Assembly (NCBI GenBank): GCA_963965975.1
Contig: OZ014425.1
Location: 1,002,501 to 1,066,500 of the forward strand
Source of the DNA: Xestospongia bergquistia
Taxonomy: Eukaryota; Porifera; Demospongiae; Haplosclerida; Petrosiidae
Reading direction: 5' to 3'
DNA length: 64,000 nt
Part shown: piece after piece, positions 1 to 64,000 of the stretch
How the letters are laid out: each line of letters begins with the position of its first letter
Position numbering within the stretch: position 1 is the first letter of the stretch
Notes under the pieces: generated by a model
What the model was told of the DNA's origin: nothing
The model's input: only the letters and a program-made list of their open reading frames with translations
Databases searched by the model: none
Program-made: the position numbers and the translations under genes

Positions 1-270
1 ACAGAACAAACATTAACAAAGTAACTGTACCACGTGTTCATTTTACACCATTACCCAAATCATACTATATATTGAAGTTGCAAAGTATACTCTTACATAT
101 TTTTAAAAGTGCTAGTGTTTGTTAGTATGAAAATAAAGTATATGTCAACTCAAGTGAAAGTGATTACTATTACTATATAAGTGTTAATAATGTACCAGTT
201 TAATTACTGACAAAAGGTTATGATACTGGATTTGTTGTAATCGTACTAGTGTAAGCTAAATGTAGAAGAT

Positions 271-3200
271 TTATCTTCTCTTTTTAGCTATGGATTTAGC
301 AGCTGGTGTAGTTTTTCTCTTTTTATCATTTAATGCATACCTAAAATAAGAAAACAATGAAAATTTCAGAAACCAACATCAAATATTTATTGGCAATCAT
401 TATGTGTATAATTAATGGTGGTGTCTCACTTAGACAGTTCTAGTTTTTGTTTTAATATCCCTGTCAATATAGCCTCATTTGAACAGATAGTAATACCAGC
501 AGAAAGTGACTCTTGACATAAAGAGAGGTCACTTTCACATGATATTATAAACTCAGTGTCATTAGGCATAGTAGGACATACGGTCAGAACCTATATATTA
601 AAGACAATAAGGTATCAAGTCTTGTAGAAAGCTTACCTCTCCTCCAGCTGAATTAATAATTTCTTTCATCTCCATTGGACACGGTTTGATGTTGTCAGTC
701 ATATAGATACTCCAGTTTTTTAATAAAGGACTTCCTCTAGCTTTATTAATAGACTCAGCTAGAGAGAACTGGTATTGTCTCTCAGCTGGTCGATCGTGAA
801 TGATAAAAGGTTTGGAAGGAATGAATTGTCTTTCTTGATGACAGTGTGCCAACCATTCTGTGCTGACTATATCACACCCTCGTCCAAGACAACAGAGGAA
901 CTTGACTGTTCGGCGAACTTTATCAGTAACTAAATGAGTACATTGGGAGACGGATTCAACTAATGTCCCTCCTAGTTCTTTAACAATCTCTGTTCCCTCT
1001 TCATCTATGACACCAGTGAACATGACTTTGGGAGATTTCTCTAAGGAAGACTTTAATGGGCTGGCTATGACAGATGCAGAGCGACGAGGTATAGCTCGAA
1101 CTGAAATAATTGCTAAAAATTATGAAAACCCAAACAACTCTCTCTTACCTTTACTTTTACTTTCAGTTGTCTTACGAGAGAGTCTAGCCTTAAAAAACAA
1201 ATCAAATAAATACATTTATAATAATTAATTAATAATAATTAATTGTATAATAATTACTTTTTTAGTTTTCGGTTCAGGAGTAGACATCAAACTTGAGCTG
1301 ACAGATCCATCTTCTCTAGTTGATGCCTCAATGTCAGGAGATTCATCAGAGAACATTGTACTAGTGGGTGTGGCACTACCCACTTGTACCTTTTCCAACG
1401 ATATGGATGACTCTTTAATAGATCTCTTCTGACTATGTCTGGTTTTCTTAGCAGAAGCTGGAACGGAGACAAAAACAGATTATCATTCAAGAATGAAAAC
1501 ATTATACCTACTTGGTATTACTGATAAGGCTGATATCTTCTCATCTGTATTAAATTCTTCATGCGAAGCTGTCTTTTCTTTACTGACAATAGATTCCTCT
1601 GGTAAGGAGGTACTATCTTCTTTTATGACAGTCTCATGTGTTGGTACTTCACTGGTAAGTGTACTCTGTTCTTTAACTGGGGACTCTTCAATTACAAGCA
1701 AAGACGTGGTAGGTTCTCGTTTCGATCTAGTACTATGTCTTGTAGTTACATCTGACTGACTGACAGATTTAGTTTTTATTTGTCTAGTATTACTTCTTGT
1801 TCTCTTTTTAGACAATTGTTTTGGCTCAACTTTCTCCTCTTGCTCACCATCTGCTACTAAAGTAGATTCTACTGGTTGTATAGATTCATTTATTTTACTA
1901 GTAGAACTTCTGTTATCATTGTCTTGGCATGAGACGATCGGTTCCAGTTCCTTATCAACTCCCTCTTTAGCTTTCTTAGATGAGAAAGGTACCTCTTTAC
2001 AGGCCACCTTCTTTCTTGTTCTTTTTGTTTTGATCTCATCCTCTGTTTCTTGACTACTATTGTCGAATATAGTGGGTGGCTTTCTTTTTCTAGTACGCAG
2101 TCGAGTTATTGCACTATCTTCACTTGACACTTCATCTTTTTTTTCATTTTCGTCTTCAAGAGCAGTCCCTCCCAAGTTGTAAGCAATAGTTGCTTCAATA
2201 TCTGGCTTATCAACATCAGTTTTTGTCTCTTCTTCTTTTAAGACATAGGCGATAGTAGGTTCAAGACTATCTTCATGACAGCTGGTAGGAGGAGAATGAG
2301 TTGTATCATCTCTGTCTTGTTCTGATGCATCATACTGAACAGTAGGCTCCAATCCAATATCACAAACAGAGTTTTGTTCCTTTTCTGTGGCAGCATCTAC
2401 CGACATAAGACTAACTTGAGCTATTTCTTCATTATCTTTATTGTCCGTTTGATAATGGGTAGTCTTGTCAGGGATGTGTGAGTCATATGGTAGGGTCTGA
2501 TCATCATTATTATCTTCAGTCCCTTCATTCAGGTCATAAGGTATGGTTTTGTCAGATATGTCATGTGGTAGGGTCTGATCATCATTATCAATATTGCTAC
2601 CCTCATGGGACCCGTTTCTTGTTTCATCATTGCTACCTTCATTTAGTTCATAAGGTATAGTTTTATCAGGTACATCATATGGTAAAGTTTGGTCATTGTC
2701 TATGAAATCATTACTTATATCTCCTTCATTATCTTTGTTATAAGGAACAGTGGGGCTTGCCCCTGCAATACCAGCAAGTAATTGAGGTGAATAACACTCC
2801 ATGCTATCTTCATTATCTAAAAGAAAAGGGTACATGAGTGATTAATAGGCATAAAAGAATCAATCTATATTTTTTACTAGAGAACAATGTTAAAATTTCA
2901 CTGCTGGTAGTTATGTTTTAAAAATGTTTATCATGTAGGGAGTTATGCTTTAAGTAATGGTAGTTAACTAGTCTGTAATATATATTTCATGATATATTAT
3001 GTTGCATGAAAGATATTCCTTTTATTTTTATAGCACTGGTAGTTATGATTTCTACACTCTTGCACCGGTAGGTAGCGCTAACTTACCGGTAGTCTTATGG
3101 GGTGCCATTTATATCAAAATTAAACAATATATACATATATAATTATTGACAATGTGTAGCATTACTGATCTCTGTGACATGCTATTTTTACATGACTATT

Positions 3201-6200
3201 TGGCCCAAAGATATAGTTATATCAGCTGCAATAGCAATAACTTTAAAGATAGTGTTGTATATGACAGGTTTATTGAAACTAGTTAAATAGGTTCATTAAA
3301 CATATGTTCAACAAACAGATTCATTATATCTACAGATTTAACATAAATGTTATGTTAATCCTGTTAAAAGATTTACACAATAAAGTTCACAAAAAGAAAC
3401 AAGGAAAAGTACTTTGAAAACAATCTGCAGAAAATTATGATTTGCATTAAAAACAAGTCTTTTACTATAAAAATGAGTGAACAGATTTGAAAAAGTAGAG
3501 GCAGTTACTTAGTACTTTCTCTGATAGTAACTGTGTGTACTTACATCTGAGCACAATATATTAAACAGACTACTACACTATATTACTACTTTGTCTGATA
3601 TCATGTGGCGTTTAACAACAATCCTTCTAGTTTTAATGCTAGGATTGCAGTTAGGGACAACTGCCATTATCCAGCAGCAAGAACCAAATGATCCTTCCAA
3701 TGATGTAGAAGAAGAACAACTACAAGACTGGGAAGGATTGGAAGATACTTACAAAATGGAAGAGGAAAACCCTTCTCGTTATGTAGAAAACGATATGGAA
3801 GAGTCCATAGAAGATATTTCACTACAAAACAAAGAAGAACAGGAAGTGGAAGATGAAGAAGAAATAGGATATGAAGAGAGTCGTATTGATCTTTCTAAGA
3901 ATCAAGCAAATCAAAATGTTACATCAAGTGTTCTTCAATGTTTATTACGGAGAGATCATAGTATCAGTACACGTACTTATGCTGATAATGTTATAGTTGG
4001 AGGAAAAGGTGGCAAAAGACTAACAATCAATACAAGGGGATATAAAGGAAATCGCATAAGCAGAATCAGAGTTTGGGCACAAAAACGCTCAATAAGAGGT
4101 ATACAAGTTGACTACATTGGATGTACCAGTTTTAAACCAAAACGTTATATGTGTGGAAAAAAAATTGGTCATTCTCGTACATTTCACTTTGGGTATGGAG
4201 AACGTATTAAACAACTTAAAATATGGGGTAATAAGGGATGTGGATTACGTGGTCGTGTCAATAGAGTTGAATTTCGAACAAATCGAGGTCGTTGGTATGG
4301 CAATGGTCGCAAAGTAGGTCATCCCTATATACCTCACATTGGATCTGGGATACTTGGAGGAATGATACTTCGATGTGGAGGTGATGTTGATGCTCTTGCC
4401 TTCCTTTTGTTCAATTGAAGAACATCAACAAGAGAGTAGTAGTGTTAGTAGTATAACTTTAGAACTACTTTATAAGGAGATAGTTGTAGGTTTAGAGAAC
4501 AATATTATTAGCTCATTAGGAGTATAATGTCTTTTTTGTTCTCCTTTCAATGAAACTTTTAATTGTTTTCATTAAAAAACAACAATTAAACTTTTCATTT
4601 CAATAATGTGTGTCAACTAATGTCTGTATCTTCTAGTATTCAATATAAAACAGAAAATCTAAAAACTCATTCATGAGCATATAGCATGTATGTATGTATG
4701 TATGAGAACATACTATATGCCACACCTTAAAGTCTGAGGTAATAGACAATGTGGTTTAAGGGCTCATACAGCTAGAGTCTACTTCTGAGCAGATCATGGA
4801 TGAGTGCATGTAATTGGCTGAGGACAAGGCTATCCTTCACATTGGTTCAGGTATACCTGGAGGAATGGCACTTCAATGTGGAGGTGCTATTGATGGTCTT
4901 GCCTACTTTTTATTCACTTAATTAACAAAAAGTAGTACTAGTTTATTAGAAATAGTGCTAGATATTTTATTGAACAGTAGTACTAGTATTAGTAAATATA
5001 GTATACATTTTAAAGAGTGTGAACTATATTGATTGTTTTTATTTCAAACAATGAAAAAATCAACTCAATTTCAAGTGATTGTAGTAACTGTTATACTATC
5101 ATTAACAATATGGCTATTTTAGGATAAGATCATGAAGCAATTTACAACAATCCCTCTATAAGAATTAATAATACAGGTAGCATTATCCAATGAGAACAGA
5201 GTGGTCCTAATAAATGTATATGGAAGAGGTTACAGTGAAGTGAATATCAAATGGTATGAAAGTTGAATCAACAACTGCCAATTCTGTAGTGCTTTAAATA
5301 GTAAAACAAAGAACAAGTTTAAGATAACGACATTGTAAGTACTTTCTTATATTCTGAACAGTTGAATGCTCATACCAATTAACTTTGTTCCAATTTTTGA
5401 TTAATACAATTAAAAACAACATTTATGTTATTAATTATGATGCCCCCCTCCCCCCCCCAAAAAATATGATTTATTGTAAATTGTTGCTATGGTCACGTTG
5501 TAATAATGATTGTTGCCATGGTAATTGTTGCTATAGTGATGTGGAGCCATACAACATATTAAATTTGGTTTTGTAGCCCTGTATTCCATTTGTACAATTA
5601 ATGGAAGTTAAAGAGTGTTATACCTAGTTCACTATTGGAGCTACTACCAGTGGTAGGTAGCTTTTCAAAAAAACAACTATCCAAGAGTTCAATTAATATG
5701 AGGGTTTGATGTCTGTATACTGTGTAACACATAACAATAAGCCAGTTTACTTTATATATTGGAATGTTTACATTCATGGTGGGATATTTGGATCCATTGC
5801 TGATGTTATTATAGGGATCACTTACATAAACAGCTATTATCTATAAAAATAACAAGTAATAAAAGAAATTTATAGTACTCTCTAAACAATTCAGACTTAC
5901 AGAAAGCAGCAGATTGTACTTACATCAGAACACAATAGATTAAACAGACTACTACAATTACTACTTTCTCTGATATCATGTGGCGTTTAACAACAATCCT
6001 TCTAGTTTTAATGCTAGGATTGCAGTTAGGGACAACTGCCATTATCCAGCAGCAAGAACCAAATGATCCTTCCAATAATATGGAAGAAGAACTAAAGTAA
6101 ATACTTAATAATAATAATTACTTCCTTTTGTGGAAGTGATGTTGATGCTCTTGCCTTCCTTTTGTTCAAGTAAAGTAATAAACATCAACAAGAGAGTAGT

Positions 6201-9200
6201 AGTGTTAGTAGTATAACTTTAGAACTACTTTATAAGGAGATAGTTGTAGGTTTAGAGAACAATATTATTAGCTTATTAGGAGTATAATGTCTTTTTTGTT
6301 CTCCTTTCAATGAAACTTTTAATTGTTTTCATTAAAAAACAACAATTAAACTTTTCATTTCAATAATGTGTGTCAACTAATGTCTGTATCTTCTAGTATT
6401 CAATATAAAACAGAAAATCTAAAAACTCACTCATAAATAAATAAAATTTAAATGGTATGCCACGCAAAAATTTTAAAATTTATTCACTCTTCACCTAAAA
6501 CTAAATTTCTGCACTTTAAAACAGCTACATTTAGGGTTAAAATAACAATTCAACTAAAATATCAATATCAGAGAGTGTTCAATAGATGTCATTATTTTTT
6601 GCCTACTTATTTTAATATTAATAATTCTAAGGGACAATTAAAAACAGATAATATATAGCTACAAAAGTTTTACTGGTTATCTTTAATGACATCACAGTAT
6701 AAGAACAAACTGTAATATTTAATAGTGAGAGGAATACGTGTAAATGTCAACAGTAATAGAGGTATTAAAGAAATACAACATTTTGATCAGAACTTCAAAA
6801 ATAAATGCCTGGAAAATTTGATTTTTATAGTCAAGTTATTCAACTAAGTTGAACTAACAATAAAACAATTTTGAAAAGGCTCTTTATATATAACACTAGA
6901 AGATTATTATTGTGAAAAAAGAAGATTAAATGACACAACATAGTATATACTTAGCTAAATTCAGAACAGTGGGTTAGAATGATATCCTATGATACTCTAA
7001 AACTGATCATCACTGATCATGTGAGTAACTGAATAATACACAGTGTAATGTTATACTGTATAAAAGGTGACACTATCAGAGAATAGTCATGATCTAGTCA
7101 ACAAGGAAAAGAAGAGGAAAAATACTTGAACATTGTCCCAAAATCTTCAAGAAACAACTATGAAGTTTATCATAAACAACTCTTAGCTATAAAAAGAAAT
7201 GGATCAAATACAGTGATAGGTGATAGCTCCTTGGCATTCCCTAAACAATTCAGAAAAGAGAAAGTAACTGTTTGTGTTCACATTGAATGCTAATAAAAGC
7301 TGATCATGTGGCGTTCAATGATAATCCTTCTAGTTTTAATGATGGAACTACAACTAGAGGCAGTTATCACTACCCAGAAAGACCAGAATGAATCACCTAA
7401 TAATATGGAAAAAGAACTAGAATATTGGGAAGGATTTGAAGATACCTATAGTGTAGAGGAAGATGATGTACCTCATTATATTGAGGAAGACATAGAAACG
7501 GAAGATGAACAAGATACAATGTCACAATATGTTCCACAACATGACAAAGAACAGTCTACAAAAAATGTTACTATGACTGTAGCTCATTGCCTTCAACGGA
7601 GAGACTTTGGTGTGAATCTTCGTACTTATGCAGACAACATTCTCATTGGAGGAATAGGAGGTAGACCAATGAAGATCAACAAAGGAGGAAAGAAAGGAAA
7701 ACGCATAATCAAAATCACAATGTGGGCAAAACCTCGTGAATTAAGAGGTGTAGAAATTATTCTTGCATCAGGATGCAATGGCTACGGTCAAAGACGCTAC
7801 ATGTGTGGAACAAGAACAGGCTATCTTCGTATATTCAATTTTGCATACGGGGAACGTATTACGCAACTTAAAGTGTGGGGTAATGAACAGTGTGCTCGTG
7901 CTGGTCGTGTTACTAGAGTCTACTTTAAAACAAATAAAGGACGAAGATTTTCAATTGGACAAGCCAAAGGTTATCCCTATATTCCTCACATTGGTAGAGG
8001 TATACCTGGAGGAATGCTATTTCGATGTGGACGTGCTGTCGATGCACTTGCCTTCCTTTTGTTCAATTAATGAACATCAACAAAAAATTAATACTAGCTC
8101 ATTAGGAGCTAGTATAATTGTCTTAGTACTAGTTCAATAGGAACTAGTACAAATATCTTAGTACTAGTTCAATAGGAACTAGTACAAATATCTTAGTACT
8201 AGTTCAATAGGAACTAGTACAAATATCTTAGTACTAGTTCATTAGGAACTAGTACAAATATCTTAGTACTAGTTCAATAGGAGCTAGTGCAATTGTCTTA
8301 GTACTAGTTCAATAGGAGCTAGTACTTGTAGTGTCATTATGACTTTTGATTTTTTCTTGTTTAATATGATTCTCAATTTGTTCATATTTTAAAAGAAATA
8401 AAAGAAATCAATTCAATTAATATTACAATAATGACTACATGTACTAATTATAGGACAACAATTTCAATAATCATCAAGAATAGAGTTATAATTACTATAG
8501 GAACTTGTTAGTACTATAATTAGAAATAACCATCACAAACAATATGAACTATAAAATTGAGAAGAATACCTATGGCATGGAAGAGGAAAGCGCTAGTTAT
8601 AATTATAAGAACAACATGGACACAGAAACACCCTATACTCCACAATACAACAAGAAACATGAAAGAGGAAGACTCTTTAATTATAAAAGCAACATGCACA
8701 GTTGCATATAGAAGCCCCCCCTTAATGTTCTATATCACAATCAATAGTCTCTTCCTCCATTTTTTCTCATTCATTTAGTAACAATCTTTGACAACATAAA
8801 TACAACTTTCAGCTTTAATTTCTTTATGTCTTTACTTGTTGAATCACAATTATCTGACAATTACCTAAAGAAGAACTTATATGGTGACTAATTAGACCTA
8901 TGGACAAGCCAGAAAATGGTTCACAATAAAAATGAGCAAGTCAAAGCTACCAGGCACTCACTGGACAAAACTAAGAAGACACTATATTACTGTGACTGCA
9001 ACACTATTATTAGTTCTTCAAAATCATGTGGCATTCAACAATAATCCTTCTAGTTTTAATGCTGGGTTACAACTAGAGATAGCCACCACTCAATGGTATG
9101 ATCCTTCCAATGATATCAAAGAGCGACCGCAAGATTGGGATGAATTAGAAGACAACTACATTATTAAAAAGGAAGATCCTGCTCATTATGCTGATAAAGA

Positions 9201-11728
9201 AGGAAGTAGTAGAGGTCACTTTATGAGTAAAAAAGTCAAGACAAATGTTCCTCAATGCCTTCTATGTAGAGATAAAAATTTAAATACTCAAATTTTTGCT
9301 GATAATGCAATAGTCGGAGGAACAAGTGGTAAAGAGATAAAAATCAATATCCATGGTAATGAAAGACAACGTATAAGCAAGATCAGAATTTGGGCAGACA
9401 GGGATAGCCAAATAATGACAGGTGTAGAAGTGATAATGGGATATACTGACTACACAGCTTAAAAACCAATACGTTATTCCTGCAGACGTCTAAATGGAAT
9501 TAACAATGAACTCACATTTCAATATGGAGAACGTATTAAGGATCTTAAAATTTGGGGTGATAGCAATTGTAGAGATCCACATCCATCTAGAGTTGAATTA
9601 TGTACAAATCATGGATGAGAAATCGGACTAGGACTCAATGCACTTGCTTTTCTCTTGTTCAATTAAAGAACGCAATAATACATTAGGAGTAGCATCATTA
9701 TTAATAACTGATTTTAGTTTTAGTTTAATATAATTTACTTATTATGAATTGAATTAAACCTAATGATCAGTTGTTATTTTGTTTCTATTTTTATTGATTG
9801 TATAAACAGTCAAACAAGACCACTTAATTATAACAAAAATGATAAATATTAATTACTAATGATTATTAGGTTACAAACGTAAAGATATCAATGTAATAAT
9901 TATTACAATTAATTAGCAATAATTTAATTACCATATAACATCAATACCTATTACTAATTAAGATTAAAAAATATACTACATGAGTATGGGCAACAATTTT
10001 AAAGCTTCCAGATTGTTGAGATTGTCATTCAATGTATGCATCAAAATGACACATAATTTAGTTATCTCAATTTGAAATTCATAGCATGAACCTCACACTT
10101 AATTTTAGATAAATAATTTATCACTTTGACTACATCATGTGTATTAAACTATTAATATCAATTATTAATGTATCTCTGTTCTTTAAAATAACCAGTTCAA
10201 TGGACTCTCATATTGACAAAGGAATTTACATACATAGACAGGATGACAATGGCTAAACACATTCACCACAAAAATTATTGTAACAGTCTCTCTTTTGTTT
10301 GACAAATTAAATAATGAATTCTGACACAGTCTATACATGGACAATAGCCTCATCATTTCAGAAAGCCTCAACAGCAACAGCTGCCAATTTAAAAACTAGA
10401 ACTAAAGCTGTGTAATCATTGTCTCAATGAAAAACACTTTCTATCAATGAAGAACTTAAATACATCAACTAAAAATAGTCTTGCAGTATACATCTGCAAT
10501 TTAACAATAACTAAGCATTAGAGGACAAGTCTATGCCTTTGCAATGAATAGGTTCTCTTTGCCAAATGTTGTTTTATTGATAGCTAGTAACAATGCATAT
10601 AATAGTAACTGTTAGTCAAGTCCTGATCATTTTTAAAAGCAAATAAAGACAATTCATTCTTCAACTAAGTAAAAAGTGGCTCATTAAATTACCTTTTTGT
10701 TAAGTATCTAACTCAATCTTACTGATGACTGAGAACATCTGTCATCGGTAAGATCCAAATTAAATGAACAATTTTGTGAGGAGAAATAACATTTCTTAGT
10801 ATTGATTTTAATATGTTATTATGACACTGTATAAAAATTATTTACATTTTAGACATACAGTCTAGAAAGATTATTAAGACTATTAATTTCTCTATTTTAA
10901 CAATGTGGTATTAACGATGACATCACATGTAGACAGATTTTGGTGTGCTAGAGTCCCTTCAACAAAACTTTAGTAATTTTTAAAAGCTACCAATAGTCTA
11001 ATATATATAAAAACTTGTATTAACTAACCTGGTATGAATTGAGGTGGCTCTTTTGTTAAAAGATTTGGAGAATGTGGAGAAGGAGAATGAAGTAACTTTG
11101 GTTTTGGAGAAGGTGTAGCAGTGTCATCAGTCACATCTGATAGCTTTTCATTAAGTAGAAATATATCAGGAGTATTGTCATTATCGGATAACAATAAGTG
11201 AGATGAGGCAGGATTTGTGGATTTGCTGTACTCTTTATCAGCTGGTGGTGATGTCTGGCAATAATACCGGCAGGAAATGTTTGCTAATGTTAGTTCTATA
11301 TTATCTACAAGTTCATAGTAAGTATGTGGGCGTAGACAATGTTTACGACGATAAGTCTTATTCTGACTAGCAAGATCCATAATGAAATGTTCATCTTCTT
11401 CAATTAAGATACAACAGTGTTTACGAGAGAGACTACTTAATGGAAGAGCTAGTTGACATACATCTTTTTTACGACCAATGATAGTTTCACCTGTTAATAT
11501 TAAACATATATATAATATATTCATATATAGATTAAGCATAAAAGTCATGTGGCATTACAGTAATCAAAGTTAAGTAGTCTTAACAAGCTTAACAATTAAT
11601 TTACTGTTGTTATTAGCTTTAAGTTATTTTTATTTACCTGGATATATGTTATAATCTGTGTAAGATTGAGTATGATCGTCTGAAGAATAGTATATGCGTA
11701 ATACAGCTACATGTGAGCCTCCCGCCAT
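271..11728 (-). CDS. MDC1: MDC1-like mediator of DNA damage checkpoint (FHA + tandem BRCT)
   Basis: In animals MDC1 is a nuclear scaffold that binds gamma-H2AX through its tandem BRCT and recruits repair factors. Eight exons can be joined in phase (930 codons plus stop): 11638-11728, 11029-11490, 1512-2816, 1258-1457, 1149-1188, 637-1100, 430-590 and 271-340. An N-terminal FHA domain (about residues 8-112) has the IIGR and SLSRKH motifs. An acidic region with T-x-x-Y repeats follows, then a Lys/Arg/Ser-rich stretch, then BRCT1 from about residue 725 (FTGV...; TEWLAHC) and BRCT2 (ISCESD; LTGILKQ), and a basic tail ending KKRR. The FHA exon ends in phase 1 and the acidic exon opens in phase 1, which supports one gene across an 8.2-kb intron. 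The start is the first ATG before the FHA strand, in context AAAATGG. The C-terminal splice at 430/340 bypasses a stop just beyond the donor. Joining the two halves is inference; domain identity is strong. Confidence 0.85.
2170..2760 (-). repeat. Ten degenerate T-x-x-Y repeats encoded in MDC1 exon 3
   Basis: The acidic exon encodes about ten copies of a motif of the form T-[LIVT]-[PQAH]-[YH]: TVPY, TLPY, TIPY, TLPH, TIPY, TLPY, TTHY, TVQY, TIAY and TIAY. They are usually preceded by D-Q, D-K or E-P and followed by D, N or L. Spacing is irregular, about 13-50 residues. They sit where vertebrate MDC1 carries its TQxF cluster, which when phosphorylated recruits the RNF8 FHA domain. Confidence 0.75.
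3466..3473 (+). promoter_or_regulatory. TATA-type element upstream of jacalin-like gene 1
   Basis: TATAAAAA lies 137 bases before the ATG at 3603. The same string lies at nearly the same distance before the deleted copy (5842, 136 bases) and before gene 2 (7188, 118 bases). In the damaged copy the matching site near 8924 reads AATAAAAA. The conserved position across copies supports a core promoter role. Confidence 0.5.
3603..4418 (+). CDS. Secreted jacalin-like (beta-prism) protein, copy 1
   Basis: Single-exon, 271-residue protein. The start is ATG-TGG-CG, conserved in every copy, so an upstream in-frame extension is not used. Residues 1-22 form a signal peptide (MWRLTTILLVLMLGL...). A strongly acidic propeptide-like segment (about 25-105) precedes a basic, glycine-rich domain of about 165 residues with jacalin-fold spacing: N-x-I-V-G-G-x-G-G, R-I-S-R-I-R-V, GERIKQLKIWG, RVEFRTNRGR, and a C-terminal GGM...VDALAFLLFN. 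Four cysteines recur in gene 2. Jacalin-type domains usually bind carbohydrate, so an extracellular lectin role is inferred. It lies on the opposite strand inside MDC1 intron 2. The fold call rests on motif pattern only. Confidence 0.7.
   Translation: MWRLTTILLVLMLGLQLGTTAIIQQQEPNDPSNDVEEEQLQDWEGLEDTYKMEEENPSRYVENDMEESIEDISLQNKEEQEVEDEEEIGYEESRIDLSKNQANQNVTSSVLQCLLRRDHSISTRTYADNVIVGGKGGKRLTINTRGYKGNRISRIRVWAQKRSIRGIQVDYIGCTSFKPKRYMCGKKIGHSRTFHFGYGERIKQLKIWGNKGCGLRGRVNRVEFRTNRGRWYGNGRKVGHPYIPHIGSGILGGMILRCGGDVDALAFLLFN
4419..4831. other. 3' flank of jacalin-like gene 1; no gene seen
   Basis: Stop-rich sequence. The first 260 bases are almost identical to 6178-6440 downstream of the internally deleted copy, so it is probably a 3' UTR carried along in a duplication. 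A short TATG run sits near 4688-4703. Confidence 0.6.
4832..4921 (+). pseudogene. 3'-end relic of a jacalin-like copy
   Basis: An isolated 30-codon frame ending in TAA encodes the family C-terminus (HIGSGIPGGM...CGGAID...LF). Nothing upstream continues the domain, so this is the tail of a lost copy. Confidence 0.75.
4922..5924. other. MDC1 intron 2, no gene seen
   Basis: AT-rich sequence with stops in all frames. It has a C-run near 5446-5458 and no convincing splice-bounded exon. The TATAAAAA at 5842 belongs to the deleted jacalin-like copy downstream. Confidence 0.5.
5925..6440 (+). pseudogene. Internally deleted jacalin-like copy
   Basis: The 5' flank and first 36 codons (ATG 5978) match copy 1 (3545-3705) almost base for base. 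The 3' end from 6131 matches 4383-4680. About 670 bases of coding sequence between these points are missing and replaced by a short AT-rich stretch. The remaining frame stops at 6100 after 40 residues, leaving only signal peptide and acidic start. A secreted 40-residue peptide cannot be excluded. Confidence 0.85.
6441..7305. other. MDC1 intron 2 between jacalin-like copies
   Basis: Low-complexity AT-rich DNA without a supportable gene. It includes the TATA-type element at 7188-7195 and another TATAAAAGG at 7058-7066 upstream of the next copy. Confidence 0.5.
7306..8070 (+). CDS. Secreted jacalin-like (beta-prism) protein, copy 2
   Basis: Intact single-exon paralogue, 254 residues. It has a signal peptide (MWRSMIILLVLM...), an acidic segment to about residue 88, then the basic Gly-rich domain: ADNILIGGIGGR, KRIIKITMWA, GERITQLKVWG, RVYFKTNKGRR, GGM, VDALAFLLFN. 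It keeps the cysteine pattern of copy 1 (CNGY...YMCG, ...EQCARAG, ...FRCG). Differences from copy 1 are mainly in the acidic part. The paired acidic and basic halves may keep the protein soluble until cleaved, as in other acidic-propeptide proteins; that is inference. It is followed by a hairpin repeat array. Confidence 0.7.
   Translation: MWRSMIILLVLMMELQLEAVITTQKDQNESPNNMEKELEYWEGFEDTYSVEEDDVPHYIEEDIETEDEQDTMSQYVPQHDKEQSTKNVTMTVAHCLQRRDFGVNLRTYADNILIGGIGGRPMKINKGGKKGKRIIKITMWAKPRELRGVEIILASGCNGYGQRRYMCGTRTGYLRIFNFAYGERITQLKVWGNEQCARAGRVTRVYFKTNKGRRFSIGQAKGYPYIPHIGRGIPGGMLFRCGRAVDALAFLLFN
8092..8326. repeat. 35-bp tandem repeat, each unit a perfect hairpin
   Basis: Six to seven units at 35-base spacing (for example 8121, 8156, 8191). 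Each holds the inverted repeat GTACTAGTTC-AATAG-GAACTAGTAC with 10-bp arms and a 5-base loop, separated by AAATATCTTA. Some units have paired changes (GAACTAG to GAGCTAG). It lies 20 bases after the stop codon of jacalin-like copy 2, so it is probably within its 3' UTR. Confidence 0.9.
8327..9025. other. Spacer before the damaged jacalin-like copy
   Basis: AT-rich with no supportable gene. An open frame from ATG 8932 runs into the damaged copy, but its first 40 residues do not resemble the family and it probably reads promoter and 5' UTR sequence. Confidence 0.45.
9026..9665 (+). pseudogene. Frame-damaged jacalin-like copy
   Basis: ATG-TGG-CATTC at 9026 opens the usual signal peptide (MWHSTIILLVLMLG), but one base is missing near 9062, so the frame stops at once and the rest lies in another frame. 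In that frame the acidic segment and first half of the beta-prism domain (ADNAIVGGTSG, RISKIRIWA) are readable to a TAA at 9460. Further on, GERIKDLKIWG is readable, then a TGA near 9616, then ALAFLLFN to 9665. The GGM segment is lost. Multiple independent lesions mark it as dead, although the open 176-residue frame from 8932 might still be translated. Confidence 0.8.
9666..11028. other. Remainder of MDC1 intron 2
   Basis: No gene seen. AT-rich with short, unsupported frames. Confidence 0.5.
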
Positions 11729-11888
11729 TTTGATAATTAAAAACTGATGTGGGTGGATACGTTTTGGGGGCGTAGCTCAACTTGCAGACCTACAAGTACA
11801 AAATCTTCACAGCTTGTTATCACAGCAGTCACATCTATTGAGTGCTACATCTCAATTGTTGAGTGAATGGATGAATTGACGAGGGGAT

Positions 11889-12943
11889 ATGCATTGGAGT
11901 ATCAGATATTGCTTAGTATTAGTGATAGGATTTACCATTGGAATTTTCTTATGGACAGTTTATGTATTCTACTCAACTGAAATTACTGAATATGGATCAA
12001 TTGCAGCAGATGAATTTATGTCTAATAAACCAGTCATCAAAATGTCAACATATGCTACAAGTGAGAAACAAAGTTTTAAGATAAAGACACAATCTGTTTT
12101 TCACAAAAATAAAGTGTCTGGAAGTCAGGTATTGCTCTACATTGGTCTTGTAACATCAAATGAATATATCAACACTCGTGGTATTGCTATCAATAGGACA
12201 TGGGGACAGTTAGCTACTGCTCTAGAATATTATGTTGGTGAGGGAATAACCTCACATTCTTTGCCTTTAGTTAGCTTACCAGGTACAGATGATTCTTATC
12301 CACCTCAAAAGAAAGTCTTTCACATGTACAGATACATGTATGATCACTACATTGACCAATATGATTGGTTCATGAGAGCTGATGATGATCTCTATGTAAG
12401 AATTCCAGAACTGATGAAATTTCTTTCCAAACAAGATCCCAATAAAGAATTATATTTAGGATCTCCTGCACGTGGTAGACCAGAGGATAGAGAACGTCTA
12501 AAATTAGACAGTAAAGAGTTGTACTGTATGGGAGGAACTGGTGTGATATTGAGTCGAGCATTACTCACAAAACTCGGTCCTCATCTTCAAGACTGTTTAA
12601 AGAATGTTGTTGTCTCATGGAATGAAGATGTAGAGGTTGGTCGTTGTATTAGCCATAAACTTGGAATACAATGTAAGAAATCTCAAAAGTCTAATAAGGT
12701 ATACAATATATTTTTATATAATTAATATCTATAATTATCTGATAGTTATTACAGAGCAAGATGTTTTTTAATGACTACAGCAATGGTGGAAAACTTTTCA
12801 ACAAGGACGGCACCTTAAAAGATTTGGATGCTAAAACAAGGAAAGAGTTATCTCATATACTTACCTTTCATCCCTTGAAGTCTCAAGCAAAAATGTTCAG
12901 TATTCATAAGTACTTTATGGATCAAACCAGCATCCGATATTAG
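11889..12943 (+). CDS. Single-domain GT31 glycosyltransferase, chondroitin-synthase-like, copy 1
   Basis: Type II Golgi membrane protein of 332 residues from two exons (11889-12698, 12755-12943, phase 0). It has a short cytosolic N-terminus, a TM anchor (about 8-28) and a luminal stem. The catalytic domain resembles the N-terminal GT31 half of CHSY1: LYIGLVTS, RTWG, DDSYPPQKK, WFMRADDDLY with the metal-binding DDD, CMGGTGVILSR, EDVEVGRC. In CHSY proteins this half is tied to beta-1,3-glucuronosyl transfer in chondroitin synthesis. The second (GT7) half is absent; the protein ends where CHSY1 domain 1 ends (LTFHPLKSQ...). The substrate here is therefore open. It is divergent from MDC1, with 160 bases between the start codons. 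Confidence 0.85.
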
Positions 12944-12947
12944 AGTC

Positions 12948-13793
12948 TAATATCTATGATCAAACTAGCAATGTCTAACTAGCAATATCTATGATCTAAC
13001 TAGCAATGTCTACAATTATTATAATTAATATACAAAATAATTATATGAATCTGTCTTCAGAAGTGAATGGTTACAAATGTAAAATGACATATTTTCACTC
13101 AAAATAGCATTTTGTCATTTCAACTGTTGTCTTTGTTACCACAATCTCATCAATATGATGTAAGCCCAATATTGAGTTACTTACAAAGCTAAACTGATAT
13201 AACTCAGAATGTATAAAGTTAACTAGAAGCCAAAAAGTACTCTTTGTCCATCAACTACTCTTTTTAGAGATTCACCAACTGGAAACTTTATGTAATGGAT
13301 CAATAGTGTACTCACAATAGCATGACATATGTCATGTACTATTACACAAACACTTGATCTGGATATGCCAAATAGATGAGACAGTATAATACTACTTTGG
13401 ACTATGGTTTCCCCTCCCACTTAATTGTTATTATTAATTGCAAGTCCAGTTTAGTGTAAACGCGTTCCATAACCGTTCTAGGAACGATCGCATAACGGAA
13501 CGCAGAACCAGTCTGTAGTGTAAACGGAGTATAAGATGTATGCTAACCAAAATTTTTTATTTGTGCCCAGCTTATTGAAAGCATTATTTTCAAACTCCTT
13601 CCTCCTTCCTTAGCTATTAGAGTCTCTAATATCTATGATCTAACTAGCAATGTCTATTGTTACAATAATTATAATTAATATACAAAATAGTTACATAAAT
13701 CTGTCTTCAGAAGTGAATGGTTACAAATGTAAAATGACGTATTTTTTGTGCCCAACTTATTGAAAGCATTATTTTCAAACTCCTTCCTCCTCT
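12948..13793. repeat. Duplicated segments between the two GT31 genes
   Basis: 12948-13092 recurs at 13628-13745 (both carry CAGAAGTGAATGGTTACAAA), and 13561-13608 recurs at 13746-13793 (TGAAAGCATTATTTTCAAAC). The copies enclose a transposon relic. They are direct and diverged by a few per cent with one internal indel. Confidence 0.75.
13200..13540 (-). mobile_element. PIF/Harbinger-like transposase relic
   Basis: A minus-strand open stretch (13223-13420) encodes SHLFGISRSSVCVIVHDICH and then IKFPVGESLKRVVDG. This matches the HTH and linker region typical of Harbinger nucleases (LFGxSxSSV..IVxxxCxAI...FPxGE). No DDE region remains. The adjacent GC-richer segment 13450-13530 has GTGTAAACG at both ends and nested CGTTCC/GGAACG inverted motifs, resembling a terminal region. 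A Harbinger origin is inferred from motif memory only. Confidence 0.5.
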
Positions 13794-14272
13794 ATAGCCA
13801 TGAAATATAACGTATAATGATTAAATGATTATATACTGCCTAAAAACAAAGTGCTAAACATCTTGTACAACATCAACATTTCATACCAGATGAATACCAG
13901 ATGAATAAGCATGCACTAGCAGGTGTGCTAGATTAGCATAAACATTATGTTAAAAATCAGTAAACATTGTGTCAAATCTAACACTTGCTTGTTTACGTAA
14001 TTATAAAAACTTCGAATTCTTTTTTCGTGTGCGACGACTGTACTTGTACACAGACGTTAAAAGCAACTTTCACTACAAAAGAGAAGTTCACCTGTCAGAA
14101 AACAGATAAAAGTAAGCTCACTTGTCAGAAAACAGAGGTTTGGTATTGTAAATGTCCTGTCGTAAGAGTATATTGTGCATTGTCTTTACCGCACGTACAA
14201 ATCTTGTAGCTGTCAAATTGATACAAATTAATCACATACTGCTTGCCCCTTTAACATCGAGTAAATGGACTA
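13794..14272. other. 5' flank of GT31 copy 2
   Basis: No gene supported. An internal short repeat (CTTTTGTCAGAAAACAG-like, two copies near 14090-14135) is present. Confidence 0.4.
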
Positions 14273-15329
14273 ATGGAAATACATTGGAGTATCAGATATA
14301 GTCTAAATTTAGTGATAGGATTTGCCTTTGGATTTTCTGTGTGGACGATTTACATGGTCTACTCAACAGATAATACATTGACGACAATAGGCGACGGTGG
14401 TGTATCGCGGTTTACGCCAGAAGAACCCGTCGTCAAATTGTCGATATACACTACAAAAGGAAAATACAGCTACGAGAAACTAAAACAACCTGTTTTTCAC
14501 AAAAATAAAGTGTCTGGAAGTCAGGTATCACTCTACATTGGTCTTGTAACATCACATGAATATATCAACACTCGTGGTATTGCTATCAATAAGACATGGG
14601 GACAGTTAGCTACTGCTCTAGAATACTATATTGGTGAGGGACTAACCTCACATTCTTTGCCTATAGTTAGCTTACCAGGTACAGATGATTCTTATCCACC
14701 TCAAAAGAAAGTCTTTCACATGTACAGATACATGTATGATCACTACATTGACCAATATGATTGGTTCATGAGAGCTGATGATGATCTCTATGTAAGAATT
14801 CCAGAACTGATGAAATTTCTTTCCAAACAAGATCCCAATAAAGAATTATATTTAGGATCTCCAGCACGTGGTAAACCAGAGGATAGAGAACGTCTAAAAT
14901 TAGACAGTAAAGAGTTATACTGTATGGGAGGAACTGGTGTGATATTGAGTCGAGCATTACTCACAAAACTCGGTCCTCATCTTCAAGACTGCTTAAAGAA
15001 TGTTGTCGTCTCATGGAATGAAGATGTAGAGGTTGGTCGTTGTATTAGCCATAAACTTGGAATACAATGTAAACAAAATAAGGTATGTATATCAAAATAA
15101 ATTACCATGTATATTATTGGTGAGCATTTTTTACTTTCAGAATATGAAGTTTAGTAAGATGTTTTTTAATGACTACAGTAAAGGAAGCATATTCAATAAA
15201 GATGGCACCTTAAAAGATTTGGATGCGAAAACAAGAAAAAAGTTATCTCACATACTTACCTTTCATCCCTTGAAGTCTCAAACAAAAATGTTCAGCTTTC
15301 ATAAGTACTTTATGGATAAAGATAATTAG
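14273..15329 (+). CDS. Single-domain GT31 glycosyltransferase, chondroitin-synthase-like, copy 2
   Basis: Tandem paralogue of the gene at 11889, also 332 residues in two exons (14273-15082, 15141-15329) with the same splice site. The catalytic domain is nearly identical in both protein and DNA (DDSYPPQKK, RADDDLY, CMGGTGVILSR, EDVEVGRC). The stem (about residues 30-80) is clearly different, and its codons are richer in CG than the rest. The last exon has NMKFSKMFF where copy 1 has SKMFF. A recent tandem duplication with the catalytic part kept alike, by purifying selection or gene conversion, is inferred. Confidence 0.85.
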
Positions 15330-15511
15330 CAAAATAATGTATTTTCTTAGTTTGAAAATCTACAAAATTGCTTTAATTTTAAGATTATTGCCCATTCAAT
15401 TCGCTATATCCACTAAAGGTTAAAGATAATCAATAAGGGGTTAAAAATCAGTTTACGTTAATATCGCTGATTCAATTTTTCATTAATAAACAGGTACCTA
15501 CTCATCTAACT

Positions 15512-17967
15512 ATGTCTGTTCTACAAAGGACTAGTGCTGAGATTCTACAAAATTATCATATGAATGTTTCTCAGTTAAAGAAACTAACTCATTTAAACGT
15601 CTTTATTAACAAAACGCTTCAACAAGCTGAGCATGCAGTGAATGAAGCATCTAAAAGGAGAGAGCAAGGTTGACTAACTCACCTAGTAGTAGTATATATT
15701 TTATTTTTTTTAAGGCCAGGCTTCAAGTGATGTGGATGGAATGACATTTGTGATTAAAGACAATTTATGTACTGCCAATATTCCAACATCGTGTGCTTCG
15801 TTCTTTCTCTCAGGTAAAGATTCCAACTATAACAGTGGCTATTTGTCTAGCAGGTACTCCATTCTTTAATACTAATTGTTAATGTGTTAATATAATTATA
15901 ACAAAGTATGGACTTCTGCTGGACAAAATGACCACTGCTACAATTATTTTTTATAACAATTTTATGTGCACGACAAGTTATAATATTTTGTGTTATCAAT
16001 AGACTTTGTTCCTTCCTATAATGCTACTGTTGTACATCGGCTCTTGTCATCAGGAGCTGTACTGTTAGGAAAAACCAATATGGATGAATTTGGAATGGGG
16101 TATGTAATAATATTATAATAGATAATGTATGTGTTATTACTCATTAGAAGATGTTGTTATGTGTTGTTAATTGGTTTTGTGTTGTTAATTGGTTTTGTGT
16201 TGTTATTTGTTTGTTGTAGGTCATCTAATTTACATAGTTATTTTGGACCTGTTCATCATCCATTATCTTATACATCAGAGTCCGATCAGGATTGGTTGGT
16301 GTGTGGAGGAAGTTCTGGTGGTAGCGCTGTTGCTGTAGCTACTGGAATGTGTGATTTGTGAGGATAATGGATGAATGGAATCATAAATGGATGATGTATA
16401 TATGAATAAATAGATAGGTTGAATGCATGGATGGATAGATGGGTAATAAATGGATAAATAGATGGATTGATTGATGGATGAATGGGTTATAATTATGTTG
16501 GTATGACATTTCTTTAGTGCTCTAGGTTCTGATACAGGTGGTTCAGTTCGGCTCCCAGCTGCTTTCTGTGGTATTGTTGGTGTCAAACCGACATATGGAC
16601 GTGTATCACGATATGGATTGATACCGCTAGCTAGTTCAATGGATACTGTAGGCATATTAGCACCAACTATAACAACAGCTGCTACAGTATTAGGTATCAA
16701 TCGTATATGGTATTGGTATAGAACTGCACTATGTTTGGGTCTATTAAATTGGTATTCTCTATACTAAGCTTAAAATTATAATTAGAGTTTTAATAATTGT
16801 AGTTATTGTTAAAGTTTACAGTAAAATTTTATTTTTTTTGATAAAATACAAAAGTTTTTTAAAAATTTATTTTTTATTAGATCTTATAAGTGGTCCAGAC
16901 AACAAAGACTCTACTTCCATCAACACTCCATATCGTTCTTGTAATAAATTGGATCAACGAGATTGTAACCCAAAGGATGAGCTGACTACTGTCGTAGTGG
17001 GTGTCCCTAAGGTGAGAACTATTATATCATACATATTTTGATACAGGAAATCTTTTAGGAATGTCATATTCCTCAACTGTCATCAGAAAGTAGATTATTA
17101 TGGCTATCAATAGCAGACAAACTAACCTCATTAGGTGCGAAAGTACAGGATGTTACTCTCCCACATTTACAATATAGTGTGCCTTGTTACGACATTCTCT
17201 GTGCTACTGAAGTTGCATCAAATATGGCAAAGTATTCTGGGGCACTCTTTGGTAAGATCAAAAAGTATTAATACATTCACATAAGGTTGAGCATTTAATT
17301 TAATCTTAATATGTATCCTGTATATTTTGTTTAACTATAGGCTATTGCAGTAATGTAGGTGCCGCTGAGAGTGTTGATAAGTTATTTGGTATGAATAGAA
17401 GAGATGGTCTGGGAGATGTAGTTCAGCATAGAATAATAGCTGGGACTTATTTCTTGTCCTATCAGTAAGGACCATCATGAAGATAACACTTTATGTAGAT
17501 GCTTATAACACACTATACATTTTAGTGGCAGACATCATTATGACAAAGCTCTTCAAATACGTCGACTCATATATAACGATTTCAAGACCCTCTTCGATAA
17601 AGATGATAAAACATCTGTTGACATCATTCTCACTCCTGTATCTCTTGGTCCTGCCCCTTCTCATTATGTAATGGAGGAATTAGGACCAATAGCGTCATGT
17701 ATTTATGATACATTTACAGTACCTGTTAATTTAGTAGGTACGTAGTGCATTCTGTATATTATATCAGTGTTGTAACCTAAGTTTTATTTTCTTCATTGGA
17801 CAATTAAATTCTTCACTTTAGGTCTACCAGCTGTCACTATACCAATGGGCAAGTCTGAGCAGGGACTTCCACTTGGAGTACAATTAATTGCAAGATGGCT
17901 GGATGAAGCAACTATGATAAAAGTGGCCAGAGCTCTAGAACTAACTGTTGCATCTGATGTTAAATAA
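15512..17967 (+). CDS. QRSL1: Glutamyl-tRNA(Gln) amidotransferase subunit A, mitochondrial (GatA)
   Basis: GatA is the amidase subunit of mitochondrial GatCAB, which releases ammonia from glutamine and converts Glu-tRNA(Gln) to Gln-tRNA(Gln). At least eleven exons give about 480 residues. The amidase-signature Ser-cisSer-Lys triad is visible: catalytic Lys in [18 protein letters not shown] and [27 protein letters not shown] and a C-terminal LPAVTIPMG...GVQLI also fit GatA. Exon starts and ends include 15512-15668, 15715-15813, 16003-16099 and 16220-16357. The start at [11 protein letters not shown] gives no long presequence. It is convergent with the filamin gene, 113 bases between stops. Confidence 0.9.
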
Positions 17968-18080
17968 TTTTATATGTTCCTTTTTTTTAATAACAACAAT
18001 ATATTACAAGCACATAAATCATTAAAGAAAGATTTTGTCAAATTTTAAATGTGGAGATATCACTATGTAATTTGCATTAA

Positions 18081-21000
18081 TTAACTTAGTTTTGATGTCA
18101 GCTTCCTTTTTTTTTTCATTTTGGTTTGCCCACTGGACTCCTGATGAATCTTTTTGGCACTTTTAGCTACAGGCATGAATGGTGCCCTCTGAACTTTCCT
18201 TGTTGGTTTCTGTTTGTTGGGACCTCTGGGCCTGTTGATGCCAAAATTATTGCGATAGTTAATACCTCTACTATATTGGAAGTTAGGTATTTCACCATAT
18301 AGTGCTGAAGAGTCATGTTGGTGTCCATTTGTTTGTTGTCTTTGTCCTCTAGTAGGTGAGTCTCCATGATTGGTCAAACTTGTATGTGATTCACTCTCTT
18401 CATACTCTTCTGGAATAATTCCTAGATCCACTGCACGAGGTGTTGCTAGCAGATAACCATTGTCTTCTACGGGGTTACCTCCAATGTAGACTTTAAACGG
18501 ACTGCCTGGAATGTCTTTGTCTGACCATTTTATTGTTATGAGATAGTCTCCTGGTTTTGTAGGATAATAATTAGCAATTAGGGTCCGAACATCTTGAGAG
18601 CTTACTGGTCTGACTTCAACTTTGAAGGCATCTTTGATACCGTTTAGGCGTACCTTGAGAACTCCTGATCCAGCATCTTGAGTCTCAATAGTAAAATTAG
18701 TATTACGGCCTACTAATCCATCTTGCAATCCTGGACCATAAGCCTTACATTTACTGGCATTAGCGCCAGGAAAAACTTTTATAAAAAATGGACTGCCTGG
18801 AATATGTTTTCCACTCCATTTGGCAGAGATTCTGTATTTTCCTGGACGTATGGGATCCAATTGGATATCGTGTATGCCTGGTGTCTCTCCTCGAGCAATA
18901 AACACACGAGCCTGTACACCTCTTGGTCCAACTGCATCAACTGATAATTTCCCAGAACCTGCAGTTCTAGTGTCAATTGAAAATTCGATTGGGTCTCCAA
19001 TTTTGATCATGGATATTGATTGTAATGCTGGTCCATACATTTTACATTCAGTAGCTTGAGGACCTAGTTTAATATTGACTTTAAATGAGCTGCCAGGAAT
19101 ATGTTTATTCCACGCTTTGATATGAACAAGATATGCTCCTGGTGAATGTACAAGATAAGCCACATTATAGGAACCGTTCTGGTTGTCTCGCACACGAACT
19201 TTCCCGAGGGTGCCATGTACAACGCTCTGCACTTGAATATCTAGTAATCCTTCTTCTAAAAGTCCAGAGTTGGCAAGGACTATGAATTGAGCTGGAATAC
19301 CAGTGAGTGCTTGCAGTAAGCCAGAACCACTGGCACTGCAAATTCCTGATTCACCAGAAATCCCTGTAAAATGACAGGGTGAGTTTGGTATGGGATACCC
19401 ACCTAGCATAACTGACATCTCATGATCACCAATCTCCCAAGGAGTGAAATGGACAGCATATTCTTGTTGTGACTGCTCTTCAATTGTAACTGGATACTGT
19501 GCTGTTGGCCCATGGACTTTGATTACAGGTTTTAGACCCATCCAGTTGGGATTAGTCACCGAGAAGGAGACAGGCTTTCCAACAAGTGCCTTCTTGTTAT
19601 CTAGAATATCTTTTGAGAGTACACATTGATTTGGATTACAGACTGTCAAGCGTATTGGACACCCAGGAATCTCACCTTTGCAGTGAAAAAATGAGATCAA
19701 AAATTCACCCAGCTTTTTGGGGGTCATTTTGATGTTTGCAGTGAACTTTGTCTCATCAATGGTGATATCACTATCAAAAGCATCTGGATTATCAATGCAA
19801 GTCAAATCTACTTCTCCTGGACCAGCATCTTTAATACTCAAAACAAAGTCAAATGGTATGTCAATGGCCAGGAATTTAGGTGGTTTTGTGAGGAAAAAAC
19901 ACTTTGAAGGATCAACAACTGTGACTTGGAAAGGGCTACCTTCCACCAACCTTTCTATGCACGAAACTTCAATTCGATAAACACCTGGCAAAGTTGGAAG
20001 GAATACAGCCTGACCACGATTCTGGTGCATATTTTGAAACTCAAATGGAATATGAATGTCGTCACAAATGGCTGTCAACTGGAGATGATGTAACGGAAGA
20101 CCATCTCGTGATTCTACATTGAACATGATCGATTCAAACGTACGGAATGTTTTGCTCTTTGGTAGACCTGATAGATAATACTGACGTGTATCAAGAACAA
20201 TGTATTGGATTGCACAATTTTCAAGTTCCTCTTTGTCCCAATAGAATCTCAAAGTCGGTGTGCCAACATTGACAGGTACAAACTGGATGGTATAAATGTT
20301 ATTATCATTTGTCACTTCAGGAGAAACAGGAGGTTGATCTGCATAAATGAGGCGAGCAGTCAATGTCCCAGAACCAACAGCTGTTGCATCTACCTTTAAT
20401 TGTACATGTGTTTGTACATGTATGGTCGTCTGTAGGATATCTCGATTCAAAACTCGTACCAGACTTGTGTTTACAACTGAGACTGAGAATGGACTTCTGG
20501 GAATGGGAGTATCAGACCAAAGAATGTGAAACTGGATTTTTCCTGGCTTTTCCGGTGCATAGTCAAGCTTTAAGATACCTGGGTGTTTCTCCTTTAAAGA
20601 GAACTTTATATTTGTGTTGTCTTGGTACATGCCTTGGACAGAGATGCTCCCAGCACCAGCTTTCGTTGTGTTGATAAGGAAATGGGTCTGTCTACCTAGT
20701 TTGGCATCATGTATGCCTGGACCAGTGATATCGACATGCTCTGGTAGACTTAGGAGGTTGGCACAACGTATACGTAGAATGTAGGTCATGACATGAAGTT
20801 CTTCTATGTTAGGATCAGCCATATCCTTAGCGGATAGATTGGGCTCAATGCCACATGTCTCTTTAGCTATATCGAACACTTTTTGAATGTTGTCTTCAGG
20901 CTTGTCTCGTGGCAATGACTTCCATTTTGGAAAGAGACCAGGAAATTGAGTATTGAGAAGAGCAGCTAATGCAACCCCGCTATTCCAATCGCTAGTGAGG

Positions 21001-22641
21001 TTATTAATTTTCACATGTGGTATAGTTTCACGGACCCATTTTAAAACAGTTTTTGCTGCAGGTTTGACATAATAAGAAAGGTATGTCATCATACTAAGCT
21101 CATCCAGTTCGCCACTAGCTAGATCTTCTGCTGAGATAATGGGAGGCACTTTGAGGTAGATTTTAGCTGTACGAATTGCTAGAGTGCAATTGCTCAAATT
21201 TTTGCGAGGGTCAAGTGTAGAAACTGACGGTGCTTTGTCAGGTTTTATTTCATGGATCAACGAGAGGAGACCTCGACCATTTGTCCAATCTGTGGTGAAG
21301 TTGTTTATTGGATAAGATGGCATAAATGCTTGCATCCAACTCAACATCAACTCTTTCGCAGAGACCTTGGTGTCTATACAAGGAAAAAAATGAGAAATAC
21401 AATATCAGTGTGTCTGTTTGGCATAATTTGTTGTCAAATAAATAAAGAATATCAAACAGACAACAAGTCATTATTCATAATTTGTTAAGTCTGCATGAAA
21501 TCTACTGGGTATTATGAATAATAGTTTATGCTTCACTATGCTGTCAGCATTTAATCATGATTATAATTTGTTGTATTTTGTTTATTCAAAATTATGAATG
21601 TTATTATCGAATTGTAGTAAACATTTGAATGCTATTAAAGGAACCACTGGGGTATAAGAATGAAAAGGTAACACAGGATAATTAATGCCACCACAATCTG
21701 TTTATGAAAAAACAGATATTACTTTGAATACAATAGCAAATACTCCATATTATCCAGTCTTAACCTTTTTATTCTTTTACTATTTATACTCCAGTACAAT
21801 TACTTTAAACTCACTTCTTCTCATGATTTGGTAATGTTGAATAAGCGTCCAAATCAAGCCCATAATTAACTTAAGGTTACCTTCATAAATATTCTGGCTA
21901 CCTATAATACAAAACAAATGATATGCAAAATTGGCTTAAAATGGTGCATCATCATAGGAATATACTGCACATATTCTTACCAATGGCTGTTAAGTGAACT
22001 CCTTCAGATCTCATAAATTCAAACAAAAGATCCAAATTAGCAATTTTTTGAGCAGTGAAGATAGGGTTTCTGACAATTCTTTGTATCTTCTTGCTTGTTA
22101 AATTCTCCAATAGCTGTATAAGAAGTAAACCATCTTGAAAGTCCAGCTTCAAATCATGAACAACAGGACCATTGTAATTAGCACGAGATCCACTCAAACG
22201 ATCATTGACCCAATTCGTAAAGGTTGCCACCTGAATCTTCAACCAATCATCTCGATGTTTTCCTCTCATAGGTACAGCTCCAATTTCGGATGGAGCTGCA
22301 TCAATGTAGCCAACTTTGAAATTACGAACAAGAGATTTGTTGTTTTTGCTTGAAGGAGAGTTGTTATTTGATGTGTCAGAATCAAGCTTAGTAAAACTTC
22401 TAACATAATCCAGTAATGGTGAATCTGTTAGTTTGTCACTTCCAGGCTCTCTGAGTCGTTCATGTTTCAATAGTAATTCTGTAAATGAGTCTGCTTCTAA
22501 TTCATCATCTGTTAATTTGTACGATTTATCCAGCTGAGGAGTTAAACTTTTAGACGGTTCCTCGGTAATAAATGAAGCTGGTTTGTCGCAGCTCATCTCT
22601 ACTTCGTCATCGACTAAAGTTGTTTGGTTTTCTTCTTCCAT
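18081..22641 (-). CDS. Jitterbug-type filamin: three CH domains and eight filamin repeats
   Basis: Actin-crosslinking cytoskeletal protein of 1346 residues from three exons (21981-22641, 21815-21901, 18081-21373; phases 1 and 1). An acidic, disordered N-terminus (about 1-125) precedes CH1 (DDWLKIQVATFTNWVN), CH2 (SAKELMLSWMQAF...DWTNGRGLLSLI) and CH3 (VLKWVRETIP...DWNSGVALAALL). Eight Ig-like filamin repeats follow, each ending in the G-x-Y/H-x-IPGSPF type of strand, then a basic, disordered tail ending KKKRKLTSKLS. Ordinary filamins have two CH domains. Three CH plus a short repeat rod is the arrangement of Drosophila jitterbug. The start is MEEENQTT; an in-frame upstream ATG at 22740 would read through what looks like an intron or UTR. 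Almost all repeats sit in one 3.3-kb exon. Confidence 0.88.
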
Positions 22642-22842
22642 GACTGAGTGTTTGCAATGAGGGTGAGGCTGCAAATAAATAATGTAGGAGTGGCTAATAA
22701 TAGATACAAACCACACCCACACGTGTTTATTAGAATTCATTCTTGAAGACCGAAATCATTAAAAGGTAACCAAGTAATAAATATGTATAAACATGTTGGA
22801 TACTTTTTCAGATGTCAATATAACTCGAACCAGTCTCAAACA

Positions 22843-25800
22843 ATGAGTGTCTTGTCTCAACAACTCTCATTTCGTGGTCGTCATCGTTTAGCTCAGATCT
22901 TGGATCAACCTAATGTACGGGGGTGTGACTGGAGATCCCTTGTGGAACTGATGGGGTTAGTTTGTAATATAAAGTAGAGCACAAGAAATGTATCTCCTTG
23001 TCTTGTTGTATCCAATTCATGTTACAACTTGGTCAGATGGTAAAGTGCTACCATTGTTATCAATAATGTTTATCATTAAAAGTGTTTAAAAATCTAAATA
23101 CTTTGTCACATGCAGTTATTATTTAGGTGTGAGAGGTGATGATTGATATCATAATACATAATGAAATGGGGACTTCTTGTTAGAACCATAGATCATAACG
23201 AAGGGGGGGGGAGACTTCTTGTTAGAACCATAGATCATAACGAAGGGGGGGGGACTTCTTGTTAGAACCATAGATCATAACGAAGGGAGGGGGGACTTCT
23301 TGTTAGAACCATAGATCATAACGAAGGGGGGGAGACTTCTTGTTAGAACCATAGATCATAACGAAGGGGAGGGGGACTTCTTGTTAGAACCATAGATCCA
23401 CTATCTTGTTGCCTAAAGATTAGAAAAAAATATATAAGCTCTTTTCTAAAACTTTAGTGTTAACATTTTATTATTCTTTATTGTCTAATGATTATAACGG
23501 TCATTATCAACTATGATTGAACTTAACACCATTCTTTACTGATTTCATCAAATATTTAATGACAGCTATTTTTGGCAAAACATTGAAAACAAAAGAGTTG
23601 TGTATGGTTTCTTGAAAGAGAGAAGAACAATTATACATGTTCACATTCCTTATTAAAGTACATCTCATTTAGGTTTTCATATGAGATGGTTATGATGTTA
23701 CGTAGTAAAGAGTCACCGACAATGGCATTACTAGAGGAGTGGGAGATGAGAGAAGGTAGCAAAGCTACCCTTGATTCTCTTATAATTATGATTGAGGAGT
23801 TAGAGAATAGTCCAGCTCTTGATGTTGTAATACAACTAAGAGGTTTGTGTAATGACTAAATATTTCACTAACTAACTACTCTCTCTCACACACACACACA
23901 CTTTCAAACTGACAGAGGATTTTAATAAAAGATCTCCAAAATCACCATTAAAATCTCCTAAGTCTCCGTCATGTAGTTCTTTAAGATCTTTGTCAAGTAG
24001 CTCCTCAGGTCCTAAATCTAGTTTGGGTGGAGCTAACGATCTATCTGAATTATGTAAGTTGATCATAGTACTAACGTTTAACTATAGAAAATTACTTCCT
24101 TTTGTGTGTTTTTGATGTGGTACATACTTTTGATCTGTTTTCAGATTATAAGGTTTGTTAAATATGAAAGAGTAGATTTTTGGCAACCTCAATGTCTTAT
24201 TCAATAGCTAATAGTCTTCATTTTCTCTCTAGCTACATCTCCTTTTAGTCCTACTATTGACCCTATTAATTTAGACGGACCTGTTACTGTTAATGGTGCT
24301 ACAGATAATATTGATGCTAAACAAACACAACGACAGTTAGAGACTTTTGCTATTGATCAACAAGGTAAGGAATGGATGAATAGACGAATCAATGGATGAA
24401 TGAAATGGATGGTTAGATGGATGGTTAGATAGAAGAGTGAATGGATGGACAGATGACATCTATGTTTATTGTACTAGTATCCTGTTTGTTTACTATACTT
24501 TTATAAAAATGATTACAACAGTGTAGTATTAATATACTGAGATATACTGGAGTATACTGAACATGATAAGTTTCTTATTATTCATCTGTAGCTGCAATTC
24601 TACAACAAAATGGAGCTAGTAGTATAGGAGGCATAAGAGAAGTGCTGATAGAAGAAGAAGGAGAAGGAGGAGAAGACGATGATTTTATGGAACAGATAAG
24701 AGGAAGAACATTATCTGAATTAGATCGTAGTTTATTAAAGGGACATGAATTTGATGTGTTTCTATCCTTTGCACCAGCTGACATGGAGTTTGCTATAGAA
24801 ATGAGACTACGATTAGTACATAGGTAAGCAGCTGTATTTAATAACATGACATTAATTTCCTTAGAAGAATCCATATTATATCTATAATAAGTGAAGTAAT
24901 TTAATATACTTATTCACCTGTGTAAGCACCTTCTTGTGATGTAAAAGATCAAAGGTTATGATATAAAGAGGTCAAGTCAAGATTATACATAGAGTACATT
25001 TGTGTTAGAGTGATATTCTCCCTCTCTCTCTCTCTCTCTCTCTCAGAGCTAATATAAGCGTGTATATACCTTCGGAAGGTCTAATGGCTGGTCAAAGTTT
25101 TCAAGATGAGATAGCAGACAAAATTAAACGAGGTTGTCGTAAGACTATCATAATTCTCTCTCCAAATTACAACAACTGTGCATGGTGTAATTATGAAGCT
25201 AGATTAGCTCATTATAAAAATCCTGGTAAGACTATAGCACCTGTACATATAATGATAGTACATGTACATGTAATGATAGTACATGTAAAAGTATTGATCA
25301 AATATTTAAGGTAATGTTTATGCAACAATCTATTTCATTTAAAATAACATTATTAATTGAATGATAGAAATTATAATAGATACATTATAATACACAGAAA
25401 ATAATATTATAGTACTTTTATTGTTAATAGTTTATCTTAATTAGACATAATATTGTATTTATACTTAATAAGTAGGTAATTATATAGTAGTCTAGTCTAT
25501 AAAATATCAAATGTAATTTTAATAGGACTAGACTATATGTCAAAGATATCAGAGAGTTTTATGAGATCATTATTTTACACATGATCGTCTAACATAGACT
25601 AACAAGCACTTATTTGTTTTGATGTTCCTAAAGTTGTATTGTTTATCAAACAAACACATCTATTTTAGTCATAATATATTCGCTGAATCATCAATTAGAT
25701 ATCTCCCTACATTGTAAGGGAGTTAAATGTATGTCTATATATAGTAACAGAGCATTATGTCATCTTATATCTTGTCATGTTTGTAATTTTTACAACTATG

Positions 25801-26012
25801 GAATTCTCTCAGTCATTGTTAATCAATTTTTATGCTACCTAGACCCTCGGCGCCATTTTTTGATTCCTGTAATGTATCGTAAATGTAAAGTGCCTGATTT
25901 TATAGCATACCTGTTCTACTTGGACTATACTCGATATAAAGATAACTCTCGACAATGTGAAGAGTACTTTTGGGAAAGACTTTACAAATCTGTAAGATAT
26001 CAACAAAGATGA
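22843..26012 (+). CDS. MYD88: MyD88 adaptor (death domain + TIR)
   Basis: Cytosolic adaptor linking Toll/IL-1-type receptors to IRAK-type kinases. Seven exons join in phase to 377 residues: 22843-22955, 23673-23842, 23916-24053, 24233-24364, 24592-24823, 25047-25225 and 25843-26012. The death domain (about 8-94) includes GCDWRSLVELMG, ALLEEW and a helix ending DVVIQLR. The TIR domain (about 245-375) has box 1 FDVFLSFAPAD, the BB-loop region IPSEGLMAG, ILSPNY, and box 3 FWERLY. The linker between them, about 145 residues, is much longer than in vertebrate MyD88 and carries SPKSPLKSPKSPS, a poly-Ser run and an acidic EEEGEGGEDDD run. MSVLS was chosen as start; a 20-residue upstream extension is possible. 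It is convergent with the next gene. Confidence 0.9.
23171..23401 (+). repeat. G-rich 40-43 bp minisatellite in MYD88 intron 1
   Basis: Six near-identical units (GACTTCTTGTTAGAACCATA, then GATCATAACGAA, then a G-run of variable length, up to 9-10 G). The units differ mainly in G-run length or in single A interruptions, as expected from replication slippage. Confidence 0.9.
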
Positions 26013-26303
26013 GCTCTGTTTTTTTTTTGTTTGTGTCATTTTGTTATTTCTAGTCATGTTAATTTTTAAAACTAACAATGAAAATAATTACAGTAATTTT
26101 TTGTTGCCCATGTATCAGTCTTCTATTTCCTTTTTTTGCCATGATCGCGTAATTTTTATGTTTATAAATTATTAAGTATAAAAATGTGCTTAGTAATTGT
26201 GTTAGGGTAATCACAGCATAATTATATAGAAGTAGGTCATAGTGCACACATTTTATATTATTTATGTAATACAGTAGTCAGCAGGGAACATTATAGTATA
26301 TTT

Positions 26304-28192
26304 TTACTTATATCCATGCTTATGAAGACAGGATTCAATGTGTACATTCATGGCCATTGCATCTTCATGTGGTGGTCTCACTTCATTGCAAATAGGACAA
26401 CGAGTAACAGCAGAGGGATTCTGTTTAAGACTCTCTAAAGCTTGAACAGAATCCCTAACAGCTGCAGATCTAACTGGTATTATAGTAGGTTCACCTCCAG
26501 TGGGAGAGCGACCTTCTGTGTCATTTGGTGGTGAAGAAACCCTTGGAAGGTCTTTTCTTTGATAACCTCCTCTTGCTCGAGAATGACGATGGTAGTGACC
26601 ACCACCAACTGTTATAGCTCGTTCTTTTGGGTTTTCTCTTCTTTCATGAGATCCACCACGATGTTGAGCTCTTGTGTGATGTACTTCTGAGAGTTGAACC
26701 CCTTTGTGCTGAGTACTGTCCTTTTGCTTCAAGATTGCATTCTCTGCCTGGACCAACTTCATTTCTGTTTGTAGATCTTGCAAAGCTTTCTTAGCTTTTT
26801 GACTCTCTTTCAATGTGTAATCAATCTCTTCATGACGTGTTATTATGACACGATCTTTTTCCTCAATAATTTTTGAAAGATTTCTAACTTGACTTTTTAT
26901 TTGAGCTAGTTCTACTTTTAAACTTGTTGTCTCTTCTTGTAGCTCGTTAATTAATTTCAAACATGCTACTTTTTCAGCTTCTTTGTTTTGTAGTTGTTGT
27001 TCTAATCTGCTAACTTTACTTTTCTCATCTGACAACCAGCCAGAAAGAAGTGTATTTTTTGCCAGTAAATCTCGATTGATTTTCTGTATAGATCGTGCTT
27101 TAGCTTGTGTAATGTGATCTTGGTCTGTCATCAACACACTCTGTGACAAAGTGGAATTAATCTCTTTTTCACTCAGCATTGTTGCCAATTCTTCATTATC
27201 TTCTATAACAGTAGTGACATTAACATTTTCGTAAGTAGTAGCAATGGGAGAATCATTTAAACTCATTTGATCTACTCTTTCCATTAGCTTATTCTCTGGA
27301 GATATGATCTCTCTTAGAACATCATGACCTGTGTATTCAAAGCTCCAATGATTATTTCCTTCAGTTGTATAGCTTTTAGACTCACAATCTGTGCCTGCCT
27401 TTCCTGAGAGTAGTATTACATTAGGTGGTGACACAGTTTCTTCTTCATCTTCACTTTCTTCATTGATGTGACAGTTTTCTTTCTCTTCTTGATCTTGAAC
27501 TTTCTCCCACAGACTACCTGACTGTACTGAATTTGCCATATCCCAGCTTTGACTCATGCTTTTATTAGAATCTTTATGATCTATAATAGTATAGCTATCT
27601 TCTCCTTTTTCATCATCACTGATTGTGACAAAACTGTCCATTGAGGTAGGTGATTCTGCTTGAGGTGGTCTAGGAAAGATGTCATTTAAAGTGAAGGATT
27701 CACTCTTTCCTATCATCTGTCCTCTCTCGTCCATATAGACCAGCGTATAGACTTTTGTAGATAATAGACTGCTTCTCAAGGGAATAGTTACACTCCAAAT
27801 GTTAGTGTCTGGTTGTCTGTATAAAACAAAAAGCTAACTGTAATGTTGTAATGCTGATGTAATGTGACATTATAGACTGGTTGAACTTAGCATAATGACA
27901 AGGCAATAATAGGTCACAAGACGTATTATATGTCAAAATAATTGTAGACTCAGTTCTACTAATTTTATAGTCATAAATACAATAGAAATAGTACTCTATC
28001 GTCTGCTAAGCTTTATTCTTACCTTTTACAAGTACCATAGGCTATGAACAGAGTTGGGTGCTCTAAATTTGTAACAATCCCAACTCGATCCTTTCCATCA
28101 GGTTTCCAATTATCTTGAGATTCCAGTAAATGGACATTTGCTGATAGCAGAGAAGATGATGACAGAGTTACGTTAGAAAACACAATTTTCAT
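26304..28192 (-). CDS. CALCOCO/TAX1BP1-type autophagy receptor (SKICH, coiled coil, zinc finger)
   Basis: 560 residues from two exons (28023-28192, 26304-27816). An N-terminal SKICH domain (about 1-105) is recognised by VFSNV at the start and YTLVYMDERGQMIG at the end. An acidic middle follows (about 110-245). It contains two adjacent LIR-like cores, DSFVTISDD and EDSYTIID, flanked by acidic residues. A heptad-rich coiled coil follows (about 275-400), then a basic linker. A C-terminal C2H2-type finger, CPICN...H...C near the end, resembles the TAX1BP1/CALCOCO ubiquitin-binding fingers. Family members connect ubiquitinated cargo to LC3/GABARAP. Assignment to one vertebrate paralogue is not possible by eye. 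Start MKIVFSNV matches the family N-terminus. It is convergent with MYD88, 291 bases between stops. Confidence 0.78.
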
Positions 28193-28346
28193 GGCGTATC
28201 TTGGTTTAGCTTTGGTTGGGGAAAATTAAGGGCGTGGCTTACAAGTTATTATATCCTTTGTTTTCATATTTGGGAAATGAACTGTTACTTAGTGTGTAAT
28301 ATTGTCTACTGTATTCAACATAATGCACTGCAAATGTGGTATATTA

Positions 28347-28387
<41 letters not shown>

Positions 28388-31300
28388 TTGGCTCAGACTA
28401 ATTGAATTTAAGTGGGTCAACAAATATATAATATAACAATAGCACTGTGTAGAAAAATAGTCCTAGTTGCCAATCTTACACCAAGTACTGGTGCATCCTT
28501 TGCTAAAATAATAAATAATGAATAATAGTTATATCTATATATAATGTAGTTTATATACAAATGTATTGCTATAAATCCATAATATCTGGTTATTTTATTG
28601 GAAATCTCACCCTCTCATTAATTAATTAATTAACTAAGTTTTAATTTTCTATCCTTTTGAAACTATTTAATTCATTGCAAATATAAATTAGACAAATTAT
28701 ACTTTTAATACTATGATAGCTATATTATGAATAATTAGTAGTATCACATGACCTGTAAATATGAATTTATGAAGCTAAGCTGAACCTCCCACTGTGTTAT
28801 TAATTATTAATTAATACCGGAATTATTCTAAACACGTGGGCGTTAACGGAAACCGCAATCACCAGCCCATAGCGGAAGATCAAAAGAATTTGCCAAGAAT
28901 TCAGACAAATTCATTTTCTCCCGCAATATAAGTTTACTTTTCTGCAGTTGCAAACTTGCTATAGAAGACCTGCACAGTTTTTAGAAGAGCGGGAAACCAG
29001 TCCCAAGGTCTCGTACGACGTCTACTGAAGCAAAAGTTGTGATGACCATAAGTGTTGACATTAATCCAATGGAATTTTATATTGTGTTATTATATTACCT
29101 TTTGTTATTTACTCATTCATCACTACTGCGTTTCAAGACGATAATTAAGCGTGACGTCACTTAAATGCGCTGGCCACACTGCTTTAGTCTTCCTGCCTCA
29201 CACCAAAAAACACCACTGGGATTTTCAAGATGGCTGATTCTTTCTTGTTTGAAGACTTGATGGTGTATCTCACTTACTGACCTAGTTCTTGTTCCAATCG
29301 AGGTATCATATGATTCCTAGCACTTTATATTTTATTTTTACATACTACTAGATCCGTTTGGTGCGTTTCTTGGTGCTTTTTGCAGATCCCGCTAGCCATG
29401 CTATTTCTTGCCCCAAACACTTACATAGCCTTAGGATATAGATACCTTAGTAGATTCACCATACTAACAGTATTGCTATGCCTAACTAGTAGTAAGTAGG
29501 CTGCCCATACTATAGGCATAGCTTCAGTATAGAGTAATATATATATGTGGACTATAGGGGAGCACGATTCATGGATTATCTTTTTTTTTCTATCTGTCTC
29601 CTTCACTAGGTCTGTGTCCATTATAAATAACGTCTTGACATCCACATTCATCAGCAGGAAAGTACGAGGAAACCTAAGGTATTGTATTATTATACATACT
29701 ACTTGCTACATTGATGTATTGTTGTGTATTATCTTATGACATATAGTATGTGTATAATTTAAATTTTGAAATTCCGCTATATACATGTAATGGTTTTAGA
29801 AACCTATGCACGCTCCCTTAGTAACTCAAGTACTAGATCATGTCCTTTTTGATTTTTTTGGGTATAATATCTGCTTGTGCCTCTCCGTCAGAAGTTGATC
29901 AAACTCATCTGCTGTTCTGGTTTTTTTTGGAACACTTAATGTCAGTATTTCTTTTACAGCAGTTAGTTTCAAAAAACATGTATTTTCATGTATTTATATT
30001 ACACTATTACACTGTATTACATAATTCAAGTGTCAGTACACACAACAATACAATATTATGTATACATTAATATTTTAATGCAACAGGAAAAGGAATGTCA
30101 TTTAAAGTTATCCGTGATTATACCAAGTCTAAACTTTGTAGTGAAAGTATTTCTAGTAGTGAGTGTACTGTTATTTTATGACTAATGGCAGTAGTAACTT
30201 GTTTAACAATAGATATTATTATAGCTATCATAGCAATAAGAGATTGCACCCTTCAATAGTTATCTTTATTCATAAAATGATTATAGCCTTAAATTAAGTA
30301 CTTTTTGTGTTAAAATTATCATATAAAGAAAGGTGTCCTTACTGTGCACATCAGAGTTGCTTCCTATGATGTGTTTAATTTTTATTGTCGTCATTTGCAT
30401 TGTTGGAATCTTGTTGTTTGTATAGCAGTTCTTTCATCTAAGCTTATTAAGATATTACTTGCAATATCTTAATTACTAATAGTACAGTCTTCTCTCTATT
30501 TGTCGATAGTGTTACTATAGACTAGTCTATTAATTAATAGAAATACTGTCTGATGCGTTAAACTCATCATTTTTTGTTAGTAGCTATTATTAAATTTGTT
30601 GTGTCTTTTTTAATATCCTCTATTAATTTGAAAATTTTGGGAGTTTTATCATGAATGATTAAAGAATTTGGGAAAACACATTTCTATTGGTAATTCAATC
30701 AAAATTTATATCTTGAAAGCATATTTAATTCTAACCACACAACACAATTGAAACTCAAACAGTCTTTGTTAATTTGGTTTGGTTATGATTCACTATAAAA
30801 ATAATCTTTATTTTGAGTGTTTCAATTACTGGAGAGTATATACAGAGAGAGAGTGAGAGTGTACATGTTGTTAATTTTAAATTCATCCATCCTATCAAGA
30901 TTTAATTTAATTATCCTTTTTCACACTTATTGTGTATTTATGATATATTGTAGTTTATTAATCTATTTAGTAGAAGCTGCTTTTGATAACTCCATCTTCC
31001 TGGAAGTTTTTAATTTAATTTTAAAAATAATACAATATCTCTTTATTTTAACCAATGATGCCCTGAAGATGTCACAGATCAAATAATAAATTCCAAGTTG
31101 ATTGTTTTGATAGCATCTCTATAAGTTGTCAGACTAACTCCACCTTCATATTAACTAGGCTTCTATTTTGATTGATTATGTTTGTACAAGTTTTACAAGT
31201 GCTGTATAGTGCTTAGCTCAGGCCCTTAGGGGCTATATATCTCATTAAGTACTGTTTGAAAACTTTTAATTTGCTATACTGATCTTCGACATCCAGTCCT

Positions 31301-31715
31301 TGGTGCTAAAGATTTATAATGAACAGTTATCTAACCTTTTATTTGTACATATTCTGATATAGGTACCAATATAGGTACCAATATTGATGATATAATTACA
31401 TGTATCTAATATAGGGGCACTACAGCCTATAGCATATCTATTGTTATAGATTCTTCAACTATGAATAATTTCCAGATCATGCTTTGTTTTTGAAAATTGC
31501 ATTTCTTCCCAAAGAGGATGAATAATACTCATTAGATAACTACTGATCATGTGTATTTTGGTCATCCTGTATTGCATGGGTGTGGCATATAATAATAATA
31601 ATTATTATTATTAATGTGTGTATTGAAAATATTGGAATTGATATCTGAATTGTCTGATACTTAGAATTTGAAATGTCTGTTATAGGAGTATGAAGTAAAA
31701 AGAGTTATAAATAAC
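28193..31715. other. Gene-poor 3.5-kb stretch between CALCOCO-like and BAZ2-like genes
   Basis: No full gene seen. A (TA)n run lies at about 28350-28382. A 16-codon frame at 29230-29280 (MADSFLFEDLM...) has a strong AAGATGG start context and may be a uORF or a first coding exon of the BAZ2-like gene, with possible donor GTGTAT after ATG. The GC-richer part 28840-29260 is the likeliest promoter. The rest is AT-rich. Confidence 0.5.
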
Positions 31716-31716
31716 T

Positions 31717-31811
<95 letters not shown>

Positions 31812-31817
31812 TCTCTC
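31716..31817 (+). repeat. (CT)n microsatellite at the acceptor of the BAZ2-like 5' coding exon
   Basis: About 100 bases of almost pure CT, ending CTCTCCACACAAG directly before ATG 31826. It would serve as the polypyrimidine tract if that AG is a splice acceptor. Confidence 0.85.
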
Positions 31818-31825
31818 CACACAAG

Positions 31826-33751
31826 ATGTGGATGTGGCATAATCCCTCACAATCCAACTTGAATCCTAACTTCCCGACATCTAGTCAGTTTCCCTCGTCT
31901 TCATATCCCCACACTCCTACTCCTCCTATTCACACTTCTCAACCCTCGTTGCTCCCATTTCATGCTCCCAGTGGCTACCAACATTCTGAATACTCTTCTA
32001 ATCAATCACATCCTTCAATCTCATATCCTACACCAGGAAATGGATCACAATTATGGCATAGTATGCCTTCTTTAGAGGCGCTATCATCATCTCAGATACC
32101 TTCAAATCATGGTGTCTCTCTATACACATCTGCTAATACTCGACATAAGGTTGCCACTGTTAGTCATCCTGAGCTGCCATCACAACAGTTAAGTGGAGGT
32201 AGTTCAAATGCATCTTTGCATATGTCATTAGGAGGAGGTGTGGCTTTAGGTTCAGCTCATCAGGAAACTGCAAATGTTAATCAATACCACAATCCAGGTT
32301 CAAATAGTCCTTTTTCTGTTGATTTTTTATTGCAAAAATCGGCTCCGCTTCATGAAGCATCATCTGTTGGATACGGCCATGCTGTTTCTGAAAGATATTC
32401 CAATGACCAGTCAAGTTACACAGCAATGGAATCTTTTCATACCTCACGGCCATCACCTGCAATAGGAGGATGTGAGGGTGGCCTAACTCATGTTGAAGTT
32501 GGTCACAATAACTTTCATGGTTCTTCACATTCCATTCTTCCTCACGTTGAGCAAGCCACTGACAGTGTTCTTCCACCCACTGTCACTCATCGACCATTCT
32601 CCCAAACAGATACCAACTATAATGTTCCTTTATGTTCAGATTTTACAGCTAACAACACTGGTCATCCTTCTGTTCCAACGGCAGCTCCACCTTCTCATTG
32701 TAACACAACAGATAAAGGTGATAACTTTGGTATGACTTTACCACCTTCAGAGGAAGAGCCTTATAGTCCACCTGAGCTTGTTCTAAAAGAAGACGAAAAT
32801 CAAATACAATCAGAAACTACTTCAACTACTAGTGTGATACAATCTAGGAATATTGATGATAATACACGAATGTCATCTGCGTCATCAAACAAACCTCCAA
32901 TACTTCATTCTCAGTCACAGGGACACTCCATTGGTTCATTTCCAGGAATTGATGATGATGATGATAGCAATGGAGATGATAACTTCCCATCAGGCGGTTT
33001 CCAATTGGGTGTTTCGCCTCCTTCAATAATTGAGTCTAATAAACCAATTAAGAGTCTTATTAATGCTAAGTATGAGTCATCAAATAGCAGCAGTGACATA
33101 GAGGATAATAATACGTCACTTCAAATTGAATCTGATAAACTTGACAATGAGGAACAATCTGTGTTACCACGGCAACAGTCATCTCCTCCTCCTCTTGTTC
33201 CAGTGAAAATGGTGACACAACCAACGTCTCATTCTTATGAAGATGATGATGATGTTTTTCTTCCGCTATCACCAAAATCTCCACCTCCTTTTGAGAAAAA
33301 AACACCTACAAGTCCTTCAGATGCTGACAATGAAGAATCTTCAAATGAGAACTCTAATGCAGACAGACTCCACCCACATATAATTGAGAACTCAATAGCA
33401 CCAAATGCTGACGATCCATCATTCCCCCTGAGCAAAGGAGAACAAAAGACAGCAGTGACAGTTGTCGGACGACGTGGACGTGCAGCTGGCAAAGTTCTAG
33501 ATGAAACTAAATTAAAAATACCATTAGAAAAAGGGTAGGTTCTTTACATAGAAGTACATGTTGTACAAGTACCCTATTGTACTCTGTTCAGCACATGTGC
33601 TGTTTACATGTAACTAACTACAGCTGCTAAATTTATGACTTCCTAGTAATTGTTTATTTCCAAATAAGGAAACTTGAGCTATCTTATATTTCCAATAATT
33701 TTCTTGTATCCACTGTTTTATCATTTGATATTAATTATGTAGAGTCTTTCA

Positions 33752-33821
<70 letters not shown>

Positions 33822-36800
33822 CCTCTCTCTAGGTGGCAAAGAGTAGTTCGTGCTCGAATTGCTGAGGGCAATGCTGCTCCTCGTGTTGACATTTGTTATG
33901 TAACTCCATGCAAACGTCGTCTACGTACCTTTCCAGAAATCCAACGTTATCTATTATCTAATAGCATTTCTGATTTAACTATTGACCATTTCACTTTTAG
34001 CAAGAAAGTCAATGTGGGTGTGGTCATTGACGAGAGTACCGTTATTGAAACCACTGATGATACTCTCATTCACCCAAGAAGAGGGCGCCCCCCTAAAAGA
34101 TCCAGAATTCTTAAGCAGAATATTTCCGAGGGATCACCAGATAAGAGTGTTGAAATTTATCGAACTAGCTTGGAACCTCATGAAATAAAAACCACACGTT
34201 TTGTCCAAGATTTTGAATCAACTCCTGTGTCTACAGTTACTGTGCCTCCAACACACACCTTCTCTTCTCAACTATTTTCTGAAGAAGGTCACACTATTAC
34301 AAAAGTAGTCAATGATGTTAGTGATTCCGCCCATATGATGACATCATCACTGCCTCTACCAAAGGCTGTACCTCCTCTTCTCTCATCTGTTCAGGAGATC
34401 CAAGATAACAACATAGATTCTCGGTATGAAAACAAGGATAAACAACTTGACAGAAAGAGAAAGACCAATGCTGAAGATAGTCCCTCTAGTCTTGTCATTA
34501 AACGACCTCGTGGGCGTCCCAAAGGCAGCATCAATAAATTCAAGTCACCTACGACAGCAGCTGGTACAGCATCATTAGGTAAATGATCCTTAGTGTGTTG
34601 TGGTTGTTAAATAATTGATGTATTTTGTAATAAATTTTGTTAACATTATTACAACTTGCTCACCACATGTAAGCATATTACTACTCAAAGATGGAAATGG
34701 ATGGACTGTAATTTGGTGGATGGATGGATGTCATCTCAAATGGACATAGTCTCATAAATGGATAATATCATTCACATTTGGTTTCCCTTTATTTTAGCAC
34801 CTATTGATGTCACACCTACTCCAAGCCGAAAAGGTCGCAAACCAAAACACATTACTCATATAACGCCACCTACTTCTTCAATGACTATGTCCACTAATGA
34901 ACAACAAAATGAAGGGGCAAGTAATCATAGCAACGATAACAACAGTAGTCAAGGTGAGGATAGTACACATGTTAGTTATAACTTACTTCTGATATATTCT
35001 GTAGCAGCTCCTTATGACTCAGCTAATGAAAATTCCTCAAGTTTTAGAATGTTATTGCCCAAGCTGGATTCCTCAGGTATAGTAATATACTAACTGTGCA
35101 CAGTAGTATACTAATAATATATTAGTAATATACTAACTGTGCACAGTAATGTACTAATAATATGTTAGTAATATACTAACTGTGCACAGTTGTATACTAA
35201 TATGTTGAATTAAACAATTTTTATGGTATGTCCCTTATAATTGTTATTTTATTATATTAATTAATATATCATTACAGCTGTAATAATAACATCAGTACAT
35301 GTACATGTACTTGTCTTTGTTTACATGTGATGGTTTCAGTTGTAGCTAGGGTGTGTGTGTGTGTGTGTGTCATCATCTATTATCTCTTGTTAGTATTAAT
35401 GGAATGCTTTGATGTCAAATAGTTTATTTGTATTTAACAATTAAAATTATATTCTCATAATTATTTCACTCCTACATTGCTTTAAAACTCTCCTACTCTT
35501 TAACTGTAAAAGATGGCTATATTTTCTTACTATATCACTATAGCATATCATTATTCCTTAACACATCTCTTCATATACATGTACATTTAATGTATTAATA
35601 TTTATATCATTAATAACTGTGCTATCATTGCTTCATTTGACCATTTAGCATCAACCAAAGATGTACCCATGGCAAGGACACGAGTCATAAAACCTCCAAA
35701 GCCATTGGACGACAAAGAACGGAGACGTTTGCTTATCAAGAAAGTTAAAAAGAAAGCAGATTCTACTCATCGTGCCAGTCAACGTCGTCAATCACAACAA
35801 GCTCGTAGACAGAGAGAGAAAACCATGATCAAACAGGCTAAAGAACATCTAGAAAAAGTCAACAAGCAAAAGGAAGCCGAGGTAAACAAATAAATAGACC
35901 TTACTAATGGAGGCTTTGTTTTGTATAAGTTGATCGCATTGCATAATCTGTTTATTATATTGTTGTGTTATGATATTTACTATAACAATAGATTTATAAT
36001 TAATGTTATTTTTCTCTGTGTAGTGGCATCAATTTCGTAAGAGTCGTTTAGCAAAACAACGCGAGGAACAAAACCAGAAAAAAGCTCGAGAAAGGACTCT
36101 TAAACTTGTTGAAGAAATACAACAACAAGAAATGGAACGTGATCGAATTATGCGTATGCGTCAGTTGGAAATGGAGAAAGCTGAACAATTGCGACGTCCT
36201 ACGGAGGATCTCCTTGTTAATGACCTCATGACTTTACCCCCTCTAAGAAAACTGAATTGGATATCTCTTCCACCAAATAAATTTGCTGACCTATTAATGG
36301 TGTTTGAATTTAGCCATTCTTTTGAGGATTTTCTGGAACTAGATCGAGTCCCTCCTTTTACTGAGTTGTACGCTGGTCTTTTTAACATGAAAGTGAAGAA
36401 AGAGAAAGAGGAAGAAGGGGGGGAAGGAGGGGAAAATGTCATTGAAGGGTTAATGCTTTTGACCATACAACTGGTAAAGGCTGTTGTTCATGATGGAACT
36501 AAGGTACGGTTGTAGGAATAAGATTGGAAATAATCCTCTCTCTTTCTCTCCTCAGACGTACACAATGTCTGGTCAACAATTGAAAGAAGTTGATGTTAAA
36601 GAGGAGACAGTTTCAGAGATATTAAGACTATACCTATTGAACAAGAGTGGTCACTCTCTACAACAGGTATGACCAGTTCTCATATGCCCCTCCCCAATCT
36701 ATCTTCTGTTTAGATATGTAGTATTCTTGAGCAGTACCCCTATCAATCTCTCAGACCTACAGATAAAACTAATGTCCTTGCTTTCTTAGTGGATGAACTT

Positions 36801-39800
36801 CTTAGTTCAGCCTCTTTATGTCGTGAGATTGACAACAGAATGGAACAGATTTCTACCCTCAGAAGAGACAAATGGAAAATCAGTCTTAAACTAAAAAGGT
36901 ATGCAAAATATTTTTTAATAATTTTATGAATCGATCTTTTTTATTTCTAGGTTTCGATCTCGTCTTACTGATGTCTATGGTATTCATCCTCCTCAAAAAC
37001 CAATTGTCTATTCAGGACGTGGTCGACCACCCAAGAGAGCATTCCTTAATACCAGCTCAGGCCTAGCAAATGAGGTACATACAATAGAATACATCTTGTG
37101 CAATTTCTTACCATATATATAATGACTGTATGATTACACAGCAGCTCTAGTTAATGTAGTTATCATTTTGTCATCATACATATTGATTAAATAATTGTGT
37201 TATGTCATTGTAAGCACAGTGGTTACATCATTTAATTACATTTAAATTTACATGTAAATTTACATGTAGATCATTTAATTACATCTAAATTTACATGTAG
37301 ATCATTTAATTACATGTAGATCATGTAATTATATATGTTTATTATAGGATGGCGATAGTAGTGATGATGAGCCTGGAGAAGGTGGAGCTAACGATCCAGA
37401 GGAGGTGATTGAAGATGATGCATATTATTCTGAGGAGGAAACAGATGAGGAAATACCCTCGGAGAAGGAGGACCTCCAAAGACGAATAAAAGAGCTGAAG
37501 AAGGTCAGTTCTAAAAAACAATGAAGCTTCTCTGGAGAATATATCCAGAGAATATAGCTGACCCAAGTGTCCTTTAGTTAACTGTATTAATATAATGTTA
37601 TAAATTATAAGATTAATTTAATTTTTTATTATTATTGTCTTGTAGAAATTTGTTTCTGTTCGTAGTCGTATCTATACTGTCACACGACAGATGCGTAAGT
37701 TCCCACTTGGTCAAGACCGATACACTCGGCAATATTGGAATCTCCCTGAAATGGGTGGGGTCATTATTGAAGGGGTAGAGACATCTCATAATGAGTACTT
37801 AGAGAAGTTGTTCCCTCGACTTGAAGCAGAAGAAAGAAAAAGAGAGAAGGTACAAGAAGGAGTCAACGTTGACGATTCTAGTAATGGAGAAAGACACATA
37901 AGAAGATCGAGATCTCCCTCTATGTCTTCTTATCGTACTTTTGATAGCCTAGCTGCTTCTGAAATACCACTAAGTTCACAATCATCACCTTACCCAGCAC
38001 TGGCTCAACAGGGGGTGTGGTCAACTGATTCACCGACAAAATATTCTGATGATACTGATACAGAGACACTTCCCACGCCTACCAAAGATAATAATCCATT
38101 ATCGGAGGTTACTCCTGTGGACACTCCTCCACATTTAAGATCACTTCCTTCAACTGATACCTCACCTGAGAAAACTTTTCATCCATTGGAGGTCCAATTA
38201 ACTGCAAAACAAGGGTGTGGTCAAGAGAAGGAAGAAATGATGGATATTGATGCACGAGATGATGATGTTACAAGTCACACCCCTCCTCTTCCCCCACCTC
38301 TTGTCCATCCTTCTCATACGAATACAGATAGTGGACAAAATACACCCAAGAATGAGACTCCACCCATTTCTCCTCCCCCTAAATTAATTCCCTCGACACA
38401 GTCTCAGGTTCACGATGCAACAGGCACATCAAGTAACACTGGTAGTATGCACTCACCTTCAATTGTCACTTCTTTTACCTCTGCCATATCAGCTTCTACA
38501 GCATCAACAGTACCATCTGATTCTAATACAGTCCCTACCAAGAATTCTGTAATGAAGTGGTTTTCACTCTTCCCCAGGAAACCTTGCGAGCTATTACATT
38601 TTATACAAGGCAATGTTAGTACTTTAAAACAACAACAACAACAACAGCAGCAGAAGCAAGGTGTCATGGTAGGTAATCAATATGTTATGCAAGGTGGATA
38701 TGCTTACATGACTGCTGATGGAACTATCATTAGTCAACCGGTCGTCCAACAAGTCCAAGTTGGGTATGCAGTCGTGGGTAACACATTAGTACCCCAAACT
38801 CAGTACATTCTCAGTCAAAACCCAGTGGCTCTGGCATCTGGAAACCAGTATGTATCTCTTGGTAATGCTGGGCAGGTTGCTCTGGCTGCTGCTGCTACAG
38901 GGTCTGGTATCCAGTTAGCGAATATTGGTGGGAACCAGTATGCTATAGTACAGTCACAGGAACCAGAAGTTAAAAGTAGTGAGGGGGCTAAGATTGTGAC
39001 TGATGATAGACAAGTAGTGTCTGTTAACCAATCACAAAGTCTTGTTCCTAAACTGGTTGAATCAGATGCAGTTCAGAGTTCTGAGTCTGGGACTCTGGAT
39101 GTAAACGGAGACCAAACCAAGAAGAAACGCAAGAAAAAGCAAAGAGAGGAACAGCTGAATGAGTCATCATCAGCTATCCAGTCAGGTAAATATAGGGGGT
39201 ATTGTCAATACATATATGTACATGTACATGTACTGACAAACAGTGACTATTAGATTAGTGACTATTTCTCTAAAGAAAACAATAGTTGCTATTATTGACC
39301 ATTACTCATTAATTAACCAGCTGTTAGATTACATTATAGTCTGTTAGTACTCATGTTACTACTACTGGTGATGATAAATGTATTATCGTAATTACTATCT
39401 AAATAGATATTAATTATCTATTTCTTGTTATTCCAGATGTAGTCACGACGACTGATGGACAACAACAATTAGTTACATTGGCTATTCCTACTGGTACATC
39501 AGGAGAAACCCAGTACGTTCAAATACAAGCTGATCCCAGAGTTCTCTCAGGACAGTACTCCTATGCTATTATGCCACAAAGTGATGGGACATCTCAAATT
39601 GTTTTAGTAGAGAACAATTCTGCAGGTGTGGCTTCTAGTGGATCAGAGCTGCTTGAACTAGAATGTCCTGCGGCTAGCATATTAGATAACGAGTATGAGG
39701 GTCATCCTTGGATGGTTGATATCACGTTGATGTATGCTGATAATCCTTTGCCATTTTTAAGCGAGGGACCAAGTGAAGAAAAAAAGGAAGATGAGAAACC

Positions 39801-42750
39801 ACTCCAAGAACTATTACAAGACATAAACAAAGGTAGAATACATGTACATGTGTATGTACATGTACATATGTATGTACATGTATATTGTATTACATGTAAT
39901 ATACCTTACGTTGTACTTGTGATGTGTTACTATGTTATGTAGACTTGACTCAAGGATGGTGGACTGTTTCTTCACCATTAGAGATTGATTACCTCTTGAG
40001 ATGTCTCACAATGAGGTAATTATATATGTGTGTGTGTGTGTGTGTGTGTAATTATTATGTCATAATGTACATGTATGATGTAATAATAATGTCATACATG
40101 TACATGTATGATGTAATAATAATGTCATAATGTACATGTATGATGTAATAATTGTAGTGCTGATATACCATAATGTTTCTATTTCAGAGGATATCGTGAG
40201 AAAAGTTTACATAAACTTCTTCAGAAGAACAAAGACAATATCTGTGCTAGTCTTGTTGCTGATAAGTTAACCACACCCCCTTTTAACAAAGATGATCTGG
40301 TTGTCCCTTCTACTAAGAACCAACCAAAGGAAGAGAAACTTGAAGAGAAAAGTGACAAAGAGAATGAGATGGAAGGAGATATGGACATTGACATTGAAGG
40401 ACATCAAGAGTCACCTAATATGGAAACCAATACTGAGTCTAGTGCTATTGACCACACCCCTTCAAGTCCTCTCTTAGATACAAAAACTCCCTTGTCTGAT
40501 ACCTCGTCAGTTGTTGCTCATAATGTTCCACCTACTGCTGATCTTGTTGGTGTGATGTCTGGTGTGATAGCAAATGAGAATGACCCTTTCTTTCCATTGG
40601 AGGCCATTAAAGCTGCTCACTTTGTAATGAACTATCTTAAAGCTATGGAAACTAGACTATTTGATGCTCATCTTCATTTGAAAGTAAGATAACTAATTAC
40701 AGCTGAATACTACTCTCCCTCCCTCCTTTTCTTCCCTTCCCAGGACACCTTGACAGCAGCCTATAGAGAACAAGATGAAGATGAACCAGATACCTCAGGT
40801 AATAGTTAAATGTGCTGAATTGGTGGAATATATTGTTTTTATATTAGTGTTATCTCCATTCCCAGTATCGAGAATTGCAGATCGGCTCTTTAGATTTGAA
40901 GCCTGTGTACAGAGAAGATATCTGAAACCACCCTTCAAAGAAAAGTACACTGTTAGCAAATACTATTGGAAATTAATTCTTTTTTTTTTAGACGTTCTAA
41001 TGTAAAACAAGAAACAACAGATGAGGCAAACCAACCACCATCACCTCCTGAGGAACCAATAGCATTGATAAAATGGAGGGATGCCATATCACAAGCAAGC
41101 TCCACCTCCCAATTAGCTGTCTACATGAATCAACTTGAGAAATGTATTGCTTGGGAAAAGAGTCCTATGAAAGTTGTAAGTAAAGAGTCTTAAAATGTCT
41201 GACAGTCTCTAATAGTATCTGACAGTGATTAATATTATCTCGCAGTATTTTAAGAGTTTTAAAGTAATCTTATCTTTTTAGTTTTGTGTAGTGTGTCAAA
41301 CTGGTGACAATGAATCTCTTCTACTATTGTGTGATAGTTGTGATAAAGGGACGCATACCTACTGTTGTCGACCTAAACTGGATGCCATTCCTGATGGAGA
41401 CTGGTACTGTCACATATGTATTGCTAATGTGAGTCTCAACGACATGGTAATGTAACAGTGACACATGGAGTGTGATAATGATATCATAATATTACACTAG
41501 TAGCACTATAGTATAACATTAGGAATAAATTTTTTGTTTTGACCATGAATTGTTTTATTTTTGAACAGTTAATATCCATTTGAACTGCTCTCCTGGTTAA
41601 GGTTTTATTTTCTGTATTACAGAACTCTCGTAAGAGCGTGTGTGGAATATGTCAAAGTTCTCGAGGTACTATGTTACATTGTACAGACTGTCCTAAAGTC
41701 TTCCACAAGAGATGTCTTAATCCCCCTCCCACTAAGTATGTGCTTAAAACAGCTCAGTCGTATATTGTACTCTTCTCCTTAGAATCCCCACTGGTCCTTG
41801 GGTTTGTCCTGAATGTCGCCGTTTATCTCGTCGTCCTAAATCTCGTGGTGCTAAAGAGGACCTTGTCATCTGTGAGGCATTATTGATGGAACTGGAAGAA
41901 CACGAGTATGCATGGCCATTTTTACAGCCTGTCCATCGTAAGAAAGTACCTGATTATTATCGTGTGATTAAGAAACCTATGGACTTTCAGACAATCAGGA
42001 ATAAACTACAAGATGGAAAGTAAGAGAGGGTTGTATAGTTAGAGTTTTGATAATACATAATGTACTACAGTAGTCCCTCTTTTGAGAGACCACTCCCGTG
42101 AAAGACCACCTCTTTTGAGAGACCACAATTTGCGTGTACCAATGCATTGTAATACAAAACCACCTCTAGTCAAAGACCACCTCTTTTGTGAGCCCAGAGA
42201 CCACTAACATTGTGCATTCTTAAGACCATTAGAAGTGTAAATTGCATGTAAAATTCAATGCATGCACATAATTGCAGCTGTATTATCATGTGACTTGCAG
42301 CTGTAGTTAACTAAAGTAGAACTACCAACCAGAGATGTCTCTGACTACATTAGTTAATAACAATTCTTCAGTACTTAATGCTTTTTTAAATACATGTACA
42401 TACAAATTGATCCAACCCATTACCCCGCCCACCTCTAGTGGAAGACCACCTCTTTTGGGAGACCACTTTTTGTTGGATATGAGGGTGGTCTCTCAAAAGA
42501 GGGACAACTGTATATTGTATTATTGATTGTTAATGTTTTGCTTACAGATATTCTACTCGAGATTCCTTTGCTACTGATGTTAAACTTGTTTTTGATAATT
42601 GTTCTTTCTACAATGAAGACAACTCTGAGGTCAGTACTTACTAGTTCAGTAAAAGCAACTGTATTATGACAATGTTCTTGTTAGATTGGAGCAGCTGGTC
42701 ACACAATGAGGGAGTTCTTCCTGAAAAGATGGGAAGAAGTCTCTCTCTAG
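31826..42750 (+). CDS. BAZ2-type chromatin remodelling subunit (TAM/MBD, AT-hooks, DDT, PHD, bromodomain)
   Basis: Large nuclear protein (about 2,480 residues, about 22 exons). BAZ2A/B proteins partner ISWI ATPases in the NoRC-type complex. In order: a long Ser/Pro/His-rich region (exon 31826-33534); a TAM/MBD-like domain (WQRVVRARIAEG...FPEIQRYLLSN, from 33833); AT-hooks RRGRPPKR, RPRGRPKG and RKGRKPK; a Lys/Arg/Gln coiled coil (35649-36180); a DDT domain (ADLLMVFEFSHSFEDFL); a WHIM-type motif LGQDRYTRQYWNLP (from 37646); a Gln-run; a region with QLEKCIAWEKSPMKV; PHD1 (CVVCQTGDNESLLLLCDSC, from 41281); PHD2 (CGICQSSRGTMLHCTDC); and a bromodomain (WPFLQPV, DYYRVIKKPMDF, VFDNCSFYNED) ending at a TAG. 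The true start may lie in an upstream exon. BAZ2A and BAZ2B cannot be told apart here. Confidence 0.88.
33752..33832 (+). repeat. (CT)n tract at a BAZ2-like exon acceptor
   Basis: CT repeats run without a gap into the acceptor AG at 33831-33832, just before the TAM-domain exon. Confidence 0.85.
35084..35205. repeat. About 50-bp tandem repeat with ACTGTGCACAGT palindrome
   Basis: Three units in a BAZ2-like intron. Each has ATACTAACTGTGCACAGT followed by a TACTAATAATAT-type stretch. The 12-bp ACTGTGCACAGT core is a perfect palindrome. Confidence 0.8.
37215..37335. repeat. ATTTACATGTA-type repeat cluster
   Basis: Short units built from the palindrome TTTACATGTAAA and GATCATTTAATTACAT recur four to five times in a BAZ2-like intron. 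Confidence 0.6.
40058..40157. repeat. About 36-bp tandem repeat with TACATGTA palindromes
   Basis: Three units of AATGTACATGTATGATGTAA plus AATAATGTCAT, next to a (GT)n run at 40028-40048, in the intron after the exon that ends near 40014. Confidence 0.7.
42068..42510. mobile_element. 443-bp MITE, pogo/Tigger-like, TA-flanked
   Basis: The ends are inverted copies over about 26 bases (CAGTAGTCCCTCTTTTGAGA at the left, its complement with one mismatch at the right), each flanked by TA. Inside are further direct copies of GACCACCTCTTTTG. CAGT termini and TA target sites fit the pogo/Tigger group of Tc1-mariner elements. There is no transposase. It sits in the BAZ2-like intron between the two bromodomain exons. 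Confidence 0.8.
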
Positions 42751-43438
42751 TGATATTACATCATTTTGACATCACCTACTCTACAAAAGTTGTGCAACAT
42801 ATATAATAGTCTCCTAGTAAATCATGGACTCTCTTTACCTCTTGCCCCTTCCAAGTTTTGTTATTATTTAATTTTCTTTCATCTTTTACAATTCCCCCAA
42901 ACACTGGTTTGAATCTCCTAAAGTTTTTTTCTAGTTCCATTTTCCAAATTAGATATATATATAAAATATATCTTGCACAATAGGTGCATCATTGCACAGG
43001 AAAGCATCTTTTTCGTTTTACGCGAAACAAAACATTTTATACGTACAACATTATCAAATTATTTCCTGTAAATACAAATTAAATTTTATCGTGAATCTAA
43101 CTTATTCTCTCTTTGAAATGTTTATGTCGATAGCAATGCTTTAAATATTATTAATAGTTTTATTTGGGAAAGAATTTTGTATCATTCCATCATTCATTTG
43201 AGTTTGTTACTGATTTATTTATCATTCATTTAGCTATCTATCAGTAGTACTGAGTTAACATTATTATGCAGACATTATTATTCTTATATTGCTAGCCTTT
43301 TCCAACAATCATTTCTTAATCTCAATTGTTATAATTATTGTAACTTTTCACACTTATTCAAATAAAATCAATTTTTTGTTATAAGATAATAAATTTATGA
43401 TCTTAACGTAAAGGGTTAAATATTGTCTGCTTTTACCA
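42751..43438. other. Spacer between BAZ2-like and CLN3
   Basis: 3' flank of the BAZ2-like gene and 5' flank of CLN3. No further gene or clear motif seen. Confidence 0.5.
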
Positions 43439-46400
43439 ATGGCTGATAATGAAGTAATAGAGACGCCGTTTACACCAAATGAAGGAGGAGAAGAAAATGT
43501 GCTCCTTCTGAGTGACGACAAAGTCAAAGAAGGACAGCTCAAGAGTAATCAAAAACATGTTATTGTTATTATTATTTTAAAATTTCTTGCAGCTGTTTAT
43601 AAAAAACATCTTTCAAGAAGAGAAAGAATTGAGAAATGGAGGAATTTTGCAGGATTTTGGTAAGCTTTTTGTACATCATGTTGACCAACAATAAAGTAGT
43701 AATGTTGCAATTAATTAGTAATAATTGCTCGTTCTGCCTTTAATTCTGCTAATAGTAATGTTTTCTTAATACTAAACAGGAGTCGATCTTTATCGAAAAG
43801 CAAAAAGTGTTTTCTCTCTTCTCTCTAGGATCCTAGGACTTTGTAATAACTTTCCATACGTTGTCATGTTGAGTGCAGCTTATGATATACTGGAACAATT
43901 AGAGCATAAAAACTCTGACAAGAATGACTTATCTGAGGTGTGATATAATTAACCACACCCCATATTGAAAAGCACAAGAATACACACTTCTTGATAAAAT
44001 GATACCACACTTATTTTTAATAGACAATCCATTTTTATTTTTAATACACAATGCACCTTTTTTAATAGACAGTCCATCCAAAGAACTTATCATCTTGTGT
44101 GTTGTATTTGAATGAGACTACCAACAGCACGTATTACCTATCAAGAGAGTGTCTACCTAATGGAACGTATGTAAGTTATACATGCTAGTATAATAATATG
44201 GCATAATACATGTATTATTGATGTAATATTTGTCATTAATACATAAATGAACTATTACTATTATATTATTATGTATGGTATAAATAAGAAGTGTTGTACA
44301 TGGAAGATTGAAAGTACAATATTTTTCATGATACAGCTATAAAGTGTCATATAGTCATGTTATACAATATTGTATATGTAAGATCTAGGGTTAACCTTCC
44401 CAGCTACTATCGCAACAAACTCACATAATAACATCTTAGTTCAGTCATAATAAACCAGTCAAGGGTACTGTACAGGATATAGTGCACTTGAAGTAGGATG
44501 TCAATGCTCATACAGGACATTGATTTACCTCATACATCTTGACCCATCTTATATGATATTTCTTGTATAGAGCTTGGTACAGTGCTGTAGCTAGTAAAAT
44601 TATTATGATATTATAGACAACAGTGCCCACATGCCTATGTACTCATGAGGTCCTATTATATGCACATGGTATATACATGTATATTCTCTCATGGAATATA
44701 GTTACTACATTGTGTTAGTGTAAACTGTGTCTTGTGACAGTTGAGATATCATCTGCTGATTGTTAGTCACTAGCTGGGAAGTCATCTTTCTTGTTTGTGC
44801 TTTGTGTCCACTCAGAAAGACAACCTTATTATCAGTGTCAGTGTGATATAAGGTGGTATATATATTGTATAACATTGGAGGTTGATATACTAGAAAGTCG
44901 ATATCATCAAAAATGGCAAATAACAATAGTTCTTCTCTCCATTGTTTTGAATTGTATGAGACTCGTAAATATGATGTTACCTTGGGACTTCGTTCGGGTT
45001 TCTCATTTCTATCGTTTATTGTCATCATTTGTATGATGGTTATTATCATATTGTTTAAGAAGTATCTCTTTTTCACCCAGCGGCTAATTCTTTACTTGGC
45101 TCTTACTAACTTAACCTATTCCTTGTCTGCAGCTTGTAATCTCACTGGACGTATGGCGTATAAACATATAGCCACACATTACTGTGTGTTCATAGGGTTT
45201 GCTGAACAGGTAACAATATGGTGGACTTTAATGGCAACAACTTGTATTGTGATCGACCTGTTTGTGAAAGCAGTTTGTAAAAAAAACACAGATCGGTTTG
45301 AGATTATATACTTGTTTTTCATATTTGGTTCTCCGCTATTATTCTGTTGGATTCCATTTATCAAGCATTCATTTGGTGCTGATGGAGTTTTCTGTTGGAT
45401 CAGAGAACTCAATCAGTATGATTGTGGCGATTTCTACTTTGGAAGGTGGCTTCGTTATGGTATCTATTACATTCCTTTATATCTGTTAATGATATTACTA
45501 ATAGTGTTATATATTCCTGTAGTAGTATTTGTACGACGTAGACAAAATCGATGGACGGGAATATTCAATCCAGAAGCTCTTGCCATTCAAAAAATGATAG
45601 CTACAGAAATACGCCCACTTATTTATTATCCTTTGATTGTTATAATTATTAATATTTTCCCACTTATCAAGCAAATTTATGCAACCACGGGCCATAACCA
45701 CAATGTGTACTATTTCATATCTTTGTTCTCGGCTGCAATCTAACCTTTTCAAGGTTTTTTTGTTGTGATGGCATTTACACTAGATCCTGAAACTAGGAAC
45801 AAATTGAATGGGAGGACAATATATGCAGCCTTAGTTCAATGCTGTCGGAAAAGTGATGTCAAGTTATATCCAGCTCTGAAAGATCGAAGCGACTCCTGGA
45901 CAGGACCTGTAAGTGATACTGGTTTTTCCAGTTATCATGCTACTGATTCTAGCTATAAGAATATCAACACAACTGATGATGACAATGTTAGAATTATTTA
46001 AACTGATATACTGCATTTGACAGTATTGATATGTATGTTTAAATTTTGAGTCTGTTTGATTTGCAACTTGAGAGACAATTTACAAATAAATTTTAACATT
46101 TTTTGAATAAGTAAAAACAATTTAAATAGAAAATATTTATGCTGATTGTTTCATCCATTTTCTCTCAGTGGTAGGTGGAAGAGGGAGTGTATGGAACACT
46201 TTATAGTCTTCCATTATAGTAACATGCCCTTAGTTGAAATCACCTGATCAAGTAAAAGAGCTAGTCTTAACTGTTGCTGGTGTTTTTCTCATAACCTGCT
46301 TTGAATTCTACTAAGTCCAGCTTCTACTAAACTCATCATAATGACTGATACCACAAATGATACTTCGTGTAATAATTATAGTACATCACAAAATTTGAGT

Positions 46401-49400
46401 CTCTTAATCCTGCGTTCAACTTTGTTCTCTGTCTCCTGTCTTTGTATCCTGAGTATGATAGTCATTATTATCTTATTTAAGAAGTATCTCTTCTTTACCC
46501 AGCGACTTATTCTCTATCTTGCTATATCAACTTTTTCCTTTTCTTTTATTTCTGTCATTAATCTGTCAGCTAAATATGCACATGAGAAGCAGTCTGCTAA
46601 AATTTATTGTATTATAATGGGATTTTTTCTTCAGTTGACTATGTGGTGGGAATTAATGGCTATTACCTGCATCATGGTTGATGTCTTTATTAAAGTTGTT
46701 TTTAATAAGTTTACTGAACGACTAGAAGTGCTGTATTTTCTTGTGACTTTTGTGTTACCTCTCACTTTCTCTTGGATACCATTTATAAAGTTAACCTATG
46801 GACCAGCTGGAGCTTTCTGCTGGATCAGAGATAGAAGTCTTAAAGGCTGTCAATTGTTTGACTTTGGTGTTTACTTGCGATTTTCACTGTATTATATTCC
46901 TCTTTATTTACTAATGCCAATTCTTACAATAATGACAATAATCTCCTTTTGTTGTGTTCGTCGTAAAAGAAAGCAATGGATTGGTCAATACAGTCATGAA
47001 GCAAAACAGATATCCAAAATGATGGAAAGAGAGATTCGTCCACTCATTTATTACCCCTTCATTTTCATAGTTATTAATATAGTCCCTCTTGTGAAAAGAA
47101 TCTATGGTATATCCCACTCTGGTGATACTACATCCTTTGTATTGGGATTGATTAATGCTATAGTCTATCCACTACTTGGTGTTCTGATAACACTAGTTTT
47201 TGCTTTAGATCCAGAAACTAGAAAGAAGATTAAAAGAGTTGAAATAAAAGCAGCTATAGGACGATGGTGTGGAGGTCACAAAGATGTTGTATCAGCCTAT
47301 AATATAGAGAGGACACACTCAGACTCCTTTATCCCTGTTTCACAACTTTGTTCAACAAATGATATACCCTATACCAAACTGGAAGATGATTAAAATAGTC
47401 GTTTGATATAGTAGTAATGATATTTTCTTGTTGTAAGTTATATATTTGTAACTAAGTTACAGAAAAATAGATGAATGTTTCTGTTGCATTCACTTCTTTT
47501 CCATATAAATGTACATGTTATAGTACTTTTAATTGGAATGTTTTCATGAGTCAGTTCCTAGTAATTACACTTGTATAGTTTGTTTAGTCACAAATGCACT
47601 ATGTACCTTTACTACAAATAGTTGTGATGGCCCTTGTTTGGATTAGTTCTGGTTGTTGAGCTGTGCTTATTATCGAGAAGATTTATATCATATGTGGAGC
47701 AACCTCTGTTATCATGGCCACCGACAACATCTCTAATATCAGTTACTGCTTTGATGTTTATGACACTCCTGGAAACAGAGCACTTCTTGGTCTAAGGAAT
47801 GCCTTATCATCTGTCTCCTGTTTCTTTATACTAATCATGATAGGTATCATGGTTCTTTTTAAGAAGTACCTGTTCTTCACACAACGACTCATCCTCTATT
47901 TAGCTATTGCCTCTTTTTGTTATGATTTTATGACTGCTTTTAATGTCACTGCATTTGAGGCACATAAAAATGATGCAGCTCGTATTTATTGCTATATTAT
48001 ATCTTTCATAGCTGAACAGGTATCCATTTGGTGGATCTTTAACGCAGTGACTTGTATTGTCATTGACATTTTCTTAAAAGCTGTCTTTGAATTGCATACC
48101 GAGAGATTAGAAATTCTGTATGTTTTGGTTTCATTTTTTCTTCCATTTACATATGGTTGGATACCGTTCATTCAGTTGTCTTTTGGTCCAGCTGGTATAT
48201 TTTGCTGGATACGGACTAGAGATTTGTATGACTGTTCAAAGTTTAGGCTAGGTATGTGGTTACAATTCGTCCTCTACTATATTCCTCTGTATCTTCTTAT
48301 GGCTGTTCTTGTGATTATGATGATTATAGCACTTATATTTGTTCGTAAAAAGAGAAAAATGTGGGCTGGTAAAACTGAAGAAAAACGTATTAAGAAAATG
48401 ATGGAGAAAGAAATTCGTCCACTTATCTCCTATCCTTTCATCATCATTGCTGTTAATATTTTCGCTCTACTTCGACGATTATATGGGATTTATAGTGACA
48501 CTGATACTGCCTATTTTGTTATAAATGTTTTGGTGGTTATCACTTATCGTTTTCAAGGTGTAGCTATTACCCTCGCTTTTATTTTGGATCGTGAAACAAG
48601 AAAGAAACTCAATCAGAGGGAAATTAGAGCTGCTTTTCAAAGACTTTGTCAGAAGGAAACAGATATTATTACAGAATATCCTATGGAAGTAAGTCGTAGT
48701 AACTCTGAAAGCAAACCAGATTAAAAAAAATTATTGTGACATAATGACAATTCTGAAGAAAAATGAATTACTTCAAATTATTTAGTATTATTTATCATTG
48801 TTGCTTAGTTTGTTTATATTGTAACAAAATCAATGTTTCTTTAGTTATTGGAGGGGGTGTTATCACTAGCCAGGGAGCGCATTATTGTTCATTGCAATAA
48901 CATATGACTTGCATACAATATCACTATAACGTTTTTTTAACCTAAACACATGGTGTGATCATGCAGTACTACGTAACAGCACTCAGATGTCAAATTCCAC
49001 TGATTTTTGGAGATAGGTTATAATACATGGCATTTCTGCCCAAAAGCCTGTTTATTACTTTGTAAACCTCACTTATATAATTCTTAAATAGGCTGTGTAT
49101 GATATCACTGATATTGTAGGGTATATGATACCCACAACCACCAATGGCTGGTATCAATTAAGTTTCACATTGCTACACTAGCTGGCTGCAATTCTGCTTT
49201 AGATCCAGAGACTATAAAGATAAATGGGTTATGGGCCTGATGGTGTCGAGAGAGCACCTCTCTCTCAAATTGTAGGTTATTCCTTTGCTTATTAATGTAG
49301 CAAGTTTAGTTAATCTTATTAATCTTTATGGATAAAAAACATAATTATAAATTACTATGCGTCTGCCAAGGCAACGGCACTCTGACCAATCAAATTCTCA

Positions 49401-52400
49401 ATTGCTCTTGCTGGGTATGCAACGGAAGTTTTTGACCAATCAAATTGCTTCTGAGATGTGCGCGCATAGTTACGATAATCGCTCGTCTCCGCCTGATCCG
49501 CATTCTGACAGCTTTTTTCTTCGCTAATAAAACGTCTTTACCTGCTGTGGTTTGTAGCTCTTCTACTGATTTTATTAGCTGATTTGATCATATCTGAGCA
49601 ACGTTATATTCTGAAAAGACTTTAAGGCAGCAGAACTACTTTGAGTATCATTGTGTATATTTCCCTACTTGATCTCGAGTATACTACTGTGATAGCATGG
49701 GATCTCAACTGTCTCATACCAGACTCCCTTTTCAAAAAAAGTGGACCACTCCCATTCAACCTTTTGATCCAGACTATTTTAAAAAATTGGATGAGAAATT
49801 GAAAGCTGAGAAAAAAGAGAAGAAGTCTGCAGTAAAGTCTTCAACTAAATCTGCAAAAAAGAAGCAAGAAGACCAAAAACCTGTAGCTGCTCCAAAACCT
49901 GTTCAATTCTTCCAACCTGCAAAATGGTGGCTAGGAACTGAACTAGATGATACAACAACAAAAGAAGATGAACAAAAACCAGTCACTGTGTTTACTTCTC
50001 CCCTCATCTCTTCTCCACTCTTACCTGATGACAATTCTATCCCTAAGCCTCCTTCAGGTCCTGGTATTCCCGACTATCGTCTCTTTATCCTTCCAGGACA
50101 AGCTGAGTTATCTGATGAAGAAGTGCAAGAGATTCTCCAACAAGATGTTAAGCCTCATGTCCCTACTAATCCTGATGATGTTGTCACCATTACACTACCT
50201 GACCTAGACAAGCCTATATTGACAATGCCATGGAAGAAATCCAAGAAAGAGGAGCATCAGCTTCCATTAGAGAAGGTTCTTAAGAAGTCCAAGCCTTCTA
50301 AGAGTACTTCGCCAGTTCTTCCTTTAGATGAGGAGCTCTTTGATACTCCTGAACCTGTTCTACAAGATTTTGAAGAACCAGATGTCAAATTTGGTCGTTA
50401 TGAAAACCGTTGTCCAACTCGTGGAGGTCTCCGGTTTGAATTAGTCTTTGAAGATGAGGAGGAACATCTTCTTGCTCCAAAACCTAATCTTGATGTGGAA
50501 AATCCTAAAAGAAAGAGAAAAGAACTGAAAAAAGAGTTAAAGAAAAAGCAAACTGCAGCTGAAGCCAGGAGGAAGGTAAGATATTGATAATGGAGTCCAG
50601 ATCTGTATATTTATGGAGTATGTTTCTTTGATAGCAACATCAAGATAATATCAGGAAGAAAATGCAGGAACAAGCTATGATTAGAAAGAACAAGATTGAG
50701 GAGCTCAATAAGAAGAAAATGCAGGAACAAGCTGCACTTGACAAGTTTATGAATGTGCTTTTGAAGAAGGATGCTAGCGATCATGCTAGAAAGAATCAAT
50801 TGAGTACCCTGAATCAATGCATGCATTATAACATGCTATCAAGTGAAAAACTGATTTTACCATGCTACATTACTTTATAGTTTGTTTCAATTCTATTATT
50901 GTAATTCTTAATAATTGTAATTTTGCTATATTTTTTTAACTGTAATTCTCTATTAAATTTGGTGTTATTAATTTTATTCCTGTTATTATTAATAATAATA
51001 ATAAATCAAAACTCAACAAACATTAAATTTCTTCCTTCCTCCCTCTTTCTCCCTCCTTCCCTTCCTCCCTCCCTTCCTCCCTCTCCCTCCCTCCCTTCCT
51101 CCCTCTCTCTCCCTCCCTCCCCTAGCAAATCTTATTAGCTGACATTCTTCCAACATTTATCATCAAACTAATTGTTCCATACTTCATGCACTATTTTCCA
51201 TACTGGTATGATGAACATTAATATGACACAAAGACATTAACCACGTTTTCCTACAGGATACGAGTATTAACAGTGGTCTTGTTTAATTCAGCTAGCTACA
51301 TCACAGTAGCATTAGCTGACAGCATTACAGTGGTCTTATTGGGTGTTGTATTTGCTAGTATCAGCTCTGGTTTAGGAGAAATCACTTTCTTAGCATTCAC
51401 AGCAAGATATGATAAGTGAGATTAATGTAACGCATTAATTTTTAAGATTATATAATTTAATAGGTCAACTGTTGCTGGATGGTCATCAGGAACAGGTACA
51501 ATGACAGTCCTTGCTATGCCATATTTTTCTCATCATCTTAATTAGGAGCTTCTGGAGTTGGAGCTGCTCTCGTATATACTGGTCTCTCAGCATTTCTTTC
51601 CCCTAAAGTCTCGATTCTTATTCAACTAATAACACCTGTTATAATGGAGTTGAGGTCAGTAAATGTATAGAGTACTGTAATGATGCTACTGCCATTCTCT
51701 ATGAAGTTATCTCTTTTTATTGGGCAAACCAAATGAGATTGTAGATACACTCTCCAAAGATAATAATGAAGAAGGAGGTAATACCAGGGGAGGAGACAGT
51801 GAAGATGAGGAGAATGAAAGCGAAACAAACTCTAAAGACACACTTAATTTGCTTGATAACCAACCAGTTCAATCTGATACTGGCAAAAGACAAATTAAAC
51901 TAGGTAAATAAAGTGACAATGTCATAGTTTTATTGATGTACTTTGCTAGTATTCCTACAAAAGCCAAAAGTTAGTTTGGTTAAACACTTGAAGTGTATTC
52001 CAGTAAGTTTTTAATTTGTGTCTTTTTCACAATGACTTTACTTTATATAGCGTGTCTTCTTTTATTACATGATTTGGTTGTTCCTGGTTTACGCAAGTGA
52101 ATATATGATCAACCATTCACTGGTAAGTCACATTAATAACTCCCTCTATTTGTAAATCATACTATATTACATTAGCATTAATCTTTCTTGTTGTTTGTAG
52201 CATGAGTCACTGTATTATCCAAATACACACATTGGGAACTACTGTTTGCAACAAAATATTCAGTATAAATGGTAAGGACTAACTCCTTTTATTAGTGGAT
52301 TGATATGTGTACATATAAAGGTATCAAGTGACTTATCAACTTGGAGTGTTTTTGTCAAGAACATCCATCTTGCTATTTCATATCAAGTATTTCCATTTTC

Positions 52401-52824
52401 TTGCTATTTTACAGGTATGACCTTGTATTGTTAGTCAACTCAGTGCGTGTTGTTTCTCTTATAGGCTGTTAACTTTATTTTTTTGTTACTTGAAGTAGTT
52501 TATCAATTTATACCAAGCTTCTGGATCACTTTATTCATTGTGTTATATGAAGGATTGTTAGGTGGTGGAGTTTATGCTAATGCTTTTTATTCCATTTCAA
52601 AAAGAGTAAGCTTTTAATTATGAACCATTTCCAACCACATGTCAATTCTTCATTCTGCTCATCTGCTATGCATGCATTCATATAGTTATCTATTATAATA
52701 GGTAGACCCTATTCATAAGGAGTTTGCTATGGGTGTGGCCAGTGCTGCTGATAGTACAGGTATAACGGTAGCAGGTGGCCTGTCTCATTTTGTACATGAC
52801 TTTATTTGTTCTTTGGGCTACTGA
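43439..52824 (+). CDS. CLN3: Battenin (CLN3), lysosomal membrane protein
   Basis: Multi-pass late endosomal/lysosomal membrane protein, about 430 residues in about 14 exons. First part: 43439-43544, 43593-43659, 43829-43937, 44069-44170. This encodes [25 protein letters not shown] and a luminal loop with N-glycosylation sites (NET, NST, NGT). Second part from 51126: LLADILPTFIIKL, VVFASISSGLGEITFL, GWSSGTGASGVG, SYLFLLGKP, an acidic cytosolic loop (DSEDEENESE), LVYASEYMINHSL, YEGLLGGGVYANAF, EFAMGVASAADSTGI and a final HDFIC. The exon ending at 44170 and the exon starting at 51126 are both phase 0, and together they give a full-length battenin. One gene with a 6.95-kb intron is therefore preferred over two fragments; no other CLN3 halves are seen. 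Confidence 0.88.
44171..44912. other. Start of CLN3 intron 4, upstream of 7TM copy 1
   Basis: No exon or gene seen in this AT-rich stretch. It probably holds the promoter of the first nested 7TM gene. Confidence 0.45.
44913..46001 (+). pseudogene. 7TM receptor copy 1 with an in-frame stop in TM7
   Basis: Single-exon paralogue of the two genes that follow (FKKYLFFTQRLILYLA, WIPFIK, GVFCWIRE, YYIPLYLLM, EIRPLIYYP). The frame is open from ATG 44913 through TM6. TAA at 45741-45743 replaces an expected Tyr codon in TM7 (SAAI-stop-PFQG). The same frame then continues open to 46001 (MAFTLDPETRNKLN and a Ser/Thr-rich tail). A single base change explains it. It may be a young pseudogene, an allele or a sequence error. 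The 276-residue product would lack TM7. Confidence 0.75.
46341..47393 (+). CDS. 7TM receptor copy 2, GPR157/cAMP-receptor-like
   Basis: Single-exon 350-residue plasma-membrane receptor. The N-terminus has N-glycosylation sites and seven hydrophobic spans (about 22-53, 61-83, 93-120, 131-152, 181-210, 237-258, 268-292). A conserved pair of cysteines in YCIIMG (TM3) and GAFCWI (ECL2) probably forms the usual disulfide. FCWIRD before TM5 and P-L-L-G in TM7 recall GPR157 and Dictyostelium cAR (class E-like) receptors. The tail is Ser/Thr-rich and DPETRKK follows TM7. The ligand is unknown. It lies within CLN3 intron 4, on the same strand, between two paralogues. The family call is tentative; the 7TM call is firm. 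Confidence 0.78.
   Translation: MTDTTNDTSCNNYSTSQNLSLLILRSTLFSVSCLCILSMIVIIILFKKYLFFTQRLILYLAISTFSFSFISVINLSAKYAHEKQSAKIYCIIMGFFLQLTMWWELMAITCIMVDVFIKVVFNKFTERLEVLYFLVTFVLPLTFSWIPFIKLTYGPAGAFCWIRDRSLKGCQLFDFGVYLRFSLYYIPLYLLMPILTIMTIISFCCVRRKRKQWIGQYSHEAKQISKMMEREIRPLIYYPFIFIVINIVPLVKRIYGISHSGDTTSFVLGLINAIVYPLLGVLITLVFALDPETRKKIKRVEIKAAIGRWCGGHKDVVSAYNIERTHSDSFIPVSQLCSTNDIPYTKLEDD
47714..48724 (+). CDS. 7TM receptor copy 3, GPR157/cAMP-receptor-like
   Basis: Intact single-exon paralogue, 336 residues. The first in-frame ATG is MATDNISN; the open frame upstream has no ATG. It keeps all landmarks: FKKYLFFTQRLILYLA at TM1/2, ARIYCYI in TM3, GIFCWIRT in ECL2, YYIPLYLLM in TM5, EIRPLISYP in TM6, FQGVAITLAFILDRETRKK in TM7 and beyond. 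The FQG in TM7 matches copy 1. ICL3 is short and basic (RKKRKMWAGKTEEKR). The extracellular N-terminus differs most, consistent with changing ligand contacts. Same limits on family as copy 2. Confidence 0.78.
   Translation: MATDNISNISYCFDVYDTPGNRALLGLRNALSSVSCFFILIMIGIMVLFKKYLFFTQRLILYLAIASFCYDFMTAFNVTAFEAHKNDAARIYCYIISFIAEQVSIWWIFNAVTCIVIDIFLKAVFELHTERLEILYVLVSFFLPFTYGWIPFIQLSFGPAGIFCWIRTRDLYDCSKFRLGMWLQFVLYYIPLYLLMAVLVIMMIIALIFVRKKRKMWAGKTEEKRIKKMMEKEIRPLISYPFIIIAVNIFALLRRLYGIYSDTDTAYFVINVLVVITYRFQGVAITLAFILDRETRKKLNQREIRAAFQRLCQKETDIITEYPMEVSRSNSESKPD
48725..49360 (+). pseudogene. 7TM relic and non-coding sequence
   Basis: Near 49190-49235 a stretch encodes SALDPETIKIN, matching the FALDPETRKKI that follows TM7 in the intact copies. 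The weakly similar bases before it (from about 49125) are out of frame. The rest of the segment shows no gene. Confidence 0.55.
49361..49485 (+). promoter_or_regulatory. Promoter block A: X-box-like half-site and two CCAAT boxes
   Basis: GCCAAGGCAACGG (49365-49377), GACCAATCA at 49384 and 49434, and GCGCATAGTTACGATAATCG near 49461. They lie 210-335 bases before the ATG at 49697. The same order and spacing occur before the paralogue at 59726. Confidence 0.65.
49697..50880 (+). CDS. MG-x-x-LSH family protein, member A (unknown function, myristoylation-type N-terminus)
   Basis: 374 residues from two exons (49697-50575, 50635-50880, phase 0). I do not recognise a named family. The N-terminus MGSQLSHTRLPFQKKW fits the N-myristoylation pattern (Gly2, Ser6). 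Then come a Lys-rich stretch, PAKWW, Pro-rich segments, two acidic runs, the block FGRYENRCPTRGGLRFELVF (about 232-251), and a highly charged C-terminal coiled coil with two KKMQEQA repeats and ALDKFMN. The last about 35 residues differ from member C. It lies in CLN3 intron 4. Its X-box-like promoter motif hints at a ciliary role, and vertebrate CCDC198 has a comparable MG-x-SH start and charged body; both are weak leads. Confidence 0.75.
50881..51029. other. End of CLN3 intron 4
   Basis: AT-rich 3' flank of member A. No gene. Confidence 0.4.
51030..51125 (+). repeat. (CCTT/CCCTC)n pyrimidine tract at CLN3 exon 5 acceptor
   Basis: About 90 bases of C and T only, ending CCCCTAG directly at the splice acceptor that closes the 6.95-kb CLN3 intron. 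Confidence 0.85.
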
Positions 52825-53105
52825 AGAAGTGGATAGTTACTGTTAAATAAAAATTAATTCTATCATGGTTTATTTTAATTTTTCAAATTTTTTTATTAAT
52901 TACAATAAAATTAATTATTTATAACTACACTGTAATATAGCATGGTGTGTGCATGAAATGTATATAGCTATAGTTTATTACACTACTTATTGTTGAATGA
53001 ATTAAGTGTGTGCATGGACAGTATGACTACAGTCAGTTTGTGTACTGCTACTAATAGTTCTTTCTTAAGCTTGTCTTTAGTTTCTAAGCTCCTTTGCCGG
53101 TTGGT

Positions 53106-54092
53106 TTAATCATAAATAGGTAGAAATTTCACTTTGTGAGGGATTTCATCGTTCTTTCTTTTTTCATTTGCTTCTTTTGCAAGTTGTGAATTCATGAACT
53201 TGTCAAGTGCAATTTTTTCCTCCATTTTTTTCTTTTTGTTGATTTCAGCTTGTTCCTGCATTTTCTTCTTAACATTTTCTTGGTGTGTCTAATAAGAAAT
53301 AGTCAAAGAACATTCTCATTTTCAAATAAATTATATACTTACAATTCTCCTCTTCTTTGCTGCTTCTTGTTTCTTGTTTAATACTGTCTTTGCTTCCCTA
53401 CCTCTTCTCTTAGGACCTTCTGGGATACTCAGAACAGGCTTATCATTTATTTGTGCCTCCTTGAAGACAAGGTCAAATCTCACACCACATCGGGTTGGAC
53501 AGCGATTATCATAGCGTCCATAAGTGAGATCAGGTTCATCAGCATCTTGCAGAACTGGGTCAGGGTAGTCAAAGAGATGATCCTCATCAATAGGAGGCAA
53601 GAAGAGTCGTCGTCCACATCTTTGAGGTGTAGGTCTGGATCTAACTCGAAGAGGAGGCAATTTGTTGTCAATGTCAGGCCTTTCAAGGGGAGTCCTTGGC
53701 CTAAACCTGCTCCTAAGAGAATGTCCCACAGCTACAGAAGGTAGAGGCTCAGAAAGATGAAATCTTGGTTGCCTGTAGACAGCACTCAATGGCCGCTGTC
53801 TCGTCACACGTCCTTTAAAGAGCTCATTGTCAAAAGCTGAAGTGTGCGGAGGAGGATCAATGCTATGAGAAGCAGGAGGAGGGGGAGAAGGAGCAAGGAG
53901 AGCTGGTCGCACACGTATCGTCTCAACTTTGTTGGGATGAACACGATTATTTTTGGCTTTAGTCACCATCTTCCAGAAAGTCGATTTGGTTTTGGGTTTG
54001 TTGACCTTTTTTTTCTTAGGGTCAAAAGGCTTAATAGGAGTAGTCCACTTCTTTTGAAAGGGGAGTCTTGAATGAGAGAGATGACAACCCAT
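53106..54092 (-). CDS. MG-x-x-LSH family protein, member B (unknown function)
   Basis: 310 residues, two exons (53343-54092, 53106-53288, phase 0), same intron position as members A and C. MGCHLSHSRLPFQKKW adds Cys3, giving the Gly2/Cys3 pattern of dual myristoylated and palmitoylated proteins. The middle is diverged and Arg/Pro-rich and lacks the long acidic region. The FDYPDPVLQD and YGRYDNRCPTRCGVRFDLVF blocks are kept, as is the C-terminal coiled coil with KKKMQEQAE and ALDKFMN. A CCAAT box lies 236-244 bases upstream. It is convergent with CLN3, 281 bases between stops. No function can be assigned. Confidence 0.72.
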
Positions 54093-54298
54093 TTTTTCCT
54101 ATTAGAAAAAGTCGTCTGCGTCAACGTTTTAACTGCTCAACTTTTTGCACAATGTACGCTTTTACTAACACAACAAGTTTTTTCGCTAAAATGAATCGGT
54201 ATCCACTTAAATGAATGCTCAAAAACAGCTAAACTCGAGAGAAGACACCAACGACACTTTCTTACCGGCTTGACAGCGAAGAAAATGATTCGATCGCT

Positions 54299-54340
54299 AT
54301 AACTACGCATTTTTAATCCGCAAAGATGATTGGTCAGCTT
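54299..54340 (-). promoter_or_regulatory. Promoter block B: CCAAT box and TAGTTA element
   Basis: Read on the minus strand, GCTGACCAATCATC is followed about 20 bases on by TGCGTAGTTATAGCGATCG, close to the proximal half of blocks A and C. The distal CCAAT and X-box-like parts are not seen. Confidence 0.5.
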
Positions 54341-54464
54341 TGAACCGTATTACATCTAATAACACAAGTTTATGATTTTTCTCGCTTAAGACGACATTAC
54401 ATGAAAAACAATACACATTGACAAAAACAAAACATTATTGTTTTATAATAATTATTATAATTAA

Positions 54465-58347
<3,883 letters not shown>

Positions 58348-58587
58348 AGTCAAACTATTTGAGTTGCTTGAACAATAACCGCACCTCCTATTTATGATAA
58401 TTAACCTTTTTTATTAGTATCACCATGGGAACAAATTCATGAATATTAAACATAATTATTATTACTTTGTGATAACTAAAAAATAATAATTACTAATGAA
58501 TAATATTACAGAGACAAGAGAAATAATATTATTAAAATTGGCCATTAATTTTAATTCTATCAATAAATTTTACAATTATTCAATTCA

Positions 58588-59726
58588 TTATTTACAAATC
58601 TGGAAACCAAGACCTCGGAATGGTTCAGTTTGCTGCTTTTTCTGTGTCTCTCGAGCATCCTTTTCTAATAGTAGATTCATAAACTTGTCAAGTGCAGCTT
58701 GTTCCTGCATTTTCTTCTTATTGAGCTCCTCAATCTTGTTCTTTCTAATCATAGCTTGTTCCTGCATTTTCTTCCTGATATTATCTTGATGTTGCTATCA
58801 AAGAAACACACTCCATAAATATACAGATCTGGACTTCATTATCAATATCTTACCTTCCTCCTGGCTTCAGCCGCAGTTTGCTTTTTCTTTAACTCTTTTT
58901 TCAGTTCTTTTCTCTTTCTTTTAGGATTTTCCACATCAAGATTAGGTTTTGGAGCAAGAGGATGTTCCTCCTCATCTTCAAAGACTAATTCAAACCGGAG
59001 ACCTCCATGAGTTGGACAACGGTTTTCATAACGACCAAATTTGACATCTGGTTCTTCAAAATCTTGTAGAACTGGTTCAGGAGTATCAAAGAGCTCCTCA
59101 TCTAAAGGAAAAACTGGCGAAGCACTCTTAGAAGGCTTGGACTTCTTAAGAACCTTCTCTAATGGAAGCTGATCCTCCTCTTTCTTGGATTTCTTCCATG
59201 ACATTGTCAATGTAGGCTTGTCTAGGTCAGGTAGTGTAATGGTGACAACATCATCAGGATTAGTAGGGACATGAGGTTTAACATCTTGTTGGAGAATCTC
59301 TTGCACTTCTTCATCAGATAACTCAGCTTGTCCTGGAAGGATAAAGAGACGATAGTCAGGAATACCAGGACCTGAAGGAGGCTTAGGAAGAGAATTGTCA
59401 TCAGGTAAGAGTGGAGAAGAGATGAGGGGAGAAGTAAACACAGTGACTGGTTTTTGTTCATCTTCTTTTGTTGTATCATCTAGTTCAGTTCCTCGCCACC
59501 ATTTTGCAGGTTGAACAGAATTAGAATTATCAGTGTCTTTTTTAGTCTTCTTAACAGAAGAAAGCCAACGGGATTGTGATTTAGTAATTGAAACAGACTT
59601 CTTCTCTGCTTTCTCAGCTTTCAATTTCTTATCAATTTTTTTGAAGTAGTCTGGATCAAAAGGTTGAATAGGAGTGCTCCATCTTTTTTGAAATGGGAGT
59701 CTGGTATGAGACAATTGAGACCCCAT
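58588..59726 (-). CDS. MG-x-x-LSH family protein, member C (unknown function)
   Basis: 359 residues, two exons (58854-59726, 58588-58794, phase 0). It is very close to member A along exon 1 and the start of exon 2, in both DNA and protein, including PAKWW, the acidic blocks, FGRYENRCPTHGGLRFELVF and the KKMQEQA/ALDKFMN coiled coil. It differs in the Lys/Ser-rich stretch after residue 45 and at the C-terminus, which here ends in RGLGFQICK. MGSQLS gives the same myristoylation-type start; the in-frame ATG 16 codons upstream would bury Gly2, so 59726 is preferred. Its promoter matches member A. Confidence 0.75.
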
Positions 59727-59946
59727 GCTATCAATAAATAGAACATTGAATGACAAGTTCATGAGTAAATACACATTGAAAATTGTAACAAGTAAGTTCT
59801 ACTTACTTAAAAGTCTTTTTTGAGATAAATTCGGGAGTGATCAGTAAGTATTAATGAAGTCAATAACACAGTAAAACGGTTGCAAAAACAACACTGGTAA
59901 AATAAGTTCTTTCAGAAGAGAAAATGGCGGACTGAATAATAGCTTG

Positions 59947-60060
59947 TACGTTACTATAGCGGCGCATCTGCGCAAGAGATCTGATTGGTCAAAAAATCCG
60001 TTGTACCGCTATCGCAATTAGCATCGTATTTGATTGGCCAGGATCCGTTGTCTTGGTTAT
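59947..60060 (-). promoter_or_regulatory. Promoter block C, collinear with block A; possibly bidirectional
   Basis: On the minus strand: CCAAGACAACGG (60045-60056), GGCCAATCA (60031-60039), GACCAATCA (59982-59990), and a GTTACG-like site (59949). Distances to the ATG at 59726 equal those in block A to within a few bases. The block also lies about 120 bases before the plus-strand gene at 60181, so both may share it. Confidence 0.65.
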
Positions 60061-60180
60061 GGATTATTGTCCGCCCCTTTTCTTATTATAAGTTATTAAT
60101 TAATAATTATTAATAATGCCACAATAATCCTGTGTGATGTCTGTTATTATGAGTTACCATGGAGAAACATCAGTACAGAT

Positions 60181-60594
60181 ATGGATGATCTTTGTGTTCA
60201 TGGAAAATGGGTGGAAGGAGTTTGTGTATGCAATAAAGGCTATGATACAGGCTTCAATCATCTCTTACTTTATCCCAAATACTGTGAAAATGAAAAGGTC
60301 ACAGTCATCGAGGTGGACTCATATGTTACTAGTGAAGAGCTGCTATACTATGTAGCTATGGCATTAACAGTGCTCATTGCAACATGGAGCATACTGGCTG
60401 TGAATACACTATGTGTCAGTATAGGAGAGAAAATCAAACTTCATAAAAGTACAAAGAAAATTGAACAGGAGTGGAAACAATTTAGTAATGAACAAAGGAA
60501 TTACGACACACATGTCATATTAGATGCAGCATTGTGGGATCCACCTTCTCGTCAATTTAAGTGTATCGTCAGCTCACAGGATAAACCTATTTGA
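60181..60594 (+). CDS. Small single-pass membrane protein with Cys-rich N-terminus
   Basis: 137 residues, not recognised. The N-terminus has an EGF-like cysteine pattern (C-VHGKWVEGVCVCNKGYD...YC), then one hydrophobic span (about 58-83, LLYYVAMALTVLIATWSIL), then a charged cytosolic part of about 50 residues. No signal peptide precedes the cysteines. The frame stays open upstream for about 25 codons with more cysteines (CDVCYYE), so the real start may be in an unseen upstream exon. Type I topology is inferred. Confidence 0.5.
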   Translation: MDDLCVHGKWVEGVCVCNKGYDTGFNHLLLYPKYCENEKVTVIEVDSYVTSEELLYYVAMALTVLIATWSILAVNTLCVSIGEKIKLHKSTKKIEQEWKQFSNEQRNYDTHVILDAALWDPPSRQFKCIVSSQDKPI

Positions 60595-60888
60595 ATGCAG
60601 TGTTTTCCTTGTCTTGATTTAATTTCATATTAAAGATACTAATTATTATCAACAACTGTTTATTTTGAATTTCATCTATACATTTAAGAAGAAAGTACAT
60701 CAAATTTAAGAACAAAAGAGAAAGTAACTTGTTCATATAAAAGTGTGCAGCAATTAAAAGAATTACAATCAATTATTAATGGCTAAATTTAGAGTCAACA
60801 CACATACACAAACACAAATACAGTAATATCTCATACCTACAAGTGCAATGTTGTTATAAATTAATAGACAAATTACTTTTAATAAGCT

Positions 60889-63685
60889 TTAATTTGACAA
60901 AGGGTCTTTCCAATCTTGTTCCTCAGTTGTCACCAGTGGATGATCAACATCTTCAGACTCAACAAAGGTTTGTTTATCAGGAGGAGGAGCTAAAAAGGAG
61001 CATTTCAAACAACAACAACAATAATAACATGTATCCATCTTACTTGTCAATGTCTCATAGTCTGGTAGTTCTCCAGAGAAAGGTAGTTTATGAAGCAAGA
61101 GATCTCGAATCTAAACAGAGAAGTAAAATTATGTATGAACAATACAGGATGTAAAGGAAGTTACTTATAATACTGACATCCAGGTATGCACATAATTAAA
61201 AGTACACAAATTGACTACATACTTTAATTTTTGTAATAATTTGATAAGCACAATAACTTCCTCAATAAACAAAATGTACTAATGACCTGTTTTAATCCAG
61301 CAATTGCTAAATACATTGGTGTCTCATTGTTTTCAGGCATCTCTAGTTCTTCTACTTGAAGTTGCAATTCATCGAGAATACTCTCCATCTTTCGACCACA
61401 ATACAAACACTTTGCTTCACTATTTTCAAGCTGCTCTTTAATTCTGTCAATTTCACTTAGAGCTCTGGGCCTTGTCTAGATAAAAGACATCATTAATATC
61501 TGATTATGGTACAAAGGGCTAAAGATTTGACAATTTTATTTGATAACATCTTTCATAGTCACATGATTATTATTATAATTATGGGTATTAGTGAACTATT
61601 TAAAAAACCCTCATAATTAACAAAACAAACCTTGGGATTTTTTATCATCTCCTGTTCATCCACTTTAGCCTGTTCAATTATATTAACAGTTGTACCTGGT
61701 GTGTCTGCTTTTGGATGAGATGATGACCTGCTTTCTCCAAATTTAGATAAAGAAAGTTTTGTTGGAAGATTAATTGGTTTTGTAGGAATATGCATTTGTT
61801 TTTTAGCTGATACAATAACACTTCTTGTCTTATGTGCAATCTAGAGAGAGAGAGAGAGAGAGAGAGATACATATTAAAGATGAATTGAATAAGAAAAGAT
61901 CAATAATTTCCTTGAGAATGTGTATACAAGTTCAAAGAATTGTTGATGTATCCTCTAGTGCTGTCAAAAGTGATGTCGCAAAATGGCAACATGATGGTCT
62001 ATTTGCTGTAACTAGTGGTGAAGTGATCTATTATCAAGAAATATCTCTTTAAAAGAATACTTTGTCAGCAAAAACTATGTGCATGGATGACCTTTTCTTT
62101 GATATACATAGCTAGCTATCTAAGAAAGCACTTACTTGGATAACCTATTGCACAAGACAAGTCTAAAACAACATATTTTAGGTAACTGTCATATATAAAT
62201 GTTAGTGTTAGTTAACTAAACATCTTAATGATAATAATAGAAGAACATTAGTAACCATATCAAGAATATTTTCACATCAGATTATGTCCTTTTGACTTGT
62301 ATATAAAAAGCTACTCTACTCATCAAAACACATAGAACAGGCAAACAGAATATAACAAACAATAACTATCCTACAATTACAATGCAAACTGTTCATCTTA
62401 TTCTTTTATCTCTCCTCTCTACAGCAGCTCATTGCAATATTGGTGGGGAGTGGACTAAAATAATCGGGTCGATGACTCAAGTTTACGCCAATGCTGACTA
62501 TGTTTGGGGAGTCAATCCATATGGACAGATTCATATTTGTGCACGACCTTGTACTGGCAACTGGATTCATTCAGGTGATAACGTAAGAAGTTTTGATACT
62601 GACTCCATTCATGCTTGGGCTGTCGGTGGTGACAGTTACAGCTACCTCAAAGCCATGGACACTACAGGAAGTTGGGGGCAACGTACTGAAATTACTAATA
62701 TGATTGATGTTGCTTCTGGTGGTAGTACATATGTTTGGTTTCTTAACAACAATAAAGACATATACAGGTGGCGTCATATCAGTGGAACAATACAAAAATT
62801 TCCTGGCAAATTTGATCAAATTGATGCTGGTTTTGACTATCTCTATGCTGTCAATACTACTACTAACACTATATATGTACGACGTGTTGATGGACGAGGT
62901 AATTGGCGTACTATCCCAGGTAAAATGAAATATGTGACAGCTGGTATGAGAGATATCTTTGCTATTGGCGTGGACAACAACCTCTATCGCTGTGAGATAC
63001 CATGTGCTGGTTTGTGGGAAGCTGTTAATTTTCCAGAGACTGGTCTCTCTCAAATTGATGCTACTATTGATGGTCTATTTGCTGTAACTAGTGGTGGAGT
63101 GATCTATTATCATGAAATACCTCTTTAATAAAAAGAGCATAGTCTGTAAAAGACTAACTGTGTGTGTCTATATATTATAGTTGGCATAGTTTTATTTCAA
63201 TGTGTGTGTATTATTGACTTCATTAACAACTGTAATAACTTGATAGATTGCTATCATTTTGTTATTGATGTGTTTATTAAGAATTTTTCATTATTTCTAG
63301 TCAATGGGTGGAGGGTGATCTTGTACTTAACACATACAAATTATGCATGAGTAAAACGAGAGGAATGTTTTTCTAACACCATATGATCATAAATAATAAA
63401 GTAAGTTTACTCTATTATCTATGACATGACTACAAATATGAAATGGTACCAAACACATAAAAAAGGATTTCAAACTTTAATTTACATCTTACACACTTAC
63501 ACAATGATAATGATTATTAATACTACTCATCACAGACATTACTATTAATACTAACCCGTTGTGACTTCTTCATACCCTCTGGAGAAGGTTGCTCTTGAAC
63601 ATGAAGTTGGTTTGACACTCTCACAGGGACATTGTTAAATTGTGTCCATTCTCGAACATAGGGTACTGGATTAGGATAAAGAGTC

Positions 63686-63739
<54 letters not shown>

Positions 63740-64000
63740 AAGAAGACTATCATAGCAATTAAAGAGGTATTAAGATTACAACACATACTACAGTATCATT
63801 TAGCATAATACATTGCTCACTAACTGGGTTTTTCAAATGTAAAGCTTTTTGCACTAAATCAGAGACTTCATAAATAGTAGGATACTTCATAAGTAGTTGC
63901 ATACATGTCCCATAATCATCAGTTAATACTGTGTGTGTGTGAGAGAGAGAGGGAAAGAGATTTATAAAAATCTCTTCCATTAATTTCTACTTACATGTAT
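60889..64000 (-). CDS. 3' part of a TBC1D5-like Rab GAP (5' end outside window)
   Basis: Exons joined in phase: 63995-64000 (end of an exon), 63792-63928, 63556-63684, 61631-61840, 61287-61475, 61044-61110 and 60889-60989. The first full one encodes LLMKYPTIYEVSDLVQKALHLKNP, which resembles the segment just after the TBC domain of TBC1D5. Then come a disordered linker, a coiled segment with CLYCGRKMESILDELQ, AIAGLKQIRDLLL, and a C-terminal acidic tail (EEQDWKDPL). TBC1D5 acts on Rab7 with retromer and in autophagy. The catalytic TBC domain itself is not in the window, so the name rests on its C-terminal region. Confidence 0.58.
61843..61867 (-). repeat. (CT)n at a TBC1D5-like exon acceptor
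   Basis: GA repeats on the plus strand, which are CT on the gene strand and run directly into the acceptor of exon 61631-61840. Confidence 0.8.
61994..62052 (+). pseudogene. 3' relic of a tectonin-type lectin copy
   Basis: GATGGTCTATTTGCTGTAAC and the following bases match the last 20 codons of the lectin gene at 62382 with a few changes, ending in TAA. The upstream part of the domain is missing. Confidence 0.75.
62300..62310 (+). promoter_or_regulatory. TATA box of the tectonin-type gene
   Basis: TATATAAAAAG lies about 75-80 bases before the ATG at 62382. Confidence 0.6.
62382..63128 (+). CDS. Secreted tectonin-type beta-propeller lectin
   Basis: Single-exon, 248 residues. The signal peptide (about 1-18, LILLSLLSTAAHC) is followed by five to six tectonin repeats of about 38 residues. 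Each has a W-x-x-I-x-G-x-M/F-x-x-V/I-x-A start and a V/I-(W/Y/F)-G/A-V-N strand: GGEWTKIIGSMTQVYA, YVWGVN, NWRTIPGKMKYVTAG, IFAIGVDNNLYRC, LFAVTSGGVIYYHE. This is the pattern of fish egg lectin, tachylectin-1 and Physarum tectonins, which bind glycans or bacterial surface sugars; an extracellular defence or recognition role is inferred. It lies on the opposite strand inside an intron of the TBC1D5-like gene, next to a relic copy. Confidence 0.8.
   Translation: MQTVHLILLSLLSTAAHCNIGGEWTKIIGSMTQVYANADYVWGVNPYGQIHICARPCTGNWIHSGDNVRSFDTDSIHAWAVGGDSYSYLKAMDTTGSWGQRTEITNMIDVASGGSTYVWFLNNNKDIYRWRHISGTIQKFPGKFDQIDAGFDYLYAVNTTTNTIYVRRVDGRGNWRTIPGKMKYVTAGMRDIFAIGVDNNLYRCEIPCAGLWEAVNFPETGLSQIDATIDGLFAVTSGGVIYYHEIPL
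63129..63555. other. 3' flank of tectonin-type gene, host intron
   Basis: No gene. AT-rich. Confidence 0.45.
63685..63736 (-). repeat. (CT)n at a TBC1D5-like exon acceptor
   Basis: GA repeats on the plus strand. On the gene strand (CT)n ends in CTCTAG at exon 63556-63684. A similar (CT)(CA) tract precedes exon 63792-63928. Confidence 0.85.

Follow-up and report, generated by a model that had tools for sequence, protein, structure and literature searches.

A cluster of jacalin-family genes on the opposite strand of a long MDC1 intron in the sponge Xestospongia bergquistia

The second intron of an MDC1-type gene in Xestospongia bergquistia very probably houses an ordinary opposite-strand nested cluster, in which a jacalin-family gene landed in the intron, was duplicated there and retains its own transcription. 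The window analysed is a stretch of 64,000 nucleotides from contig OZ014425.1, and all coordinates without a contig name refer to it. The genome holding it comprises 146 Mb in 21 contigs. On the minus strand, the gene model gave a complete MDC1-type gene of 8 exons encoding 930 aa, with an N-terminal FHA domain and a C-terminal tandem BRCT.

MDC1 exon 1, 11638..11728, minus strand: carries the start codon and the beginning of the FHA region, in a 30-codon open frame with donor CAG/GTAAAT, ending in phase 1.
MDC1 exon 2, 11029..11490, minus strand: FHA domain (PF00498, 42.8 bits).
MDC1 intron 2, 2817..11028, minus strand: host of the cluster, 8,212 nt, phase 1, with GT at 11028-11027 and AG at 2818-2817 next to a pyrimidine tract.
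MDC1 exon 3, 1512..2816, minus strand: acidic region with a T-x-x-Y array, inside a 452-codon open frame; coding score 0.225, as for other exons.
MDC1 exon 4, 1258..1457, minus strand: joins in frame in the model.
MDC1 exon 5, 1149..1188, minus strand: joins in frame in the model.
MDC1 exon 6, 637..1100, minus strand: BRCT region; top PDB match human MDC1 2etx, E 2.2e-35.
MDC1 exon 7, 590-430, minus strand: rest of the second BRCT (read by eye), joined in frame in the model.
MDC1 exon 8, 340-271, minus strand: basic C-terminal tail, predicted solely from splice sites and frame.

Each of the seven modelled introns had GT-AG ends (147, 8212, 54, 69, 48, 46 and 89 nt). Exon 2 ended at 11029 and was followed by GTTAGT, and exon 3 began at 2816, preceded by CCCTTTTCTTTTAG. 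The modelled junction was in phase 1, with the split codon G/AT giving Asp across 8,212 nt. The sequence-only reading had placed the FHA and acidic/BRCT exons 8.2 kb apart with a phase 1 join, which was confirmed by the GT-AG ends, the intron length and the Asp junction. Its further proposal that one MDC1 gene crosses the cluster is upheld by the in-frame eight-exon model, both halves of which match MDC1, and so appears sound at the level of predicted genes.

Intron 2 is long for a sponge, as Amphimedon introns have a reported median of 71 bp and mean of 256 bp (PMC5429095), and it far exceeds the six other introns of the same gene (46-147 nt). These lengths would suit a division into two genes, a short one made of the FHA exons and a second made of the acidic/BRCT exons. 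Against this, the exon 2/3 join was in frame with plausible splice sites, the cluster accounts for most of the length of intron 2, and MDC1 was matched by the FHA half and the BRCT half alike. The match of the FHA exon in the PDB was weak, with the plant FHA protein DDL (E 1.7e-4) slightly ahead of MDC1 3va1 (E 7.6e-4). Within its own genome the FHA exon matched only itself at E up to 1, and the BRCT exon had two further matches (E 1.4e-5 and 4.1e-4); neither half had a comparable copy elsewhere in the genome. No relatives of the BRCT exon outside this genome were confirmed in the genome contigs searched. An FHA domain together with a tandem BRCT is reported for every metazoan MDC1 examined (119, sponges to mammals; PMC11014961), which a single gene across the long intron fits. 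Taken together, a division into two genes is extremely unlikely.

Candidate MDC1 exons missed within intron 2 were also considered. Three of the four minus-strand frames scored low (0.007, 0.012 and 0.082). The fourth, at 3670-3894 (score 0.233), is antisense to a nested gene, gene A, and may owe its score to that gene alone.

Two intact genes, A and B, had coding sequences lying wholly within the modelled intron 2 (2817-11028), on the strand opposite to MDC1.

Gene A, 3603-4418, plus strand: intact single frame, 271 aa; PF01419 36.7 bits; coding score 0.235.
Gene B, 7306-8070, plus strand: intact single frame, 254 aa; PF01419 22.8 bits; coding score 0.268.

Both shared a layout of hydrophobic leader (recognised by eye), acidic linker and cationic jacalin domain, and were 51% identical. 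The curated cut-off of PF01419 is 22 bits, which gene B passed by just 0.8 bits. In the genome-wide Pfam search, A was among the 6 matches and B was absent. The description of the antisense family as secreted and jacalin-like thus seems apt, given that both genes passed the cut-off, B barely, and have apparent leaders. Differences between A and B fell at the first, second and third codon positions in numbers of 84, 69 and 110, with an NG86 dN/dS of 0.39 and a synonymous divergence of about 1. The motifs GGxGG and GxxxD, which may bear on sugar binding, were found in A and B. The products of A and B are probably secreted and likely glycan-binding, with a probable role in defence or at the surface.

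The charges of linker and jacalin domain were -25/+26 in A and -18/+24 in B, and the balance was looser in the relatives (C3a -6/+9, C4a -22/+14, C7 -8/+1; names denote contigs). As a side observation, the two charges nearly cancel in A and B and an RRD stands at the border, an arrangement like a possible cleavable masking segment. The closest solved relatives of A were natterin-like proteins (5zu4, E 5.8e-8; next 4.1e-7). The structure predicted for A, built from A and B only, had a mean pLDDT of 38.8, too poor for a fold search or for recognising a beta-prism fold.

Natterin-like proteins (5zu4, 4zno) combine a jacalin with an aerolysin module. The jacalin domain of A matches that of 5zu4, and relatives on contigs C4 and C14 retain an aerolysin-like second module, as seen by eye. 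In contrast, the proteins of A and B close with the jacalin domain, no aerolysin-like module following it, and the intron held no credible remnant of one. The best candidates in the search of intron 2 scored 0.46 with the C4a module and 0.025 with the C14a module, the latter over a frame upstream of and into the broken copy E; neither was credited. A natterin domain is reported in Amphimedon (PMC8402412).

Besides A and B, the intron contained three broken copies, two possible relics and a tandem array.

Copy C, about 4700-5047, plus strand: C-terminal part with stops; blastn E 4e-30 to A, and tblastn pieces with stops.
Copy D, 5902-6450, plus strand: ends 96-97% like A; lacks the middle and with it most of the jacalin domain.
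Copy E, about 8979-9693, plus strand: leader out of frame with the rest, two in-frame stops, C-terminus partly missing.
Possible relic F, 8556-8672, plus strand: linker-like fragment; blastn E 8e-5.
Possible relic G, 5105-5158, plus strand: start-of-gene fragment; blastn E 6e-4.
Tandem array, 8088-8325, plus strand: 35-bp unit in 6.8 copies, directly after gene B.

By eye, the 35-bp unit of the array contains an inverted repeat around ACTAGT. The two ends of D were identical to A at 132/136 and 305/317 positions, and the match between D and A extended into approximately 270 nt of 3' flank and some of the 5' flank. With ends 96-97% like A, against an A/B synonymous divergence of about 1, the duplication that gave D was recent relative to the A/B split. 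The five family traces of the sequence-only reading, two of them intact, were all recovered as A, B and the broken C, D and E, every one opposite to MDC1. Its picture of a birth-and-death cluster was likewise borne out, birth by the near-identical partial copy D and death by the broken C, D and E.

Relics F and G were compared with 12 control stretches on both strands (24 strand-stretches), two of which (L043, L044) contain distant jacalin genes. With blastn, 1/24 held a close family member (E 8e-14), and the lowest E among the other 23 was 0.003. At the protein level, F gave tblastn values of 0.004 and 0.05, no better than the acidic-linker matches in controls, which reached 0.05 in one and 2.7e-6 in L042 (computed without composition correction; the same stretch scored 0.135 in the genome search). 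Since F fails the protein-level controls and both F and G are possible only, a fair count of family traces in the intron is five and the upper count seven. The L042 match (C12:557896-558036) is an acidic-linker-like stretch in an otherwise coiled-coil-like frame, possibly there by chance.

Family-assigned sequence covered 4,390/8,212 nt, or 53% of intron 2, a generous figure that counts weak flanks, F, G and the tandem array. The nested cluster thus largely explains the length of the intron. A mobile-element origin of the intron was also searched for, with little result from three stretches: 9700-11020 and 6450-7180 gave no match beyond their own positions, and for 2830-3560 two short matches elsewhere turned up (46 and 39 nt). 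The method passes over simple repeats and highly frequent words, and the evidence against such an origin is therefore weak.

A common promoter-like box, CTATAAAA (TATAAAA preceded by C), lay upstream of the start codon in three of the nested copies.

Box CTATAAAA of gene A, 3465..3472, plus strand: TATA 137 bp before the ATG.
Box CTATAAAA of copy D, starting at 5841, plus strand: TATA 136 bp before the ATG.
Box CTATAAAA of gene B, starting at 7187, plus strand: TATA 118 bp before the ATG.

The box was absent from the 170 nt examined for copy E. It also occurred upstream of non-nested start codons, at 127 bp in C3 copies (two of the four intact copies were inspected) and at 131 bp in C7. Exact matches numbered 31 in 448,000 strand-bases, approximately 0.002 per 25-nt window, a count that includes family boxes lying in the counted stretches. 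None of the four aerolysin-type genes inspected (C4a, C4b, C14a and C14b, out of 5) had it at the matching place; C14a and C14b carried other TATA-like words at -125 and -124. TATA boxes are reported in 26% of surveyed Amphimedon promoters (PMC4773876). The box common to nested and non-nested copies suggests that the nested genes use their own promoter, as the non-nested copies would.

With three broken copies among the five clear ones, all of them, A and B included, might be silent passengers. We consider this very unlikely for A and B, however, since their frames run uninterrupted for 271 and 254 codons, diverge above all at third positions, score as coding and retain the CTATAAAA box.

When the genome was searched at the protein level with A, 19 matches had E up to 10; six fell in intron 2. 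Of the 13 others, five lay on C3 (four intact, one with stops), one on C7, three on C4, where one lacked a normal leader, and two on C14; the last two were weak matches on C3 (0.069) and C12 (0.135). The C3 copies stood tail-to-tail with 3' exons of a PI3-kinase gene (exons named by eye), with which they were co-duplicated. At C3:2299555-2323850 (L030-L032), tandem units of PI3-kinase 3' exons and an opposite-strand jacalin gene contained stretches reaching 99.55% identity, and hAT-like transposase frames lay close by (by eye). The dN/dS between C3 copies was 2.18, from 9 differences only. No sign of nesting of the C3 copies was seen, gene models having been built for only some family neighbours. 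C4:7516764-7539031 and C14:700771-704646 together held five jacalin plus aerolysin-like genes (natterin-type, by eye), 4/5 of which had the leader and acidic linker. Those on C4 adjoin whole or partial copies of an apparent microsomal triglyceride transfer protein gene. Outside the sponge, one jacalin match was found on a Rhizobium plasmid (E 7e-7, 29.5% identity), and none of the family in viral contigs, searched with patterns from the linker only.

In trees of the jacalin part, A, B and the C3 copies formed one unresolved group, and a clade of A+B, or of A+B+E, was neither supported nor rejected. More than one arrival in the intron is therefore possible. All intact family members examined read as single-exon frames, which would also be expected of retrocopies of mRNA. 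A retroposed origin is nevertheless very improbable, because D has the 5' and 3' flank of A, the C3 duplication units also contain PI3-kinase exons and the DNA between, and CTATAAAA, which precedes the likely start, has been carried along with the copies. The shared 5' and 3' flank of D and A is what DNA duplication would be expected to leave.

Under the preferred reading of an ordinary nested cluster, a gene for a secreted jacalin-family protein would have landed in MDC1 intron 2 as DNA, presumably as a single copy, together with its TATA-type promoter and 3' end. It would then have been duplicated in place at least four, perhaps six times, leaving two copies intact and the rest decayed. Transcription of MDC1 would run across the cluster on the opposite strand, and splicing would take out the 8.2-kb intron and the nested genes with it. 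The nested genes would be read from their own promoters on the opposite strand, and their start and polyadenylation signals would go unread by the MDC1 polymerase; the opposite orientation would keep these polyadenylation signals out of the MDC1 transcript. The nested products would be secreted, with the acidic linker balancing a cationic, putatively sugar-binding jacalin domain.

Nested transcription might alternatively interfere with MDC1 through collision, antisense RNA, intron retention or early polyadenylation. Interference by nested genes and intronic elements has been described, and the expression of some nested genes correlates negatively with that of the host (PMC3192792). Here, read-through of the donor gives FHA, Gly and a stop (ORF 11024-11554), so a failure to splice intron 2 would yield an FHA-only protein, as the exon 2 frame stops one codon later. 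Of the ways in which the cluster might affect its host, this is the most concrete. The MDC1 strand of intron 2 also carries 11 AATAAA; the other strand carries 13, so the former are not special in AT-rich DNA. In Drosophila, moreover, the gene 2mit lies inside tim2 with no functional relation to its host (PMC3786989). Such regulatory coupling is decidedly unlikely. Very unlikely, too, is a switch by which induction of the lectins, as in immunity, shifts MDC1 from the full scaffold to an FHA-only fragment; if true, it would tie DNA-damage signalling to a secreted defence family.

The arrangement had been called unusual, a view we do not share, as nesting is common in kind, including in some sponges (PMC10282587, PMC3192792). 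Nested genes number 3,358/43,615 in Amphimedon queenslandica and 2,432/19,578 in Aphrocallistes vastus (PMC10282587, Table 1), with 83 in Oopsacas and 0 in Ephydatia; the low counts in some genomes probably stem from the annotation method (PMC10282587). Among human nested genes, 63% are on the opposite strand and 41% are single-exon (PMC3192792). As in the intronic nested genes of Amphimedon, Aphrocallistes, Drosophila and human, whole single-exon genes sit here in a host intron, on the opposite strand and unrelated to the host. In contrast to these, the nest is a small family with broken copies rather than one gene, and the host is MDC1. The Drosophila gene 2mit is likewise an opposite-strand protein gene within a host, tim2, that is tied to chromosomal stability, but it is a single gene whose nesting is conserved across Drosophila, and the source describes no functional link and no family expansion (PMC3786989). 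Glassin of glass sponges is also a single-exon sponge gene nested in a host gene; it belongs to another family, and its nesting is common to two species (PMC10282587), whereas the present nest was examined in one. Titles and abstract openings of the literature matches listed on nested genes, sponge jacalin/aerolysin, the compact Amphimedon genome (10 of 50), nested lectin clusters (8 of 42), sponge MDC1 and MDC1 motifs (in part 10 of 27) gave no account of this MDC1/lectin nest.

The host protein itself showed a further feature. The exon 3 frame contained nine T-x-x-Y motifs (among them TLPYD, TIPYE, TVQYD and TIAYN), compared with an average of 1.06 and a maximum of 5 in 2,000 shuffles; as some sit in repeated segments, the nine are not all independent. 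The whole 930-aa protein had 10, against a shuffle mean of 2.13 (highest of 5,000 shuffles: 9). TQ pairs were absent from exon 3 and occurred once in the 930 aa (TQSY in exon 1), and TQxF and SDT repeats were absent from the predicted protein. It therefore resembles animal MDC1 in its N-terminal FHA and C-terminal tandem BRCT, but differs in having a T-x-x-Y array without TQxF or SDT repeats. TQxF repeats are reported for invertebrate MDC1 (PMC11014961) and are present in some non-vertebrate MDC1 (PMC11884936). A Pellino 1 FHA fragment binds tightly a phosphopeptide with Tyr at +3 (PMC11884936), so the array could recruit FHA-type ubiquitin ligases without the ATM consensus. It may take the place of the TQxF motifs that dock ligases in other MDC1 proteins. 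The array is a side finding, perhaps worth more than the nest.

At the 5' end of the host (11728-11889), MDC1 stood head to head with a Fringe/galactosyltransferase-like gene on the plus strand (from 11889), with 160 bp between the start codons. The spacing makes a shared promoter of the two genes possible. A second close copy of the Fringe/galactosyltransferase-like gene begins near 14273 (by eye).

The nest is a clear example of the common genes-within-genes arrangement. Within a single intron of a conserved DNA-repair gene, and in a compact genome, it cleanly displays the turnover of a gene family. It also provides a natural experiment on whether the host pays a price for opposite-strand nesting. 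If host and cluster were coupled, the nest would connect genome surveillance with a secreted lectin family.
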